The notes under the pieces: model-generated
Told to the model about the DNA's origin: nothing
The model's database searches: none
Seen by the model: only the letters and a program-made list of their open reading frames with translations
Position numbers and translations under genes: made by a program
NCBI GenBank assembly: GCA_017940245.1
Contig: JAGAYZ010000069.1
Span: forward strand, 1-49,342
Length of the DNA: 49,342 nucleotides
DNA from: Muribaculaceae bacterium
GTDB lineage: Bacteria > Bacteroidota > Bacteroidia > Bacteroidales > Muribaculaceae
Reading direction: 5' to 3'
Shown here: positions 1 through 49,342 of the stretch, in pieces
How positions within the stretch are numbered: the stretch's first letter is position 1
Layout: every line of letters starts with the position of its first letter

Positions 1-40
1 CAGAGCCCGATTTATTCTTTCTTCTACGCAAAAACATATG

Positions 41-72
41 CAAAGATAGCATGGGACACGCCATTTTGCAAA
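41..72 (-). promoter_or_regulatory. Bacteroidota promoter firing off the left edge
   Basis: On the minus strand a TTTG (-33) at 69-72 is followed after exactly 20 nt by TATCTTTG (-7, fits TAnnTTTG) at 41-48. Transcription would run leftward into a gene that lies outside the window. Confidence 0.6.
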
Positions 73-176
73 TGTTTTCAGGTAAATCACTGATTATCAG
101 ATATCATTTTTCTCAACAATCAACTCGCGCCGAAAACAGGAGATTACGCAAAGTTTTTCTACTTGAACATAAATTT

Positions 177-199
177 GGGCTGCCGCAATGCGGTGGCCC
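177..199 (-). terminator. Hairpin downstream of the amide hydrolase
   Basis: GGGC and CCGC pair with GCGG and GCCC around an AAT loop, with a small tg/tg internal loop. It lies about 80 nt past the stop of the leftward hydrolase gene. The following minus-strand sequence is AT-rich but has only a short T run, so termination is plausible, not certain. Confidence 0.35.
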
Positions 200-277
200 A
201 TAACTTACAAGCCCTTATAAATTCTTTTGTTCTATCTGCGCAATCTGCTTGAGATTCAGTAAAGGTTAGGGGGATGC

Positions 278-1399
278 TTACCGTCGGGCAGTGAGAGCAA
301 GGCGACGGCGTTCCAGTTGGGCATAGCCTTGGCGATAGGCCTCCATGTTCTTGGGAATGAGTTGCTGACAATATCCGGTGCCAGCACTGTTATAGAGTTT
401 CGACAGGTCGATGTAGCGCTTTCCGTTACCGCGCTTGTTGTGAAAGACCTCGGCCTCACGCTTGCCCACCAGGTCGCACTGTACCGAGTGTCGCTGTGCT
501 GTGGTGCCACGCAACACATCGGGCACACCACCCTCGCCCGTCCAGCAGGCAAACACCTCGGCACAGGGCGGGTAACCTAGAGCTATCCACATAGTGGTGA
601 GTCCGGGATGCTCGCCGGGCAACACACCCTCAATCACCACCGATGCCGTGCTGATGGCACGTGGGATGAAATCCTGGTCCACCACCCATTGCTCACTGTA
701 GGTATAATCCTTGCCGCGCATGCTGTGGTAGAAGGTGCGTGAAAGCACCTCGGTGAAGGTGGCCGGAGTGATGTTTTTCTGTGCGATAAAGGGCTCGAGC
801 AGGTGTTTTTCGTTTTCGTGCCGGATGTAGCCCTGCCCCTCGTCGGCACGGCCGCTGAACGAATAGTTGGTTCGAGTGAGGATGCCACTGGGTTCATCGC
901 TCAGGTCATATCTAGTGTAAGAGTAATTGCCGGTTTCAAAATAGGCTCCATTACCATAAGCGTCGATCACACCGAAGTTGGCCTCCACTCCCATGGGCTT
1001 TTTCCATTGCTGCAGCAGGCGCTCAAAATCGTCGACCGTGACACAGCGTTCCAGCGCATACCGCATCACCACTCCTTCACGATCCATATCTTTAGCCGGC
1101 ACATTGTCCTTGTTCAAATTATAGGAGGCAGTGTTCATGATGGCGAAACCGCGTTCGTTGAAACCCATCCATGCTGCCGTGTCGCGCGTGTCGCGAGCGT
1201 CAAACAGCGCCACGAATTCCAGCAGTCCATTGTGGGCCTTGTGGCGCTCCACACGATTGTTCTGCTCGCCGGTGTCGCGGTTTTTCCACAGCAACGGGCG
1301 TCCATTGGCAGTGAGGCACCCACTCACAATGGCCGATGTGCAAGCATCGGCAGTCAGTACAGCCAGCAATGTCACAAGAAAGAAAGATAATCGTTTCAT
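278..1399 (-). CDS. Secreted linear amide C-N hydrolase (Ntn fold, choloylglycine hydrolase/C45-like)
   Basis: The 373-aa product starts with a signal peptide (about residues 1-19, ending TADA) followed directly by Cys20 in CTSAIVSG. In Ntn hydrolases of the choloylglycine hydrolase/C45 group the N-terminal Cys is the nucleophile, so signal cleavage would also expose the active site. Other family-like stretches are the RDTGE segment near the N-terminus and the FNERGFAIMNTASYN segment. The start at 1399 (MKRLSFF) is preferred over an in-frame ATG 14 codons upstream because it begins the signal peptide. Substrate is unknown: bile salts, N-acyl amino acids or penicillin-like amides are all possible, and many Bacteroidales homologues are simply called linear amide C-N hydrolase. 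It follows the etf operon but is separated from it by a strong hairpin, so it is probably its own transcript. Confidence 0.8.
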   Translation of the reverse strand: MKRLSFFLVTLLAVLTADACTSAIVSGCLTANGRPLLWKNRDTGEQNNRVERHKAHNGLLEFVALFDARDTRDTAAWMGFNERGFAIMNTASYNLNKDNVPAKDMDREGVVMRYALERCVTVDDFERLLQQWKKPMGVEANFGVIDAYGNGAYFETGNYSYTRYDLSDEPSGILTRTNYSFSGRADEGQGYIRHENEKHLLEPFIAQKNITPATFTEVLSRTFYHSMRGKDYTYSEQWVVDQDFIPRAISTASVVIEGVLPGEHPGLTTMWIALGYPPCAEVFACWTGEGGVPDVLRGTTAQRHSVQCDLVGKREAEVFHNKRGNGKRYIDLSKLYNSAGTGYCQQLIPKNMEAYRQGYAQLERRRLALTARR

Positions 1400-1421
1400 A
1401 GTAATGAGGTAATTATAAGAC

Positions 1422-1450
1422 GGTGAGCCGGCTAAATGCACCGGCTCACC
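1422..1450 (-). terminator. Hairpin between acyl-CoA dehydrogenase and amide hydrolase
   Basis: Perfect 10-bp arms GGTGAGCCGG/CCGGCTCACC with a 9-nt loop, 18 nt beyond the dehydrogenase stop. It probably ends the etfB-etfA-dehydrogenase transcript, though the T run after it is short. Confidence 0.6.
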
Positions 1451-1467
1451 CTTAAATGATTGACAAA

Positions 1468-3192
1468 TTAATCGGCTTGTTCAGGTTGCTGAGCACGGAA
1501 AGCCACCAAATCATCAGGCCCGAATGCCATCACATAGGCATGACGACCTCTTACGCCCTCTTCGGCCATGCGCACATAGACTTGTGCGCTTTTAGCGAAA
1601 AGTTCAGGCGCACGCGTAGCATCATCAATGATGAGCAGCGACATGATGATCTCGGCAGTCATGTCGTAGAGCCTGCGGGCCAGGAAGTCGTGTGTTTCCA
1701 CATCGGCAGCCTCTTTAACGGCATTGATGGCCTGCTCATAAAGTTCTACCATGTCTTTTACACGATTCTGCAACGGTTTCATCTGGTCACTACACTGGGC
1801 TTCGAGCATTTCCTTGATGAGATTCAGGTAAGTGCCATTGGTGATATATCGCACTGCGGCTACCACCTGCAACTGCGTGGTACCCTCATAGATGGAGAAA
1901 ATGCGCGCGTCGCGATACAAGCGCTGGCTCTTATATTCCATGATGAAGCCCGACCCTCCGTGGATAGAGATGGCGTCGTAGGCATTCTGGTTGGCATATT
2001 CCGAGTTCATTCCCTTGGCCAGCGGCGTGAAAGCATCGGCCATGCGCTGATATTTCTTCATCTCCTGGCGTTCCTCAGGGGTGAGGGTGCGTTCGCGGGC
2101 AATGTCTTCCAGTGCCTTGTAAATGTCGACGTAACGTGCCGTCTGATAAAGCAACGAGCGGCCTGCATCCAGCTTGGCCTTCATGCGCGAAATCATATCA
2201 TACACCGCCGGGAACGTGACAATCTTCTTGCCGAACTGAGCACGTTCCTTGGCATAGTTGAGACCCTCGCAATAGGCTTCCTGCTCCACGCCCACGCTCT
2301 GTGCCGCTATACCCAGACGGGCACCATTCATCAGCGCCATCACATATTTGATGAGGCCTAGACGGGTGCTGCCGCACAACTCGGCGGGAGCGTTTTTATA
2401 GACCAGTTCGCAAGTGGGCGAGCCATGAATACCTAACTTGTTCTCGATGTGGCGCACGTCCACTCCCCCGTTGCGTTTATCGTAGATGAACATGGACAAG
2501 CCACGGCCGTCGGTCGTGCCTTCCTCGCTGCGAGCCAGCACCAGGTGGATGTCACTGTCACCATTGGTGATGAAACGCTTCACACCATTCAATCGCCAAG
2601 TGCCGTCGGCATCTTGCGTGGCCTTAAGCATCACGCGCTGCAAGTCGCTGCCGGCATCGGGCTCGGTGAGGTCCATCGACATACTCTCGCCGGCACACAC
2701 ACGGGGAATGTACTTCTCACGCTGCTCCTCGCTGCCGAACTCATAGAGTGTGTCGATACAGCTCTGCAACGACCAAATATTTTGGAAACCGGCATCGGCA
2801 GCCGAAATCATCTCACTGAGCATGGAGAACACCACATTGGGCAGGTTCAAGCCGCCATAGCGCCGCGGCATGGACACGCCGTGCAGACCGGCTTTGCGGG
2901 TTGCATCCAGATTTTCAAACGTCTTGCTGGCATATATCATGCGGCCGTTTTCAAGATGGGGGCCTTCCTGGTCCACGCTCTCGCTGTTAGGTTCAATGAT
3001 CTCGGCGGCCACTTCGCCGCATATTTCCAGCACTCGCTTGTAGTTTTCGATGGCATCCTCATAATTGACAGGCGCATCGGGATATTGATCTTTGTCGGCA
3101 AAATTGTGTTCACGAAGTTCCACGATTCGCTTCATGAGCGGATGATTCAGGTGAAAACCAATTTCAGGCCGATCGGTATAATAGTTTGCCAT
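1468..3192 (-). CDS. Acyl-CoA dehydrogenase with C-terminal extension
   Basis: This 574-aa flavoenzyme oxidises an acyl-CoA to the trans-2-enoyl-CoA and passes electrons to the ETF encoded just upstream. The FAD/substrate-contact stretch MSMDLTEPDAGSD and the C-terminal SIYEGTTQLQ, holding the probable catalytic Glu, are both present. It is about 190 residues longer than classical short/medium-chain dehydrogenases (about 380 aa). The extra C-terminal helical part resembles the extension of AidB/very-long-chain type members. The start at 3192 (MANYYTD) is chosen because it leaves 10 nt after etfA; an in-frame ATG 25 codons upstream would lie inside etfA. As the last gene of etfB-etfA-dehydrogenase it probably works in fatty or branched acyl-CoA oxidation, or in reverse as an enoyl-CoA reductase. 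Chain specificity cannot be read. Confidence 0.9.
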   Translation of the reverse strand: MANYYTDRPEIGFHLNHPLMKRIVELREHNFADKDQYPDAPVNYEDAIENYKRVLEICGEVAAEIIEPNSESVDQEGPHLENGRMIYASKTFENLDATRKAGLHGVSMPRRYGGLNLPNVVFSMLSEMISAADAGFQNIWSLQSCIDTLYEFGSEEQREKYIPRVCAGESMSMDLTEPDAGSDLQRVMLKATQDADGTWRLNGVKRFITNGDSDIHLVLARSEEGTTDGRGLSMFIYDKRNGGVDVRHIENKLGIHGSPTCELVYKNAPAELCGSTRLGLIKYVMALMNGARLGIAAQSVGVEQEAYCEGLNYAKERAQFGKKIVTFPAVYDMISRMKAKLDAGRSLLYQTARYVDIYKALEDIARERTLTPEERQEMKKYQRMADAFTPLAKGMNSEYANQNAYDAISIHGGSGFIMEYKSQRLYRDARIFSIYEGTTQLQVVAAVRYITNGTYLNLIKEMLEAQCSDQMKPLQNRVKDMVELYEQAINAVKEAADVETHDFLARRLYDMTAEIIMSLLIIDDATRAPELFAKSAQVYVRMAEEGVRGRHAYVMAFGPDDLVAFRAQQPEQAD

Positions 3193-3202
3193 AATATATT
3201 GC

Positions 3203-4225
3203 TTATTTTGAGTTCTGCTTATAATACTTGATGAGTTTGGAAACCGTTTCTTCAACTGTGCCCACAATCACATAGTCGGCAATCTTGTTGATGGGAGCGT
3301 CGGGATCGTTGTTGATTGAGATGATAATGCCAGCATCTTGCATGCCCGCGATGTGCTGAATCTGTCCCGAGATGCCGCAAGCGATATACACCTTGGGATG
3401 AACGGTGACACCTGTCTGGCCCACTTGCCGGTCATGATCCACCCATCCGGCATCTACAGCGGCACGCGAGGCGCCCACCTCGCCATGCAACTCTTTTGCA
3501 AGTTGGAAAAGCATGTCAAATCCCTCCTTACTGCCCACGCCGTAACCTCCGGCCACCACGATTGAAGCGCCTTTGAGGTTATGCTTGGCTTGCTCTACTT
3601 GGCGGTCGAGCACCTTGACCACATAGCTGGCGGCATCCACATATTTATCTACATCGGGGGTAACCACCTCACCACGTGCCTGGCCCTCATAAAGAGCTTT
3701 CTGCATCACACCACTGCGCACGGTGGCCATCTGGGGCCTATGGTCGGGATTGACGATGGTGGCCACAATGTTTCCACCGAATGCAGGACGAATCTGATAA
3801 AGCAAATTCTCATAATGCTTGCCAGTCTTCACATCGTCATAATCGCCTATTTCGAGTTGCGTGCAGTCGGCTGTGAGGCCACTGGTCAACGATGATGACA
3901 CACGTGGACCCAAATCACGGCCTATCACCGTAGCCCCCATCAGGCAAATCTGCGGTTTTTCTTCCTTGAACAGGTTCACGAGGATATCGGTGTGTGGCGC
4001 CGACGTGTAGGGGAAAAGCCCCTTACCATCGAACACGAACAATTTATCTACACCATAAGGCAGAATTTGGTCTTCCACCTTGCCCTTGATGCCGTCACCG
4101 GCCACCACAGCATGGAGTTCCACACCCAGTTCGCTGGCCAGCTTGCGGCCTTTGGTGAGCAATTCCTGTGAAACCTCGGCAACAGTTGTACCTTCTATCT
4201 CGCAATATACAAATACGTTATTCAT
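3203..4225 (-). CDS. etfA: Electron transfer flavoprotein alpha subunit
   Basis: The 340-aa EtfA/FixB subunit has an N-terminal Rossmann-like domain and a C-terminal FAD-binding domain. The latter shows GASRAAVDAGW, GQTGVTVHPKVYIACGISG and ISINNDPDAPI, the usual FAD-contact blocks of ETF-alpha. It forms a heterodimer with EtfB and shuttles electrons from the acyl-CoA dehydrogenase encoded next to it. It starts 4 nt after the etfB stop, so the two are probably translationally coupled. Length is normal for the family. Confidence 0.95.
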   Translation of the reverse strand: MNNVFVYCEIEGTTVAEVSQELLTKGRKLASELGVELHAVVAGDGIKGKVEDQILPYGVDKLFVFDGKGLFPYTSAPHTDILVNLFKEEKPQICLMGATVIGRDLGPRVSSSLTSGLTADCTQLEIGDYDDVKTGKHYENLLYQIRPAFGGNIVATIVNPDHRPQMATVRSGVMQKALYEGQARGEVVTPDVDKYVDAASYVVKVLDRQVEQAKHNLKGASIVVAGGYGVGSKEGFDMLFQLAKELHGEVGASRAAVDAGWVDHDRQVGQTGVTVHPKVYIACGISGQIQHIAGMQDAGIIISINNDPDAPINKIADYVIVGTVEETVSKLIKYYKQNSK

Positions 4226-4229
4226 AGCC

Positions 4230-5099
4230 TTAACCGATGATTTTCTCGTCCAACAATTCCTTAATCATTCCATCAATGTCCTCATCGCTCGATGTGAGCG
4301 TTTTGCTTTCCTTAGCCTGGAACACGATGTTCTGCACGGTCTTCACCTTAGTGGGCGAGCCGCTCAGTCCGCATTGCTCGGGATCCCCATCTACATCGGC
4401 CACGCTCCACTGGTTGAGTGTCAGGTAAGGCCGCTCGTCATAGAGTGCCTTCCATGGCTCATCGCCTGTGCGTTCCATGGGGCAGGTGGCATACTTGTAT
4501 TTCATCACCAGTCGGGCGTTGCACGGGCGGCACGGAGCTGCACTACCATTGACCGTGATGACCACAGGCAGCGGAGCCTCGACCGTTTCCACACCACCGT
4601 CGATGTGACGGCGAATGGTGGCAACACCATTTTCTATCTTCAGTATCTCTTCGGCATAAGTCACTTGGTTCAGCCCCAGTTTCTGAGCCACCTGTGGTCC
4701 CACTTGTGCTGTATCACCATCGATGGCCTGACGGCCACCTATCACCACATCCACCTTACCTATTTTCTTGATAGCGGTGGCAAGCGCATAAGAGGTTGCC
4801 AATGTGTCGGCACCGGCAAAAAGGCGATCGGTGAGCAACCAGCCGGTATCTGCTCCACGGTACAAACCCTGGCGAATGATTTCTCCGGCTCGCGGCGGTC
4901 CCATGGTGAGCATGCCTACTGTGGAACCAGGATGTTGCTCTTTCAGGCGCAATGCCTGCTCCAGAGCATTCAAGTCTTCGGGGTTGAAGATGGCTGGCAG
5001 AGCCGCACGATTGATCGTGCCATCGGCCTTCATCGCATCTTTCCCTACGTTACGAGTGTCTGGCACTTGTTTGGCCAGAACAACGATGTTTAAACCCAT
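4230..5099 (-). CDS. etfB: Electron transfer flavoprotein beta subunit
   Basis: The 289-aa EtfB/FixA protein begins MGLNIVVLAKQVPDT, the family's N-terminal strand. It contains the nucleotide-binding blocks typical of ETF-beta (AL-ATAIKKIGKVDVVIGGRQAIDGDTAQVGP and NARLVMKYKYA). Partner of EtfA in electron transfer from acyl-CoA dehydrogenase. It is the first gene of the leftward etfB-etfA-dehydrogenase operon and has a perfect Bacteroidota promoter 44-75 bp upstream. Whether this ETF is purely electron-carrying or bifurcating cannot be decided by eye. Confidence 0.95.
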   Translation of the reverse strand: MGLNIVVLAKQVPDTRNVGKDAMKADGTINRAALPAIFNPEDLNALEQALRLKEQHPGSTVGMLTMGPPRAGEIIRQGLYRGADTGWLLTDRLFAGADTLATSYALATAIKKIGKVDVVIGGRQAIDGDTAQVGPQVAQKLGLNQVTYAEEILKIENGVATIRRHIDGGVETVEAPLPVVITVNGSAAPCRPCNARLVMKYKYATCPMERTGDEPWKALYDERPYLTLNQWSVADVDGDPEQCGLSGSPTKVKTVQNIVFQAKESKTLTSSDEDIDGMIKELLDEKIIG

Positions 5100-5142
5100 T
5101 GTATAATACTATTTTGTGTTTTATTTTCTTTCAATCAAACGA

Positions 5143-5174
5143 CAAAATTAATAAATGTTCGTTTCATAGACAAA
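5143..5174 (-). promoter_or_regulatory. Promoter of the etfB-etfA-dehydrogenase operon
   Basis: Minus-strand TTTG at 5171-5174, 20-nt spacer, TAATTTTG at 5143-5150. This is a full match to the Bacteroidota housekeeping consensus. The predicted start of transcription is about 36-40 nt before etfB. Confidence 0.8.
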
Positions 5175-5241
5175 GCCTCATGGCCCATTAATCCTTTTTA
5201 ACTGATATATTTTGAATTTGTGGCACAAAAATTGCATATAG

Positions 5242-5273
5242 TTTGTGCAATTGAAAAAAAAATAGTAATTTTG
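5242..5273 (+). promoter_or_regulatory. rpoD promoter
   Basis: TTTG at 5242-5245, 20-nt spacer, TAATTTTG at 5266-5273. Full consensus match; short leader of about 17-20 nt to the rpoD ATG. Confidence 0.8.
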
Positions 5274-5297
5274 CACGCTTATTATACGCACTAACTA

Positions 5298-6155
5298 ATG
5301 AGACAACTTAAGATTACAAAGTCCATCACCAACCGTGAGAGCGCATCGCTTGACAAATATCTACAGGAAATCGGCCGCAAGGAGCTGATTACCGTTGATG
5401 AAGAAGTCGAGTTGGCACAGCGCATCCGCATGGGTGACCAAGAGGCTCGTGACAAACTTGTAAGCGCCAATCTACGTTTCGTTGTTTCTGTAGCAAAACA
5501 GTATCAGAACCAGGGATTAAGTCTGCCCGACTTGATCGATGAGGGAAATTTCGGCTTGATTAAAGCAGCTCAGAAATTCGATGAAACACGCGGTTTCAAG
5601 TTTATCTCCTATGCCGTATGGTGGATTCGTCAATCCATTCTCCAGGCTCTTGCCGAGCAATCACGCATCGTGCGACTGCCGCTCAACCAGGTAGGCTCGC
5701 TTAACAAAATCAGCAAGGCTCTTTCTCGCTTTGAGCAGATTCATGAGCGCAGACCTTCGGCCGAAGAACTGGCCGAAGAACTGGATGTACCCGTCGAGAA
5801 AATCAGCGACACCATGAAGGTATCGGGTCGCCATGTCTCGGTCGATGCCCCCTTCGTCGACGGTGAAGACAACAGCCTGCTCGATGTGCTGCCCAACAAC
5901 GACAGCCCCATGGCCGACTCCACCCTCAACCAGGAATCGCTCAGCAAGGAAGTCAACCGCGCACTCGACCAGCTCAATCCTCGTGAGCGCGACATCCTCA
6001 AGATGTTCTTCGGCATCGGTTGCCAGGAAATGACACTGGAAGAGATTGGCGCAAAATTCGACCTCACACGCGAGCGCGTGCGCCAAATCAAGGAGAAAGC
6101 CATCCGCCGCTTGAAAGGACAAAAAAGCAAATTACTGAAAGCCTATTTGGGATAA
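5298..6155 (+). CDS. rpoD: Primary RNA polymerase sigma factor (sigma-70/RpoD, Bacteroidota type)
   Basis: The 285-aa protein has region 1.2 ([11 protein letters not shown]), region 2 ([38 protein letters not shown]), the DNA-melting/-10 stretch [16 protein letters not shown], region 3 and region 4 with the helix-turn-helix [17 protein letters not shown]. It lacks the long region 1.1 of E. coli sigma-70, which is normal for Bacteroidota housekeeping sigma factors. It recognises the -33 TTTG/-7 TAnnTTTG promoters found throughout this window. Monocistronic: own promoter and a clear terminator right after the stop. Confidence 0.95.
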
Positions 6156-6179
6156 TATCCTATTATCGCCTCAAAAGTT

Positions 6180-6215
6180 AAAGTCATCAGCGCATTGCCG
6201 CCGATGACTTTTTTT
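6180..6215 (+). terminator. rpoD terminator
   Basis: AAAGTCATC pairs with GATGACTTT across a 14-nt loop, followed by a T run, 25 nt after the rpoD stop. Confidence 0.85.
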
Positions 6216-6296
6216 GCGTCACCCCCACGACGCGACGTGACAGCGACGGCATACGACTTCGGCATGCAATGTGGCAGCCGAAAGGGATAGTATACA

Positions 6297-6411
6297 ATCT
6301 GTTCTGGCGGATTTGCAATCCGCCAGGGTTTAACGGGGGATTTGTAATCCCCGCACTGACGCGGCAGTAGCCCTCACGGGCTGGCGGATTGCAAATCCAG
6401 CCGAACAGAAA
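6297..6411. repeat. REP/BIME-like cluster of palindromes
   Basis: Three GGATT-core hairpins lie in 115 bp. The first (6304-6326) has perfect 10-bp arms CTGGCGGATT/AATCCGCCAG and loop TGC. The second (6336-6352) has arms GGGGATT/AATCCCC and loop TGT. The third (about 6379-6402) has GGATT/AATCC with loop GCA plus outer GGCT/AGCC. The first and third copies, with flanks (CTGTTC ... GAACAG), are inverted relative to each other. That is the arrangement of bacterial interspersed mosaic elements. Confidence 0.6.
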
Positions 6412-6588
6412 AAATGTCGAAACCACCACGGCACATCTCACGAAGTGCCGTCCCTTGAGCACTGTGTGTTTCGCACTACTGCAAGTCTTCCTGCTTGCTT
6501 CAGTTATCGGCCTGGGCAGCATGGGGCTAGTGCAGTGCGGACCCGATGCGGCCGATGCCGACGGCATCATTGACGCACAGCAAGCGGC

Positions 6589-6655
6589 GGCGGAATGTGC
6601 AGCAAGCGGGGCGGGCCTTGAGGGCCTGCGCCCTCGCATTGCTCCACATTCCGCC
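6589..6655. repeat. 67-bp imperfect palindrome
   Basis: Outer arms GGCGGAATGTG (6589-6599) and CACATTCCGCC (6645-6655) are perfect over 11 bp. Inside, AGCAA pairs with TTGCT and GC-rich segments continue the stem. It lies 62 nt beyond the stop of the leftward SUMF1-like gene and is followed on the plus strand by a T-rich tract. Confidence 0.65.
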
Positions 6656-6716
6656 GAGCGTTTCTTTTTTTCTTCTTCTCTTTTTTACTTTTTCTTTTTC
6701 TTGGAGAAAGGTGGAA

Positions 6717-7619
6717 CTATTGGGCAAGCCGGAGACCTATGCTGCGGTAGCGGTACGTCGGCGTGTTGCAGCCGCGGTACGACACGCGGCAGTCCCTCGC
6801 GTTGCGGTTCCAGCTGCCACCACGGTTCACACGGTACGAGCCACTGGTGGGACCCGTCGGATTGGTCTGAGCACCGCTGCTGTAACTGCCGTACCAGTCC
6901 TGGCACCACTCCAACACGTTGCCGCTCATGTCGTACAAACCCAGCTCGTTCGCCTGCTTCGTGCCTACGGCTTGAGTCGTTGAACTGCTATTACTTGTGT
7001 ACCACGCCACGTCGCCCACGGTGTTGCTGCCAGCGTACTTATAGCCCTGGCTCTTGTTACCACCACGCGCCGCATACTCCCACTCTGCCTCCGTCGGCAA
7101 GCGGAACTGCTGGCCTGTCAGCTGGTTCAACTTCGTGATAAACTCTTGGCAATCGTTCCAGCTCACATACTCCACAGGGCGCTGCAGGTTCGTGCCGTAA
7201 TCCGCTGAATGGTTGGAACCATAAGCCGAATTGCCAGTGCCGTTGTAATAGCTGGGGTTGCTCCCCATCACAGCCTGCCACAGCGCCTGCGTCACCTCGG
7301 TCGCACCGATGCGGTAGCTCGACAAGGTCACCTGATGTGCAGGCTTCTCACTGTCGTAGGCATCGCTGCCCTGCTCCTCCGTCGCACCCATCGTGAACGT
7401 ACCACCCTGCACTCCTACCATCGTAAAGCTCACACCATTTACAGTAAACGTCTGCGTGCCCGACTGGCCGCCATGCGGCAGACCCAGAATCACGTTCACC
7501 ACTTCGTTCACATCTTCCACGTCAACACGGCCGTCGCCGTTCACGTCGCCATACACATCGCTCCACACAGGGAAAAACATCGCAGCACACAGTGCCACCA
7601 ATAACATTCTTTTTTTCAT
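6717..7619 (-). CDS. Exported SUMF1/FGE-like (C-lectin fold) protein with dockerin-like repeat
   Basis: The 300-aa protein has a signal peptide, then one calcium-loop repeat (GDVNGDGRVDVEDVN, about residues 24-40) as in dockerin repeats. A formylglycine-generating-enzyme-type (SUMF1/EgtB/PvdO) domain runs from about residue 60 to the end. The domain shows FTMGATEE, EVTQALWQAVMG, PVEYVSWNDCQEF, RLPTEAEWEYAARGG, GLYDMSGNVLEWCQDW and a terminal RGGSWNRN...SIGLRLAQ. The Cys pair of genuine sulfatase-maturing enzymes is not in its usual position, so true FGE activity is doubtful; a ligand-binding C-lectin role is as likely. The last 23 codons before SIGLRLA look like a diversity-generating-retroelement variable region (see findings). 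The start at 7619 is taken, 3 codons inside the longest frame. No clear promoter; the gene stands alone in a repeat-rich patch. Confidence 0.75.
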   Translation of the reverse strand: MKKRMLLVALCAAMFFPVWSDVYGDVNGDGRVDVEDVNEVVNVILGLPHGGQSGTQTFTVNGVSFTMVGVQGGTFTMGATEEQGSDAYDSEKPAHQVTLSSYRIGATEVTQALWQAVMGSNPSYYNGTGNSAYGSNHSADYGTNLQRPVEYVSWNDCQEFITKLNQLTGQQFRLPTEAEWEYAARGGNKSQGYKYAGSNTVGDVAWYTSNSSSTTQAVGTKQANELGLYDMSGNVLEWCQDWYGSYSSGAQTNPTGPTSGSYRVNRGGSWNRNARDCRVSYRGCNTPTYRYRSIGLRLAQ

Positions 7620-7730
7620 AATTATCAATTATATAAGGGTTATTATCTTAATACAATAATCAATGTAATCTCGCATCAAAAACCACCACATTACCCAAAT
7701 CTTGACAGATAACAAGTCTGCAACAAGCCA

Positions 7731-9026
7731 TCAATCGGGGATGGCGAGCAGCTCGAAGGGATAGGCTTGGGTGACTTTCACCGGGTAGAACTGTCCCACT
7801 TCCAGCGGACGCACCTTTTCGATGAGCACTTCGGGATCGACTTCGGGCGAGTCCCACTGCGTGCGCCCCACGTAGTAATCATCGTCTTCACGGTCGATGA
7901 TGACCCGCAGGGTCTGCCCCACTTTTTCATCTTGAATTTCTTGCGATATTTCTTCTTGCAGACTCATCAGCTGCTGCAGGCGGTCGTCTTTCACGTCTTG
8001 CGGAATGTCGTCGCTGTAATGCTGCGCGGCGTATGTTCCGGCCTCCTCGCTGTAGGCAAACGCGCCCATGCGCTCAAACCGTGCCTCGCGCACAAATTGC
8101 ATCAATTCGTCAAACTCCTGTTCGCCTTCGCCAGGAAATCCTACCATGAGTGTGGTGCGCAAGTGGATGCCCGGCACCTCACGGCGCAGGCGGGCAATAA
8201 GGTCGAGCGTTTCGCGGCGACCGATGTGGCGTCGCATATTGGTAAGCACCTTGTCGCTGATGTGCTGCAGAGCGATGTCGAGGTAGTTGCACACATTGTC
8301 GTGACGAGCCATGACCGGCAGCAACTCGTAGGGGAACTGCGTGGGATAGGCATAATGAAGGCGTATCCATTCTACCCCCGGGATTTGCGCCATGCGATCC
8401 ACCAGTTCGGGTAATCGCATCTCGCCATAAAGATCCAGGCCATAACTCGAAAGGTCTTGCGCAATCACGTTGAACTCTTTCACGCCCTTGTTCACCAGGT
8501 GCTCCACCTGGGCCAGCAGGCGCTCGATGGGCACTGAGTGATGCCGCCCGGTGATGAGCGGAATGGCACAGAAAGCGCAAAAACGGTTGCAGCCTTCCGA
8601 AATCTTGAGATAGGCATAATGGCCGGGAGTGGTCAGGATGCGCTCATCGGCCAGGTCGCTACGGTAACTCTTGCCCAGGTCGGTGAGCAACTCGCTCCAG
8701 TTGAACTTGCCGTAAAACTTATCCACTTCAGGCAGTTCTTGAATCAGGTCGGCCATGAATCGCTCGGCCAGACAGCCCATCACATAGAGCCGGCGAATGC
8801 GGCCCTCGCTCTTGGCTTGACCTAACTCCAGAATGGTATTGATTGATTCGGTCTGCGCATCGGCAATGAAACCGCAGGTGTTGACCACTACGATTTCGCC
8901 ATTCACTCGCGACGGATTGTGTTCAATCGTATAACCTGCGGCTTGCAACTGGCGCAACAAGTGCTCGCTGTCGACCAGATTCTTGCTGCAGCCCAGCGAA
9001 ATGACATTGATGTGATTACGCCTCAT
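7731..9026 (-). CDS. rimO: Ribosomal protein S12 methylthiotransferase RimO
   Basis: The 431-aa radical SAM enzyme adds a methylthio group to an Asp of ribosomal protein S12. It has an N-terminal UPF0004 domain with its cluster cysteines (SLGCSKNLVDSE, NTCGFI, VMGCLAERF). The radical SAM triad is in SEGCNRFCAFCAIP (C-x3-C-x2-C), and a C-terminal TRAM domain ends in PFELLAIPD. Order, length and motifs are those of RimO rather than MiaB. Its ATG overlaps the ftsY stop by 4 nt (ATGA), so the two are translationally coupled. Confidence 0.95.
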   Translation of the reverse strand: MRRNHINVISLGCSKNLVDSEHLLRQLQAAGYTIEHNPSRVNGEIVVVNTCGFIADAQTESINTILELGQAKSEGRIRRLYVMGCLAERFMADLIQELPEVDKFYGKFNWSELLTDLGKSYRSDLADERILTTPGHYAYLKISEGCNRFCAFCAIPLITGRHHSVPIERLLAQVEHLVNKGVKEFNVIAQDLSSYGLDLYGEMRLPELVDRMAQIPGVEWIRLHYAYPTQFPYELLPVMARHDNVCNYLDIALQHISDKVLTNMRRHIGRRETLDLIARLRREVPGIHLRTTLMVGFPGEGEQEFDELMQFVREARFERMGAFAYSEEAGTYAAQHYSDDIPQDVKDDRLQQLMSLQEEISQEIQDEKVGQTLRVIIDREDDDYYVGRTQWDSPEVDPEVLIEKVRPLEVGQFYPVKVTQAYPFELLAIPD

Positions 9027-10273
9027 TTGCCGAACAGTGAACGCACAAATTCTTCACGGCGGAACACTTGCAGGTGGTCGATGCCTTCGCCCAAACCGAT
9101 GTACTTGACAGGAATCTGGAACTGGTCGCTGATGCCAATCACCACCCCTCCCTTGGCGGTGCCGTCGAGCTTGGTGATGGCCAGCGCATTGACCTCGGTA
9201 GCAGCCACAAACTGCTTGGCTTGCTCAAATGCGTTTTGACCCGTGCTGCCATCCAGCACCAGGAGCACCTCGTTGGGGGCTTCGGGAAGCACCTTCTGCA
9301 TCACGTTCTTGATTTTGGTCAGCTCACGCATCAGTCCTACGTTATTGTGCAGACGGCCGGCGGTGTCGATGATGACCACATCGGCATTCTGAGCCTTGGC
9401 ACTGGCCACGGCATCGTAGGCCACACTGGCTGGGTCGGTGCCCATGTCGTGCTTGATGACAGGCACACCCACGCGCTGGCCCCAAATCTCCAGTTGCTCA
9501 TCGGCAGCGGCACGATAGGTGTCGGCGGCACCGAGCACCACTTTGTTGCCGGCCTGTTTGAACTGATAGGCCAGTTTGCCGATGGTCGTAGTCTTTCCCA
9601 CGCCATTCACACCCACCACCATGATTACGTACGGCTTTTTGTCTTCGGGCACATGGAAATCTTCCATGTCGGCATTGTTGTTGTCGGCCAGCAGTTGGGT
9701 GATTTCGTCACAGAGCAGGTCGTTCAACTCGCTTGTGCCCACATATTTGTCCTTTTTTACGCGTTCTTGGATGCGATCCAGGATCTTAATGGTCGTAGCC
9801 ACGCCCACATCGCTGGTGATGAACACTTCTTCCAGCTCGTCGAGCACATCATCGTCGATGGTGCTCTTGCCGGCCACCGTGTGAGCAATCTTGGCAAAGA
9901 GTCCCTGTTTGGTTTTCTCCAGTCCCTTATCGAGCGTTTCTTTCTTTTCACGAGAGAAAAAACGGCCAAAGAAGCCCTTTTTCTTTTCCGGTTCAGGCTC
10001 GGGCTCAGGCTCTGGTTGGGGCTCGGCTTCGGGTGCGGGTACTTCCGTCGGCTCTTGAGCGGGCACTTCGGCCGATTCCGACATTTGCGCGACGGGTTCA
10101 GTCACCTCGGCTGGCGACGCGGCATCGGCCTGTTCTTCCAGCTCGACTTCTGGCTGTGGCATGGAAGTTGGCTCAGCGTCCTGAACGACCGTTTTTTGAT
10201 GCTGGATCTGTTCTGCTTCTACGGCAACTTGCTGCGTGTTATCTTTCTTCTTAAAGATGTCAAATAGTCCCAT
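9023..10273 (-). CDS. ftsY: Signal recognition particle receptor FtsY
   Basis: The 416-aa SRP receptor GTPase docks ribosome-SRP complexes at the membrane. Residues about 15-95 are an acidic Glu/Pro/Ala-rich A domain ending in the repetitive EPEPEPEPEKKKGFFGRF. The NG domain follows, with GVNGVGKTTTIGKLA (P-loop), DTYRAAA, DTAGRLHNN and ITKLDGTAKGG. It heads a two-gene transcript with rimO and is separated from the upstream DUF4295 gene by a terminator. Confidence 0.95.
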   Translation of the reverse strand: MGLFDIFKKKDNTQQVAVEAEQIQHQKTVVQDAEPTSMPQPEVELEEQADAASPAEVTEPVAQMSESAEVPAQEPTEVPAPEAEPQPEPEPEPEPEKKKGFFGRFFSREKKETLDKGLEKTKQGLFAKIAHTVAGKSTIDDDVLDELEEVFITSDVGVATTIKILDRIQERVKKDKYVGTSELNDLLCDEITQLLADNNNADMEDFHVPEDKKPYVIMVVGVNGVGKTTTIGKLAYQFKQAGNKVVLGAADTYRAAADEQLEIWGQRVGVPVIKHDMGTDPASVAYDAVASAKAQNADVVIIDTAGRLHNNVGLMRELTKIKNVMQKVLPEAPNEVLLVLDGSTGQNAFEQAKQFVAATEVNALAITKLDGTAKGGVVIGISDQFQIPVKYIGLGEGIDHLQVFRREEFVRSLFGK

Positions 10274-10298
10274 ATCAATTCAATTTCATTTCAAACTA

Positions 10299-10306
10299 CA
10301 AAGTTA
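10299..10306 (-). promoter_or_regulatory. Probable ftsY -7 element
   Basis: Minus-strand TAACTTTG fits TAnnTTTG, 26 nt before the ftsY ATG. No good TTTG is found at the expected -33 distance, so this is a half-match. Confidence 0.45.
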
Positions 10307-10354
10307 CGAAGAATATCTGATACCTTCAGCATTTTCTTTCAAAATCACCCAAAA

Positions 10355-10394
10355 ATAAAAAGTCCTACGGCCACATTGGCGCAGGACTTTATAT
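10355..10394 (-). terminator. Terminator of the rpmB-rpmG-DUF4295 operon
   Basis: Minus-strand AAAGTCCT (10383-10390 complement) pairs with AGGACTTT (10359-10366 complement), with an inner GCC/GGC pairing, followed by a T-rich run. It separates the ribosomal cluster from ftsY. Confidence 0.75.
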
Positions 10395-10431
10395 CATGAC
10401 GGGCTCACATGAGCCTTATTTACAAGAAAAA

Positions 10432-10584
10432 TTATTTCTTCAGGTACTCTTGAACTTTGTCGTTCTCAACCATGCGCTCCTCAAACACATAGGCACCAGT
10501 CTTGGCCGAACGGACCATCTTGATTACCTTGCTGAAATTGCGACCTTCACCAGTCTGGAGCGTTGCAACTACTTTCTTTGCCAT
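10432..10584 (-). CDS. DUF4295 family small basic protein
   Basis: A 50-residue protein beginning MAKKVVATLQTGEGRNFSKV and ending VQEYLKK. It matches the small DUF4295 family found beside rpmB and rpmG in Bacteroidota. It starts 12 nt after the rpmG stop and ends the operon. It is Lys-rich and probably ribosome- or RNA-associated, but its function is not established. Confidence 0.85.
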   Translation of the reverse strand: MAKKVVATLQTGEGRNFSKVIKMVRSAKTGAYVFEERMVENDKVQEYLKK

Positions 10585-10596
10585 ATCTTAAACGTA

Positions 10597-10785
10597 TTAT
10601 TTAATTTCTTTGTGAACAGTTACTTTCTTCAAGTACGGGTTGTACTTCTTGAGCTCCAGACGCTCGGTTGTGTTCTTGCGGTTCTTGGTGGTAATGTAGC
10701 GAGACATTCCGGGAACACCACTTGCCTTCTGCTCAGTGCATTCGAGGATAACCTGAACGCGATCTCCTTTAGCTTTCTTTGCCAT
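10597..10785 (-). CDS. rpmG: 50S ribosomal protein L33
   Basis: A 62-aa L33: [20 protein letters not shown], the [10 protein letters not shown] core and the YNPYLKK C-terminal block. The zinc-binding CxxC pairs of some L33 forms are absent; only one Cys remains in VILECTE, so this is a zinc-independent type. Second gene of rpmB-rpmG-DUF4295. Confidence 0.95.
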
Positions 10786-10797
10786 AGTCGTTTCGTT

Positions 10798-11049
10798 TTA
10801 GAGTGCTTTAATTTCAGTTAAATGTCCCTCTTCGGCGGCTTTCTTGAGCGCTGCGTCAAGACCGATGCGGTTGATGATGCGCAAACCCGATGCCGAAACT
10901 GTCAAGCGAATCCACGTGTCCTCTTCGGGCCAGTAGAACTTGCGGTTGAACACGTTCACATTAAATTTACGTTTTGTTCTTCTCTTTGAGTGCGACACAT
11001 TGTTACCAGTGATCGCCTTCTTTCCTGTGATTTGACAAACCTTAGACAT
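10798..11049 (-). CDS. rpmB: 50S ribosomal protein L28
   Basis: An 83-aa L28: [29 protein letters not shown] followed by the [26 protein letters not shown] core. First gene of the small ribosomal operon. Its transcript starts about 310 nt upstream and has an unusually long structured leader. Confidence 0.95.
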
Positions 11050-11369
11050 AACTTCGTTTTTATCTTTTGGTTGTTAATAATCGTTTTTTAACTCTCTCAT
11101 TTCAAGTCAGTGCCTCGTGCCTCGCAGTAGCACAATATTCAGCGCAACTTTTACCACTCCGTCTACGCACCGTGAGAAGCCGGTGTTGAGTACACGTAAG
11201 AGGCAAGTTGCATTTATTTCCTGCCGAAATCTCGTCTCGGCAACCGGATATCGTCCTACGCTTTATGCCTGGCAATTAGCATCATAACCAGAACATCGAA
11301 GTTTCAACGATCTTGTCTCAGAACAGGACTAACAGGAGCTTTCGCTGCATGCTGCCTTGAAATCGGCTG
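11050..11369 (-). ncRNA. Long structured leader (or separate small RNA) upstream of rpmB
   Basis: From the promoter at 11370-11401 a 313-nt leader precedes rpmB with no open frame of note. On the minus strand it contains a TGCCGA/TCGGCA hairpin and a CACCG/CGGTG hairpin. A GCAACTT/AAGTTGC long-range stem (11205-11211 with 11144-11150) encloses the latter. A GAGGCAC direct repeat lies near the 3' end. No tmRNA, RNase P or riboswitch signature is recognised, and no internal terminator separates it from rpmB. A cis-acting ribosomal-protein leader is the simplest reading. Confidence 0.45.
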
Positions 11370-11401
11370 CAAAATTACAACTTTTTTTCCACCCCACCAA
11401 A
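11370..11401 (-). promoter_or_regulatory. rpmB operon promoter
   Basis: Minus-strand TTTG at 11398-11401, 20-nt spacer, TAATTTTG at 11370-11377: full consensus match, 320 bp before rpmB. Confidence 0.8.
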
Positions 11402-11403
11402 CT

Positions 11404-11460
11404 TTTACCCCACATTTCCTCTCCTTTTCATTGAGATTCGGAGAAAAAATGTGGGGTAAA
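11404..11460 (-). terminator. Terminator of the envelope phosphatase operon
   Basis: Perfect 14-bp arms TTTACCCCACATTT/AAATGTGGGGTAAA, with further inner pairing, 24 nt beyond the PAP2 stop. It abuts the -33 element of the rpmB promoter, insulating the two transcription units. Confidence 0.75.
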
Positions 11461-11483
11461 GCGATAAAAGCACCTGCTGTGTT

Positions 11484-12371
11484 CTACTTTGCCATGACAC
11501 GGCGCTGAGAAGCATCGATGTAGAGTCCTTTATCGGGAGCCTTGTCCAAACGGCGGCCCTGCAAGTCGTAGGTGCCTTTGTTGCCGCTGGGGACAGATGT
11601 AGTGGTGACGCGCTTCACACCCGAAACTTGCTGACCGGTCTTCTCGGCAAACTCGGCCTGAGCTTTGGCCATCTGCTCACGGAATGCGGCACTGGTGTGC
11701 AGGCTGGCATAGCCGATACTGGCAGCCACACGTGTGGCATCAATGTCGCTCTGCCAGTGGGCTCCCACAATCACACGGCTCTCTCCATACATCCAGCCAC
11801 GGGCATAAATCGTGTCGGCTTTAGCAGGATTGATTTCGGCCAGTAGCAGCGCTGTGGTCCAACCACGCATGGTGTGACCAGAGGGGTAACTACCCTCTTT
11901 ACCCAGTTCCACTTCATCCTCTTCATTATCATAGGTGAGAATATGCTCGTGGAAACGTACATAGGGACGCATGCGCTTGTAAAACGCCTTTGGTTCAACA
12001 CGCATTTGATCAGTAGTCACAAGACTGGTTTCAAGAAGTTTCCAGATTTCGGGTGTATTTTCCCTAGAAATCGTTAGGCCAAAAGGCACATTGAACTCGG
12101 CAAACAGAGCCTCGTAACTCCACACAGCATCGCGGCGCGCTATGGCTGCGCGCTCGGGATCGAGGCGTTGCTGTTTGCCCCACATATAGCGCATAATGTC
12201 GTGCACAAAATGCTCGCCTATAGTGTCGGGCGGTGGTGGCAGGCATTTAATCAAATTAGGCAACTCATGAGTCGTAAAATAAGGCTGAACTGCGTTCTGC
12301 GCGTTCATCGACAGGGCTGCCCAAGCCAGGGCCACTACAGGTAGTATCAACAGTTTTATTCTTCTCATCAT
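11484..12371 (-). CDS. Periplasmic PAP2/class A acid phosphatase with C-terminal sorting-like tail
   Basis: The 295-aa protein has a signal peptide (cleavage near SMNAQ) and the three PAP2 motifs: K128-x6-RP, PSGH (163-166) and S198-R199-x5-H205-x3-D209. It has no obvious membrane helices besides the signal, so it resembles soluble class A nonspecific acid phosphatases. It would hydrolyse phosphomonoesters or pyrophosphates in the periplasm. The last 30 residues (GTYDLQGRRLDK...GLYIDASQRRV) look like the C-terminal domain common on exported Bacteroidota proteins, related to type A T9SS sorting domains. It is the last gene of the five-gene operon and starts 5 nt after the dipeptidase stop. Two adjacent ATGs (12371 and 12368) are possible starts. 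Confidence 0.85.
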   Translation of the reverse strand: MMRRIKLLILPVVALAWAALSMNAQNAVQPYFTTHELPNLIKCLPPPPDTIGEHFVHDIMRYMWGKQQRLDPERAAIARRDAVWSYEALFAEFNVPFGLTISRENTPEIWKLLETSLVTTDQMRVEPKAFYKRMRPYVRFHEHILTYDNEEDEVELGKEGSYPSGHTMRGWTTALLLAEINPAKADTIYARGWMYGESRVIVGAHWQSDIDATRVAASIGYASLHTSAAFREQMAKAQAEFAEKTGQQVSGVKRVTTTSVPSGNKGTYDLQGRRLDKAPDKGLYIDASQRRVMAK

Positions 12372-12376
12372 AATTA

Positions 12377-13147
12377 TTATTTGTTACAACATGATTTGAT
12401 TTGCTTGACGGGGAACGTGAAATAGGTATTAGGGTATGGCTCGTTTTTGAGCGTGAAATGCCACCACTCCTCGGCAAGCGGTTTGAAGCCGTGGCGCATC
12501 ATAGCCTGTCGCAGTATCATGCGATTGTGGAACTGCTCGGCTGTGATGCTGGCGTTTCCTTTATAGATCTTCTTATCGGCATCACCGCCATAACCAGGAT
12601 GGCTCTCGACACCGAACCAGTCGAACGTGCCGCCCATATCCACCTCTTTCTCGGTGCGCATATCGAACAGCGTCAGGTCGACTGTTGATCCACGGGTGTG
12701 CCCGCTGCGGTAGGCGATATAGTCGGGAAAGAGGTCACGCTTGTCAAAAGTGGGATAAAAATAGCGTTTCATCAAAGTGTCGCCAATTTCTTTTGACCAG
12801 CGCACAAAATGGTCCACACCGCACTGGGGACGATAAGCATCGTATATTTTCAAGCGATAACCTTGCCGCTTGAGGTCGTCGCTCACGGCCCGCAAGCTGT
12901 CGGCAGCCTGACGGGTTAACAATGCAACCGGCTCCTGATAGCCATCGATGCGGCTTCCCACAAAATTGTATGTGCTGAAATAGCGAATCTCCAGAATGGC
13001 ATCGGGCACAACGTCGGTGAGGGTGACAAAGCCGCTCGCATCTTCCTCGGGCGCCGAGGCACAGTGATGACCGCATTGAGCCGCAGCTTCAAGCGACATG
13101 CAGAGCAGCCCAAGCACCATTACCTTTAGTGCTGAAATAGTTTTCAT
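12377..13147 (-). CDS. D-alanyl-D-alanine dipeptidase, VanX/M15D family, exported
   Basis: The 256-aa protein has a signal peptide to about residue 24. The zinc motif is SGH150-TRGSTV-D157 (S-x-H-x6-D), with E227-W-W-H230 supplying the general base and third ligand. KIYDAYRP is the family's Arg-containing active-site strand. Members cleave D-Ala-D-Ala; in non-resistance settings they take part in peptidoglycan turnover. Export to the periplasm argues for murein-peptide salvage rather than cytoplasmic vancomycin resistance, and no vanHA partners are present. The start at 13147 is used because it begins the signal peptide and lies 10 nt after the preceding gene. Confidence 0.85.
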   Translation of the reverse strand: MKTISALKVMVLGLLCMSLEAAAQCGHHCASAPEEDASGFVTLTDVVPDAILEIRYFSTYNFVGSRIDGYQEPVALLTRQAADSLRAVSDDLKRQGYRLKIYDAYRPQCGVDHFVRWSKEIGDTLMKRYFYPTFDKRDLFPDYIAYRSGHTRGSTVDLTLFDMRTEKEVDMGGTFDWFGVESHPGYGGDADKKIYKGNASITAEQFHNRMILRQAMMRHGFKPLAEEWWHFTLKNEPYPNTYFTFPVKQIKSCCNK

Positions 13148-13157
13148 AGAGGTTTCA

Positions 13158-14171
13158 CTATTTTTTGGCCACATAATTCATATGAACTCGTTCCCACGAC
13201 AGGGTGCCGTCCTTTTTCACATGCACGCGCAGCAGGTAGTCGCCGGGGTTGGGGCTGTTGCGCTCGCTCATGGAATCAAGGCAGATGTAGGTCACACCGT
13301 TGTAAACTCTCTCATCCCATTTGTGAACATGACCGCAAAAGACGACGTCGGCATTCCACTTCTCGAACTGATTAAGCAGGAAGAATGTTTCTTCGCGCGC
13401 AAAGGTAGAAGAGAACTCAACGGCCTGAGGACGGAAAATGTTGGTATGCCCAAAAGCAAACGTGTGACGATATTTATGGTCACCATCGAGCACACCTTCA
13501 TTAATAAGGTCAACTTGAGTTTTTCCTAACGTACCACTTGCGGTGTCCAGGAAAATAAAGTGGTCATAATAAGGATTGCCAGTCTCATCATGCCCCACCA
13601 CCACGTCAAATTCATAAAACGAAGAGTGGAATATATTGCTCCACAATGCCCAGCCGTTGTGAGTAAGGTCGTGATTTCCCACTACTGGGTAGAATGGGTA
13701 CTTGATTTCGTTATAGCTGAAACCCACTTTATCATCTGGATTATTCTTATAATAGAAACGTCCAAATTCGTTGATTTCAAAATATTTATCCACGAATCGT
13801 TCTTTTGCGGCTTTAAGCAAAGAGTCCAAAACAATGTAATATTGTGCCTTGGTATCGGCAATGTCGCCCAGATGCACATAAAGCAGGTCATCGTTATCTA
13901 GACCATTTTTCAACATCTCGTCCAGTCGACCGGGGTCAGTCGTCAAATGACTGTCAGCCCCAATTAAAAAACTGTAATCGCCATCGGTCTGTGCGAGCTC
14001 CGGCAAGATCTGATAATCATACAAATACTGTTTGTAGTATAGATTAGACATCTTAACGCGATCTTCAACTGCAGTGCCGGCCATGAGCACTCCGGCCGGA
14101 CTCACCTTGTCACACGAGGTGAATAACGCACAAGCCGCCAATGCGGCAATCATGATATATTTTGCTTTCAT
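13158..14171 (-). CDS. Lipoprotein calcineurin-like metallophosphoesterase
   Basis: The 337-aa protein has a lipoprotein signal (ALFTSC, Cys20). Metal-binding blocks come in the family order: GADSH, HLGDIAD, VGNHD, GHTNIF and CGHVHKWDE. That is the dinuclear-metal phosphoesterase core (D-x-H, GD, GNHD, GH, GHxH), although the first block reads DSH. Probably anchored in the outer or inner membrane facing the periplasm; substrate unknown. Candidates are nucleotides, phospholipid head groups or lipid-linked pyrophosphates. Middle gene of the envelope operon, 5 nt after the barrel gene and 10 nt before the dipeptidase. Start at 14171 avoids overlap with the upstream gene. Confidence 0.85.
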   Translation of the reverse strand: MKAKYIMIAALAACALFTSCDKVSPAGVLMAGTAVEDRVKMSNLYYKQYLYDYQILPELAQTDGDYSFLIGADSHLTTDPGRLDEMLKNGLDNDDLLYVHLGDIADTKAQYYIVLDSLLKAAKERFVDKYFEINEFGRFYYKNNPDDKVGFSYNEIKYPFYPVVGNHDLTHNGWALWSNIFHSSFYEFDVVVGHDETGNPYYDHFIFLDTASGTLGKTQVDLINEGVLDGDHKYRHTFAFGHTNIFRPQAVEFSSTFAREETFFLLNQFEKWNADVVFCGHVHKWDERVYNGVTYICLDSMSERNSPNPGDYLLRVHVKKDGTLSWERVHMNYVAKK

Positions 14172-14176
14172 AGTTC

Positions 14177-14899
14177 TTACCATTTATATTTAAGTCCCAA
14201 TTTCATTGAAGTCTCATATTTACTGGCCAACTGGCTAATACTGCCAGCAGGACGAATATTGAGCTCGCCAAACAGGCGCATTTGCCGATTGATATTAGCA
14301 TACCAGCGCACGCCCCAATTGATGTTCCAGTTCTCGTAATAGAAGTCATCATAATTCCTTGCATAAAGACCTATGTTCCATGGATTTGTGCGATGACGGA
14401 TATTGACTCCCATTCCGAAAGTTAGTGTCAGAGGCTCGGTGTGACCATAGCCCATACCCCGGGCAGAACTGTGGAAATGAATCAGAGATTCACCAATGCG
14501 CATGTCGAAATAGGCCGATTCCCAAGTTGCCGACAGATTAAAAATAGTTTCTGTAAAGCCCCAACGGCTATACCGGTTCAGCATTAACTTTCCATCAAAA
14601 TAAAGATGACCAAATTTTACAGGCAGGCAATAACCTCCTGTTGCATCAACAGAATACAGTTGCTTGCCAAATTGCATTTGAGCATCACCGCCCACATACC
14701 ATCTATTGGCCAAATGACGGCGATAAGACGCCTCGAAGCCTCCAAACGTGCCTGCGACAACGTTGTCTCCAAACATCACATAGCCCGACACCTCGTTGCG
14801 ATGTTCGCCATCAAACTGGTGAACCCCCCGGTAGGATTGGGCTTGTGTTGAGCTCATAGCCGTCACAAGCATTACAAATAACAAAATAGTTTTTTTCAT
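14177..14899 (-). CDS. Outer-membrane beta-barrel-like protein of unknown function
   Basis: The 240-aa protein has a clean signal peptide (cut after STQAQ). Alternating aromatic/hydrophobic strands follow, with Trp/Tyr girdles, for example WYVGGDAQMQFG, LYFDGKLMLNRYSRWGF and WNINWGVRWYANINRQMRLFGEL. It ends in LGLKYKW, a terminal aromatic residue as required for BAM-dependent outer-membrane insertion. Small barrels of about 8-10 strands fit. No enzyme motif is seen. It starts 22 nt after the PAP2-barrel gene and probably assists or complements it. Confidence 0.6.
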   Translation of the reverse strand: MKKTILLFVMLVTAMSSTQAQSYRGVHQFDGEHRNEVSGYVMFGDNVVAGTFGGFEASYRRHLANRWYVGGDAQMQFGKQLYSVDATGGYCLPVKFGHLYFDGKLMLNRYSRWGFTETIFNLSATWESAYFDMRIGESLIHFHSSARGMGYGHTEPLTLTFGMGVNIRHRTNPWNIGLYARNYDDFYYENWNINWGVRWYANINRQMRLFGELNIRPAGSISQLASKYETSMKLGLKYKW

Positions 14900-14921
14900 A
14901 TATTAAAATATTTATGACTTA

Positions 14922-16739
14922 TCAGAAAGACACACATAATGCGCCTCCCAGCACCCACTGGTGAAGCGACTTGCGCATACTTGATGTGAAAGACTGAGTC
15001 ACGTCAACACCCAATGTATTCAGCAAATCGGCCATATCGGGCGACAAGTCTTTCAAAAATTTCATGGGGTTGTATTCGGCTTTAAACGTTTTCCTCGAAA
15101 AATCGTAATCGCAAAACACTCGCCATGAAAATGAGTTTCGATGAGCATAGGTCAAGGAAATGCCCGTACCGAATTTCATAGAATTAGACGCGCTCACATT
15201 GATATAATCCCATTTACTTGAAACCATTGCTCCTGTTGGAGTAAACATTTGAGCGTTAGGATCGTCCAGGCCATCAATATTAAATTGTAGCTGCTGCCCA
15301 TCGTAGGCTGCATTGACATCAATATCGTCCATTATACTACGACCCACGAGAAGTTTCGATCCAAGGGCGAAGCGTGACGACAAAGGCAAGCTAAAATACA
15401 CGCCAGCATCGCCTGCAAATTCCGTAATGTGGTCACTCTCGATAGTTAACTGAATGTTTTGTATGGTATTAGCCATGGATGGATCAGACAAGAACTCTTT
15501 CAAATCGGCATGATCGCTCATTGCGAACGCACTCCAACCGTTAATAGGAGTACTTTTCACGCGCAATCGGCCTCCCACTCCCACGTATGGGTTAAAGAAA
15601 TAAGCGGCCTCGGCACCCACGGCAGTAGCCATTCTGAACTTCAACTCCAGCGGAGGCGAAACAGATTCCGATTGGTCTTCAACAAGCTCTTTCGGGAAAT
15701 TATACTCAATCCCCGGAAGCGTTAGATTGCGGTTACCCAGCCCTATTCCCATTGATATCGAAAAGAACGAGGGATTTGCCCGCAAATCGGGATAAAAGTT
15801 TAAATCATTTCGCAGCAAACCTCGCCCCTTGAACAACAAGTCGCAGATGCCATAACCCAGTTCTACCGACAGGATGCCGATACCCGCACCCGAAAGCACA
15901 TCAGAAATCCAATGCCGGTTGTTCAACACACGCATCACGCCTGTAGCTGTTGCTAGCGTATATGCACCCACCGAATACCATGGCGAGCGCGTCAAGCCAT
16001 ACTCCTTATGTAATATGGTGGCGGCCATAAAGGCGGTAGCCGTATGCCCAGAGGGCCATGAATTACGCGTCGAACCGTCGGGGCGCATCTCACTGGCAGT
16101 ATATTTAATACCGTTCACAAGCCCAGCCATAATTGCTGCCGACATGGCCGATGAGGCCCAAAAACGAGGCCAGTCGGAACGACCTTCCACCCCACCCAAA
16201 TGCAGACCGATGGTTAAAGCCAATGGCACATATTGAGTGTAATTATCTATTTCACTATGAAAATTATACTTGATGAGACGAATCTTCGTATTCGGATTCT
16301 TATAATTCTGCCTGAAGGCTTCTTTCTCACCTTTAGCAATCAGGCCAGCAAAAAACACGGGTATTCCCACCCATGTCTGATCTTGCCAGAATGTATATGA
16401 CTTTGTGGCGGGATTGGTCACACTCTTAAACATGCGCCAGTCCATTCCGCGGTGCGGTTGATAGCTTTCACTCGATGTCTTTTCATCATCGGGCACCGAC
16501 AATGAAAGATGCGACAGTGAAGCCGACTCACCTTCTGTGCCGGCTTCTTGTTGTTCCATTTCACCTTGCACCACGATTTCTTCGGGAGTTAAAACGATTT
16601 TCTCAACTTCACTTTGTGGTAATGAATCATTACTAACATCGGCCTCAGCACATAATGTATTACCTGCCTGAGCCGATATTCCAACCGCCAACAGAGCAAT
16701 AATGAACAAGTGCACAAAATAATTATTAATTCGTACCAT
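14922..16739 (-). CDS. PAP2 phosphatase fused to a C-terminal outer-membrane barrel
   Basis: The 605-aa product has a signal peptide and a Glu/Ser-rich linker (about 40-95). A PAP2 domain (about 100-300) has K212-x6-RP, PSGH (229-232) and R270-x5-H276-x3-D280. A region of about 270 residues with beta-barrel character follows and ends in CVSF (terminal Phe). All PAP2 catalytic residues are present. Such fusions would place a phosphatase against the outer membrane, where lipid A or phospholipid phosphates or undecaprenyl pyrophosphate intermediates could be targets. First gene of the five-gene operon. Start at 16739 gives a normal signal peptide. Confidence 0.8.
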   Translation of the reverse strand: MVRINNYFVHLFIIALLAVGISAQAGNTLCAEADVSNDSLPQSEVEKIVLTPEEIVVQGEMEQQEAGTEGESASLSHLSLSVPDDEKTSSESYQPHRGMDWRMFKSVTNPATKSYTFWQDQTWVGIPVFFAGLIAKGEKEAFRQNYKNPNTKIRLIKYNFHSEIDNYTQYVPLALTIGLHLGGVEGRSDWPRFWASSAMSAAIMAGLVNGIKYTASEMRPDGSTRNSWPSGHTATAFMAATILHKEYGLTRSPWYSVGAYTLATATGVMRVLNNRHWISDVLSGAGIGILSVELGYGICDLLFKGRGLLRNDLNFYPDLRANPSFFSISMGIGLGNRNLTLPGIEYNFPKELVEDQSESVSPPLELKFRMATAVGAEAAYFFNPYVGVGGRLRVKSTPINGWSAFAMSDHADLKEFLSDPSMANTIQNIQLTIESDHITEFAGDAGVYFSLPLSSRFALGSKLLVGRSIMDDIDVNAAYDGQQLQFNIDGLDDPNAQMFTPTGAMVSSKWDYINVSASNSMKFGTGISLTYAHRNSFSWRVFCDYDFSRKTFKAEYNPMKFLKDLSPDMADLLNTLGVDVTQSFTSSMRKSLHQWVLGGALCVSF

Positions 16740-16923
16740 ATACCATTATATTCTCACAAAAATATACTGTTTTATGCTACACTGCAATATTTTTGGCATT
16801 ATCAATCCTATTTGAATTCTAAACAAATCCAAATACATAAAAATCAATAGGTTGACTATCAAATCAAAGAAATAATCATTTTAGAATATGCCAATCTATT
16901 GCAGATTTTACGCATTTTTTTTG

Positions 16924-16955
16924 CAAAATTAAGAATAAGACACGAATTTTGCAAA
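16924..16955 (-). promoter_or_regulatory. Promoter of the envelope phosphatase operon
   Basis: Minus-strand TTTG at 16952-16955, 20-nt spacer, TAATTTTG at 16924-16931: full consensus match. Confidence 0.7.
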
Positions 16956-17078
16956 TTATTTAACCGAAAGTTATAGCCGATGATTTTTTGGTGCCCCATT
17001 CAAGTCTGGCACATGACTATCGGGTAAAACATAATTCATGATATTGAACTAATAGATAAATAATTTTCATGGATGCTT

Positions 17079-17109
17079 TTTGATAGATTAAAAAAAATCA
17101 CTAACTTTG
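17079..17109 (+). promoter_or_regulatory. Promoter of small membrane protein gene
   Basis: TTTG at 17079-17082, 19-nt spacer, TAACTTTG at 17102-17109, 18 nt before the ATG. Confidence 0.7.
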
Positions 17110-17127
17110 CAGAAAATTAAATTCATT

Positions 17128-17331
17128 ATGAGAGCAACACTATATAACGAGGTTGAACAACCCATCGAACCCATCGACGAGCAAAAATTGGCTATCGCCA
17201 GCGAGCGTCCCGAGCATGTCGACGCTCCAAAACAAGAACTTTACATTGTAGATTATAAGACTCTGGCTAAGCCTTCGCTCATTGCTTTGGCAATTTTTGC
17301 AGTTTGGGCAATCGCCACATGGCTGCTTTAA
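17128..17331 (+). CDS. Small single-pass membrane protein, unknown function
   Basis: A 67-aa protein. Residues 1-45 are hydrophilic and acidic with repeated Glu-Pro (VEQPIEPIDEQK). The last about 22 residues (KPSLIALAIFAVWAIATWLL) form one C-terminal membrane helix, so it is probably tail-anchored with the N-terminus in the cytoplasm. It has its own consensus promoter, which argues it is a real gene. No family is recognised. The start at 17128 is favoured over an alternative seven codons upstream because the latter overlaps the -7 element. Confidence 0.7.
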   Translation: MRATLYNEVEQPIEPIDEQKLAIASERPEHVDAPKQELYIVDYKTLAKPSLIALAIFAVWAIATWLL

Positions 17332-17395
17332 AACATTGTCAATGTGTCAACTACCGAATTTGTGAAAATTTTTGTTGAAAAAAGTTTGAAAAAAA

Positions 17396-17427
17396 TTTGG
17401 TCAGTTCGACAAAAAGCAGTAATTTTG
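17396..17427 (+). promoter_or_regulatory. tRNA-Arg promoter
   Basis: TTTG at 17396-17399, 20-nt spacer, TAATTTTG at 17420-17427, 21 nt before the mature tRNA. Confidence 0.8.
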
Positions 17428-17448
17428 CACTCGCAATCGCAAAACAAT

Positions 17449-17522
17449 GGCTCCTTAGCTCAATTGAATAGAGCGTTTGACTACGGATCAAAAGGTTACA
17501 GGTTTGAGTCCTGTAGGAGTCA
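17449..17522 (+). tRNA. tRNA-Arg (anticodon ACG)
   Basis: Full cloverleaf: acceptor GGCTCCT/AGGAGTC (one G-U pair), D arm GCTC/GAGC, anticodon stem TTTGA/TCAAA with loop CTACGGA (anticodon ACG at 17483-17485), T arm ACAGG/CCTGT with loop TTTGAGT, and discriminator A. The 3' CCA is not encoded. A34 would be deaminated to inosine to read CGU/CGC/CGA. A promoter precedes it and a terminator follows. Confidence 0.95.
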
Positions 17523-17526
17523 CAAA

Positions 17527-17558
17527 AAGAAGGATTTCAATAGAAATCCTTCTTCTTT
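17527..17558 (+). terminator. tRNA-Arg terminator
   Basis: Perfect 12-bp arms AAGAAGGATTTC/GAAATCCTTCTT, 4-nt loop, then CTTT, starting 5 nt after the tRNA. Confidence 0.8.
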
Positions 17559-17621
17559 ATATTGATGTTTTAAGGTCAATGCAAAAATAGAGGCAGTTGC
17601 AATGTGGACTTTGTCACTCAA

Positions 17622-18914
17622 CTAGTCGGCCGGACGATTATCTGCACTGACCCAAAGCCGGTCATGACGATCGGCCAGCCTGTTTTCTACCGGATTGTCT
17701 TGGGGATGCCACAACTGGGGATGATTAAGCGATTCAGGCATATACTCCTGCCGGACAAAATGACCCGGATAATCGTGAGCATACTTGTAGTCGGCTCCGT
17801 AGCCCAGTTCTTTCATCAATTTGGTGGGCGCATTGCGCAGATGCAACGGCACGGGCGCATTGCCGGTTTGCTCCACTAATGCTTGCGCGGCTCCAATGGC
17901 CAAATATGCGCTATTACTCTTGGGTGATGCAGCAAGATAAATGGCACACTCACTAAGGGGTATGCGCCCCTCTGGCCAACCTATCTTATTGATGATATCA
18001 AATGTGGCATTTGCCAACAGTAGCGCCGTTGGATTGGCCAGACCTACATCTTCTGCCGCCAGGATACACAATCGGCGCGCAATAAATTTGGGGTCCTCAC
18101 CGCCAGCAATCAGACGCGCCAACCAATAGACGGCCGCATCAGGGTCACTGCCCCTGACACTCTTGATAAATGCAGAAATAATATCATAGTGCATCTCCCC
18201 ACCCTTGTCAAATGCAAGCGGATTCTGTTGCAGACGGCTTGTGACAATCTCATCATTGACGACAAATGGCTCGCGGGCATTGAGCGACTGCATGATCAGA
18301 TCCAAAATGTTTAGCAACTTGCGAGCATCTCCGCCCGAAAAACGAATCAGCGCATCGGTCTGCTCCACACGAACCTCGCGCCCGGCAAACATCTTGTCGG
18401 TCGCCAACGCTCGATTTAGCAACTGCAGCAAGTCTTCTTCATCAAGTGGATTGAGCACATAGACCTGAGCACGCGACAATAGCGGACGAATCACTTCAAA
18501 CGAAGGATTCTCGGTCGTTGCGCCAATGAGGGTCACAGTACCATTTTCCACAGCTCCCAGCAAAGAGTCTTGTTGCGACTTATTGAAACGATGGATTTCA
18601 TCTATAAATAGCACTGGACGGCCTTTTGAAAACATGCTGCGCGTGTCGGCCTTGCAACGGTCGAGCACGTCTCGCACCTCCTTCACGCCACTGGTTACGG
18701 CCGACAGTGTATAGAACGGCACTTGCGTCTGTTCGGCAATAATACGGGCCAGCGTGGTCTTCCCGACACCAGGAGGCCCCCACAGAATGAACGATGAGAT
18801 ATTGCCACTCTCTATCATGCGACGGATAACTGCTCCATCGCCCACAAGATGACGTTGCCCGATGTACTCATCGAGCGACTTGGGACGCATGCGTTCGGCC
18901 AGCGGTTCATACAT
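17622..18914 (-). CDS. rarA: Replication-associated recombination protein A (RarA/MgsA), AAA+ ATPase
   Basis: The 430-aa AAA+ protein acts at stalled replication forks. N-terminal RMRPKSLDEYIGQ is followed by Walker A WGPPGVGKTTLA, Walker B VLFIDEIHRFNK, sensor 1 GATTENPSFEV and the sensor 2 segment FSGGDARKLLNILD. The C-terminal MgsA tetramerisation domain contains KSVRGSDPDAAVYWLARLIAGGEDP and RRLCILAAEDVGLANP. Length and order are typical. ATG at 18914 is preferred over a TTG two codons upstream. It follows the SDR gene by 26 nt and probably shares its transcript. Confidence 0.95.
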   Translation of the reverse strand: MYEPLAERMRPKSLDEYIGQRHLVGDGAVIRRMIESGNISSFILWGPPGVGKTTLARIIAEQTQVPFYTLSAVTSGVKEVRDVLDRCKADTRSMFSKGRPVLFIDEIHRFNKSQQDSLLGAVENGTVTLIGATTENPSFEVIRPLLSRAQVYVLNPLDEEDLLQLLNRALATDKMFAGREVRVEQTDALIRFSGGDARKLLNILDLIMQSLNAREPFVVNDEIVTSRLQQNPLAFDKGGEMHYDIISAFIKSVRGSDPDAAVYWLARLIAGGEDPKFIARRLCILAAEDVGLANPTALLLANATFDIINKIGWPEGRIPLSECAIYLAASPKSNSAYLAIGAAQALVEQTGNAPVPLHLRNAPTKLMKELGYGADYKYAHDYPGHFVRQEYMPESLNHPQLWHPQDNPVENRLADRHDRLWVSADNRPAD

Positions 18915-18940
18915 AATCAATTCTCCTTTTACATGTTATA

Positions 18941-19696
18941 TCAACTGCGGCAAATCACCGACCCACTAGCCTGATGCGTAGCCAACACCAGCACCTCGGC
19001 TATCTGCACATGCTCGGGTGCACTTGCAGCATAGAAAGCCACGTCGGCAATGTCATCGCCCGTGAGTGGTTTCACACCTTTATACACGCTGGCGGCACGA
19101 GCGGTATCGCCATGAAAACGTGTGTTGCTGAAATTGGTTTCTACTAATCCTGGTTTCAAGTTGGTCACGCGCACTGCAGTGTGCGCCAAGTCTATGCGCA
19201 GGCCATCTGAGAGGGCCTTAACAGCGGCCTTGGTCGCGCAATAGACATTACCACCGGCATAAGCCGCATCACCGGCCACCGAACCGATGTTGATGACATG
19301 CCCCCGATTTCGGGCCACCATTCCAGGAACCACCTCACGAGTCATGTAAAGCAACCCTTTAACATTGGTGTCGATCATTATTTCCCAGTCTTCATAATCA
19401 CCCTCATATTCAGCCTCCAATCCTAATGCCAGGCCGGCATTATTGACGAGCACATCCACTTCGCTCCATTCAGCAGGCAATGATGCAATGGCTTCGTGGC
19501 AGGCTTTGCAGTCGCGCACATCATAATTAAGCACCAGAACATTCACGCCCTGTGCTTGTATTTCTTCACTGAGTTCTTGCAATTTATTCACGGTGCGACC
19601 CGTTATGATTACGTCATATCCTTCCCGCGCAAAGCGCAAAGCGCAAGCACGTCCAATGCCACTTGTGGCACCTGTTATCAAAGCTATTTTTTTCAT
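18941..19696 (-). CDS. Short-chain dehydrogenase/reductase (classical SDR, YdfG-like)
   Basis: The 251-aa Rossmann-fold oxidoreductase has TGATSGIG near the N-terminus, the NNAG block, the catalytic Ser in NIGSVAGD and YCATK as the Tyr-x3-Lys pair. An Arg (TGRT) after beta2 suggests NADP preference. The pattern resembles the YdfG group, which reduces 3-hydroxy acids such as serine and allo-threonine, but substrate cannot be fixed by eye. First gene of a probable SDR-rarA transcript. Confidence 0.85.
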   Translation of the reverse strand: MKKIALITGATSGIGRACALRFAREGYDVIITGRTVNKLQELSEEIQAQGVNVLVLNYDVRDCKACHEAIASLPAEWSEVDVLVNNAGLALGLEAEYEGDYEDWEIMIDTNVKGLLYMTREVVPGMVARNRGHVINIGSVAGDAAYAGGNVYCATKAAVKALSDGLRIDLAHTAVRVTNLKPGLVETNFSNTRFHGDTARAASVYKGVKPLTGDDIADVAFYAASAPEHVQIAEVLVLATHQASGSVICRS

Positions 19697-19719
19697 TTTT
19701 TATCTGATTTTATGCGTTG

Positions 19720-19751
19720 CAAAATTAGCAATTTTATTGCGATGACACAAC
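19720..19751 (-). promoter_or_regulatory. Probable SDR-rarA promoter
   Basis: Minus-strand TAATTTTG at 19720-19727, with GTTG (one mismatch to TTTG) 20 nt further upstream at 19748-19751. Confidence 0.6.
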
Positions 19752-19803
19752 ACACAACATCAAATAATGCCTCCTTTATATACGATATAAGCCGAAAAAT
19801 CAC

Positions 19804-19811
19804 TACCTTTG
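19804..19811 (+). promoter_or_regulatory. Probable -7 element of the isomerase-like gene
   Basis: TACCTTTG fits TAnnTTTG, 26 nt before the ATG at 19838; no clear TTTG at the -33 position. Confidence 0.45.
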
Positions 19812-19837
19812 TATCATGAATTAAAATTACTTGCCAC

Positions 19838-21043
19838 ATGGACATTGCCATTTACCCATTGACTTCACCTTTGCACGACCACACAGCCGTGGATGCAGCA
19901 ACAAAACAGTTTCTTGAAAGTTTGCAACTCACACATAGTGAGATTATTGAAAACGACTTCGCGAGTTTCGGCAGCCATTCCCTGGACATGATTTATGTGC
20001 GCACAGGTGGCACCGAAGGCATTTTTAAGGAATTGCTTCCTCAACTAGCCCGCCTCACGCGACGGCCATTTTATCTGCTCACATCCGGAAAAAGTAATTC
20101 TCTTGCCGCTTCACTGGAAATTCTATCCTATTTGCGCAACAACGGATTGAGAGGAGAGATTCTCCATGGTACCCCCGAGAGCGTAAGACGCCGCATCACA
20201 CTGTTAGCACAAGCCGGAGAGGCACGCAAAAAGCTCGAAGGATGTCGGCTCGGCGTGATAGGTAAACCAAGCGATTGGCTAATAGCCAGTGGGGCGAACC
20301 GTATCATCATCAAGCAGCAACTGGGCATTGAGTTTGTCGACATCTCCATGGACGAGTTAATCAGCACTATAAAATGCGCCCAAGCGAGTAACATTCCCCA
20401 AGAATGGACCGAAAAAGCCCACTCCGAAAACATTAAACAATCGCTTAAAGGTTCATACGATATTTACATATCGCTCAAAGAAATAATAGAAAGATATCAC
20501 CTAACAGGCTTCACCATCCGCTGTTTTGATTTGCTTTCTGCTGTGCAAAACACGGGATGTCTGGCCCTGGCCAAACTGAACGCCGAGGGCTACGTGGCTG
20601 GTTGCGAGGGCGACATTCCGGCACTGCTATCCATGACTATCGCTCATGCCCTGCTAGGCGTTTCGGGTTTCCAGGCCAACCCAGCACTGCTCAATCCGGA
20701 GTCGGGTGAAATGCTTTTCGCCCATTGCACCATTCCACTAAACATGGTAGGGCGATATGAACTTGACACCCACTTTGAGTCGGGCATTGGCATCGGAGTG
20801 CGTGGGTTCATGCAAGAAGGTCCCATCACCATCTTTAAGGTGGCTGGCGACTTGTCGCGCCATTACGCCGAAGAAGGAATGCTCACTCGCAGCCAGTCCA
20901 AACCCGACTTGTGCCGCACTCAGCAAATCCTGCAGTTGCGCGACCGAGAAAAAATCAATTATTTTCTCACCAGCCCCATTGGCAACCACCATATCATCCT
21001 GCCAAGCCACTGCAAAGCCTTGCTGGACGAAATTCTTTGTTAA
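19838..21043 (+). CDS. L-fucose/L-arabinose isomerase-like protein of unknown function
   Basis: The 401-aa protein has an N-terminal part resembling the FucI/AraA N-terminal fold (DMIYVRTGGTEGIFKELLP, PFYLLTSGKSNSLAASLEI). A C-terminal half holds the family-like segments TGCLALAKLNAEGYVAGCEGDIPALLSM and HCTIPLNM. The Glu and Asp in AGCEGDIPA and the His in FAHCTIP are where FucI-type isomerases bind metal, so activity is possible. It is shorter than true FucI (about 590 aa). Monocistronic, just upstream of udk, with which it shares no obvious pathway. Substrate not assigned. Confidence 0.6.
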   Translation: MDIAIYPLTSPLHDHTAVDAATKQFLESLQLTHSEIIENDFASFGSHSLDMIYVRTGGTEGIFKELLPQLARLTRRPFYLLTSGKSNSLAASLEILSYLRNNGLRGEILHGTPESVRRRITLLAQAGEARKKLEGCRLGVIGKPSDWLIASGANRIIIKQQLGIEFVDISMDELISTIKCAQASNIPQEWTEKAHSENIKQSLKGSYDIYISLKEIIERYHLTGFTIRCFDLLSAVQNTGCLALAKLNAEGYVAGCEGDIPALLSMTIAHALLGVSGFQANPALLNPESGEMLFAHCTIPLNMVGRYELDTHFESGIGIGVRGFMQEGPITIFKVAGDLSRHYAEEGMLTRSQSKPDLCRTQQILQLRDREKINYFLTSPIGNHHIILPSHCKALLDEILC

Positions 21044-21081
21044 TTCTCGAGCAAAATTGCTACATTTTCAACAATATGTTG

Positions 21082-21089
21082 TAACTTTG
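21082..21089 (+). promoter_or_regulatory. Probable udk-lptB -7 element
   Basis: TAACTTTG 33 nt before the udk ATG. An ATTG lies 22 nt upstream, slightly beyond the usual spacing. Confidence 0.5.
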
Positions 21090-21121
21090 CCATCAAATCT
21101 AGAACAACTTATTCTTTCGTT

Positions 21122-21742
21122 ATGATCATCATCGGTATCGCCGGAGGCACCGGCTCAGGAAAAACCACTGTGGTAAGGAAAATTATGGAACGCCTGCCCA
21201 AGGGGGAAGTGGGTATCATCTCGCAGGACTCTTATTACAAGGATTCCAGCCATGTTCCCATTGAAGATCGTCAGAAAATCAACTTCGATGAGCCTGCAGC
21301 CTTCGACTGGGACCTGTTGCTGAAACACTTAGAGATGTTGCGTGAAGGTCAATCAATAGAAATGCCCACGTATAGTTATCTCACCTGCTCACGTCTGGAA
21401 GAAACTGTGCCCATGGGGCCACACGATGTGGTTATCATCGAAGGCATCTTGGTGCTTAGTGATCCGCGCTTGCGCGACATGATGGATATTAAAGTCTTTG
21501 TGGATGCCGATGGCGACGATCGCCTAATTCGTGTCATCTCCCGCGACTGCATAGAACGCGGGCGCACCGCTCAGGACGTGATCGATCGTTATCAGCAGGT
21601 GCTCAAGCCCATGCACTTGCTTCATATTGAGCCTGCCAAGAAATTTGCCAATATCATCGTGCCCGAAGGAGGACATAACGAGGTCGCCATCAATCTGATT
21701 ACCGATTACATCAAGAGTCAACTGAACAAACAGGCCCGATGA
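21122..21742 (+). CDS. udk: Uridine kinase
   Basis: A 206-aa P-loop kinase (GGTGSGKTT at residues 8-16) phosphorylating uridine/cytidine in pyrimidine salvage. It shows the family blocks SQDSYYKD, NFDEPAAFDWDLL, YSYLTCSR and VIIEGILVL, and the lid residues RVISRDCIERGR. Length is normal. Its stop overlaps the lptB start by 4 nt. Confidence 0.95.
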   Translation: MIIIGIAGGTGSGKTTVVRKIMERLPKGEVGIISQDSYYKDSSHVPIEDRQKINFDEPAAFDWDLLLKHLEMLREGQSIEMPTYSYLTCSRLEETVPMGPHDVVIIEGILVLSDPRLRDMMDIKVFVDADGDDRLIRVISRDCIERGRTAQDVIDRYQQVLKPMHLLHIEPAKKFANIIVPEGGHNEVAINLITDYIKSQLNKQAR

Positions 21743-22839
21743 ATCTGCTCTTCTGGAAAAAAAAGAAAACCGCAAGCACCGGCAAAACGACCAGCCAGAC
21801 AAAAGCAGCCAAGCCATCCTCTAAAGAGGTTGCTGCAAAACTGCATGCGTCGGGAGAAGCCGGGAATCTGGTGCTCACCACCAACAACCTGGTGAAAAAA
21901 TACCGCCAGCGTACAGTGGTGAACCACGTATCCATTGAGTTGCATCAAGGAGAAATAGTGGGTTTGCTTGGACCTAATGGAGCAGGGAAAACCACCACTT
22001 TCTATATGACCACCGGTCTGGTAACACCCAACGAAGGCCGTGTCTTCCTCAACGACGTGGACATCACCACTTTGCCCGTCTATAAACGCGCTCAATTGGG
22101 CATCGGCTATCTGCCTCAAGAAGCATCTGTATTCCGCACCCTGACAGTGGAAGACAACATACGCACAATTCTGGAAATGACCGACACGTCACCTGAGTAC
22201 CAGCGCGACCGCCTTGAACAACTCATTGCCGAGTTCCACTTACAAAAAGTGCGAAAAAACCTTGGAAATCGGCTCTCGGGTGGCGAGCGGCGCCGTTGTG
22301 AAATCGCACGCTGTCTGGCTATCAATCCACGTTTCATCATGCTCGACGAGCCTTTCGCGGGCGTGGACCCTATTGCCGTAGAAGACATTCAGAGTATTGT
22401 CTACAGCCTCAAGTCTAAAAACATCGGTATTCTCATTACCGACCACAATGCACCCGAAACGCTATCCATCTGCGACCGGGCCTATCTGTTATTTGAAGGA
22501 AAAATCCTGTTTGAGGATGCCAGCGAACGCCTTGCAGAAAACCCGGTAGTGCGCGACAAATACCTTGGACACAACTTCATTTTCCGACGCAAAAATTTCG
22601 ACCACATTCTTGCTGAAAGCGATTCTGCCCTACTCGATGAAGTTGAGAATAATGAATTGTCGACCGACCTCAATGCGCAAGACAACACGACTCTCGACAC
22701 AGTTAATGAAGAGAGCCTTGACAACATGACGTCAACAATTGAAGGGAACAACAGCAGCATGAACGATGCCGCCACACCAGAAGAAGGCGCCGACCCGGTT
22801 GAAATAAATAATTCCCGTTTCATGCCACCTCAAGACTGA
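21739..22839 (+). CDS. lptB: LPS export ABC transporter ATPase LptB with terminal extensions
   Basis: The 366-aa ATPase powers LptFG to move LPS to the outer membrane. The core (about 48-285) has Walker A GPNGAGKTT, Q-loop YLPQEASVF, signature LSGGERRRCEIAR, Walker B IMLDEPFAGVDP and switch His in ITDHNAPETL. Unlike the about 240-aa E. coli protein, it has a Lys/Thr-rich N-terminal extension of about 45 residues and an acidic, Asn/Thr-rich tail of about 75. Coupling to udk through ATGA fits a two-gene transcript. Confidence 0.9.
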   Translation: MNLLFWKKKKTASTGKTTSQTKAAKPSSKEVAAKLHASGEAGNLVLTTNNLVKKYRQRTVVNHVSIELHQGEIVGLLGPNGAGKTTTFYMTTGLVTPNEGRVFLNDVDITTLPVYKRAQLGIGYLPQEASVFRTLTVEDNIRTILEMTDTSPEYQRDRLEQLIAEFHLQKVRKNLGNRLSGGERRRCEIARCLAINPRFIMLDEPFAGVDPIAVEDIQSIVYSLKSKNIGILITDHNAPETLSICDRAYLLFEGKILFEDASERLAENPVVRDKYLGHNFIFRRKNFDHILAESDSALLDEVENNELSTDLNAQDNTTLDTVNEESLDNMTSTIEGNNSSMNDAATPEEGADPVEINNSRFMPPQD

Positions 22840-22879
22840 GCCTATAGACCAAATCAAATCCAGTCCTCTATAGCCAAAT

Positions 22880-22926
22880 AAGTGCTGAACGGCAGCTTTT
22901 GAGCATGCTCACGTTCAGCACTTTCT
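22880..22926. terminator. Bidirectional terminator between lptB and the M3 peptidase
   Basis: Perfect 12-bp arms AAGTGCTGAACG (22880-22891) and CGTTCAGCACTT (22912-22923) around a 20-nt loop, between two convergent genes. Confidence 0.75.
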
Positions 22927-22968
22927 GTGTTTCAGAAAACATTTTCTGTGCGACACGGGAATCTGAGA

Positions 22969-25038
22969 TTATTCATTCTGTGGGATAATGCCATCGCGGC
23001 GCAACATGGCATCGATGCGCGGCGGCCGGCCACAGAATTGTTCATAGAGAGTCATGGCCTCGTCCGACGAACCTCGCGACAAGATGCAGCGCACCAAATC
23101 GGCCGCAGTATCACGATTAAAAATTCCCTCTTCTTCCATGCGCGAGAAAGCATCGGCATCAAGCATCTCGGCCCATTTATAGCCATAATAGCCAGCGGCA
23201 TACCCTCCAGAAAAAATGTGCCCAAACTGCGTAGATGTCATGCAACCATCCACTGGTTCGAAAATCTGTACCGGCTTCATGGCCGACCGCTCCAGACTAT
23301 TAGGCTGCCCCTGGTATGGCTCGGTGATCATGTGCCATGCCATGTCCAGATAACCAAATCCCAGTTGACGCAGGCACGCATATCCCGCCCCATATTGCGA
23401 CGATGCCTGCACCTTGTCGATGAGCGATTGAGGAATACAATCGCCTGTCAGATAATGGCGAGCGAAACTATTAAGGAAGTCGGGTTGGCGCAAATAGTTC
23501 TCATGAAACTGCGACGGCATTTCCACAAAGTCTCGATACACATTAGTACCCGATGTGGAGACATACTTGCAGCGCGACAACAAGCTATGCAATGCATGCC
23601 CAAACTCATGCAGGAACGTGTTCACCTCTCCATAGGTAAGCAATGATGGGCGTGAAGGAGTGGGACGGGTGAAATTCATCGTGAGAGACACAATAGGACG
23701 ATGATCCATGCCCGATGCATCGGCCCACTGCTCGCCGAAGTTGGTCATCCAAGCTCCACTCTGCTTGGTATCGCGCGGGAAAAAGTCGGTATAAAGTGTC
23801 CCGACGTATGCACCGTTCTCATCATTGACCGTATAGACCTTCACTTCGGGGTTAAAGCGCTGAGCATCTCGATTCTCAATAAAATGCAAACCGTATAGCC
23901 TTGTGGCCAGTCCAAATACGCCACTAATGACAGACTCCAGTGGAAAAAATGGGCGTAATTCCTCATCATTGAGGTCAAAGAGTGCTTCTTTCTGTTTGTT
24001 GGCATAATAGGCATAATCCCACGGCATGAGCGTCAATCGCTCATGCTCAATCGAGGCTGCAAACTCTGCGAGTTGGTGCATCTCTTGCCGCATGGCAGGA
24101 GCATAGGCCTCCTTCAACTGTTCCAACATATCCATCACACGTTGCGGAGTCTGTGCCATGGAGTATTGCAGGCGGTATTGCGCATAAGTTGAGCAGCCCA
24201 TCAAGCGTGCAATGGCCAGTCGAGTGTTAGCAATGTCTTTGGTGAGCTGGGTGTTGTCAAACTCACCGGCAGTGCATTGCGTGTTATACAACAAATACAA
24301 CCGCCGACGCAAGTCACGACGCGCCGAGTATTTCATAAAGGGCATATAACTAGGAGCGTGTAATGTGATGAGGTATTCTCCTTCACGACCTTTTTCTTTT
24401 GCAGCAACAGCGGCAGCCTCAACAGCAGTCTCGGGCAACCCGTCCAAATCATCACCCGTAAGCCACATCTCTATGCTGGAAGTTGCTTTCAGATGATTCT
24501 GTTCAAATTTCAGAGTCAGCTCTGTGAGTTGTTTTGAAAGTGCACGGTATTTTTCGCGGTCCTCACCTTCGAGTGTCGCACCACTTCGCTCAAACGCTTC
24601 ACGTGTTTTTTTGAGCAGCATCTGGTCTTCTGTGTCATGACAACTGGCATCAAAGTGGTCGCAAACCCACTTTACCCGATGCCAAAGTTCTTCGTTAAGA
24701 GTGATAGCACTGCTATGCTCGGCCAGTAACGGTGCCAAGCGGGTTGAAATAGCCATCATCTCATCGTCGGCACAAGCCGAGAGCATCGGATAAAACACAT
24801 TCAGCACTCGGTTCAACAGTTCACCAGAACGTTCCAGCCGCAATATAGTATTTTCAAAAGTAGGGGCATCTTCTTGACTCACAATCTCATCGATTTCACG
24901 ATGATGCACGTCCATGGCCCGGAGAATGGCGGGTTCATAGTCGGCTGTAGTAATATGTTCAAATGGGGGCAATCCCTTTTCATTCCATGGCTGGGCAAAA
25001 ATCACGCCCGGTTCTAATTCCTTCATGAGATTATTCAT
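22969..25038 (-). CDS. dcp: M3 family metallopeptidase, Dcp-type peptidyl dipeptidase
   Basis: The 689-aa zinc peptidase has the HEFGHALH motif, followed about 25 residues later by the FVEMPSQFHE segment that supplies the third zinc ligand. The N-terminal PFEHITTADYEPAI and PTFENTILRLERSGELL blocks are typical of Dcp. It would trim peptides or release C-terminal dipeptides. No signal peptide is seen, so it is cytoplasmic. The longest frame overlaps the upstream TPR gene by 8 nt; an alternative ATG at 25026 gives a 4-nt gap. The two genes are probably one transcript. Confidence 0.88.
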   Translation of the reverse strand: MNNLMKELEPGVIFAQPWNEKGLPPFEHITTADYEPAILRAMDVHHREIDEIVSQEDAPTFENTILRLERSGELLNRVLNVFYPMLSACADDEMMAISTRLAPLLAEHSSAITLNEELWHRVKWVCDHFDASCHDTEDQMLLKKTREAFERSGATLEGEDREKYRALSKQLTELTLKFEQNHLKATSSIEMWLTGDDLDGLPETAVEAAAVAAKEKGREGEYLITLHAPSYMPFMKYSARRDLRRRLYLLYNTQCTAGEFDNTQLTKDIANTRLAIARLMGCSTYAQYRLQYSMAQTPQRVMDMLEQLKEAYAPAMRQEMHQLAEFAASIEHERLTLMPWDYAYYANKQKEALFDLNDEELRPFFPLESVISGVFGLATRLYGLHFIENRDAQRFNPEVKVYTVNDENGAYVGTLYTDFFPRDTKQSGAWMTNFGEQWADASGMDHRPIVSLTMNFTRPTPSRPSLLTYGEVNTFLHEFGHALHSLLSRCKYVSTSGTNVYRDFVEMPSQFHENYLRQPDFLNSFARHYLTGDCIPQSLIDKVQASSQYGAGYACLRQLGFGYLDMAWHMITEPYQGQPNSLERSAMKPVQIFEPVDGCMTSTQFGHIFSGGYAAGYYGYKWAEMLDADAFSRMEEEGIFNRDTAADLVRCILSRGSSDEAMTLYEQFCGRPPRIDAMLRRDGIIPQNE

Positions 25039-27244
25039 TTGTATTTATTGTTGTGGCAACAGCATCTATAAGCAGCGACAAGTCGGGCAATTCTATGCCA
25101 CGAGATTGCATCGTGTCGGCATCAGCCATAAAGGCATCACGAAGAGCCGAGACATTTCCTCCCATCAGTTTCAACGCATTCTTGTAACTGACAATCGCAT
25201 CTGAGATGCGATGCATGGCCAGCAACACGTGGCCACGGTTAAGGTAATCTTGAGCCGATGGCTTATCGTCACTGATGATGCGATTATAGTAATCAAGACT
25301 TCGCTCGTCATTTTTCATCAAAAATGAGCACCAGGCTATGGGACGCCGTGCACGATGCTTACTATCGTCCATGAGGTCGGCCTTAAAGTAAAACTGCATT
25401 GCTCCTTCTGTATCGCCTTGTTCTAGAAGGCAATGCCCCATATTGATGGCATTTACCACAGTACCGGGTCGGAGATCTTCTGCTATTCGATAGTACTCCA
25501 TTGCCCGATCATAGTCTTTCAGCATACGATAGCATGAGGCCATGTGCTTCACGGTCCACAAGTCACGTTCATCGGCCAGTTCATAGCGGTGGTATTGTTC
25601 TATAGCCGCTTGCATGTGTCCCAAGCTCTGTTGACAGAATCCCATCTTTTGGAAAATGTGCGGGTCTACATTATCGGTCTCGGCAAGCACATATTGATAG
25701 TACTTAATGGCATCATCATAAAAACCATTTTTAAAGTAGAACTCAGCGATGAGTGAAAGAGCATCGGGTCGACACGCATCCCCGCCCAACAATGGAATAT
25801 CGGTAAAATCCATGTTATCATCAAATGCCGGGATGAACTCTCGGCGACGCGAAAACAATTTGAAGAAACGGTACAAATCTTGCACATACATGTTGGCCTG
25901 ACGCTCACGCTCTCGCTGATGATTGGGCAACTCGGCTTGCTGCATCTCCCCTACTTGTTCCACTTGCTGCTTGATTTGTCCCACGATGAGCTGTCGTTGA
26001 CTTAATGGCATGGACTTAAGCGACAGGCCGAAGGAATACCTGTCACTATCGCACAAAAAGGGTGCACGGGTAACCACCATGCGCAGTGGAGCCTCATCGC
26101 CATTAAAAACAGAATAGATAACAGAATTTTCTTCGTGGAAAGGGATAAACCAGTTGGAAAGCGTTTGGAAGAAGGGGAATGTTTTCAATCTGGAAAATGT
26201 AGTTATAAACACATCGCTCCCATCCAGTTGCATCTCGTTAAATTCCTCCATTTTTTTTGCCATTCCACTGTTTTCCAGCATTTCTTGCCATTCGGGATTC
26301 GCTTCCAAGTCGGCCATGTCGATGGGAGTTTCATTCATCTTTCGCAACACATCGGGGCGCAGCTTCATCAATCCTGGCATGATATCCTCGTTGACACGAC
26401 GAGTGATATTTTCCGTATTACGAGAACGCGCCAACTGGAATTGCGCGGTTGCCATGTCGGTGGCAAATCCAGGCATATCGCTCATGGCTCTTGCATGGGG
26501 AACCAGTGATGCAGATAATGCTACACGTTGATGGTGCAATTTGAGTGACAATAACGTGGCCACCAATGCCCGCATTTGCACCATAGGCACATCACTTGTC
26601 GTGTAAGTGTCCATTAACAATTGCACCTTACGCTCATCATACACTCTAAGCAACCCTAGCAGTAAAGCTGATATAATCAAACTTTTTGCATACGCAGGAT
26701 AATCAGTGTCACGCATCAAACCCATTATTAACTCAGCATCATCGGCTGGTGTGGGAAACGTGCTCCATATCTTATTAAAAATTGCTGTTTCATGCAGCTC
26801 GCGCTGAGTGAGCACGTTGCTTATATGAGCATCATCACGTTGCTCGGCCGGCACAGACACCAGCAGGGAGAATTTATTGAGTTCTGCACGATGCGAATGT
26901 ACAATCTCTTCTAGAGAGACATTATTCAGTTCACGTCGCCTGACGAAAAACACCTCATTGCTCTCTGGCTCAAGAAGCGAAATAGCCGCCCTATCAACCA
27001 TCAAATGCAGTTGGCCTGATATATGTGCCAGCACCTCACCCCGTTTCGGGTCCAAAATACCTTGATTCAAGTATTGCAGCATGAAACGGTATGAGACTTG
27101 AAGTTGCTCGACCTGTTCTCGCAATTCCCACGAACCGGAAGCTTGTATCATAGGGTCTAGTGCCTCAAATGCGTCATTGATACGTGACTGGTACAACAAT
27201 GCGTGAACCCGGTCACGATTTTTATAGATGTCTTTAGATGTCAT
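25031..27244 (-). CDS. Large TPR-repeat protein, unknown function
   Basis: The 737-aa protein has no signal peptide. The N-terminal two thirds is helical without a recognised domain. From about residue 520 to the end it carries consecutive TPR-like repeats (ALSLIAEFYFKNGFYDDAIKYYQ; DPHIFQKMGFCQQSLGHMQAAIEQY; AINMGHCLLEQGDTEGAMQFYFKA; YLNRGHVLLAMHRISDAIVSYKNAL). It is likely a cytoplasmic scaffold. Its neighbour is the Dcp-type peptidase, which it overlaps, so a link with peptide turnover is possible but unproven. Confidence 0.7.
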   Translation of the reverse strand: MTSKDIYKNRDRVHALLYQSRINDAFEALDPMIQASGSWELREQVEQLQVSYRFMLQYLNQGILDPKRGEVLAHISGQLHLMVDRAAISLLEPESNEVFFVRRRELNNVSLEEIVHSHRAELNKFSLLVSVPAEQRDDAHISNVLTQRELHETAIFNKIWSTFPTPADDAELIMGLMRDTDYPAYAKSLIISALLLGLLRVYDERKVQLLMDTYTTSDVPMVQMRALVATLLSLKLHHQRVALSASLVPHARAMSDMPGFATDMATAQFQLARSRNTENITRRVNEDIMPGLMKLRPDVLRKMNETPIDMADLEANPEWQEMLENSGMAKKMEEFNEMQLDGSDVFITTFSRLKTFPFFQTLSNWFIPFHEENSVIYSVFNGDEAPLRMVVTRAPFLCDSDRYSFGLSLKSMPLSQRQLIVGQIKQQVEQVGEMQQAELPNHQRERERQANMYVQDLYRFFKLFSRRREFIPAFDDNMDFTDIPLLGGDACRPDALSLIAEFYFKNGFYDDAIKYYQYVLAETDNVDPHIFQKMGFCQQSLGHMQAAIEQYHRYELADERDLWTVKHMASCYRMLKDYDRAMEYYRIAEDLRPGTVVNAINMGHCLLEQGDTEGAMQFYFKADLMDDSKHRARRPIAWCSFLMKNDERSLDYYNRIISDDKPSAQDYLNRGHVLLAMHRISDAIVSYKNALKLMGGNVSALRDAFMADADTMQSRGIELPDLSLLIDAVATTINTNE

Positions 27245-27342
27245 GATTAATCATTTAGTAATTACATTACTACAAAAAACATGCGAAAACCATTTTTGCC
27301 ACAAAAGTGCCATTTTGACACTTCCGGCACAGGCCTGCGGCC

Positions 27343-28473
27343 TCAAGGCCGCAACCACCCAAGCGGTTCCATTTTCTCGTAAACAGCATTAACTAGCTGC
27401 ATGCGATCGATGTCGTTTCTTGTCGAGAAAAAGAGGAATACCACATTGTGAAGCGGCACTTTACCGGCATAAATAGTAAAGCCGCCATTATCACCAGTGT
27501 GATAAACAACAGGACATCTACCAGGCATCGCCTGAATAAAGAAGCCATACCCATAGCCCGTGTACGGTTGATAGCCATATTCGGCATCTGAGGGAATTGT
27601 CACCTTTCTACTATATGCCATCTGACGAGAGGCGACATTCCACACTTTCAATTTGGCCAATGCCTTTTCCCATTTCACGAAATCATTAATTGACGAGTAA
27701 AGGGCTCCGTCGGCTTTTGTTGCGAAGAAGGACTCTTCACCATAATCATATTCGGCATATTTGTGGTTGTCTTCATCCCACGCATAACCATGCGCAAGAT
27801 GCTTGATGTCTCGGTCTGGTTCGAAATAGATGGTGTGTTTCATGCCGGCTCGTGAGAATACATTTTTTTTCATGTATTGTTCAAATGGCGACCCGCTTAC
27901 CCGCTCCACTATCTGATAAATGAGTTGATATGTGGGATTGATGTATTCATATTGTGTTCCAGGCGTGAAATTGAGATGGTTCAGCGTCTTCATGTAGCCG
28001 ACCGATTCCACATCGGTTGAATAGAGCACAAAGTTACGGTCGTTGCGGAGCCGAGCATCGGGAATACCCGAAGTATGGCTCAAAATGTGATGGAGTGTAA
28101 TGGTATTGAAGAATGGTGCCTTAAATTCGGGGAAAAATTTGCTAATAGGGTCATTTAGTGATAACTTACCTTGTTGTGCCAATTGTAAAATGGCAACAGC
28201 CGCAAATTGCTTTGACACCGACGCGATGCAAAAATTGGTATTATTAGTGACCGGAATTTGGGTCTCAATATCTGCTATGCCATAACAATGGTTTGAGACA
28301 ATTTTCCAGTCTTTCATAATCAATACGGCTGCCCCGGGCTGATTTGCATCGAAATATACTGCACTAAAAATTGAATCTACCTGCGCATCAAATTGACGAA
28401 TTTCGTCTTTGTTGGCAGAATTAGCCATAAAAGGGAAAAGCATAGCCAAAATATAAATCAATTTCATATTCAT
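27343..28473 (-). CDS. Exported serine hydrolase, beta-lactamase/PBP-like family
   Basis: The 376-aa protein has a signal peptide (about residues 1-20). The class C beta-lactamase/esterase motifs are S85-V-S-K88 (nucleophile and base), Y-I-N in EYINPTYQL and HTG in YHTGDNGGF near the C-terminus, replacing KTG. Such proteins are D-amino-acid peptidases, esterases or penicillin-binding-like enzymes; true beta-lactamase activity is not implied. It overlaps the upstream thioesterase gene by 4 nt. The stop codon lies in the loop of a perfect 7-bp hairpin (27336-27353). Confidence 0.85.
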   Translation of the reverse strand: MNMKLIYILAMLFPFMANSANKDEIRQFDAQVDSIFSAVYFDANQPGAAVLIMKDWKIVSNHCYGIADIETQIPVTNNTNFCIASVSKQFAAVAILQLAQQGKLSLNDPISKFFPEFKAPFFNTITLHHILSHTSGIPDARLRNDRNFVLYSTDVESVGYMKTLNHLNFTPGTQYEYINPTYQLIYQIVERVSGSPFEQYMKKNVFSRAGMKHTIYFEPDRDIKHLAHGYAWDEDNHKYAEYDYGEESFFATKADGALYSSINDFVKWEKALAKLKVWNVASRQMAYSRKVTIPSDAEYGYQPYTGYGYGFFIQAMPGRCPVVYHTGDNGGFTIYAGKVPLHNVVFLFFSTRNDIDRMQLVNAVYEKMEPLGWLRP

Positions 28474-28838
28474 AGCTTATTCATAAATTTTATGCGATTA
28501 ACAACAAAGCGAGTATGCGTGGCTGTGCCCACAACCACATCATCTTGCAGGGCTGTGATATCAAAATCCATGCGATGCCCATCACGATTTTTAAGTGTCG
28601 CTGTAGCGATAATGGTCGCGCCCACCGGTGACGGCTTCAAGTGCTTAACACTGATGCTACCACCCACAGTCGTTTCGCCATCTTCCAGTTGGGTAGCGAC
28701 GGCAAGCATGGCTGCATTTTCCATAATCGCCACCAACGCAGGAGTAGCCAACACAGGCATATCTCCCGATCCCATACTTTGTGCAGTTTCGTTATGGGTT
28801 ACTGTAAAATGGCTGGTGTGTGATATTCGATTTACCAT
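28470..28838 (-). CDS. Hot-dog fold thioesterase (FlK-like)
   Basis: A 122-aa single-domain thioesterase with the FlK-type layout: MGSGDMPVLATPALVAIMENAA (Thr and Glu of the catalytic set), TTVGGSISVKHLKPSPVG (His) and FDITALQDDVVVGTATHTRFVV. The family hydrolyses small acyl-CoAs; the natural substrate is unknown. The start at 28838 (MVNRISH) or 28847 is possible. It is coupled to the serine hydrolase by ATGA overlap and has a consensus promoter 24 nt upstream. Confidence 0.8.
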   Translation of the reverse strand: MVNRISHTSHFTVTHNETAQSMGSGDMPVLATPALVAIMENAAMLAVATQLEDGETTVGGSISVKHLKPSPVGATIIATATLKNRDGHRMDFDITALQDDVVVGTATHTRFVVNRIKFMNKL

Positions 28839-28861
28839 AATATTCATAACTTTTATTAGTG

Positions 28862-28892
28862 CAAAATTATAGAGAAATTTTCAAAAAGCAAA
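28862..28892 (-). promoter_or_regulatory. Thioesterase-serine hydrolase promoter
   Basis: Minus-strand TTTG at 28889-28892, 19-nt spacer, TAATTTTG at 28862-28869. Confidence 0.7.
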
Positions 28893-28984
28893 GACTTCTC
28901 CTTAATTCAGTCATAAAACAATCTGCACTTGCGGCGCCCCCACGCCATTTAACACACTTTTCACCAAATATAGCATTGCATAAC

Positions 28985-29015
28985 ATTGGTGCATGGAATA
29001 AAATCACTAATTTTG
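28985..29015 (+). promoter_or_regulatory. gyrA promoter
   Basis: ATTG at 28985-28988 (one mismatch to TTTG), 19-nt spacer, TAATTTTG at 29008-29015. The leader of about 90 nt opens with a GAACGAA/TTCGTTC hairpin at 29026-29046. Confidence 0.7.
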
Positions 29016-29113
29016 TAGGTATTTTGAACGAAATGGGCATTCGTTCCAGCTGGGACGCATTTTAGTCTGCGGTGCGGTGTCTGTATTAGTGCAATTTTAA
29101 TTAAATAGTTTTC

Positions 29114-31669
29114 ATGAATAGTGATCGCATTTTAGAGATCAATATCGAAAACGAAATGAGGACCAGTTACATTAACTACTCGATGTCGGTCATCGTTTCG
29201 CGTGCACTACCCGATGTGCGCGACGGCTTTAAGCCCGTGCACAGGCGTGTACTTTTCGGTATGGCAAAATTGAAAAACTTCTCCAATCAACCGACCAAAA
29301 AGTCGGCACGTATCGTGGGTGAAGTTTTGGGTAAATACCACCCTCATGGCGACTTATCGGTCTATTTCGCAATGGTCCGTTTGGCGCAAGACTGGGTGAT
29401 GCGTTACCCTCTAGTTGACGGACAAGGTAACCTGGGTTCGGTAGATGGCGACAGCCCTGCCGCAATGCGTTACACAGAAGCTCGCTTAGCTAAGATGGGC
29501 GAGCTCATGATGAGCGACCTGGATGAGGATACCGTCGACTTCGTTCCCAACTTTGACAACACTCTGGAAGAACCAGAAGTGTTGCCAACACGTTTCCCTA
29601 ACCTGCTTGTCAACGGAGCATCGGGCATCGCTGTGGGTATGGCCACTAACATGCCGCCCCACAACCTCAGCGAATGTATCGATGGTTGTGTAGCTCTGCT
29701 GGAAAACCCTGAAATGGAAGTGAGCGACCTGATGCAGTACATCAAGGCTCCCGACTTCCCCACCGGTGGTATTATTTATGGTTACCAGGGTGTGAAAGAC
29801 GCTTTCGAGACAGGACGCGGACGCATTGTTGTGCGTGCTAAAGCCGAAATTGAAAGTGAGCACGGACATGACCGCATCGTGGTCAATGAGATACCTTACA
29901 ATGTCAACAAGCGTGAACTCATTGAGAATATAGCCCGACTTGTAGAGGAAAAGAAAATCGATGGCATTCACGACGTGAACGACGAGAGCGACCGTCACGG
30001 TATGCGCATCGTGGTGGATGTGAAGAAAGACTTCAATGCTAACGTCATTCTCAACAAGCTCTATAAGATGACTGAGCTACAGTCATCATTCAGTGTGAAC
30101 AATGTGTGCTTAGTGAATGGCCGCCCCAAGACTGTCAATCTCAAGGAACTGCTGCAATATTTCCTGGAGCACCGTCACGAAGTGGTGATTCGCCGCACCC
30201 GTTACCAACTAAAGAAAGCCGAGGACCGCGCTCACATCGTGCGCGGACTGATTGTGGCCAGTGACAACATCGATGAGGTTATCGCAATCATCAAGTCGAG
30301 CAAGTCAACCGATGAGGCATGCCAGCGTTTGGGTGAAAGATTCAATCTAGACGAGTTGCAGACACGCGCTATCGTGGAAATGCGTCTGCGCCAGCTCACC
30401 AATCTTGAGCAAAATAAACTCCACGACGAACTGGCAGAACTGGAGAAAACTATCGCTTTCTTAAATTCTATCCTCAACGATCCTGCTGTGTGCCGCAAGG
30501 TGATTGAAGACGAATTGCTGGAGGTGAAAGAAAAATATGGTGATGAACGTCGCACTCAAATCAACCCCAATGATGAGGAGATGAACGCCGAAGACTTCTA
30601 CAGCGATGACCCCATGATCATCACAATTTCTCACTTCGGTTACATCAAGCGCACCCCACTAAGCGAATATCGCACACAAGCCCGAGGAGGCGTTGGTGCC
30701 AAGGGAAGCGACACGCGCGATGAAGACTTCATCGAGTTTGTGTACGAAGCTACCAACCATAATTATATGCTCTTCTTCACCGCACTGGGACGCTGCTACT
30801 GGCTGCGTGTGTTCCAGATTCCCGAAGGCACCAAGAACAGCAAGGGACGAGCCATTCAGAACCTGCTCAACCTGGGGCCTGAGAACAGAATCTTTGCGTT
30901 TGTTAGAGCCACACAATTGCTCAACCCTGAGTATAACCAGTCACACTACATCATGTTTGCTACCAAAAATGGTGTGGTCAAGCGCACATGCCTCAGCGAG
31001 TTCTCACGACCGCGACAGACAGGTGTGCGTGCACTTAACATCAATGACGGCGATCAGCTCATTGGTGCTGTGATGACCGAAGGCGACAGTGAAATCATTC
31101 TTGCCAACCGCAACGGTCGTGCCATTCGCTTTGACGAGAACAAAGTGCGTGTCATGGGACGCACCGCGACAGGTGTGCGCGGCATGACGCTGGATGATGC
31201 CGACGATGAAGTCGTGGGCATGGTTTGCATGAAAGCCAACACGACTCAAGATGTGCTTGTCGTCAGCGAGCAAGGTATGGGCAAACGAAGCAAACTTGAA
31301 GACTACCGTGTCACCAACCGCGGTGGAAAGGGTGTCAAGACCATGAACATCACCGAAAAAACAGGCAAACTCATTTCTATCAGAAACGTAAGCGACGACA
31401 ACGACCTTGTTATTATCAACAAGAGCGGTATCACCATTCGCCTAAAGGTGAGTTCACTGCGAGTAATGGGACGCGCCACACAAGGTGTGCGCCTCATTAA
31501 CCTGGAGCGCAAAAACGACACCATTGCTTCTGTCTGCAAGGTAGATACCGAGCCCGAGACCACCGATGAGGAAAGCGTAACCGAGGCTTTCAACACGATT
31601 GACGAGGTTTCGGAGCCCACTTCTGAGAACAATGTAGATAATGAAGTAACAAATGATGTAAATGAATAA
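29114..31669 (+). CDS. gyrA: DNA gyrase subunit A
   Basis: The 851-aa type II topoisomerase subunit introduces negative supercoils together with GyrB. N-terminal SYINYSMSVIVSRALPDVRDG and KPVHRRVLFGM lead to the quinolone-determining region YHPHGDLSVYF and the catalytic Tyr in AAMRYTEARL. The C-terminal beta-pinwheel repeats carry a degenerate GyrA box (QARGGVGAKG), as usual in Bacteroidota, and an acidic tail. Residue 81, equivalent to Ser83 of E. coli, is Leu (codon TTA, 29354-29356), a substitution linked to quinolone resistance elsewhere. Confidence 0.96.
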   Translation: MNSDRILEINIENEMRTSYINYSMSVIVSRALPDVRDGFKPVHRRVLFGMAKLKNFSNQPTKKSARIVGEVLGKYHPHGDLSVYFAMVRLAQDWVMRYPLVDGQGNLGSVDGDSPAAMRYTEARLAKMGELMMSDLDEDTVDFVPNFDNTLEEPEVLPTRFPNLLVNGASGIAVGMATNMPPHNLSECIDGCVALLENPEMEVSDLMQYIKAPDFPTGGIIYGYQGVKDAFETGRGRIVVRAKAEIESEHGHDRIVVNEIPYNVNKRELIENIARLVEEKKIDGIHDVNDESDRHGMRIVVDVKKDFNANVILNKLYKMTELQSSFSVNNVCLVNGRPKTVNLKELLQYFLEHRHEVVIRRTRYQLKKAEDRAHIVRGLIVASDNIDEVIAIIKSSKSTDEACQRLGERFNLDELQTRAIVEMRLRQLTNLEQNKLHDELAELEKTIAFLNSILNDPAVCRKVIEDELLEVKEKYGDERRTQINPNDEEMNAEDFYSDDPMIITISHFGYIKRTPLSEYRTQARGGVGAKGSDTRDEDFIEFVYEATNHNYMLFFTALGRCYWLRVFQIPEGTKNSKGRAIQNLLNLGPENRIFAFVRATQLLNPEYNQSHYIMFATKNGVVKRTCLSEFSRPRQTGVRALNINDGDQLIGAVMTEGDSEIILANRNGRAIRFDENKVRVMGRTATGVRGMTLDDADDEVVGMVCMKANTTQDVLVVSEQGMGKRSKLEDYRVTNRGGKGVKTMNITEKTGKLISIRNVSDDNDLVIINKSGITIRLKVSSLRVMGRATQGVRLINLERKNDTIASVCKVDTEPETTDEESVTEAFNTIDEVSEPTSENNVDNEVTNDVNE

Positions 31670-31785
31670 ATTTTCGATTTCTTTGGTAGATAGAATTAAA
31701 CTTAATCAATCCTTTTGCATCTAACCAAACGAATTCAATAGCATCTAAAGAATAAAAACATAAACTACAATTAACTCAACTGAAA

Positions 31786-32928
31786 ATGAAAAAAACTTTT
31801 CTTTTGCTTGCGTGCGCATCAATGATGGCCTCAAGCGCAATGGCTCAAATGAGCCTGGTGAAAGAAGTTGCTAAGGTTGCTGGCTCCAACAAAGTGGAAG
31901 AGCTGCAGACTGCTCTGAGTAAAATCCAGCCTGCTCTCACCAACCCCGAGACAGCTCGTGATGCACAGACATGGTTTGTAGCCGGAAAGGCCGCCTTTGG
32001 GCTGTTTGACCAGATGCAGGCTCACAAGCAACTGGGTCAGGAAGTGGATGCCGCTCTCATGGGGAAAACACTCATGGATGGCTTCAACTATTTGCAGACC
32101 GCACTGCCCCTGGACAGCGTGAAGGAGACCAACAAAGATGGTTCTTTCAAACTGGACAAGGAAGGCAATCCCAAAGTGAAAACGAAATATTCAAAGGACA
32201 TCAACACGTTACTTTCTGGCCACATCAACGATGTGTACTCCTTCGCTGGCGAATGTATCAATGAGCAGAAATACGACATGGCTTCTCAAGCCTACAATTA
32301 TTTCTTCAACCTGATGGACAAGGATTTTGCCAAAAGCGCCGGCATACAACTGTCTGCCGAAGACTTGGCCATGACTAAGTTCTTCCAGGGATTTGCCCAG
32401 TATTATTCTAAAGATTTCGTCAATTCTTATAAGAACCTGACCACTGCCATCAAGGGTGGTTACAATGAAAACAACGTGAATCTGTATCAAACTTCGGCAA
32501 TGGCAAATGTCATTCAAGGCCTTGTTGATGCAAAAGATTTCTCGGGTGCCATGCGTTTTCTCGATGACGCACTTGTTACTACTCCCGACAACTCAATGAT
32601 TTACGACATGAAGGGCTTTGTGGCCGAGCAGGACAAGGGCACCGATGCCGCACTGCCGTTCTATCAGAAGTCGGTGGAACTTGATCCCAACAATGCCGAT
32701 GCCAACTACAACCTGGGTCGCATGTATTACAACCAGGCCAGCAAAATCATTGTTGACAATCCCACTGCCACTACTTCGCAACTCGTCCCCATGTTGCAAC
32801 CTATCTATGAGAAGGCACTGCCCTACTTGAAGAAAGCAGGCGAAATTGATCCCGAAAAGGGCAAAGATGCCAAACGTCTCATCGATGATATCGACTACAA
32901 ATACGAGCAGATGGGTCTCAAGAAGTAA
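31786..32928 (+). CDS. Exported TPR protein downstream of gyrA
   Basis: The 380-aa protein has a signal peptide cut after SSAMAQ. Helical repeats run along the length, with clear TPR units near the C-terminus (SMIYDMKGFVAEQDKGTDAALPFYQKSVELDP; NADANYNLGRMYYNQAS). It is periplasmic and probably a protein-interaction scaffold. It follows gyrA by 116 bp without a terminator, so co-transcription is possible. Confidence 0.75.
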   Translation: MKKTFLLLACASMMASSAMAQMSLVKEVAKVAGSNKVEELQTALSKIQPALTNPETARDAQTWFVAGKAAFGLFDQMQAHKQLGQEVDAALMGKTLMDGFNYLQTALPLDSVKETNKDGSFKLDKEGNPKVKTKYSKDINTLLSGHINDVYSFAGECINEQKYDMASQAYNYFFNLMDKDFAKSAGIQLSAEDLAMTKFFQGFAQYYSKDFVNSYKNLTTAIKGGYNENNVNLYQTSAMANVIQGLVDAKDFSGAMRFLDDALVTTPDNSMIYDMKGFVAEQDKGTDAALPFYQKSVELDPNNADANYNLGRMYYNQASKIIVDNPTATTSQLVPMLQPIYEKALPYLKKAGEIDPEKGKDAKRLIDDIDYKYEQMGLKK

Positions 32929-32950
32929 ACCAATTCCCGCAATTACAAGA

Positions 32951-32985
32951 ATGGGTGCCACATTATCAGCGGCACCCATTTTTTA
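32951..32985. terminator. Terminator of the gyrA/TPR unit
   Basis: ATGGGTGCC/GGCACCCAT arms (32951-32959, 32971-32979), 11-nt loop, then six T. The hairpin can also act on the leftward radical SAM gene. Confidence 0.85.
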
Positions 32986-32996
32986 TACACTGTCAT

Positions 32997-34058
32997 TTAT
33001 TCTGCAGATTGAATGGTGAGATAATTGCAATGCAGCATTTCTCCCGAATCGCCTCGCAAGTGAAAAGGACCACCGACACACCAGTCCCACGCCTTGCATT
33101 TAGCACACTCATCATGCTTCATCCATCGTCGGTCACGCATCTGCTCAAATCGTGTTTGCCACACTTGGCTAAAACGATCATGATAGATGTTGCCTTGAGC
33201 ATAATGTGAACGTATGCTCATACATCCACTTATGTCGCCGTTGGCGAGAATAGAAGCGGTCTGAGTTCCTGCATCACAACGATAGTAATAGTTTCTTGCT
33301 TCTCCTTCATAATTGCCTAAGAATCCCTCACAACTATACGAGAGATTGATGTGGCTCTCTCTACGTGTTGAGACGATGAACTCCATCAGGGAAACATATT
33401 GTTTAGGAGTAAGAAATAACTCAGAATTCAATTTCGCCCTTCCCTGTGGAAAAATCGTAAAGATGCGCCACTTCTTAACTCCCGCATCAATAAGATACTG
33501 CTTGAGTTGAGGTAATGTGGGAAAATTGCACTGGTTCACGCAGGTAATGACATCCCACATGATACCATCTGTACGTGTAAGTAATTTGATGGCATTCATA
33601 GCACCCTCAAACGACGTGCCACGTAACCAATTATGCTCTTGTTCCAATCCATCAAGGCTCACCGCCACGGTGCGCAATCCGGCCTTTAATAGTTCATTCA
33701 TGAGCGAGGAAGTCAGTAGCACCCCATTTGTTACAAATCCCCACATAAACCCACGGTCAGTAATAGCACGACCACAATCAATGATATCGGGACGGACAAG
33801 CGGCTCTCCGCCGACAGTGTTCACCAGCACTTGGCTGGGCAGTGTCATGGTAGCCACATCATCCAGCACGGAGATAAAGTCGGATAATGGCATATCCTTA
33901 ATCGCAGGTTCCTTGCGGCAATCACTTCCACAATGACGACACGACAGATTGCAGCGCAATGTGCACTCCCAAAACAACTGGCGCAAAGGATGGTTTCTTT
34001 CCAGCCAGCGACGTTCACGACGTGTATTCTCCAGATTAAATAATTGACGGGTTGTCAT
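32997..34058 (-). CDS. Radical SAM/SPASM enzyme of an rSAM-lipoprotein system
   Basis: A 353-aa radical SAM maturase. The SAM-cluster motif is C36-x3-C40-x2-C43, preceded by an extra Cys32 and followed by Cys47. The GGEP block (VGGEPLVRPD) binds SAM. A C-terminal Cys-rich SPASM-type domain (SYSCEG, YRCDAG, SGCMS, DECAKCKAWDWC, LHCNY) should hold auxiliary iron-sulfur clusters. SPASM enzymes of this build modify ribosomally made peptides or proteins. The ATG overlaps the stop of the upstream small lipoprotein gene (ATGA), so the two are made together and the lipoprotein is the obvious substrate candidate. I recall that TIGRFAM/NCBIfam describes a Bacteroidota rSAM/lipoprotein pair; assignment to that family is by resemblance. 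The chemistry is unknown to me. Confidence 0.85.
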   Translation of the reverse strand: MTTRQLFNLENTRRERRWLERNHPLRQLFWECTLRCNLSCRHCGSDCRKEPAIKDMPLSDFISVLDDVATMTLPSQVLVNTVGGEPLVRPDIIDCGRAITDRGFMWGFVTNGVLLTSSLMNELLKAGLRTVAVSLDGLEQEHNWLRGTSFEGAMNAIKLLTRTDGIMWDVITCVNQCNFPTLPQLKQYLIDAGVKKWRIFTIFPQGRAKLNSELFLTPKQYVSLMEFIVSTRRESHINLSYSCEGFLGNYEGEARNYYYRCDAGTQTASILANGDISGCMSIRSHYAQGNIYHDRFSQVWQTRFEQMRDRRWMKHDECAKCKAWDWCVGGPFHLRGDSGEMLHCNYLTIQSAE

Positions 34059-34327
34059 CGAGGTCTCTGAATCGATTTGCGTTGAACATGTTGGGTCGCA
34101 GCGCTGTCTATAGCCGAATCTACGTCTTCAACAGGAGGCGGTCCATAAACATCCTCAATGACTTCTACCCTATTGCCCATTCCCGGAGGTGGGCCATACA
34201 CACATTCAGGTGGCCCCGATGAAGGACCATTCTTTGCATGGAAGCAAGACGATAGTCCCAGCATTGCACCTGTTGCCATAAGAGCTCTCATAGTCCATTT
34301 TTTCACTAGAAAGAGTACATTATTCAT
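34055..34327 (-). CDS. Small lipoprotein with VYGPPP repeats, putative radical SAM substrate
   Basis: The 90-aa precursor has a lipoprotein signal (LGLSSC, Cys28). The mature part is 63 residues, Pro/Gly-rich, with two copies of VYGPPP (residues 43-48 and 60-65), the first preceded by a second Cys (ECVYGPPP). It ends in a basic, disordered tail. The Tyr-Gly-Pro-Pro motif, the small size and the 4-nt overlap with the SPASM enzyme make it a likely modification target displayed on the cell surface or in the periplasm. An alternative start at Met13 (34291) would give a shorter but still sufficient signal peptide. Confidence 0.8.
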   Translation of the reverse strand: MNNVLFLVKKWTMRALMATGAMLGLSSCFHAKNGPSSGPPECVYGPPPGMGNRVEVIEDVYGPPPVEDVDSAIDSAATQHVQRKSIQRPR

Positions 34328-34361
34328 AGCAAAATATGGTTTTTAGAAGTTTTGTTTGACG

Positions 34362-34392
34362 CAAAATTAATGATTTGTTCTCACATTACAAA
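34362..34392 (-). promoter_or_regulatory. Promoter of the lipoprotein-radical SAM pair
   Basis: Minus-strand TTTG at 34389-34392, 19-nt spacer, TAATTTTG at 34362-34369, giving a leader of about 28 nt. Confidence 0.7.
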
Positions 34393-34476
34393 CAAAACAA
34401 CATTGGAAAACCGCAAAAATCATATCTGATTCTATACAATTTAGCGTTTCGCTTATAGGAATCGAAGAATTCTGCG

Positions 34477-34484
34477 TAAATTTG
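34477..34484 (+). promoter_or_regulatory. Probable -7 element of the S1 protein gene
   Basis: TAAATTTG fits TAnnTTTG, 25 nt before the chosen ATG; the -33 box is not recognisable. Confidence 0.45.
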
Positions 34485-34508
34485 CAGACACAATCTATTA
34501 GCACCATC

Positions 34509-35336
34509 ATGAAAATAGGAAATTTCAACACGCTCACAATAGGCCGGGTAGTAGACTTTGGCCTGTATCTAACCGATGAGGAAGGCAATGAAGTGCTATT
34601 GCCCAATCGCTATGTTACTCCCGAGATGAAATTGGGTATGGATGTCAATGTATTTGTGTACAATGACTCCGAAAACCGGCCGGTAGCAACGACCGAGAAA
34701 CCGCATGCTGTCGTGGGAGATTTCGCGCTCATGAAGGTAAAAGCAGTAAATGCCGTGGGTGCGTTCCTCGACTGGGGACTCGTTGCCAAAGACCTGCTGG
34801 TACCATTCCGTGAACAACGCGTGCGCATGCTTGCCGGGCGCAGTTATATTGTTCACGTTTATCTCGACACAGCCACAGGTCGCATCGTGGCCAGCGCCAA
34901 ACTCGATAAATTCCTTTCACGACACACACCTCGATACTATCACCGTCAGAAAGTAGACGTACTTATTGTACAGCGCACAGAACTGGGATACAAAATCATT
35001 GTCAACAATAGTCATTGGGGAATCATTTATCAGAATGAGTTGTATCGAGACGTCAATATTGGCGAGCGGCACAACGGATTCATCAAGCAAGTGCGAGACG
35101 ATGGCAAGATTGATGTGACCTTATCAAAAATTGAAAAAATGCGTGTCGACGACATGGGAGAGCGCATCATGGAATATCTCAAACGACATGACGGCGAAAT
35201 GAAACTGAACGACAAGTCGTCGCCCGATGACATTATGCAGGTGTTTTCGTGCAGCAAGAAAGACTTCAAAAAAGCACTAGGATTGCTCTACAAACAACAT
35301 TTAGTGTCGCTTGGCGACACAGTTAAACTGCTTTAA
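34509..35336 (+). CDS. CvfB/YitL-family S1-domain RNA-binding protein
   Basis: The 275-aa protein has tandem S1-like beta-barrels: residues about 1-65 (VVDFGLYLTDEEGNEVLLP), about 70-130 (VNAVGAFLDWGLVAKDLLVPFREQ) and about 145-210. A C-terminal winged helix (DDIMQVFSCSKKDFKKALGLLYKQ) follows. This is the layout of CvfB-type RNA-binding regulators. The start at 34509 (MKIGNF) is used; an in-frame ATG nine codons upstream overlaps the -7 element. Cytoplasmic; RNA targets unknown. Confidence 0.85.
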   Translation: MKIGNFNTLTIGRVVDFGLYLTDEEGNEVLLPNRYVTPEMKLGMDVNVFVYNDSENRPVATTEKPHAVVGDFALMKVKAVNAVGAFLDWGLVAKDLLVPFREQRVRMLAGRSYIVHVYLDTATGRIVASAKLDKFLSRHTPRYYHRQKVDVLIVQRTELGYKIIVNNSHWGIIYQNELYRDVNIGERHNGFIKQVRDDGKIDVTLSKIEKMRVDDMGERIMEYLKRHDGEMKLNDKSSPDDIMQVFSCSKKDFKKALGLLYKQHLVSLGDTVKLL

Positions 35337-35433
35337 GGAAGGCTCTGACCTAAACACGACCAAAATAGTGTAGTTTCTTTGTTTACAAAAGTGCCGCTGC
35401 TGCGTCTTATAGAACAGAGACACATTTGTGCAC

Positions 35434-35934
35434 ATGACGAGCGAACAAGATTTTATCAAACAGGCCACAAGATGGCGCCGGAATGCCCTCAAAACGAGCA
35501 TGGCCTATGGAGCAACGACCATCGAGGCCGATGATGTGGCTCAAGAAGTCTTGTTAAAGTTGTGGCAAATGCGCTCTGAGTTGGAACAGTATCGCAGTTT
35601 AGATGCTTTAGTTTCCGTCATGGCTAGAAATATAACCATCTCGGCACATCGCAACCAGCATTGTGAGAAACTGACCGACAATGCCAAATTTCTGGCCGAC
35701 CACTCTCCCACCCCCGATGAACAACTCATCGGGAGAGAGACAATGAAACATGTTGAGGAAATACTTGCCAAACTGCCACCTAAACAGCACGCTGTGCTCA
35801 TCATGCGGCAAGTGGAACACCGCACCTACCGCGAAATAGGACAATTACTGGGTATTGGCGAGAATTCTGCTAAAACTCTGTTGTCTAGAGCACGTAAATG
35901 GTTATTAAACGAACTAAGTAGTACTTCACAATGA
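35434..35934 (+). CDS. ECF-type RNA polymerase sigma factor
   Basis: The 166-aa sigma-70 family protein has region 2 (IEADDVAQEVLLKLWQ, LVSVMARNITISAHR) and region 4 with helix-turn-helix (LPPKQHAVLIMRQVEHRTYREIGQLLGIGENSAKTLLSRARKWL). No regions 1 or 3. The ATG at 35434 is preferred over a GTG two codons upstream. Its stop overlaps the next gene's start by 4 nt, the usual layout of sigma/anti-sigma pairs. No consensus housekeeping promoter is seen upstream, so it may be autoregulated. Confidence 0.9.
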   Translation: MTSEQDFIKQATRWRRNALKTSMAYGATTIEADDVAQEVLLKLWQMRSELEQYRSLDALVSVMARNITISAHRNQHCEKLTDNAKFLADHSPTPDEQLIGRETMKHVEEILAKLPPKQHAVLIMRQVEHRTYREIGQLLGIGENSAKTLLSRARKWLLNELSSTSQ

Positions 35935-36545
35935 ACAACAACAGAAAACACATCGAAATCCTGCTGCAACGCTTTTTCGACGGCCAATCAACGCTGAAAG
36001 AAGAAGAGCAACTGACACAGTATTTTGCCCAGGAACAGATTCCACCCGAATGGAATCAATATAAGCGTGTGTTTGACCACATAAGTTCAATGCAGCCTCA
36101 ACTCGACACAAAACGACACTCGTTTACCGCAAGCCCCTGGATGAAGTGGGTGGCTGCAGCGGCTTGCATCGCAGCATTGTTCACTATAGGAATAAAATGG
36201 AGGGCGGTTCAAATACACACATCACCCGCTATTCATTCACATTCTGAGGCATTAAATCCTATGCCCAAGCCCGTGGTCACAATCGACACGATTGACAAAA
36301 TCACTCCTTCAAAACCAAATCTGGCGCAGGCGTCTAAACAAGTCAAGACGTCAAAGCAACATCGCGTCAAGAAATCCTCGTCCTGCGCCGATAGCGTAGA
36401 AATAATGCGCACCAATGCCGAACTTGAACAAGCCGAACAAGAATACATCGCCGACCAGATGCTGCTTGAGCAGGAATTGCGTTGCAGCCAGCCTGGCACA
36501 TCGGTTCAGTCGGGATGGATAACAACATCATATAACATTCAATAA
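35931..36545 (+). CDS. Probable single-pass anti-sigma factor
   Basis: The 204-aa protein has a cytoplasmic N-terminal part of about 70 residues (LLQRFFDGQSTLKEEEQLTQYFAQEQIPPEW, typical of Bacteroidota anti-sigma N-termini) and one membrane helix (about 71-90, WVAAAACIAALFTIGIKW). A low-complexity periplasmic tail rich in Lys, Ser, Thr and Gln follows. Overlap with the sigma gene supports an anti-sigma role. No FecR or other known sensor domain is visible, so the signal is unknown. Confidence 0.65.
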   Translation: MNNNRKHIEILLQRFFDGQSTLKEEEQLTQYFAQEQIPPEWNQYKRVFDHISSMQPQLDTKRHSFTASPWMKWVAAAACIAALFTIGIKWRAVQIHTSPAIHSHSEALNPMPKPVVTIDTIDKITPSKPNLAQASKQVKTSKQHRVKKSSSCADSVEIMRTNAELEQAEQEYIADQMLLEQELRCSQPGTSVQSGWITTSYNIQ

Positions 36546-36556
36546 TACTTATCATT

Positions 36557-37504
36557 ATGAGACAATTTCTTTTAACAGCACTCGCGTGCTTGGTCATGAC
36601 AGTGACAATGGCACAAACAAAAACCCCCGAAGCCGTGCGCTTGCTTTCGCAAAGTGAGTATGCACACCAGCAACGCTCTCTACAAGAAATGGACTCGGCC
36701 GACTTGATTTCGGGCAGGTGCGAAATCTACCGTTTAGACATTCCGCAAAATCGGTCTTATCTACTCGATGATTTATTAAAAGCATTTGACCGCGACCAGA
36801 ACGAGGCATATTATCAACTGATGGAGAATAGCGGAAATACCAGCCGCCGCACTACTGCTCTAACCTATGGCACTGATGGTGAATCGGTTCTTATAGGCGA
36901 AAATAGCGACCAAAACTACCGTGTGATTTGCTTTGTGGATAAAAACCGAGAGAACTATCGTTATGGTTACGCAGTTGAATGGAATGAAACCGACAATGGC
37001 CGCATTGCTGGTCGACTGACCTGCACTTATGGCCTTCGTCCTAACAGCAACAACAAGAAATCCATTTCAATGCGTCTGGAAAACATGAAAGATTTGAGTG
37101 AACTGGGTGAGATTATTCCCGAAGCCATAAAAAGCATCAAGGTAATTGGTAAAGACAAGCTAAAAGATTTAGGTAATCTGGAAGGACTTAAAGACTTGGG
37201 TGACTACCTGGGCATTCTCACCGAAGAAGACGACATGGCTGGAGACATCATTACCGACGACGTGCAGTGGCTCACCACTTTCAACCACTATCGCAACGCT
37301 TTCAACAGGGCTGCCGACCGCAAAAGCAGTACGGCCGCATCCTATGCCACTAATATCCTTAAACTGTGCAAAAATGCCGACAAGGTCAAGCTCTCGGCTA
37401 ACGAGAAAAAACTGTGCGTGAAAAGCATTAAGCAGATGCGACAGCGCACCAAAGACTCATTTGTTCAAGGACTGCTCGACGAAGCCATAGACCTGCTCAA
37501 ATAA
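36557..37504 (+). CDS. Exported protein of unknown function, third gene of the sigma operon
   Basis: The 315-aa protein has a signal peptide cut after TMAQ. It starts 11 nt after the anti-sigma gene. The N-terminal half has mixed strands (ISGRCEIYRLDIPQNRSYLLDDLLKAFDRD, VICFVDKNRENYRYGYAVEW). The C-terminal half is helical with a leucine/lysine heptad-like stretch (IKVIGKDKLKDLGNLEGLKDLGDYL). No family recognised. Position suggests it is the effector or sensor partner of the sigma pair. Confidence 0.65.
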   Translation: MRQFLLTALACLVMTVTMAQTKTPEAVRLLSQSEYAHQQRSLQEMDSADLISGRCEIYRLDIPQNRSYLLDDLLKAFDRDQNEAYYQLMENSGNTSRRTTALTYGTDGESVLIGENSDQNYRVICFVDKNRENYRYGYAVEWNETDNGRIAGRLTCTYGLRPNSNNKKSISMRLENMKDLSELGEIIPEAIKSIKVIGKDKLKDLGNLEGLKDLGDYLGILTEEDDMAGDIITDDVQWLTTFNHYRNAFNRAADRKSSTAASYATNILKLCKNADKVKLSANEKKLCVKSIKQMRQRTKDSFVQGLLDEAIDLLK

Positions 37505-37527
37505 AACTCTAACAGAACACCTACTTT

Positions 37528-37567
37528 AATCCCTGCGGCTCTATAGTCGTCGGGATTTTTTTTTTTG
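37528..37567 (+). terminator. Terminator of the sigma/anti-sigma operon
   Basis: AATCCC (37528-37533) pairs with GGGATT (37552-37557) with imperfect inner pairs, followed by a run of about ten T. Confidence 0.7.
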
Positions 37568-37625
37568 GAAAATAGGAAACTATAAAAACATTGACCCAAA
37601 ACTATCAAGTTTGCCTTTTTTTATA

Positions 37626-37633
37626 TACTTTTG
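37626..37633 (+). promoter_or_regulatory. -7 element of the kinase-AAA+ gene
   Basis: TACTTTTG fits TAnnTTTG, 25 nt before the ATG at 37658; no TTTG at the standard -33 spacing. Confidence 0.5.
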
Positions 37634-37657
37634 CGATACAAATTCAATTTACGTTTT

Positions 37658-39424
37658 ATGGGTACACTTGCTAGAGATTTCAAGATAGACAACCGCTTCA
37701 CCGTTGACTATATCATTAAGGAAAATAGTTACTGTGAATGTTATCGTGTCACCGACACTGAAGAGAATCCATATTTCCTGAAATTATACATCCTAAAGGA
37801 CACGCCCAAGAGTCTTATCAACGAAGATGGAGACGTTGCTGAAATCGCTCTATATAAGAAGCTTGACCATGCCGGTATCAATCCCTATGTAAGCAGTGGG
37901 AAAATTATGATTGACAAGGGCGTGGGCCAATTTTTGATTACAGAATACTTTAATGGCGAACTGCTAGCCGAAAAACTGCAACGCGAAGGTTGCATGAAAC
38001 TGGAACAGGCGCGACCCATTGTCAAAGCCATGGCAGAGACGCTGCACTATTTGCACGATAGTCTACATTTGCTACACAACGACATCACTCCGCGCAACAT
38101 TATGATTTCTCCCGACGGACGCCCCACGCTCATCGATTTCGGACACGCTTCCGGTATTGTGATGGGCATTCCTCCTTTCGACATCAATGACCTAAATTTG
38201 CAGTTTTGCTCCACAACTGCCATCGCCGGCCTGTATACGATTCAAAACGACATTTATGCACTCGTATCGGTATTTTATGCCATGCTCACCGGAAATGCGC
38301 CATGGTTCATCAACCTTCCGGCCGATCTCACACGCCGTGAATTAGTGAAAAGAATCAGAGAAGCAAGAAGAGCCGAACTTAACTTTAACAATACCGAGCC
38401 AGAATGTAAAGCGGTCATACTGAAAGGCTTGGGACTCACAGACGAAAAGTACACATCCATACATCAGTTCATATATGATCTGGATCACCTCGACGAACTG
38501 GAAGTGGAAGAAGATGCCGTATTTGAAAGCCGGCATAGTGGAAATACTGAGGTCGACGCTGCCGACAAAACCGACATTGAGATTAAACGAGGTGGCGGTA
38601 ACGGATTTGCCGACATTGCAGGCATGGCTGAGTTGAAAGATATGCTAGAAAAGCGCGTCATCTTCATCCTAAAGGATAAGGAGCGAGCGATGAAATACCG
38701 CCTCACACCACCTAATGGAATGTTGCTTTATGGGCCACCAGGATGTGGCAAAAGTTTCTTTGCCGAAAAATTTGCCGAAGAAACTGACTTCAATTTCATG
38801 CTCGTCAAGGCTTCTGATCTTGGCTCCATCTACATCCACGGCACACAAGGCAAAATCGCCGATCTTTTCAAGAAGGCAGAGCAGAATGCGCCCACGGTAA
38901 TCTGCTTCGATGAGTTTGATGCTTTTGTGCCTAACCGCTCAAATGGATTCGACGCAAAGCAAGCAGGCGAAGTCAATGAATTTCTATCCCAACTTAATAA
39001 TTGCTCAAAACGTGGCATCTTCGTCATAGCCACCAGCAATCGTCCCGACATGATTGACCCGGCCGTGTTGCGCACAGGACGCATCGACAAGCTTGTATAT
39101 GTCCCACTTCCCGACTTGGAGGCTCGACGTGAAATGTTAGCTTTACACATGAAAGGAAGGCCCGTAAACGAAGACATTGACTACAATCACTTGGCCCAAC
39201 TGGCCGACGGATACGTCGCGAGCGATATTGCCTATGCCGTGAATGAAGCGGCAATGATTGCAGCATTCAATGATGAAAGCATTTCTCAGCAACTACTTGA
39301 AACCACTATTCAAGGGATTAAGCCTAGCGTCAAGCCCGATGTGGTCAAACAGTATGAAGAAATTCGTGAAAAGATGGAAGGTATCGGCCGCAGTGCAGCC
39401 CTACCCAAAATAGGTTTCAAATAA
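37658..39424 (+). CDS. Protein kinase-AAA+ ATPase fusion
   Basis: A 588-aa cytoplasmic fusion. Residues about 10-260 are a eukaryotic-like kinase: probable ATP-binding Lys42, catalytic loop H140-N-D142-ITPR-N147 (HND instead of HRD), D160-F-G and the later IQNDIYALVSVFYAMLTG block. The Gly-rich loop is degenerate. A charged linker (about 280-315) leads to one AAA+ module with Walker A GPPGCGKS (359-366), Walker B ICFDEFD (415-421), sensor 1 ATSN (458-461), arginine-finger candidates in LRTGRID and the C-terminal lid helices. All nucleotide-handling residues are present in both halves. It probably couples phosphorylation to remodelling of a partner. It has its own -7 element and a YbjN-like gene 30 nt downstream. 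Confidence 0.85.
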   Translation: MGTLARDFKIDNRFTVDYIIKENSYCECYRVTDTEENPYFLKLYILKDTPKSLINEDGDVAEIALYKKLDHAGINPYVSSGKIMIDKGVGQFLITEYFNGELLAEKLQREGCMKLEQARPIVKAMAETLHYLHDSLHLLHNDITPRNIMISPDGRPTLIDFGHASGIVMGIPPFDINDLNLQFCSTTAIAGLYTIQNDIYALVSVFYAMLTGNAPWFINLPADLTRRELVKRIREARRAELNFNNTEPECKAVILKGLGLTDEKYTSIHQFIYDLDHLDELEVEEDAVFESRHSGNTEVDAADKTDIEIKRGGGNGFADIAGMAELKDMLEKRVIFILKDKERAMKYRLTPPNGMLLYGPPGCGKSFFAEKFAEETDFNFMLVKASDLGSIYIHGTQGKIADLFKKAEQNAPTVICFDEFDAFVPNRSNGFDAKQAGEVNEFLSQLNNCSKRGIFVIATSNRPDMIDPAVLRTGRIDKLVYVPLPDLEARREMLALHMKGRPVNEDIDYNHLAQLADGYVASDIAYAVNEAAMIAAFNDESISQQLLETTIQGIKPSVKPDVVKQYEEIREKMEGIGRSAALPKIGFK

Positions 39425-39454
39425 ACAATATTAACCCGCTAACCCCCACTCACT

Positions 39455-39841
39455 ATGAATCTGAACAAAATATTCTTGAAATATCTTCAAGAGCACGACT
39501 ACGAATTTAAAGAGACATCCTTTGGTATCGAGTTCAGCTATCAGAATCTCTCGTTTCAGTATTTCAGCGACGACAACGATGACCAGTTCTTCCAGCTAGT
39601 TTTACCTTCAATCTACGATGTCGATGAGAACAACTATTCACTCGTTACTGAAGCGACCGACAAGACCAACGCTGAAATCAAGGTGATAAAGACCTATGTC
39701 TATGAAGGTAAATGGGTAAACGTTGCCTTTGAGATTCTTACCGACTACACTCCTGATTTGGCCGATTTTCTTCCACGTGCCATCTCGTTGCTGTTGCAAG
39801 CTCGACTCACGTTCTACAAATCGCTTGAAAACCTCAAGTAG
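39455..39841 (+). CDS. YbjN-like small protein partnered with the kinase-AAA+ gene
   Basis: A 128-aa soluble acidic protein with alternating strands and a terminal helix pair: IFLKYLQEHDYEF, GIEFSYQNLSFQYFSDD, FFQLVLPSIYDV, AEIKVIKTYVYEGKWVNVAFEIL. The pattern resembles the YbjN/type III chaperone-like fold, which often binds a partner protein. It is 30 nt from the kinase-AAA+ stop with no terminator between, so it is probably co-transcribed and may be an adaptor or substrate. The family call is by fold resemblance only. Confidence 0.6.
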   Translation: MNLNKIFLKYLQEHDYEFKETSFGIEFSYQNLSFQYFSDDNDDQFFQLVLPSIYDVDENNYSLVTEATDKTNAEIKVIKTYVYEGKWVNVAFEILTDYTPDLADFLPRAISLLLQARLTFYKSLENLK

Positions 39842-39866
39842 GGCTTTGATTTACAACATTATAGAC

Positions 39867-39908
39867 AAACGGTGTGACATCGCTTCATGAAAGGATGTCA
39901 CACCGTTT
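39867..39908. terminator. Bidirectional terminator between the YbjN-like gene and rplT
   Basis: Perfect 15-bp arms AAACGGTGTGACATC/GATGTCACACCGTTT around a 12-nt loop, with T or A runs on either side, between convergent genes. Confidence 0.85.
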
Positions 39909-39937
39909 TGTGTCAAATCAGGTCAGAATCGCGCTAG

Positions 39938-40288
39938 TTAAGCGTTCTTTGCCTTTTCAACGATAGCCTTGAAAGCCTCGGGATTATTCATGGCCAGGTC
40001 GGCGAGAACCTTACGGTTAATCTCAATACCAGCCTTGTGAATCATACCCATCAGCTTGCTGTAAGAAAGGTCTTCCATGCGGGCTGCAGCATTAATACGC
40101 TGGATCCACAGTGCGCGGAAGTTACGTTTTTTCTTCTTACGGTCGGCATAAGCATAGGTAAGACCCTTCTCCCAAGTATTCTTGGCAACCGTCCAGACGT
40201 TTTTGCGGGCACCGAAGTAACCGCGTGTAAGTTTTAAGATTCTTTTACGTTTTGCTCTAGAAGCTACGTGATTTACTGATCTTGGCAT
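39938..40288 (-). CDS. rplT: 50S ribosomal protein L20
   Basis: A 116-aa L20: [52 protein letters not shown] and a C-terminal helical domain. Last gene of thrS-infC-rpmI-rplT. L20 autoregulates this operon in some bacteria; no classic pseudoknot can be confirmed here by eye. Confidence 0.95.
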
Positions 40289-40387
40289 TTTTTAAATCTG
40301 TTTTGAATGTCAGCGGCCTTACGGCTCTTGGAGCTGTGCATTCGGTTAATAAAAATGATAAAATTCTCTAAGATTAAATATAACGAC

Positions 40388-40585
40388 TTACTTCATTACC
40401 AGCAGCATGCGCACTGAATCCTGATTAGCCTTATCCACAATGCTAGTGCGGGTCAGGTTGCGTTTTTGCTTCTTGGTCTTTTTAGTCAAGATGTGACTTT
40501 TGTAAGCATGTTTTCTTTTAATCTTTCCTGTTCCGGTAAAGGCGAACCTTTTTTTGGCACCGGAATTAGTTTTAACTTTTGGCAT
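40388..40585 (-). CDS. rpmI: 50S ribosomal protein L35
   Basis: The 65-aa basic protein [20 protein letters not shown]... with [10 protein letters not shown], as in L35. The start at 40585 is set by the conserved MPKVKTNS; the open frame continues upstream but that part is not L35. Confidence 0.95.
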
Positions 40586-40621
40586 TTTTGTTTTGTTTAA
40601 AAAATTATTAATTAATCCAGC

Positions 40622-40646
40622 CTGCAGGCACTTACCAAGCCTGCAG
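40622..40646. promoter_or_regulatory. Strong hairpin in the infC-rpmI spacer
   Basis: Perfect 8-bp arms CTGCAGGC/GCCTGCAG with a 9-nt loop between infC and rpmI. The eight-T run follows it on the plus strand only, so for the leftward operon it is not a classic terminator. It may be a ribosomal-protein operator or RNA-processing site. Confidence 0.5.
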
Positions 40647-40679
40647 ACTTTTTTTTCGGCTTGTTGTATTACAAAATTC

Positions 40680-41390
40680 TCACTTTTGATCAGAAGGTTC
40701 TGCGGTGGGCTCATCACTGGCAGCTTGTGCAGGTGCCGCTGGTTTTGCAGCCTCATCCTTCTTCTTACCTTGGCCTTGCTTCTTTGGCGACAGCATAATG
40801 GTCATGCGCTTTCCCTCAAGCACCGGCATTTGGTCTACTTTGCCATATTCCTCCAGGTCGTTGGCAAAACGCAACAAAAGCACTTCGCCTTGTTCCTTGA
40901 ACAGGATTGAGCGTCCTTTAAAGAACACATAGCTCTTCACCTTTGAGCCTTCCTTCAGGAACTCAATGGCATGCTTGAGTTTAAAGTTGTAGTCATGGTC
41001 ATCGGTCTGTGGACCAAAACGAATTTCCTTGACCACCACTTTGGTAGATTTGGCCTTCTGCTCCTTTGCACGCTTGCGTTGCTGGTACATGAACTTCTGA
41101 TAATCCATGATGCGGCAAACAGGCGGTTGTGCCATGGGCGCGATCTCAATCAAGTCGAGCCCTTGATCGTTGGCAATCTTCTGAGCTTTCTGCACGGGAT
41201 AAATCCCCTCCTCCACGTTGTCGCCCACAAGGCGCACTTCGCGTGAACGAATTTGCTCATTAATTGCATAACCGGCGTCTTTTTCGTTTTTTCCTTGGTG
41301 ACGACGGTCATTGTTGTTTCGACCGGCACTATTCTGATTGCCGGGAGTGAAAGGTCGCTTGGGACCAGTCCAACTTGGTTTCTTCTGCAT
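40680..41390 (-). CDS. infC: Translation initiation factor IF-3 with terminal extensions
   Basis: The 236-aa IF-3 has its N-domain ([47 protein letters not shown]) and C-domain ([52 protein letters not shown]). Compared with the about 180-aa E. coli factor it has an extra N-terminal stretch of about 40 residues rich in Asn/Arg/Gly and a C-terminal Ala/Pro/Lys/Glu tail of about 30. The start codon is ATG at 41390, not the rare AUU of E. coli. It follows thrS by 42 nt. Confidence 0.95.
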
Positions 41391-41432
41391 TAAGTAGAAT
41401 TAAGTAATTATAAATCATTGCTTTAACGCAAC

Positions 41433-43376
41433 TTATCGCTTGTCAAAGTTGGTCATAGCCTCTACTTCGGCAAGCAAATCGGCTGCAAAGGTAGTAATTT
41501 TTTTCGAACCTTGATCACCTTCGCCCTGTTTTCTTACAGAAACTTGCTCACTTTCTGCTTCTTTCTCGCCTACAATCAAGAGATATGGTATGCGTTTGAG
41601 CTCATTATCACGAATCTTTTTGCCTATTTTCTCATTGCGATCGTCAATGATGGCTCGCACGTCATGCTCGTTGAGTACATCAACCACATGCTGGGCATAT
41701 TCATTAAATTTCTCGCTGATTGGCAACACCACACACTGATCGGGAACAAGCCACAACGGCAACTTTCCTGCAGTGTGCTCAAGCAGCACTGCGATGAAAC
41801 GTTCCAGCGAACCGAAGGGAGCGCGGTGAATCATCACCGGACGATGCTTCAAGTTATCGGCACCGGTATATTCCAGTCCAAAACGCTCGGGCAGATTATA
41901 GTCAACTTGAATAGTTCCCAACTGCCAGCGGCGACCAAGAGCATCTTTTACCATAAAGTCGAGTTTGGGGCCATAAAATGCTGCCTCTCCAGTTTCTTGA
42001 CGTGCTTTCAAGCCCTTTTCCTCACAAGCCTCGATAATGGCACGCTCAGCCTTTTGCCAGTTTTCATCACTACCGACATATTTCTCAGGCTTGTTCGGGT
42101 CGCGCAAAGAAATCTGGGCCTCATAATCAAATCCAAATATGCTGAAGATGTAGGAAATAATATCCATCACCCCCAGGAACTCCTGCTTGAGTTGATCGGG
42201 CGTACAGAACAGATGAGCATCATCTTGACAGAAACAGCGCACGCGGGTCAGCCCGTGCAACTCGCCACTCTGCTCATAACGATACACCGTTCCAAACTCG
42301 GCAAAGCGCAACGGCAGATCGCGGTAACTGCGAGGAGAGGTTTTGTAAATCTCACAGTGATGAGGGCAATTCATCGGTTTCAACAGGTATTCCTCTCCCT
42401 CCTCAGGCGTATGAATGGGCTGGAACGAATCCTTACCATATTTAGCATAGTGACCCGAAGTCACATAGAGCATCTTATTGCCAATGTGCGGTGTTACGAC
42501 TTGCTGATATCCATATTTCTTCTGAATCTTGGCCAAGAAGTCTTGCAGACGGTTGCGCAACGCTGCGCCCTTAGGCAACCACAGAGGCAAACCGGCTCCT
42601 ACATTCTGCGAAAATGCAAACAGTTCCATTTCTTTGCCAATCTTGCGGTGATCACGCTTCTTCGCTTCCTCAAGCATTACCAAATACTCATCGAGCATCG
42701 ACTTCTTGGGGAATGAAATGCCATAAACGCGCACCAGCTGGGGCCGTGTTTCATCACCACGCCAGTAGGCACCTGCCAGCGATAAAATTTTCACGGCCTT
42801 GATCGGTGCTGTAGTGGGAATGTGCGGACCACGGCACAAATCTGTAAAATTGCCCTGTGTATATGTGGTGATGTGGCCGTCTTCAAGCTCGTTAATCAGT
42901 TCACACTTGAGTGTCTGCCCTCCATCTCCGAAGAATTTCAATGCATCGGTTTTACTGATGTCACGACGTACGACTTCCTCTTTGCGAGCAACTAACTCGG
43001 CCATTTTTTTCTCAATCTTCTCAAAATCGGCGCTGGTGAGTGTGTTTTCTCCAGGATCAATGTCATAATAGAATCCATTCTCAATGGCGGGGCCGATTCC
43101 GAATTGGATGCCCTTATAGAGTTCCTGCAGTGCCTCGGCCAGCAAGTGGGCCGATGTATGCCAAAAAGCATGTTTGCCTTCAGGATCTTCCCATTTGAAG
43201 AACTGAATGGTACCATCTTCTTGAATAGGACGACTGATGTCCCACTCTTGATCATTTAACTTAGCTGCCAGAATGTTACGAGCCAGTCCGGCGCTGATGC
43301 TCTCAGCAATCTGAAGCGGCGTCACACCAGCCTCATACTGCTTCACGTTTCCATCTGGAAATTTAATGTTAATCAT
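41433..43376 (-). CDS. thrS: Threonyl-tRNA synthetase
   Basis: The 647-aa class II synthetase has an N-terminal TGS domain (about 1-62), an editing domain with [15 protein letters not shown], and a catalytic core with [11 protein letters not shown] and the motif 2 region [17 protein letters not shown]. The zinc ligands (Cys in MNCPHH, later His residues) and a C-terminal anticodon-binding domain ([24 protein letters not shown]) are present. The usual RVRGFTQDDAH segment reads [11 protein letters not shown], a modest variation. First gene of the thrS-infC-rpmI-rplT cluster. A tRNA-Thr-like hairpin lies 26 nt before its ATG. Confidence 0.97.
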
Positions 43377-43401
43377 ACTTATTTTATATTTAGTGTTTTG
43401 C

Positions 43402-43424
43402 GTTGTGCCCTACAACGGCACAAC
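43402..43424 (-). promoter_or_regulatory. Putative ThrRS operator: tRNA-Thr(UGU) anticodon-arm mimic
   Basis: In thrS orientation an 8-bp perfect stem GTTGTGCC/GGCACAAC closes a 7-nt loop GTTGTAG. The loop reads U33-U34-G35-U36-A37 in tRNA numbering, i.e. anticodon UGU with the conserved U33 and A37. It lies 25 nt before the thrS ATG with no T run after it, so it is not a terminator. The E. coli thrS operator likewise imitates the tRNA-Thr anticodon arm. Confidence 0.55.
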
Positions 43425-43451
43425 TTATTTATTTTTCGCACAAATATCTCG

Positions 43452-43483
43452 CAAATTTCCGTAATTTTCTTCACATCACCAAA
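43452..43483 (-). promoter_or_regulatory. Candidate thrS promoter
   Basis: Minus-strand TTTG at 43480-43483, 20-nt spacer, GAAATTTG at 43452-43459 (one mismatch to TAnnTTTG). The resulting leader of about 70 nt would contain the operator-like hairpin. Confidence 0.5.
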
Positions 43484-43545
43484 CTAAAACGATTAAAAAT
43501 CATTTTCTTTCTGCATTTTCCTTGTTTGGCGACACACTGGTTACA

Positions 43546-44328
43546 TTATTTTTCACACTGACGCTGCCGCACGGCCTCATACATCAATATGGCCGCGCTG
43601 GCCGATACGTTCAACGAGTCTAGACAACCCAGCATGGGAATGCGAATGTGGGCATCGGCTGCTTGCCGCCACTGCTGAGTGAGTCCGGTGGCCTCGGTGC
43701 CCATCACTATGGCTGTGCCACGCTTCATGTCAATATCGTAATAGAGACTTGAATCCTGCAGTTGTGCGGTGAGAATGGCAATCCCTTTGGATTTCAAGAA
43801 AGCGATACACTCTTCCGACGCACACGAGACCGTCGGCACTGTAAAAATTGCGCCTATTGAGCTGCGAATGAGATTGGGATTATAAAGGTCGGTAAGCGGA
43901 TCACACACGATGACGGCATCGACAGCCGCTGCATCGGCACTGCGCAATACGGCACCCAAATTGCCGGGCTTCTCCACGCTTTCCAAAACAATTACCAGAG
44001 GATTCCGCGACAACTCCAAGTCTTGAAGACGTGTGTGACGCACGTTTACAAGAGCCATCACGCCTTCGGTACTGTCGCGATAAGCCATTTTTTCATACAC
44101 ATCTCTCGTCACTTCATAACACGTAATACCATCTACGGGGCGCGCTCCCATATCACCGCAATAAAACACGCTGTCAAGCACATAACCAGCACCAATGCAA
44201 TGCATCAACTCGCGGCGTCCCTCGACCACAAACAGTCCGGCCTTGCGGCGTTCACTGGATTTCTGTTGCAGTAATACCACACGTTTCACCTTAGCATTCT
44301 GCACACTTGTTATGTAATTCTCTGTCAT
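43546..44328 (-). CDS. SpoU/TrmH-family RNA methyltransferase
   Basis: The 260-aa protein has an N-terminal substrate-binding domain (SERRKAGLFVVEGRRELMHCI) and the SPOUT knot motifs: LESVEKPGNLGAVLRSADA (motif 1), IVMGTEATGLT (motif 2) and IPMLGCLDSLNVSASAAILMYE (motif 3). It would 2'-O-methylate rRNA or tRNA with SAM; whether it is an RlmB- or TrmH-type enzyme cannot be told. It starts 3 nt after the acyltransferase stop. Confidence 0.9.
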   Translation of the reverse strand: MTENYITSVQNAKVKRVVLLQQKSSERRKAGLFVVEGRRELMHCIGAGYVLDSVFYCGDMGARPVDGITCYEVTRDVYEKMAYRDSTEGVMALVNVRHTRLQDLELSRNPLVIVLESVEKPGNLGAVLRSADAAAVDAVIVCDPLTDLYNPNLIRSSIGAIFTVPTVSCASEECIAFLKSKGIAILTAQLQDSSLYYDIDMKRGTAIVMGTEATGLTQQWRQAADAHIRIPMLGCLDSLNVSASAAILMYEAVRQRQCEK

Positions 44329-44331
44329 AAT

Positions 44332-45339
44332 TTATTCTTTAATGGGCAACAATGGCGCTTGTGCCGTAAAACGAGGAAATAATTTTATCATTATAGGAAT
44401 GATGACAAACATTGCAACCATTGTGATGCCCCATTTGAGCAGGGCTATCCACTCGCTACCCAATAGCATATCGGCAAGCATGGTGTCGAGCGGTGTCAAC
44501 AACCAGTCGTGCGTGCCGAGCACAACAAGCGAATACTGGCCCCAGTAGCCAATTACTGGTATGCGGTAGCCTTGGCGCACTCGGAAATTCTTGCACAGCC
44601 ACATCAGGGACAAGATTGATGCCATGGGAAGCACATACAGTCGCACGTAACCGGGGAATTGCTGGGTAAGTATATCGATACGGCCGGCAAAGCAGTAAAC
44701 AATGATTGCGATTATCGGGAAAACCAGAAGGCCCCATTTGTCGTATCGATGCGCCGACAACCACCCTTTATTTTTTACGGCCGTACCCAACACGAAAAAA
44801 GGCAAGCCCACAAATGCGGTATCTAACAATAGTGGTAATTTCACACCATTACTGGCTAACAATATGGGCAAAAGGGAAATGATTGCAACAATTCCAAGTC
44901 TAGCGTAGCCCGACAAATATTGGCGCATTAAGTAATAGATGATATTCACCTCAAAAAGGCTCATCAAGAACCAGAGTGGCATTGTGTAGGCCCACTTCCT
45001 TTTATATAAAGGGCCCAATAGCCCCGTCCAATCGAAGGATGCTTCTGGATGAAGCAGTGGGAACATGGCTGCAGCAACCAAATAACCTATCACATGAAAG
45101 AACATCAGCGGAACAACTAAGTTGTTCACTTTACGTCGGAGAAAGTCGGGAAATCCTGAATAAGTTTTGAAAAACAATCCCGACAGAAAATAATACATGG
45201 GCACTCTGAACGACTGTAGCGCGTTATCTAAATTGGGGGCAATAGAATCGAAAAAGGTATAGTCGGTGTGATGCATCACAATGAGCATGATGCACACTCC
45301 TTTCATGAAATCTATATAAGCCAGTCGCAGTTTTGCCAT
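44332..45339 (-). CDS. Multi-pass membrane acyltransferase (acyltransferase 3 family)
   Basis: The 335-aa protein has about ten hydrophobic segments and the N-terminal family motif YIDFMKGVCIMLIVMHHTDY. The His of MHH corresponds to the catalytic His of OafA/YrhL-type O-acyltransferases, and FRVPMYYFLSGLFF follows as expected. It would acetylate sugars of a surface polysaccharide, LPS or peptidoglycan; no glycan cluster is adjacent, so the acceptor is unknown. It begins 16 nt after the foldase terminator hairpin. Confidence 0.85.
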   Translation of the reverse strand: MAKLRLAYIDFMKGVCIMLIVMHHTDYTFFDSIAPNLDNALQSFRVPMYYFLSGLFFKTYSGFPDFLRRKVNNLVVPLMFFHVIGYLVAAAMFPLLHPEASFDWTGLLGPLYKRKWAYTMPLWFLMSLFEVNIIYYLMRQYLSGYARLGIVAIISLLPILLASNGVKLPLLLDTAFVGLPFFVLGTAVKNKGWLSAHRYDKWGLLVFPIIAIIVYCFAGRIDILTQQFPGYVRLYVLPMASILSLMWLCKNFRVRQGYRIPVIGYWGQYSLVVLGTHDWLLTPLDTMLADMLLGSEWIALLKWGITMVAMFVIIPIMIKLFPRFTAQAPLLPIKE

Positions 45340-45355
45340 GTGAGTCCAATAAAAT

Positions 45356-45387
45356 GCCCATTGAGGCAGTTATCCACCTCAATGGGC
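45356..45387 (-). terminator. Terminator after the parvulin foldase
   Basis: 11-bp arms GCCCATTGAGG/CCTCAATGGGC with a 10-nt loop, followed on the minus strand by ATTTTATT. It ends only 16 nt before the acyltransferase ATG. Confidence 0.75.
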
Positions 45388-45408
45388 TTTGTTTACTAGT
45401 GAATATAC

Positions 45409-47334
45409 TTATTTTTTCACTTTCTTGAGTACTTTTTTGTTCACAACAGCAGGATATTTGGCTTTCAGCTCACTAATCCACTGCTTTTCCAGAACATCCT
45501 GGTAGTCGCTGGTTACTTGACCACGCACATCACCCACTTCTTCGGGAGCATTAATCAAGCCACCTTCCAGTGTCATGCACAACGGATAATTGGCGTTGTC
45601 GGGGGCTGGACCATTGAAATAAAGATAGTCGACCAGAGCATTCTCTCCCTTGGGGAAATTCATGCGCTCCATCTTGATGTCCTTGCCATATTTCTTGTGG
45701 AGGGCCATGGTGAGCGTGTCGGTGCCCAGCACCTTGATGTCTTCTTTCACGGCCTGCATCACACTGTCGTTTTTCGCGCTCAGAATAATGCCCTTGAAAT
45801 GAGGCGAAGGCCAAGCATACTTGGCACGATTAGCCTCAAAATAGTTCTTCAAGCCCAGTGTGTCGCGCGATGCGCCTTCCCACACACGACGGTTGCTGAT
45901 CTCAAACAGCAGCATCCCGTCGCGATATTCGTTGAGAAGATTACGATAGTCGGCATTGTCGTTAATCATGTTGTTGGTGTAATACTCCATCACTTCGCGA
46001 TTTGAAAGCGGAGTAATGCGCTCCTTAATATAATTAACGGCCATATCGTTATCCAGAATCTGCATCTTGGGATTCAGATATTTCGTCAGCTGGTTCAGAC
46101 GCACGGTTTGGTTGGCATAAGTGAAAATGGGTTCTTGGCTCTTGGTCACGACATCGGCTACAAAGGCCGAATCATAACCGCCATTGCGCTTGAGTTCATT
46201 GAGCAAATATGCGCCCAACTTGTCACTCTCCTTATAACCATATTGCACCTTCATCTTGTCGATCACAGCCTGCTGGGGCATCACGCGACGTTCATCCATC
46301 TTGATTCGATTCTCGATGTCCTTGCGCACTTCTTCTAGTGGAATGGTTTTCTTGGTGCCCACTTTCTGAATAATGTGGTAACCATAGCTGGTCTCAAAGG
46401 GTTTGCTGATGGCACCGTCGGGAAGTTCAAAGGCAACTTTCTCAAATTCGGGCACCATGCGGCCACGGCCGAACCAACCGAGGTCACCACCACGTTTGGC
46501 CGATCCGGGATCCTCTGAATAGGTCTTTGCCAACTCTTCAAAATTTGCTCCGGGAGCAGTCACCTTGGCGTAGATAGAATCAATGTTCATCTTGGTGCGA
46601 ATCTTGGCACTGTCGGTCAAGTTGCGCGGGAAGAGTTTCAAAATGTGGCGGCAATTCACTTGGCCCTCATCGGGACGCACGGCGTTGACACGAATCAAGT
46701 GATAACCATAATCGGTCTTGATGGGTTCGCTCACCGAGCCTACGGGAGTGTTGAATGCCGCATACTCAAAGGCATAAGGGAATACGCCTGAGTTGATAAA
46801 TCCATAGTGGCCTTTGTTGCGAGGCTTGGATGGATCGATAGAATATTTCTCCACCAGCGTCTCCCAGTCTTCTCCGTTAAGGATGCACTGGCGAATGCTG
46901 TCTACAAAATGCTTATTTTTCTGTCGCTCGGTATAATCCTTGCCCAGCGTATACATAAAGTGATCGATATCCACATTGCGGCTCATGCGCTCGTAGGCTT
47001 CCATCACCAGACGGTCACGCACGGTGGTGTCTTCCAGGAAGGGCTTGACGATATCACGCTTGTACCCCTCAAATTCTTTCTTGAAACTAGGCAGAGTGTC
47101 GATGCGAGCTGCCTCGGCATCGGCTACTTTCTGCTTGTAGGTGATAAACCGGTCAACATATTGTTCAAGAGACTCTTTCTCTACTTGTTGCTGGTTATTC
47201 TTGTGATAGAGATACTCAAACTCGGAGAGTTTTACATCCTTGCCATTGATGGTCATCAACACAGGATCTTTGGCTGCCAGCGCCATCAAGGCTGTTCCCA
47301 CGAGCACTGATGAAACTAAAAGCTTACTTTTCAT
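45409..47334 (-). CDS. Exported peptidylprolyl isomerase with two parvulin domains (SurA/PpiD-like)
   Basis: The 641-aa protein has a signal peptide cut near ALMALAAK and an N-terminal helical chaperone region. Two parvulin (PpiC) domains lie at about residues 115-220 ([16 protein letters not shown]...YGYHLIRV) and 225-335 ([40 protein letters not shown]...SYGYHIIQK). A long C-terminal part of about 300 residues follows. It is periplasmic and would assist outer-membrane protein folding, like SurA. Separated from guaB by a hairpin. Confidence 0.88.
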
Positions 47335-47357
47335 TTTCAGTTATTAATAAAATAAAT

Positions 47358-47400
47358 ACACAATATTCACATAACGTGAGCAATAGTCTCTTTATTGTGT
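47358..47400 (-). terminator. Probable guaB terminator
   Basis: ACACAATA/TATTGTGT arms (47358-47365, 47393-47400) enclose an inner TCAC/GTGA stem; on the minus strand it is followed by a T-rich run. Confidence 0.5.
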
Positions 47401-47414
47401 AAAGTTGAAATTAT

Positions 47415-49202
<1,788 letters not shown>

Positions 49203-49342
49203 TGAAGTGACCCCCAAAAGTTGGACGGGTTAAACATTAATGGCTTAGAGAAAGAGTTCGGTATTGCACCGGGCTCTTTCCTTTTAACCTGGATTTGATT
49301 CTTTTATTGTTGTAATAGTCAATATATTCATCCAAAGCCTTC
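49203..49342 (-). mobile_element. 3' end of an IS3-family insertion sequence
   Basis: The terminus begins TGAAGTGACCCCCAAAAG at 49203, the usual end of IS3/IS150-group elements. The transposase tail lies inside it, reading leftward. The other end, inverted repeat and target duplication lie beyond the window. Confidence 0.75.
49237..49342 (-). CDS. IS3-family transposase OrfB, C-terminal fragment (cut by window edge)
   Basis: The last 34 codons of an rve-type transposase: KALDEYIDYYNNKRIKSRLKG... followed by SPVQYR and the stop. The YIxYYNxxRI...LKGxSPVxYR tail is the hallmark of IS3-group integrase-like transposases. The stop is 34 bp from the IS terminus. The gene is partial only because the window ends. 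Confidence 0.85.
   Translation of the reverse strand, partial: KALDEYIDYYNNKRIKSRLKGKSPVQYRTLSLSH

Follow-up and report, generated by a model that had tools for sequence, protein, structure and literature searches.

The window analysed here, 49,342 nucleotides of contig JAGAYZ010000069.1 of a Muribaculaceae bacterium, contains a radical SAM/SPASM enzyme gene overlapping a gene for a small lipoprotein, and the question raised by this locus is whether the enzyme modifies the lipoprotein and, if so, at which residues and by what chemistry. The lipoprotein gene (34055-34327, minus strand) is located upstream of the enzyme gene (32997-34058, minus strand), with stop and start codons overlapping as ATGA (34055-34058). 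A Bacteroidetes-type promoter-like sequence, TTTG-N23-TAATTTTG (34362-34396, minus strand), is found upstream of the pair; it matches what we take to be the Bacteroidetes promoter consensus and is one of nine such matches in the window, as compared to 1.35 expected in shuffled sequences. A terminator-like stem-loop of 12 pairs (32950-32980, minus strand) lies between the enzyme gene and a convergent TPR gene, and with one such site found against 1.4 expected in shuffles, the stem-loop alone is not significant. The promoter match before the lipoprotein gene and the stem-loop behind the enzyme gene fit a two-gene unit, in which no third gene was found in the window and which is flanked by the TPR gene and an S1/CvfB-like gene, with no functional link to either apparent. 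No plasmid match was obtained for the window DNA. Further along, positions 37631-39424 (plus strand) encode a 597-aa protein with a Pkinase domain (5.9e-22) fused to an AAA ATPase (4.6e-33), and its neighbours of 128 aa (39455-39841) and 315 aa (36557-37504) match no Pfam family at E<=0.001.

The 353-aa enzyme belongs to NCBIfam family TIGR04133, with a score of 484.6 bits against a curated cut-off of 425, and Pfam matches to Radical_SAM (7.3e-15) and SPASM (1e-8) agree with the first-pass annotation, whose enzyme coordinates, C-x3-C-x2-C motif, GGEP and Cys-rich SPASM tail are all correct. The [4Fe-4S]/SAM motif C36-x3-C40-x2-C43 (33930-33953, minus strand) retains all three cysteines in 124/124 enzymes of the family set described below, GGEP occupies residues 83-86, and the SPASM domain spans residues 261-322 (33093-33278, minus strand) with the CX3C cysteine missing (the sequence reads CVGG). 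Cys47, Cys243 and six SPASM cysteines are likewise invariant in 124/124 enzymes and Cys173 is present in 123, one enzyme of less than 300 aa having been left out of this count. A solved structure of the enzyme family is absent among the nine matched PDB sequences, the best of which are cytosylglucuronate decarboxylase (6e-14), tetraether-lipid synthase (2e-9) and PqqE (2e-8).

The lipoprotein, the presumed substrate, is 90 aa long with lipobox LSSC, Cys28 as the lipidated residue and a mature part of 63 residues, and it aligns with window-type relatives (alignment A1, 13 rows); its length, its two VYGPPP repeats and the 4-nucleotide overlap had been read correctly at first pass. The repeats occupy residues 43-48 (site 1, 34184-34201) and 60-65 (site 2, 34133-34150) on the minus strand, and exact matches to GTNTAYGGNCCNCCNCC in the 2.70-Mb assembly (80% complete) are confined to these two sites. 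Y61-G62-P63-P64 of site 2 are invariant across A1, and so are K10, R14, G20, G24 and C28 of the signal peptide (residues 1-27, 34247-34327, minus strand), whose pattern KKW..RAL...G..LG.SSC is kept in relatives and could be a recognition element. The first-pass statement that a Bacteroidota enzyme/lipoprotein pair has been named is borne out by TIGR04133/TIGR04134 (rSAM_w_lipo / lipo_with_rSAM), names that state no chemistry; the window shares its gene order and has an adjacent lipoprotein, and the NCBI annotation of Parabacteroides and Treponema records calls the TIGR04133 neighbour a 'radical SAM-associated putative lipoprotein'. However, the proposed family search, which placed the enzyme, found no NCBIfam family for the lipoprotein at E<=1, TIGR04134 (cut-off 39.8 bits) included, and its Pfam matches lie below a cut-off. 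The sole TIGR04134 match found in the genome is weak (20.8 bits) and located elsewhere.

In Bacteroidetes, surface export is reported to depend on a signal of the type K-(D/E)2, Q-A-(D/E)2 or SDDDD-like directly following the +1 cysteine (PMC5080379). The residues after Cys28 read C-FHAKNGPSS, and comparison with this rule revealed no acidic surface-export signal in the window lipoprotein. Similarly, 62 of 95 YG lipoproteins lack an acidic residue at +2 to +6, and an export-signal-like match is present in five. An anchor facing the periplasm thus appears likelier than the surface location first proposed, insofar as the signal from other Bacteroidetes applies here.

The association of this enzyme type with a potential substrate was examined in 133 sequences (132 loci and the window), which yielded 130 enzymes, three loci lacking one (L004, L005 and L023), and 125 distinct enzymes after deduplication. 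These were gathered by enzyme similarity and not by their neighbours, and many are related, so that the individual counts cannot be treated as independent. A same-strand ORF of 40-400 aa carrying YGxP or YGP within about 1.4 kb was found for 111 of the 125, while control motifs in the same stretches gave 17 (reversed motif), 13 (antisense), 12 (FGxP), 4 each (WGxP and HGxP), 18 (YAxP), 22 (YSxP) and 24 (LGxP). Among other SPASM enzymes of the same order, such a neighbour was present in 1 of 20, these being 30 loci minus seven TIGR04133 members and three without a readable enzyme. Since the flanks of the latter loci were shorter (median 695 bases upstream), neighbours were recounted with equal flanks, giving 108/125 versus 1/20 with 700 bases upstream and 1300 downstream, and 77/125 versus 0/20 with 400 and 800 bases. 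A bare YG ORF lies beside 121 of the 125 enzymes, a weak test because YG is common. The pair layout noted at first pass hence recurs more than expected by chance, and homologues mostly devoid of such partners, named then as a refutation, were not observed, even if the partners are not all lipoproteins. One strict precursor is within reach of 73 enzymes, two of 28 and three of 10. Among the 14 enzymes without a strict neighbour, five have less than 800 bases upstream (L012, L048, L059, L114 and L129), YG variants occur at L013, L018, L059, L097, L098 and L121 (RYGVRP, RYGAW, CMYGTGP, AAYGTFP, AQYGSW, CYGVDE), L132 has CYAP, L051 looks like a partial gene, and two (L084, part masked, and L104) are unexplained.

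Recurrent same-strand neighbour families present at five or more loci (65, 16, 13, 7 and 5 loci) are YG-bearing precursors, the exception being a six-locus group of larger proteins that look pseudouridine-synthase-like by eye. Clustering at E<=1e-6 of ORFs of at least 50 aa, which could miss a short diverged protein, revealed no recurrent family of RRE/PlpY-like proteins, peptidases or exporters beside the 125 enzymes, in line with what had been noted for peptidases and exporters in the window.

Alignment of the sites defines which residues are held constant. The position before Tyr is free (V 70, M 28, C 27, K 25, E 24 and L 12 of 210 motifs, with A and R also observed), Gly follows at +1, +2 varies among P, T, V, S, G and A, and Pro occupies +3 in 192 of 210 motifs, with Tyr and Gly fixed by the motif selection and the nearby Pro partly so. 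The VYGPPP unit proposed at first pass is hence better written as x-Tyr-Gly-x-Pro, whose XYG part is a published splicease site and narrows the chemistry. Judged from these sequences, Tyr-Gly-x-Pro is the unit common to unlike partner classes, and a neighbouring Cys, Pro-richness or lipid anchor is not. This bears on the suggestion of a modification at a Cys or Pro close to the repeat, with a thioether or a comparable linkage as the product: Cys42 lies two residues before Tyr44 at site 1 and CVYGPP recurs, but site 2 has no such Cys, +2 is often not Pro, of 213 motifs, 27 carry Cys at -1 and 30 carry it at -2, and in 98 of 159 precursors Cys is absent from the four positions preceding every YG. 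A Cys thioether as the general mechanism was rejected on the latter count, and with it the Cys before the repeat as a general site; we regard a Cys or Pro target as very improbable.

The partners of these enzymes fall into several structural classes. Apart from short Pro-rich lipoproteins of the window type, they include Ig/transthyretin-like lipoproteins (TIGR04134), coiled lipoproteins (VYGSPE), small proteins that lack a signal peptide (L060, L062, L070 and L071, two of which end in a hydrophobic tail), proteins with AQ-YG behind a signal-peptidase-I-like site (L083, L087 and L089), and fusions coded downstream of the enzyme, in which YG is joined to an acyl-carrier domain PF00550 (L020:7014-7670, L068:870-1457 and L072:681-1322) or to a TonB_C domain PF03544 (L074). 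Several of these classes, like the window lipoprotein, score below the TIGR04134 cut-off. A phosphopantetheine carrier in a putative radical SAM substrate, as at L020, L068 and L072, is odd. In 27 of 111 cases the motif directly follows the lipobox Cys, for example FQAC-YGTPQ (L094, L102, L103, L105-L113, L115-L120, L122-L128, L130 and L131), where splicing, if any, would hit the lipid-anchor residue itself. Precursor class follows the enzyme tree, with 20 changes as compared to a shuffled mean of 68.2, using rough automatic labels of which some are wrong (e.g. L007). Hence the lipid-anchored precursor emphasised at first pass holds for the window, with its lipobox and Cys28, but going by the partners of its relatives the system does not depend on such an anchor.

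Ligand roles are common among Pro-rich motifs. YGxP could accordingly be a structural or binding motif, the enzyme being no modifier of its neighbour and the pair being co-inherited for another reason. However, the motif occurs in neighbours as unlike as Ig/transthyretin-like, coiled, acyl-carrier-fused, TonB_C-fused and tail-anchored proteins and also in a Nif11 RiPP precursor, which a ligand role specific to one fold does not explain, and this reading is considered improbable.

With x-Tyr-Gly-x-Pro as the candidate target, the likely reaction is suggested by the kinship of the enzyme. It matches 75 NCBIfam models at E<=1, and among the best 25 of these TIGR04103 ('nif11-class peptide radical SAM maturase 3') is second best at 137.3 bits, under its cut-off of 725, ahead of NirJ2 (124) and AhbD (122). 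TIGR04103 presumably corresponds to InterPro class IPR026482, to which PlpX belongs. PlpXY acts on XYG, naturally MYG and LYG (PMC10533398; PMC11002830; PMC10373908), and the XYG splice motif is present in the window lipoprotein and in the precursors of its relatives. In a 36-row tree, TIGR04133 and splicease-like enzymes group together against mycofactocin, TIGR04053, TIGR04347 and NirJ enzymes with support of 96/94; with long-branch outgroups in a 48-row tree the same grouping is best but weak (52/36), the rows left out of the smaller tree being L138, four of the outgroup and seven of TIGR04133. A 59-row tree without those four outgroup families places TIGR04133 and splicease-like enzymes as sisters (95/87). 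In alignment A3 (14 rows), HCGS follows the third Cys in 5/5 TIGR04133, 6/6 splicease-like and 0/3 outgroup rows, with HCAS in L138, a splicease-like row outside A3; W and P.G blocks are also common to both groups and partly present in the TIGR04053 row, and a C.AG block common to both is also found in the mycofactocin row.

Precursors of the splicease-like enzymes were compared in the same way. An enzyme encoded on a Nostoc plasmid reaches 853 bits on TIGR04103; it adjoins a Nif11 precursor ending in ALYGLPPELF and is followed by a 71-aa protein of no known family. A strict YGxP neighbour is present in only 4 of 11 splicease-like loci (L135 with LYGTP, L137 with six KYGYP, L172 and L176); at L133, L174 and L175 the short precursors carry Y-G or Y-A and no Pro, and no precursor was found beside L134, L136, L138 and L173. 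Because of these counts XYG, as far as the sequences tell, is the rule common to both groups, and Pro at +3 is not a general splicease rule. PlpXY tags tried in FtsZ were mostly ...LYGLPI or ...GYGLPI, which fit YGxP, along with one GYGVVFPG without this Pro, and among the insertions compared most were unmodified and one was modified (PMC10533398). The protein at L137 (L137:2955-3599), in a genome of the same order, is 214 aa long and repeats KYGYP six times, in most cases as KYGYPC; its neighbour is a splicease-like enzyme.

The reading we favour, with somewhat better than even confidence, is that the enzyme would splice the x-Tyr-Gly-x-Pro sites of the lipoprotein encoded just upstream, leaving anchored ketoamides as traps or tethers. 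The enzyme would act in the cytoplasm, hence before Sec export, and would excise part of the site Tyr (tyramine excision, -135.0757 Da per site), converting each VYG to a ketoamide; the lipoprotein would then be exported by Sec, lipidated at Cys28 and kept at the envelope. The same YGxP site could alternatively undergo another reaction, for example crosslinking (C-C or C-O) of the ring or beta-carbon of Tyr to a neighbour, as in cyclophanes or triceptides, or an oxidation or epimerisation of either the Tyr or the Gly. The motif evidence from the neighbours of 111/125 enzymes applies equally to this reading, SPASM enzymes of related sequence span many families, as the 75 NCBIfam models show, and the lost SPASM CX3C cysteine together with additional Cys47, Cys173 and Cys243 suggests that the active site may differ from that of spliceases. 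Yet Gly at +1 and a free -1 fit the splicease rule, the nearest other family is the splicease one, and the varied residues at +2 offer no fixed crosslink partner there, so that another reaction at this site is a real contender but a doubtful one.

If splicing occurs, the anchored ketoamides might act as reactive tethers or trap serine or cysteine proteases covalently, the latter role being suggested by reports of spliceotide products as protease inhibitors (PMC11117315, PMC10373908, both citing Scott et al.). The signal peptide may double as the recognition leader because it is unusually conserved in window-type precursors and because [LIF]G[FLIV] ahead of the lipobox is present in 62 of 93 YG lipoproteins as compared to 5 of 59 other lipobox-like ORFs of the same loci, many of which may not be real genes. 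Since some partners have no signal peptide, it cannot, on the present sequences, be needed as leader everywhere, and PlpXY is said to form ketoamides independently of the leader (PMC10533398). A wider claim, held tentatively and at less than an even chance, is that TIGR04133 enzymes are minimal RRE-free spliceases rewriting envelope-protein backbones instead of producing released peptides, with the signal peptide as leader, and that in one large branch Cys1-Tyr2-Gly3-x-Pro would become a lipidated alpha-keto-beta-amino acid N terminus, a membrane-anchored electrophile and plausibly a protease trap. If the sites are indeed spliced, beta-amino acid ketoamides of ribosomal origin would be permanent constituents of the envelope in many bacteria of the order, with protease inhibition as a possible role, and splicease activity on whole proteins in the absence of PlpY would be useful for protein labelling. 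TIGR04133, over its cut-off in 61 of 295 sampled genomes of the order, would thereby receive a concrete prediction in the form of a -135 Da mass shift.

Such a system would resemble spliceotide systems (PlpX with PlpY, TIGR04103) in its radical SAM/SPASM enzyme, XYG sites, multiple sites per precursor and sequence kinship. It differs from them in that PlpX works with PlpY and the window unit has no PlpY or RRE partner, in that their precursors have a Nif11 or nitrile-hydratase leader and the window precursor has neither, and in that they release a peptide, whereas the Sec-type lipoprotein is expected to stay in the envelope. GDL-motif/DUF1843 systems (TIGR03913) also have a related enzyme, and their short precursors carry Y-G or Y-A close to the N terminus, but these small precursors lack a signal peptide and YGxP and are not lipoproteins, and the enzyme is longer (516 aa in Azospirillum). 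The splicease group has counted 27 further splicease systems that are characterized and 939 that are predicted (PMC10533398), and the main text of a Bacteroidales RiPP survey (PMC10352776) contains neither 'lipo' nor 'TIGR041'. The named gene pair and XYG splicing are already known, and assigning TIGR04133 to XYG sites of lipoproteins and further envelope proteins is new as far as the literature was searched, where no paper on the TIGR04133/TIGR04134 family names was found. The splicease survey of Scott et al. 2022 in Chem, whose title reportedly speaks of peptides and proteins, may cover the pair and contain this assignment.

Within the family, TIGR04133 is over cut-off in 28 of 198 genomes, and a window-type precursor model built from A1 matches 12 of 198 at E<=0.001. 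Seven of these matches are strong (best E from 7e-32 to 7e-16) and TIGR04133 is present in all seven genomes; among the five weak matches (E about 1e-4), one (G476) is in a genome with the enzyme and four are in 596-613-aa frames of genomes without it and look like chance. Taking the two draws of 198 genomes to be the same, co-occurrence has a chance probability of 5.6e-7 across the family and P=0.3 within the genus of the window, the latter uninformative because all seven lie in one genus where the enzyme occurs in 14 of the 16 genomes sampled. Genome G447 has two further window-type precursors (L197 and L202) on contigs other than that of the enzyme, hence the enzyme may act in trans, and one of them adjoins a gene for a protein that looks GDSL/SGNH-like by eye. 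Seven phage records contain only distant radical SAM proteins of less than 27% identity. Plasmid-collection records of Parabacteroides, Phocaeicola (unannotated) and Treponema contain TIGR04133-type enzymes. In the spirochaete Treponema saccharophilum, plasmid pTS1 (L171) encodes a TIGR04133 enzyme with a CYGMP lipoprotein beside an Mpi-family recombinase gene, for which transfer from Bacteroidota is possible.
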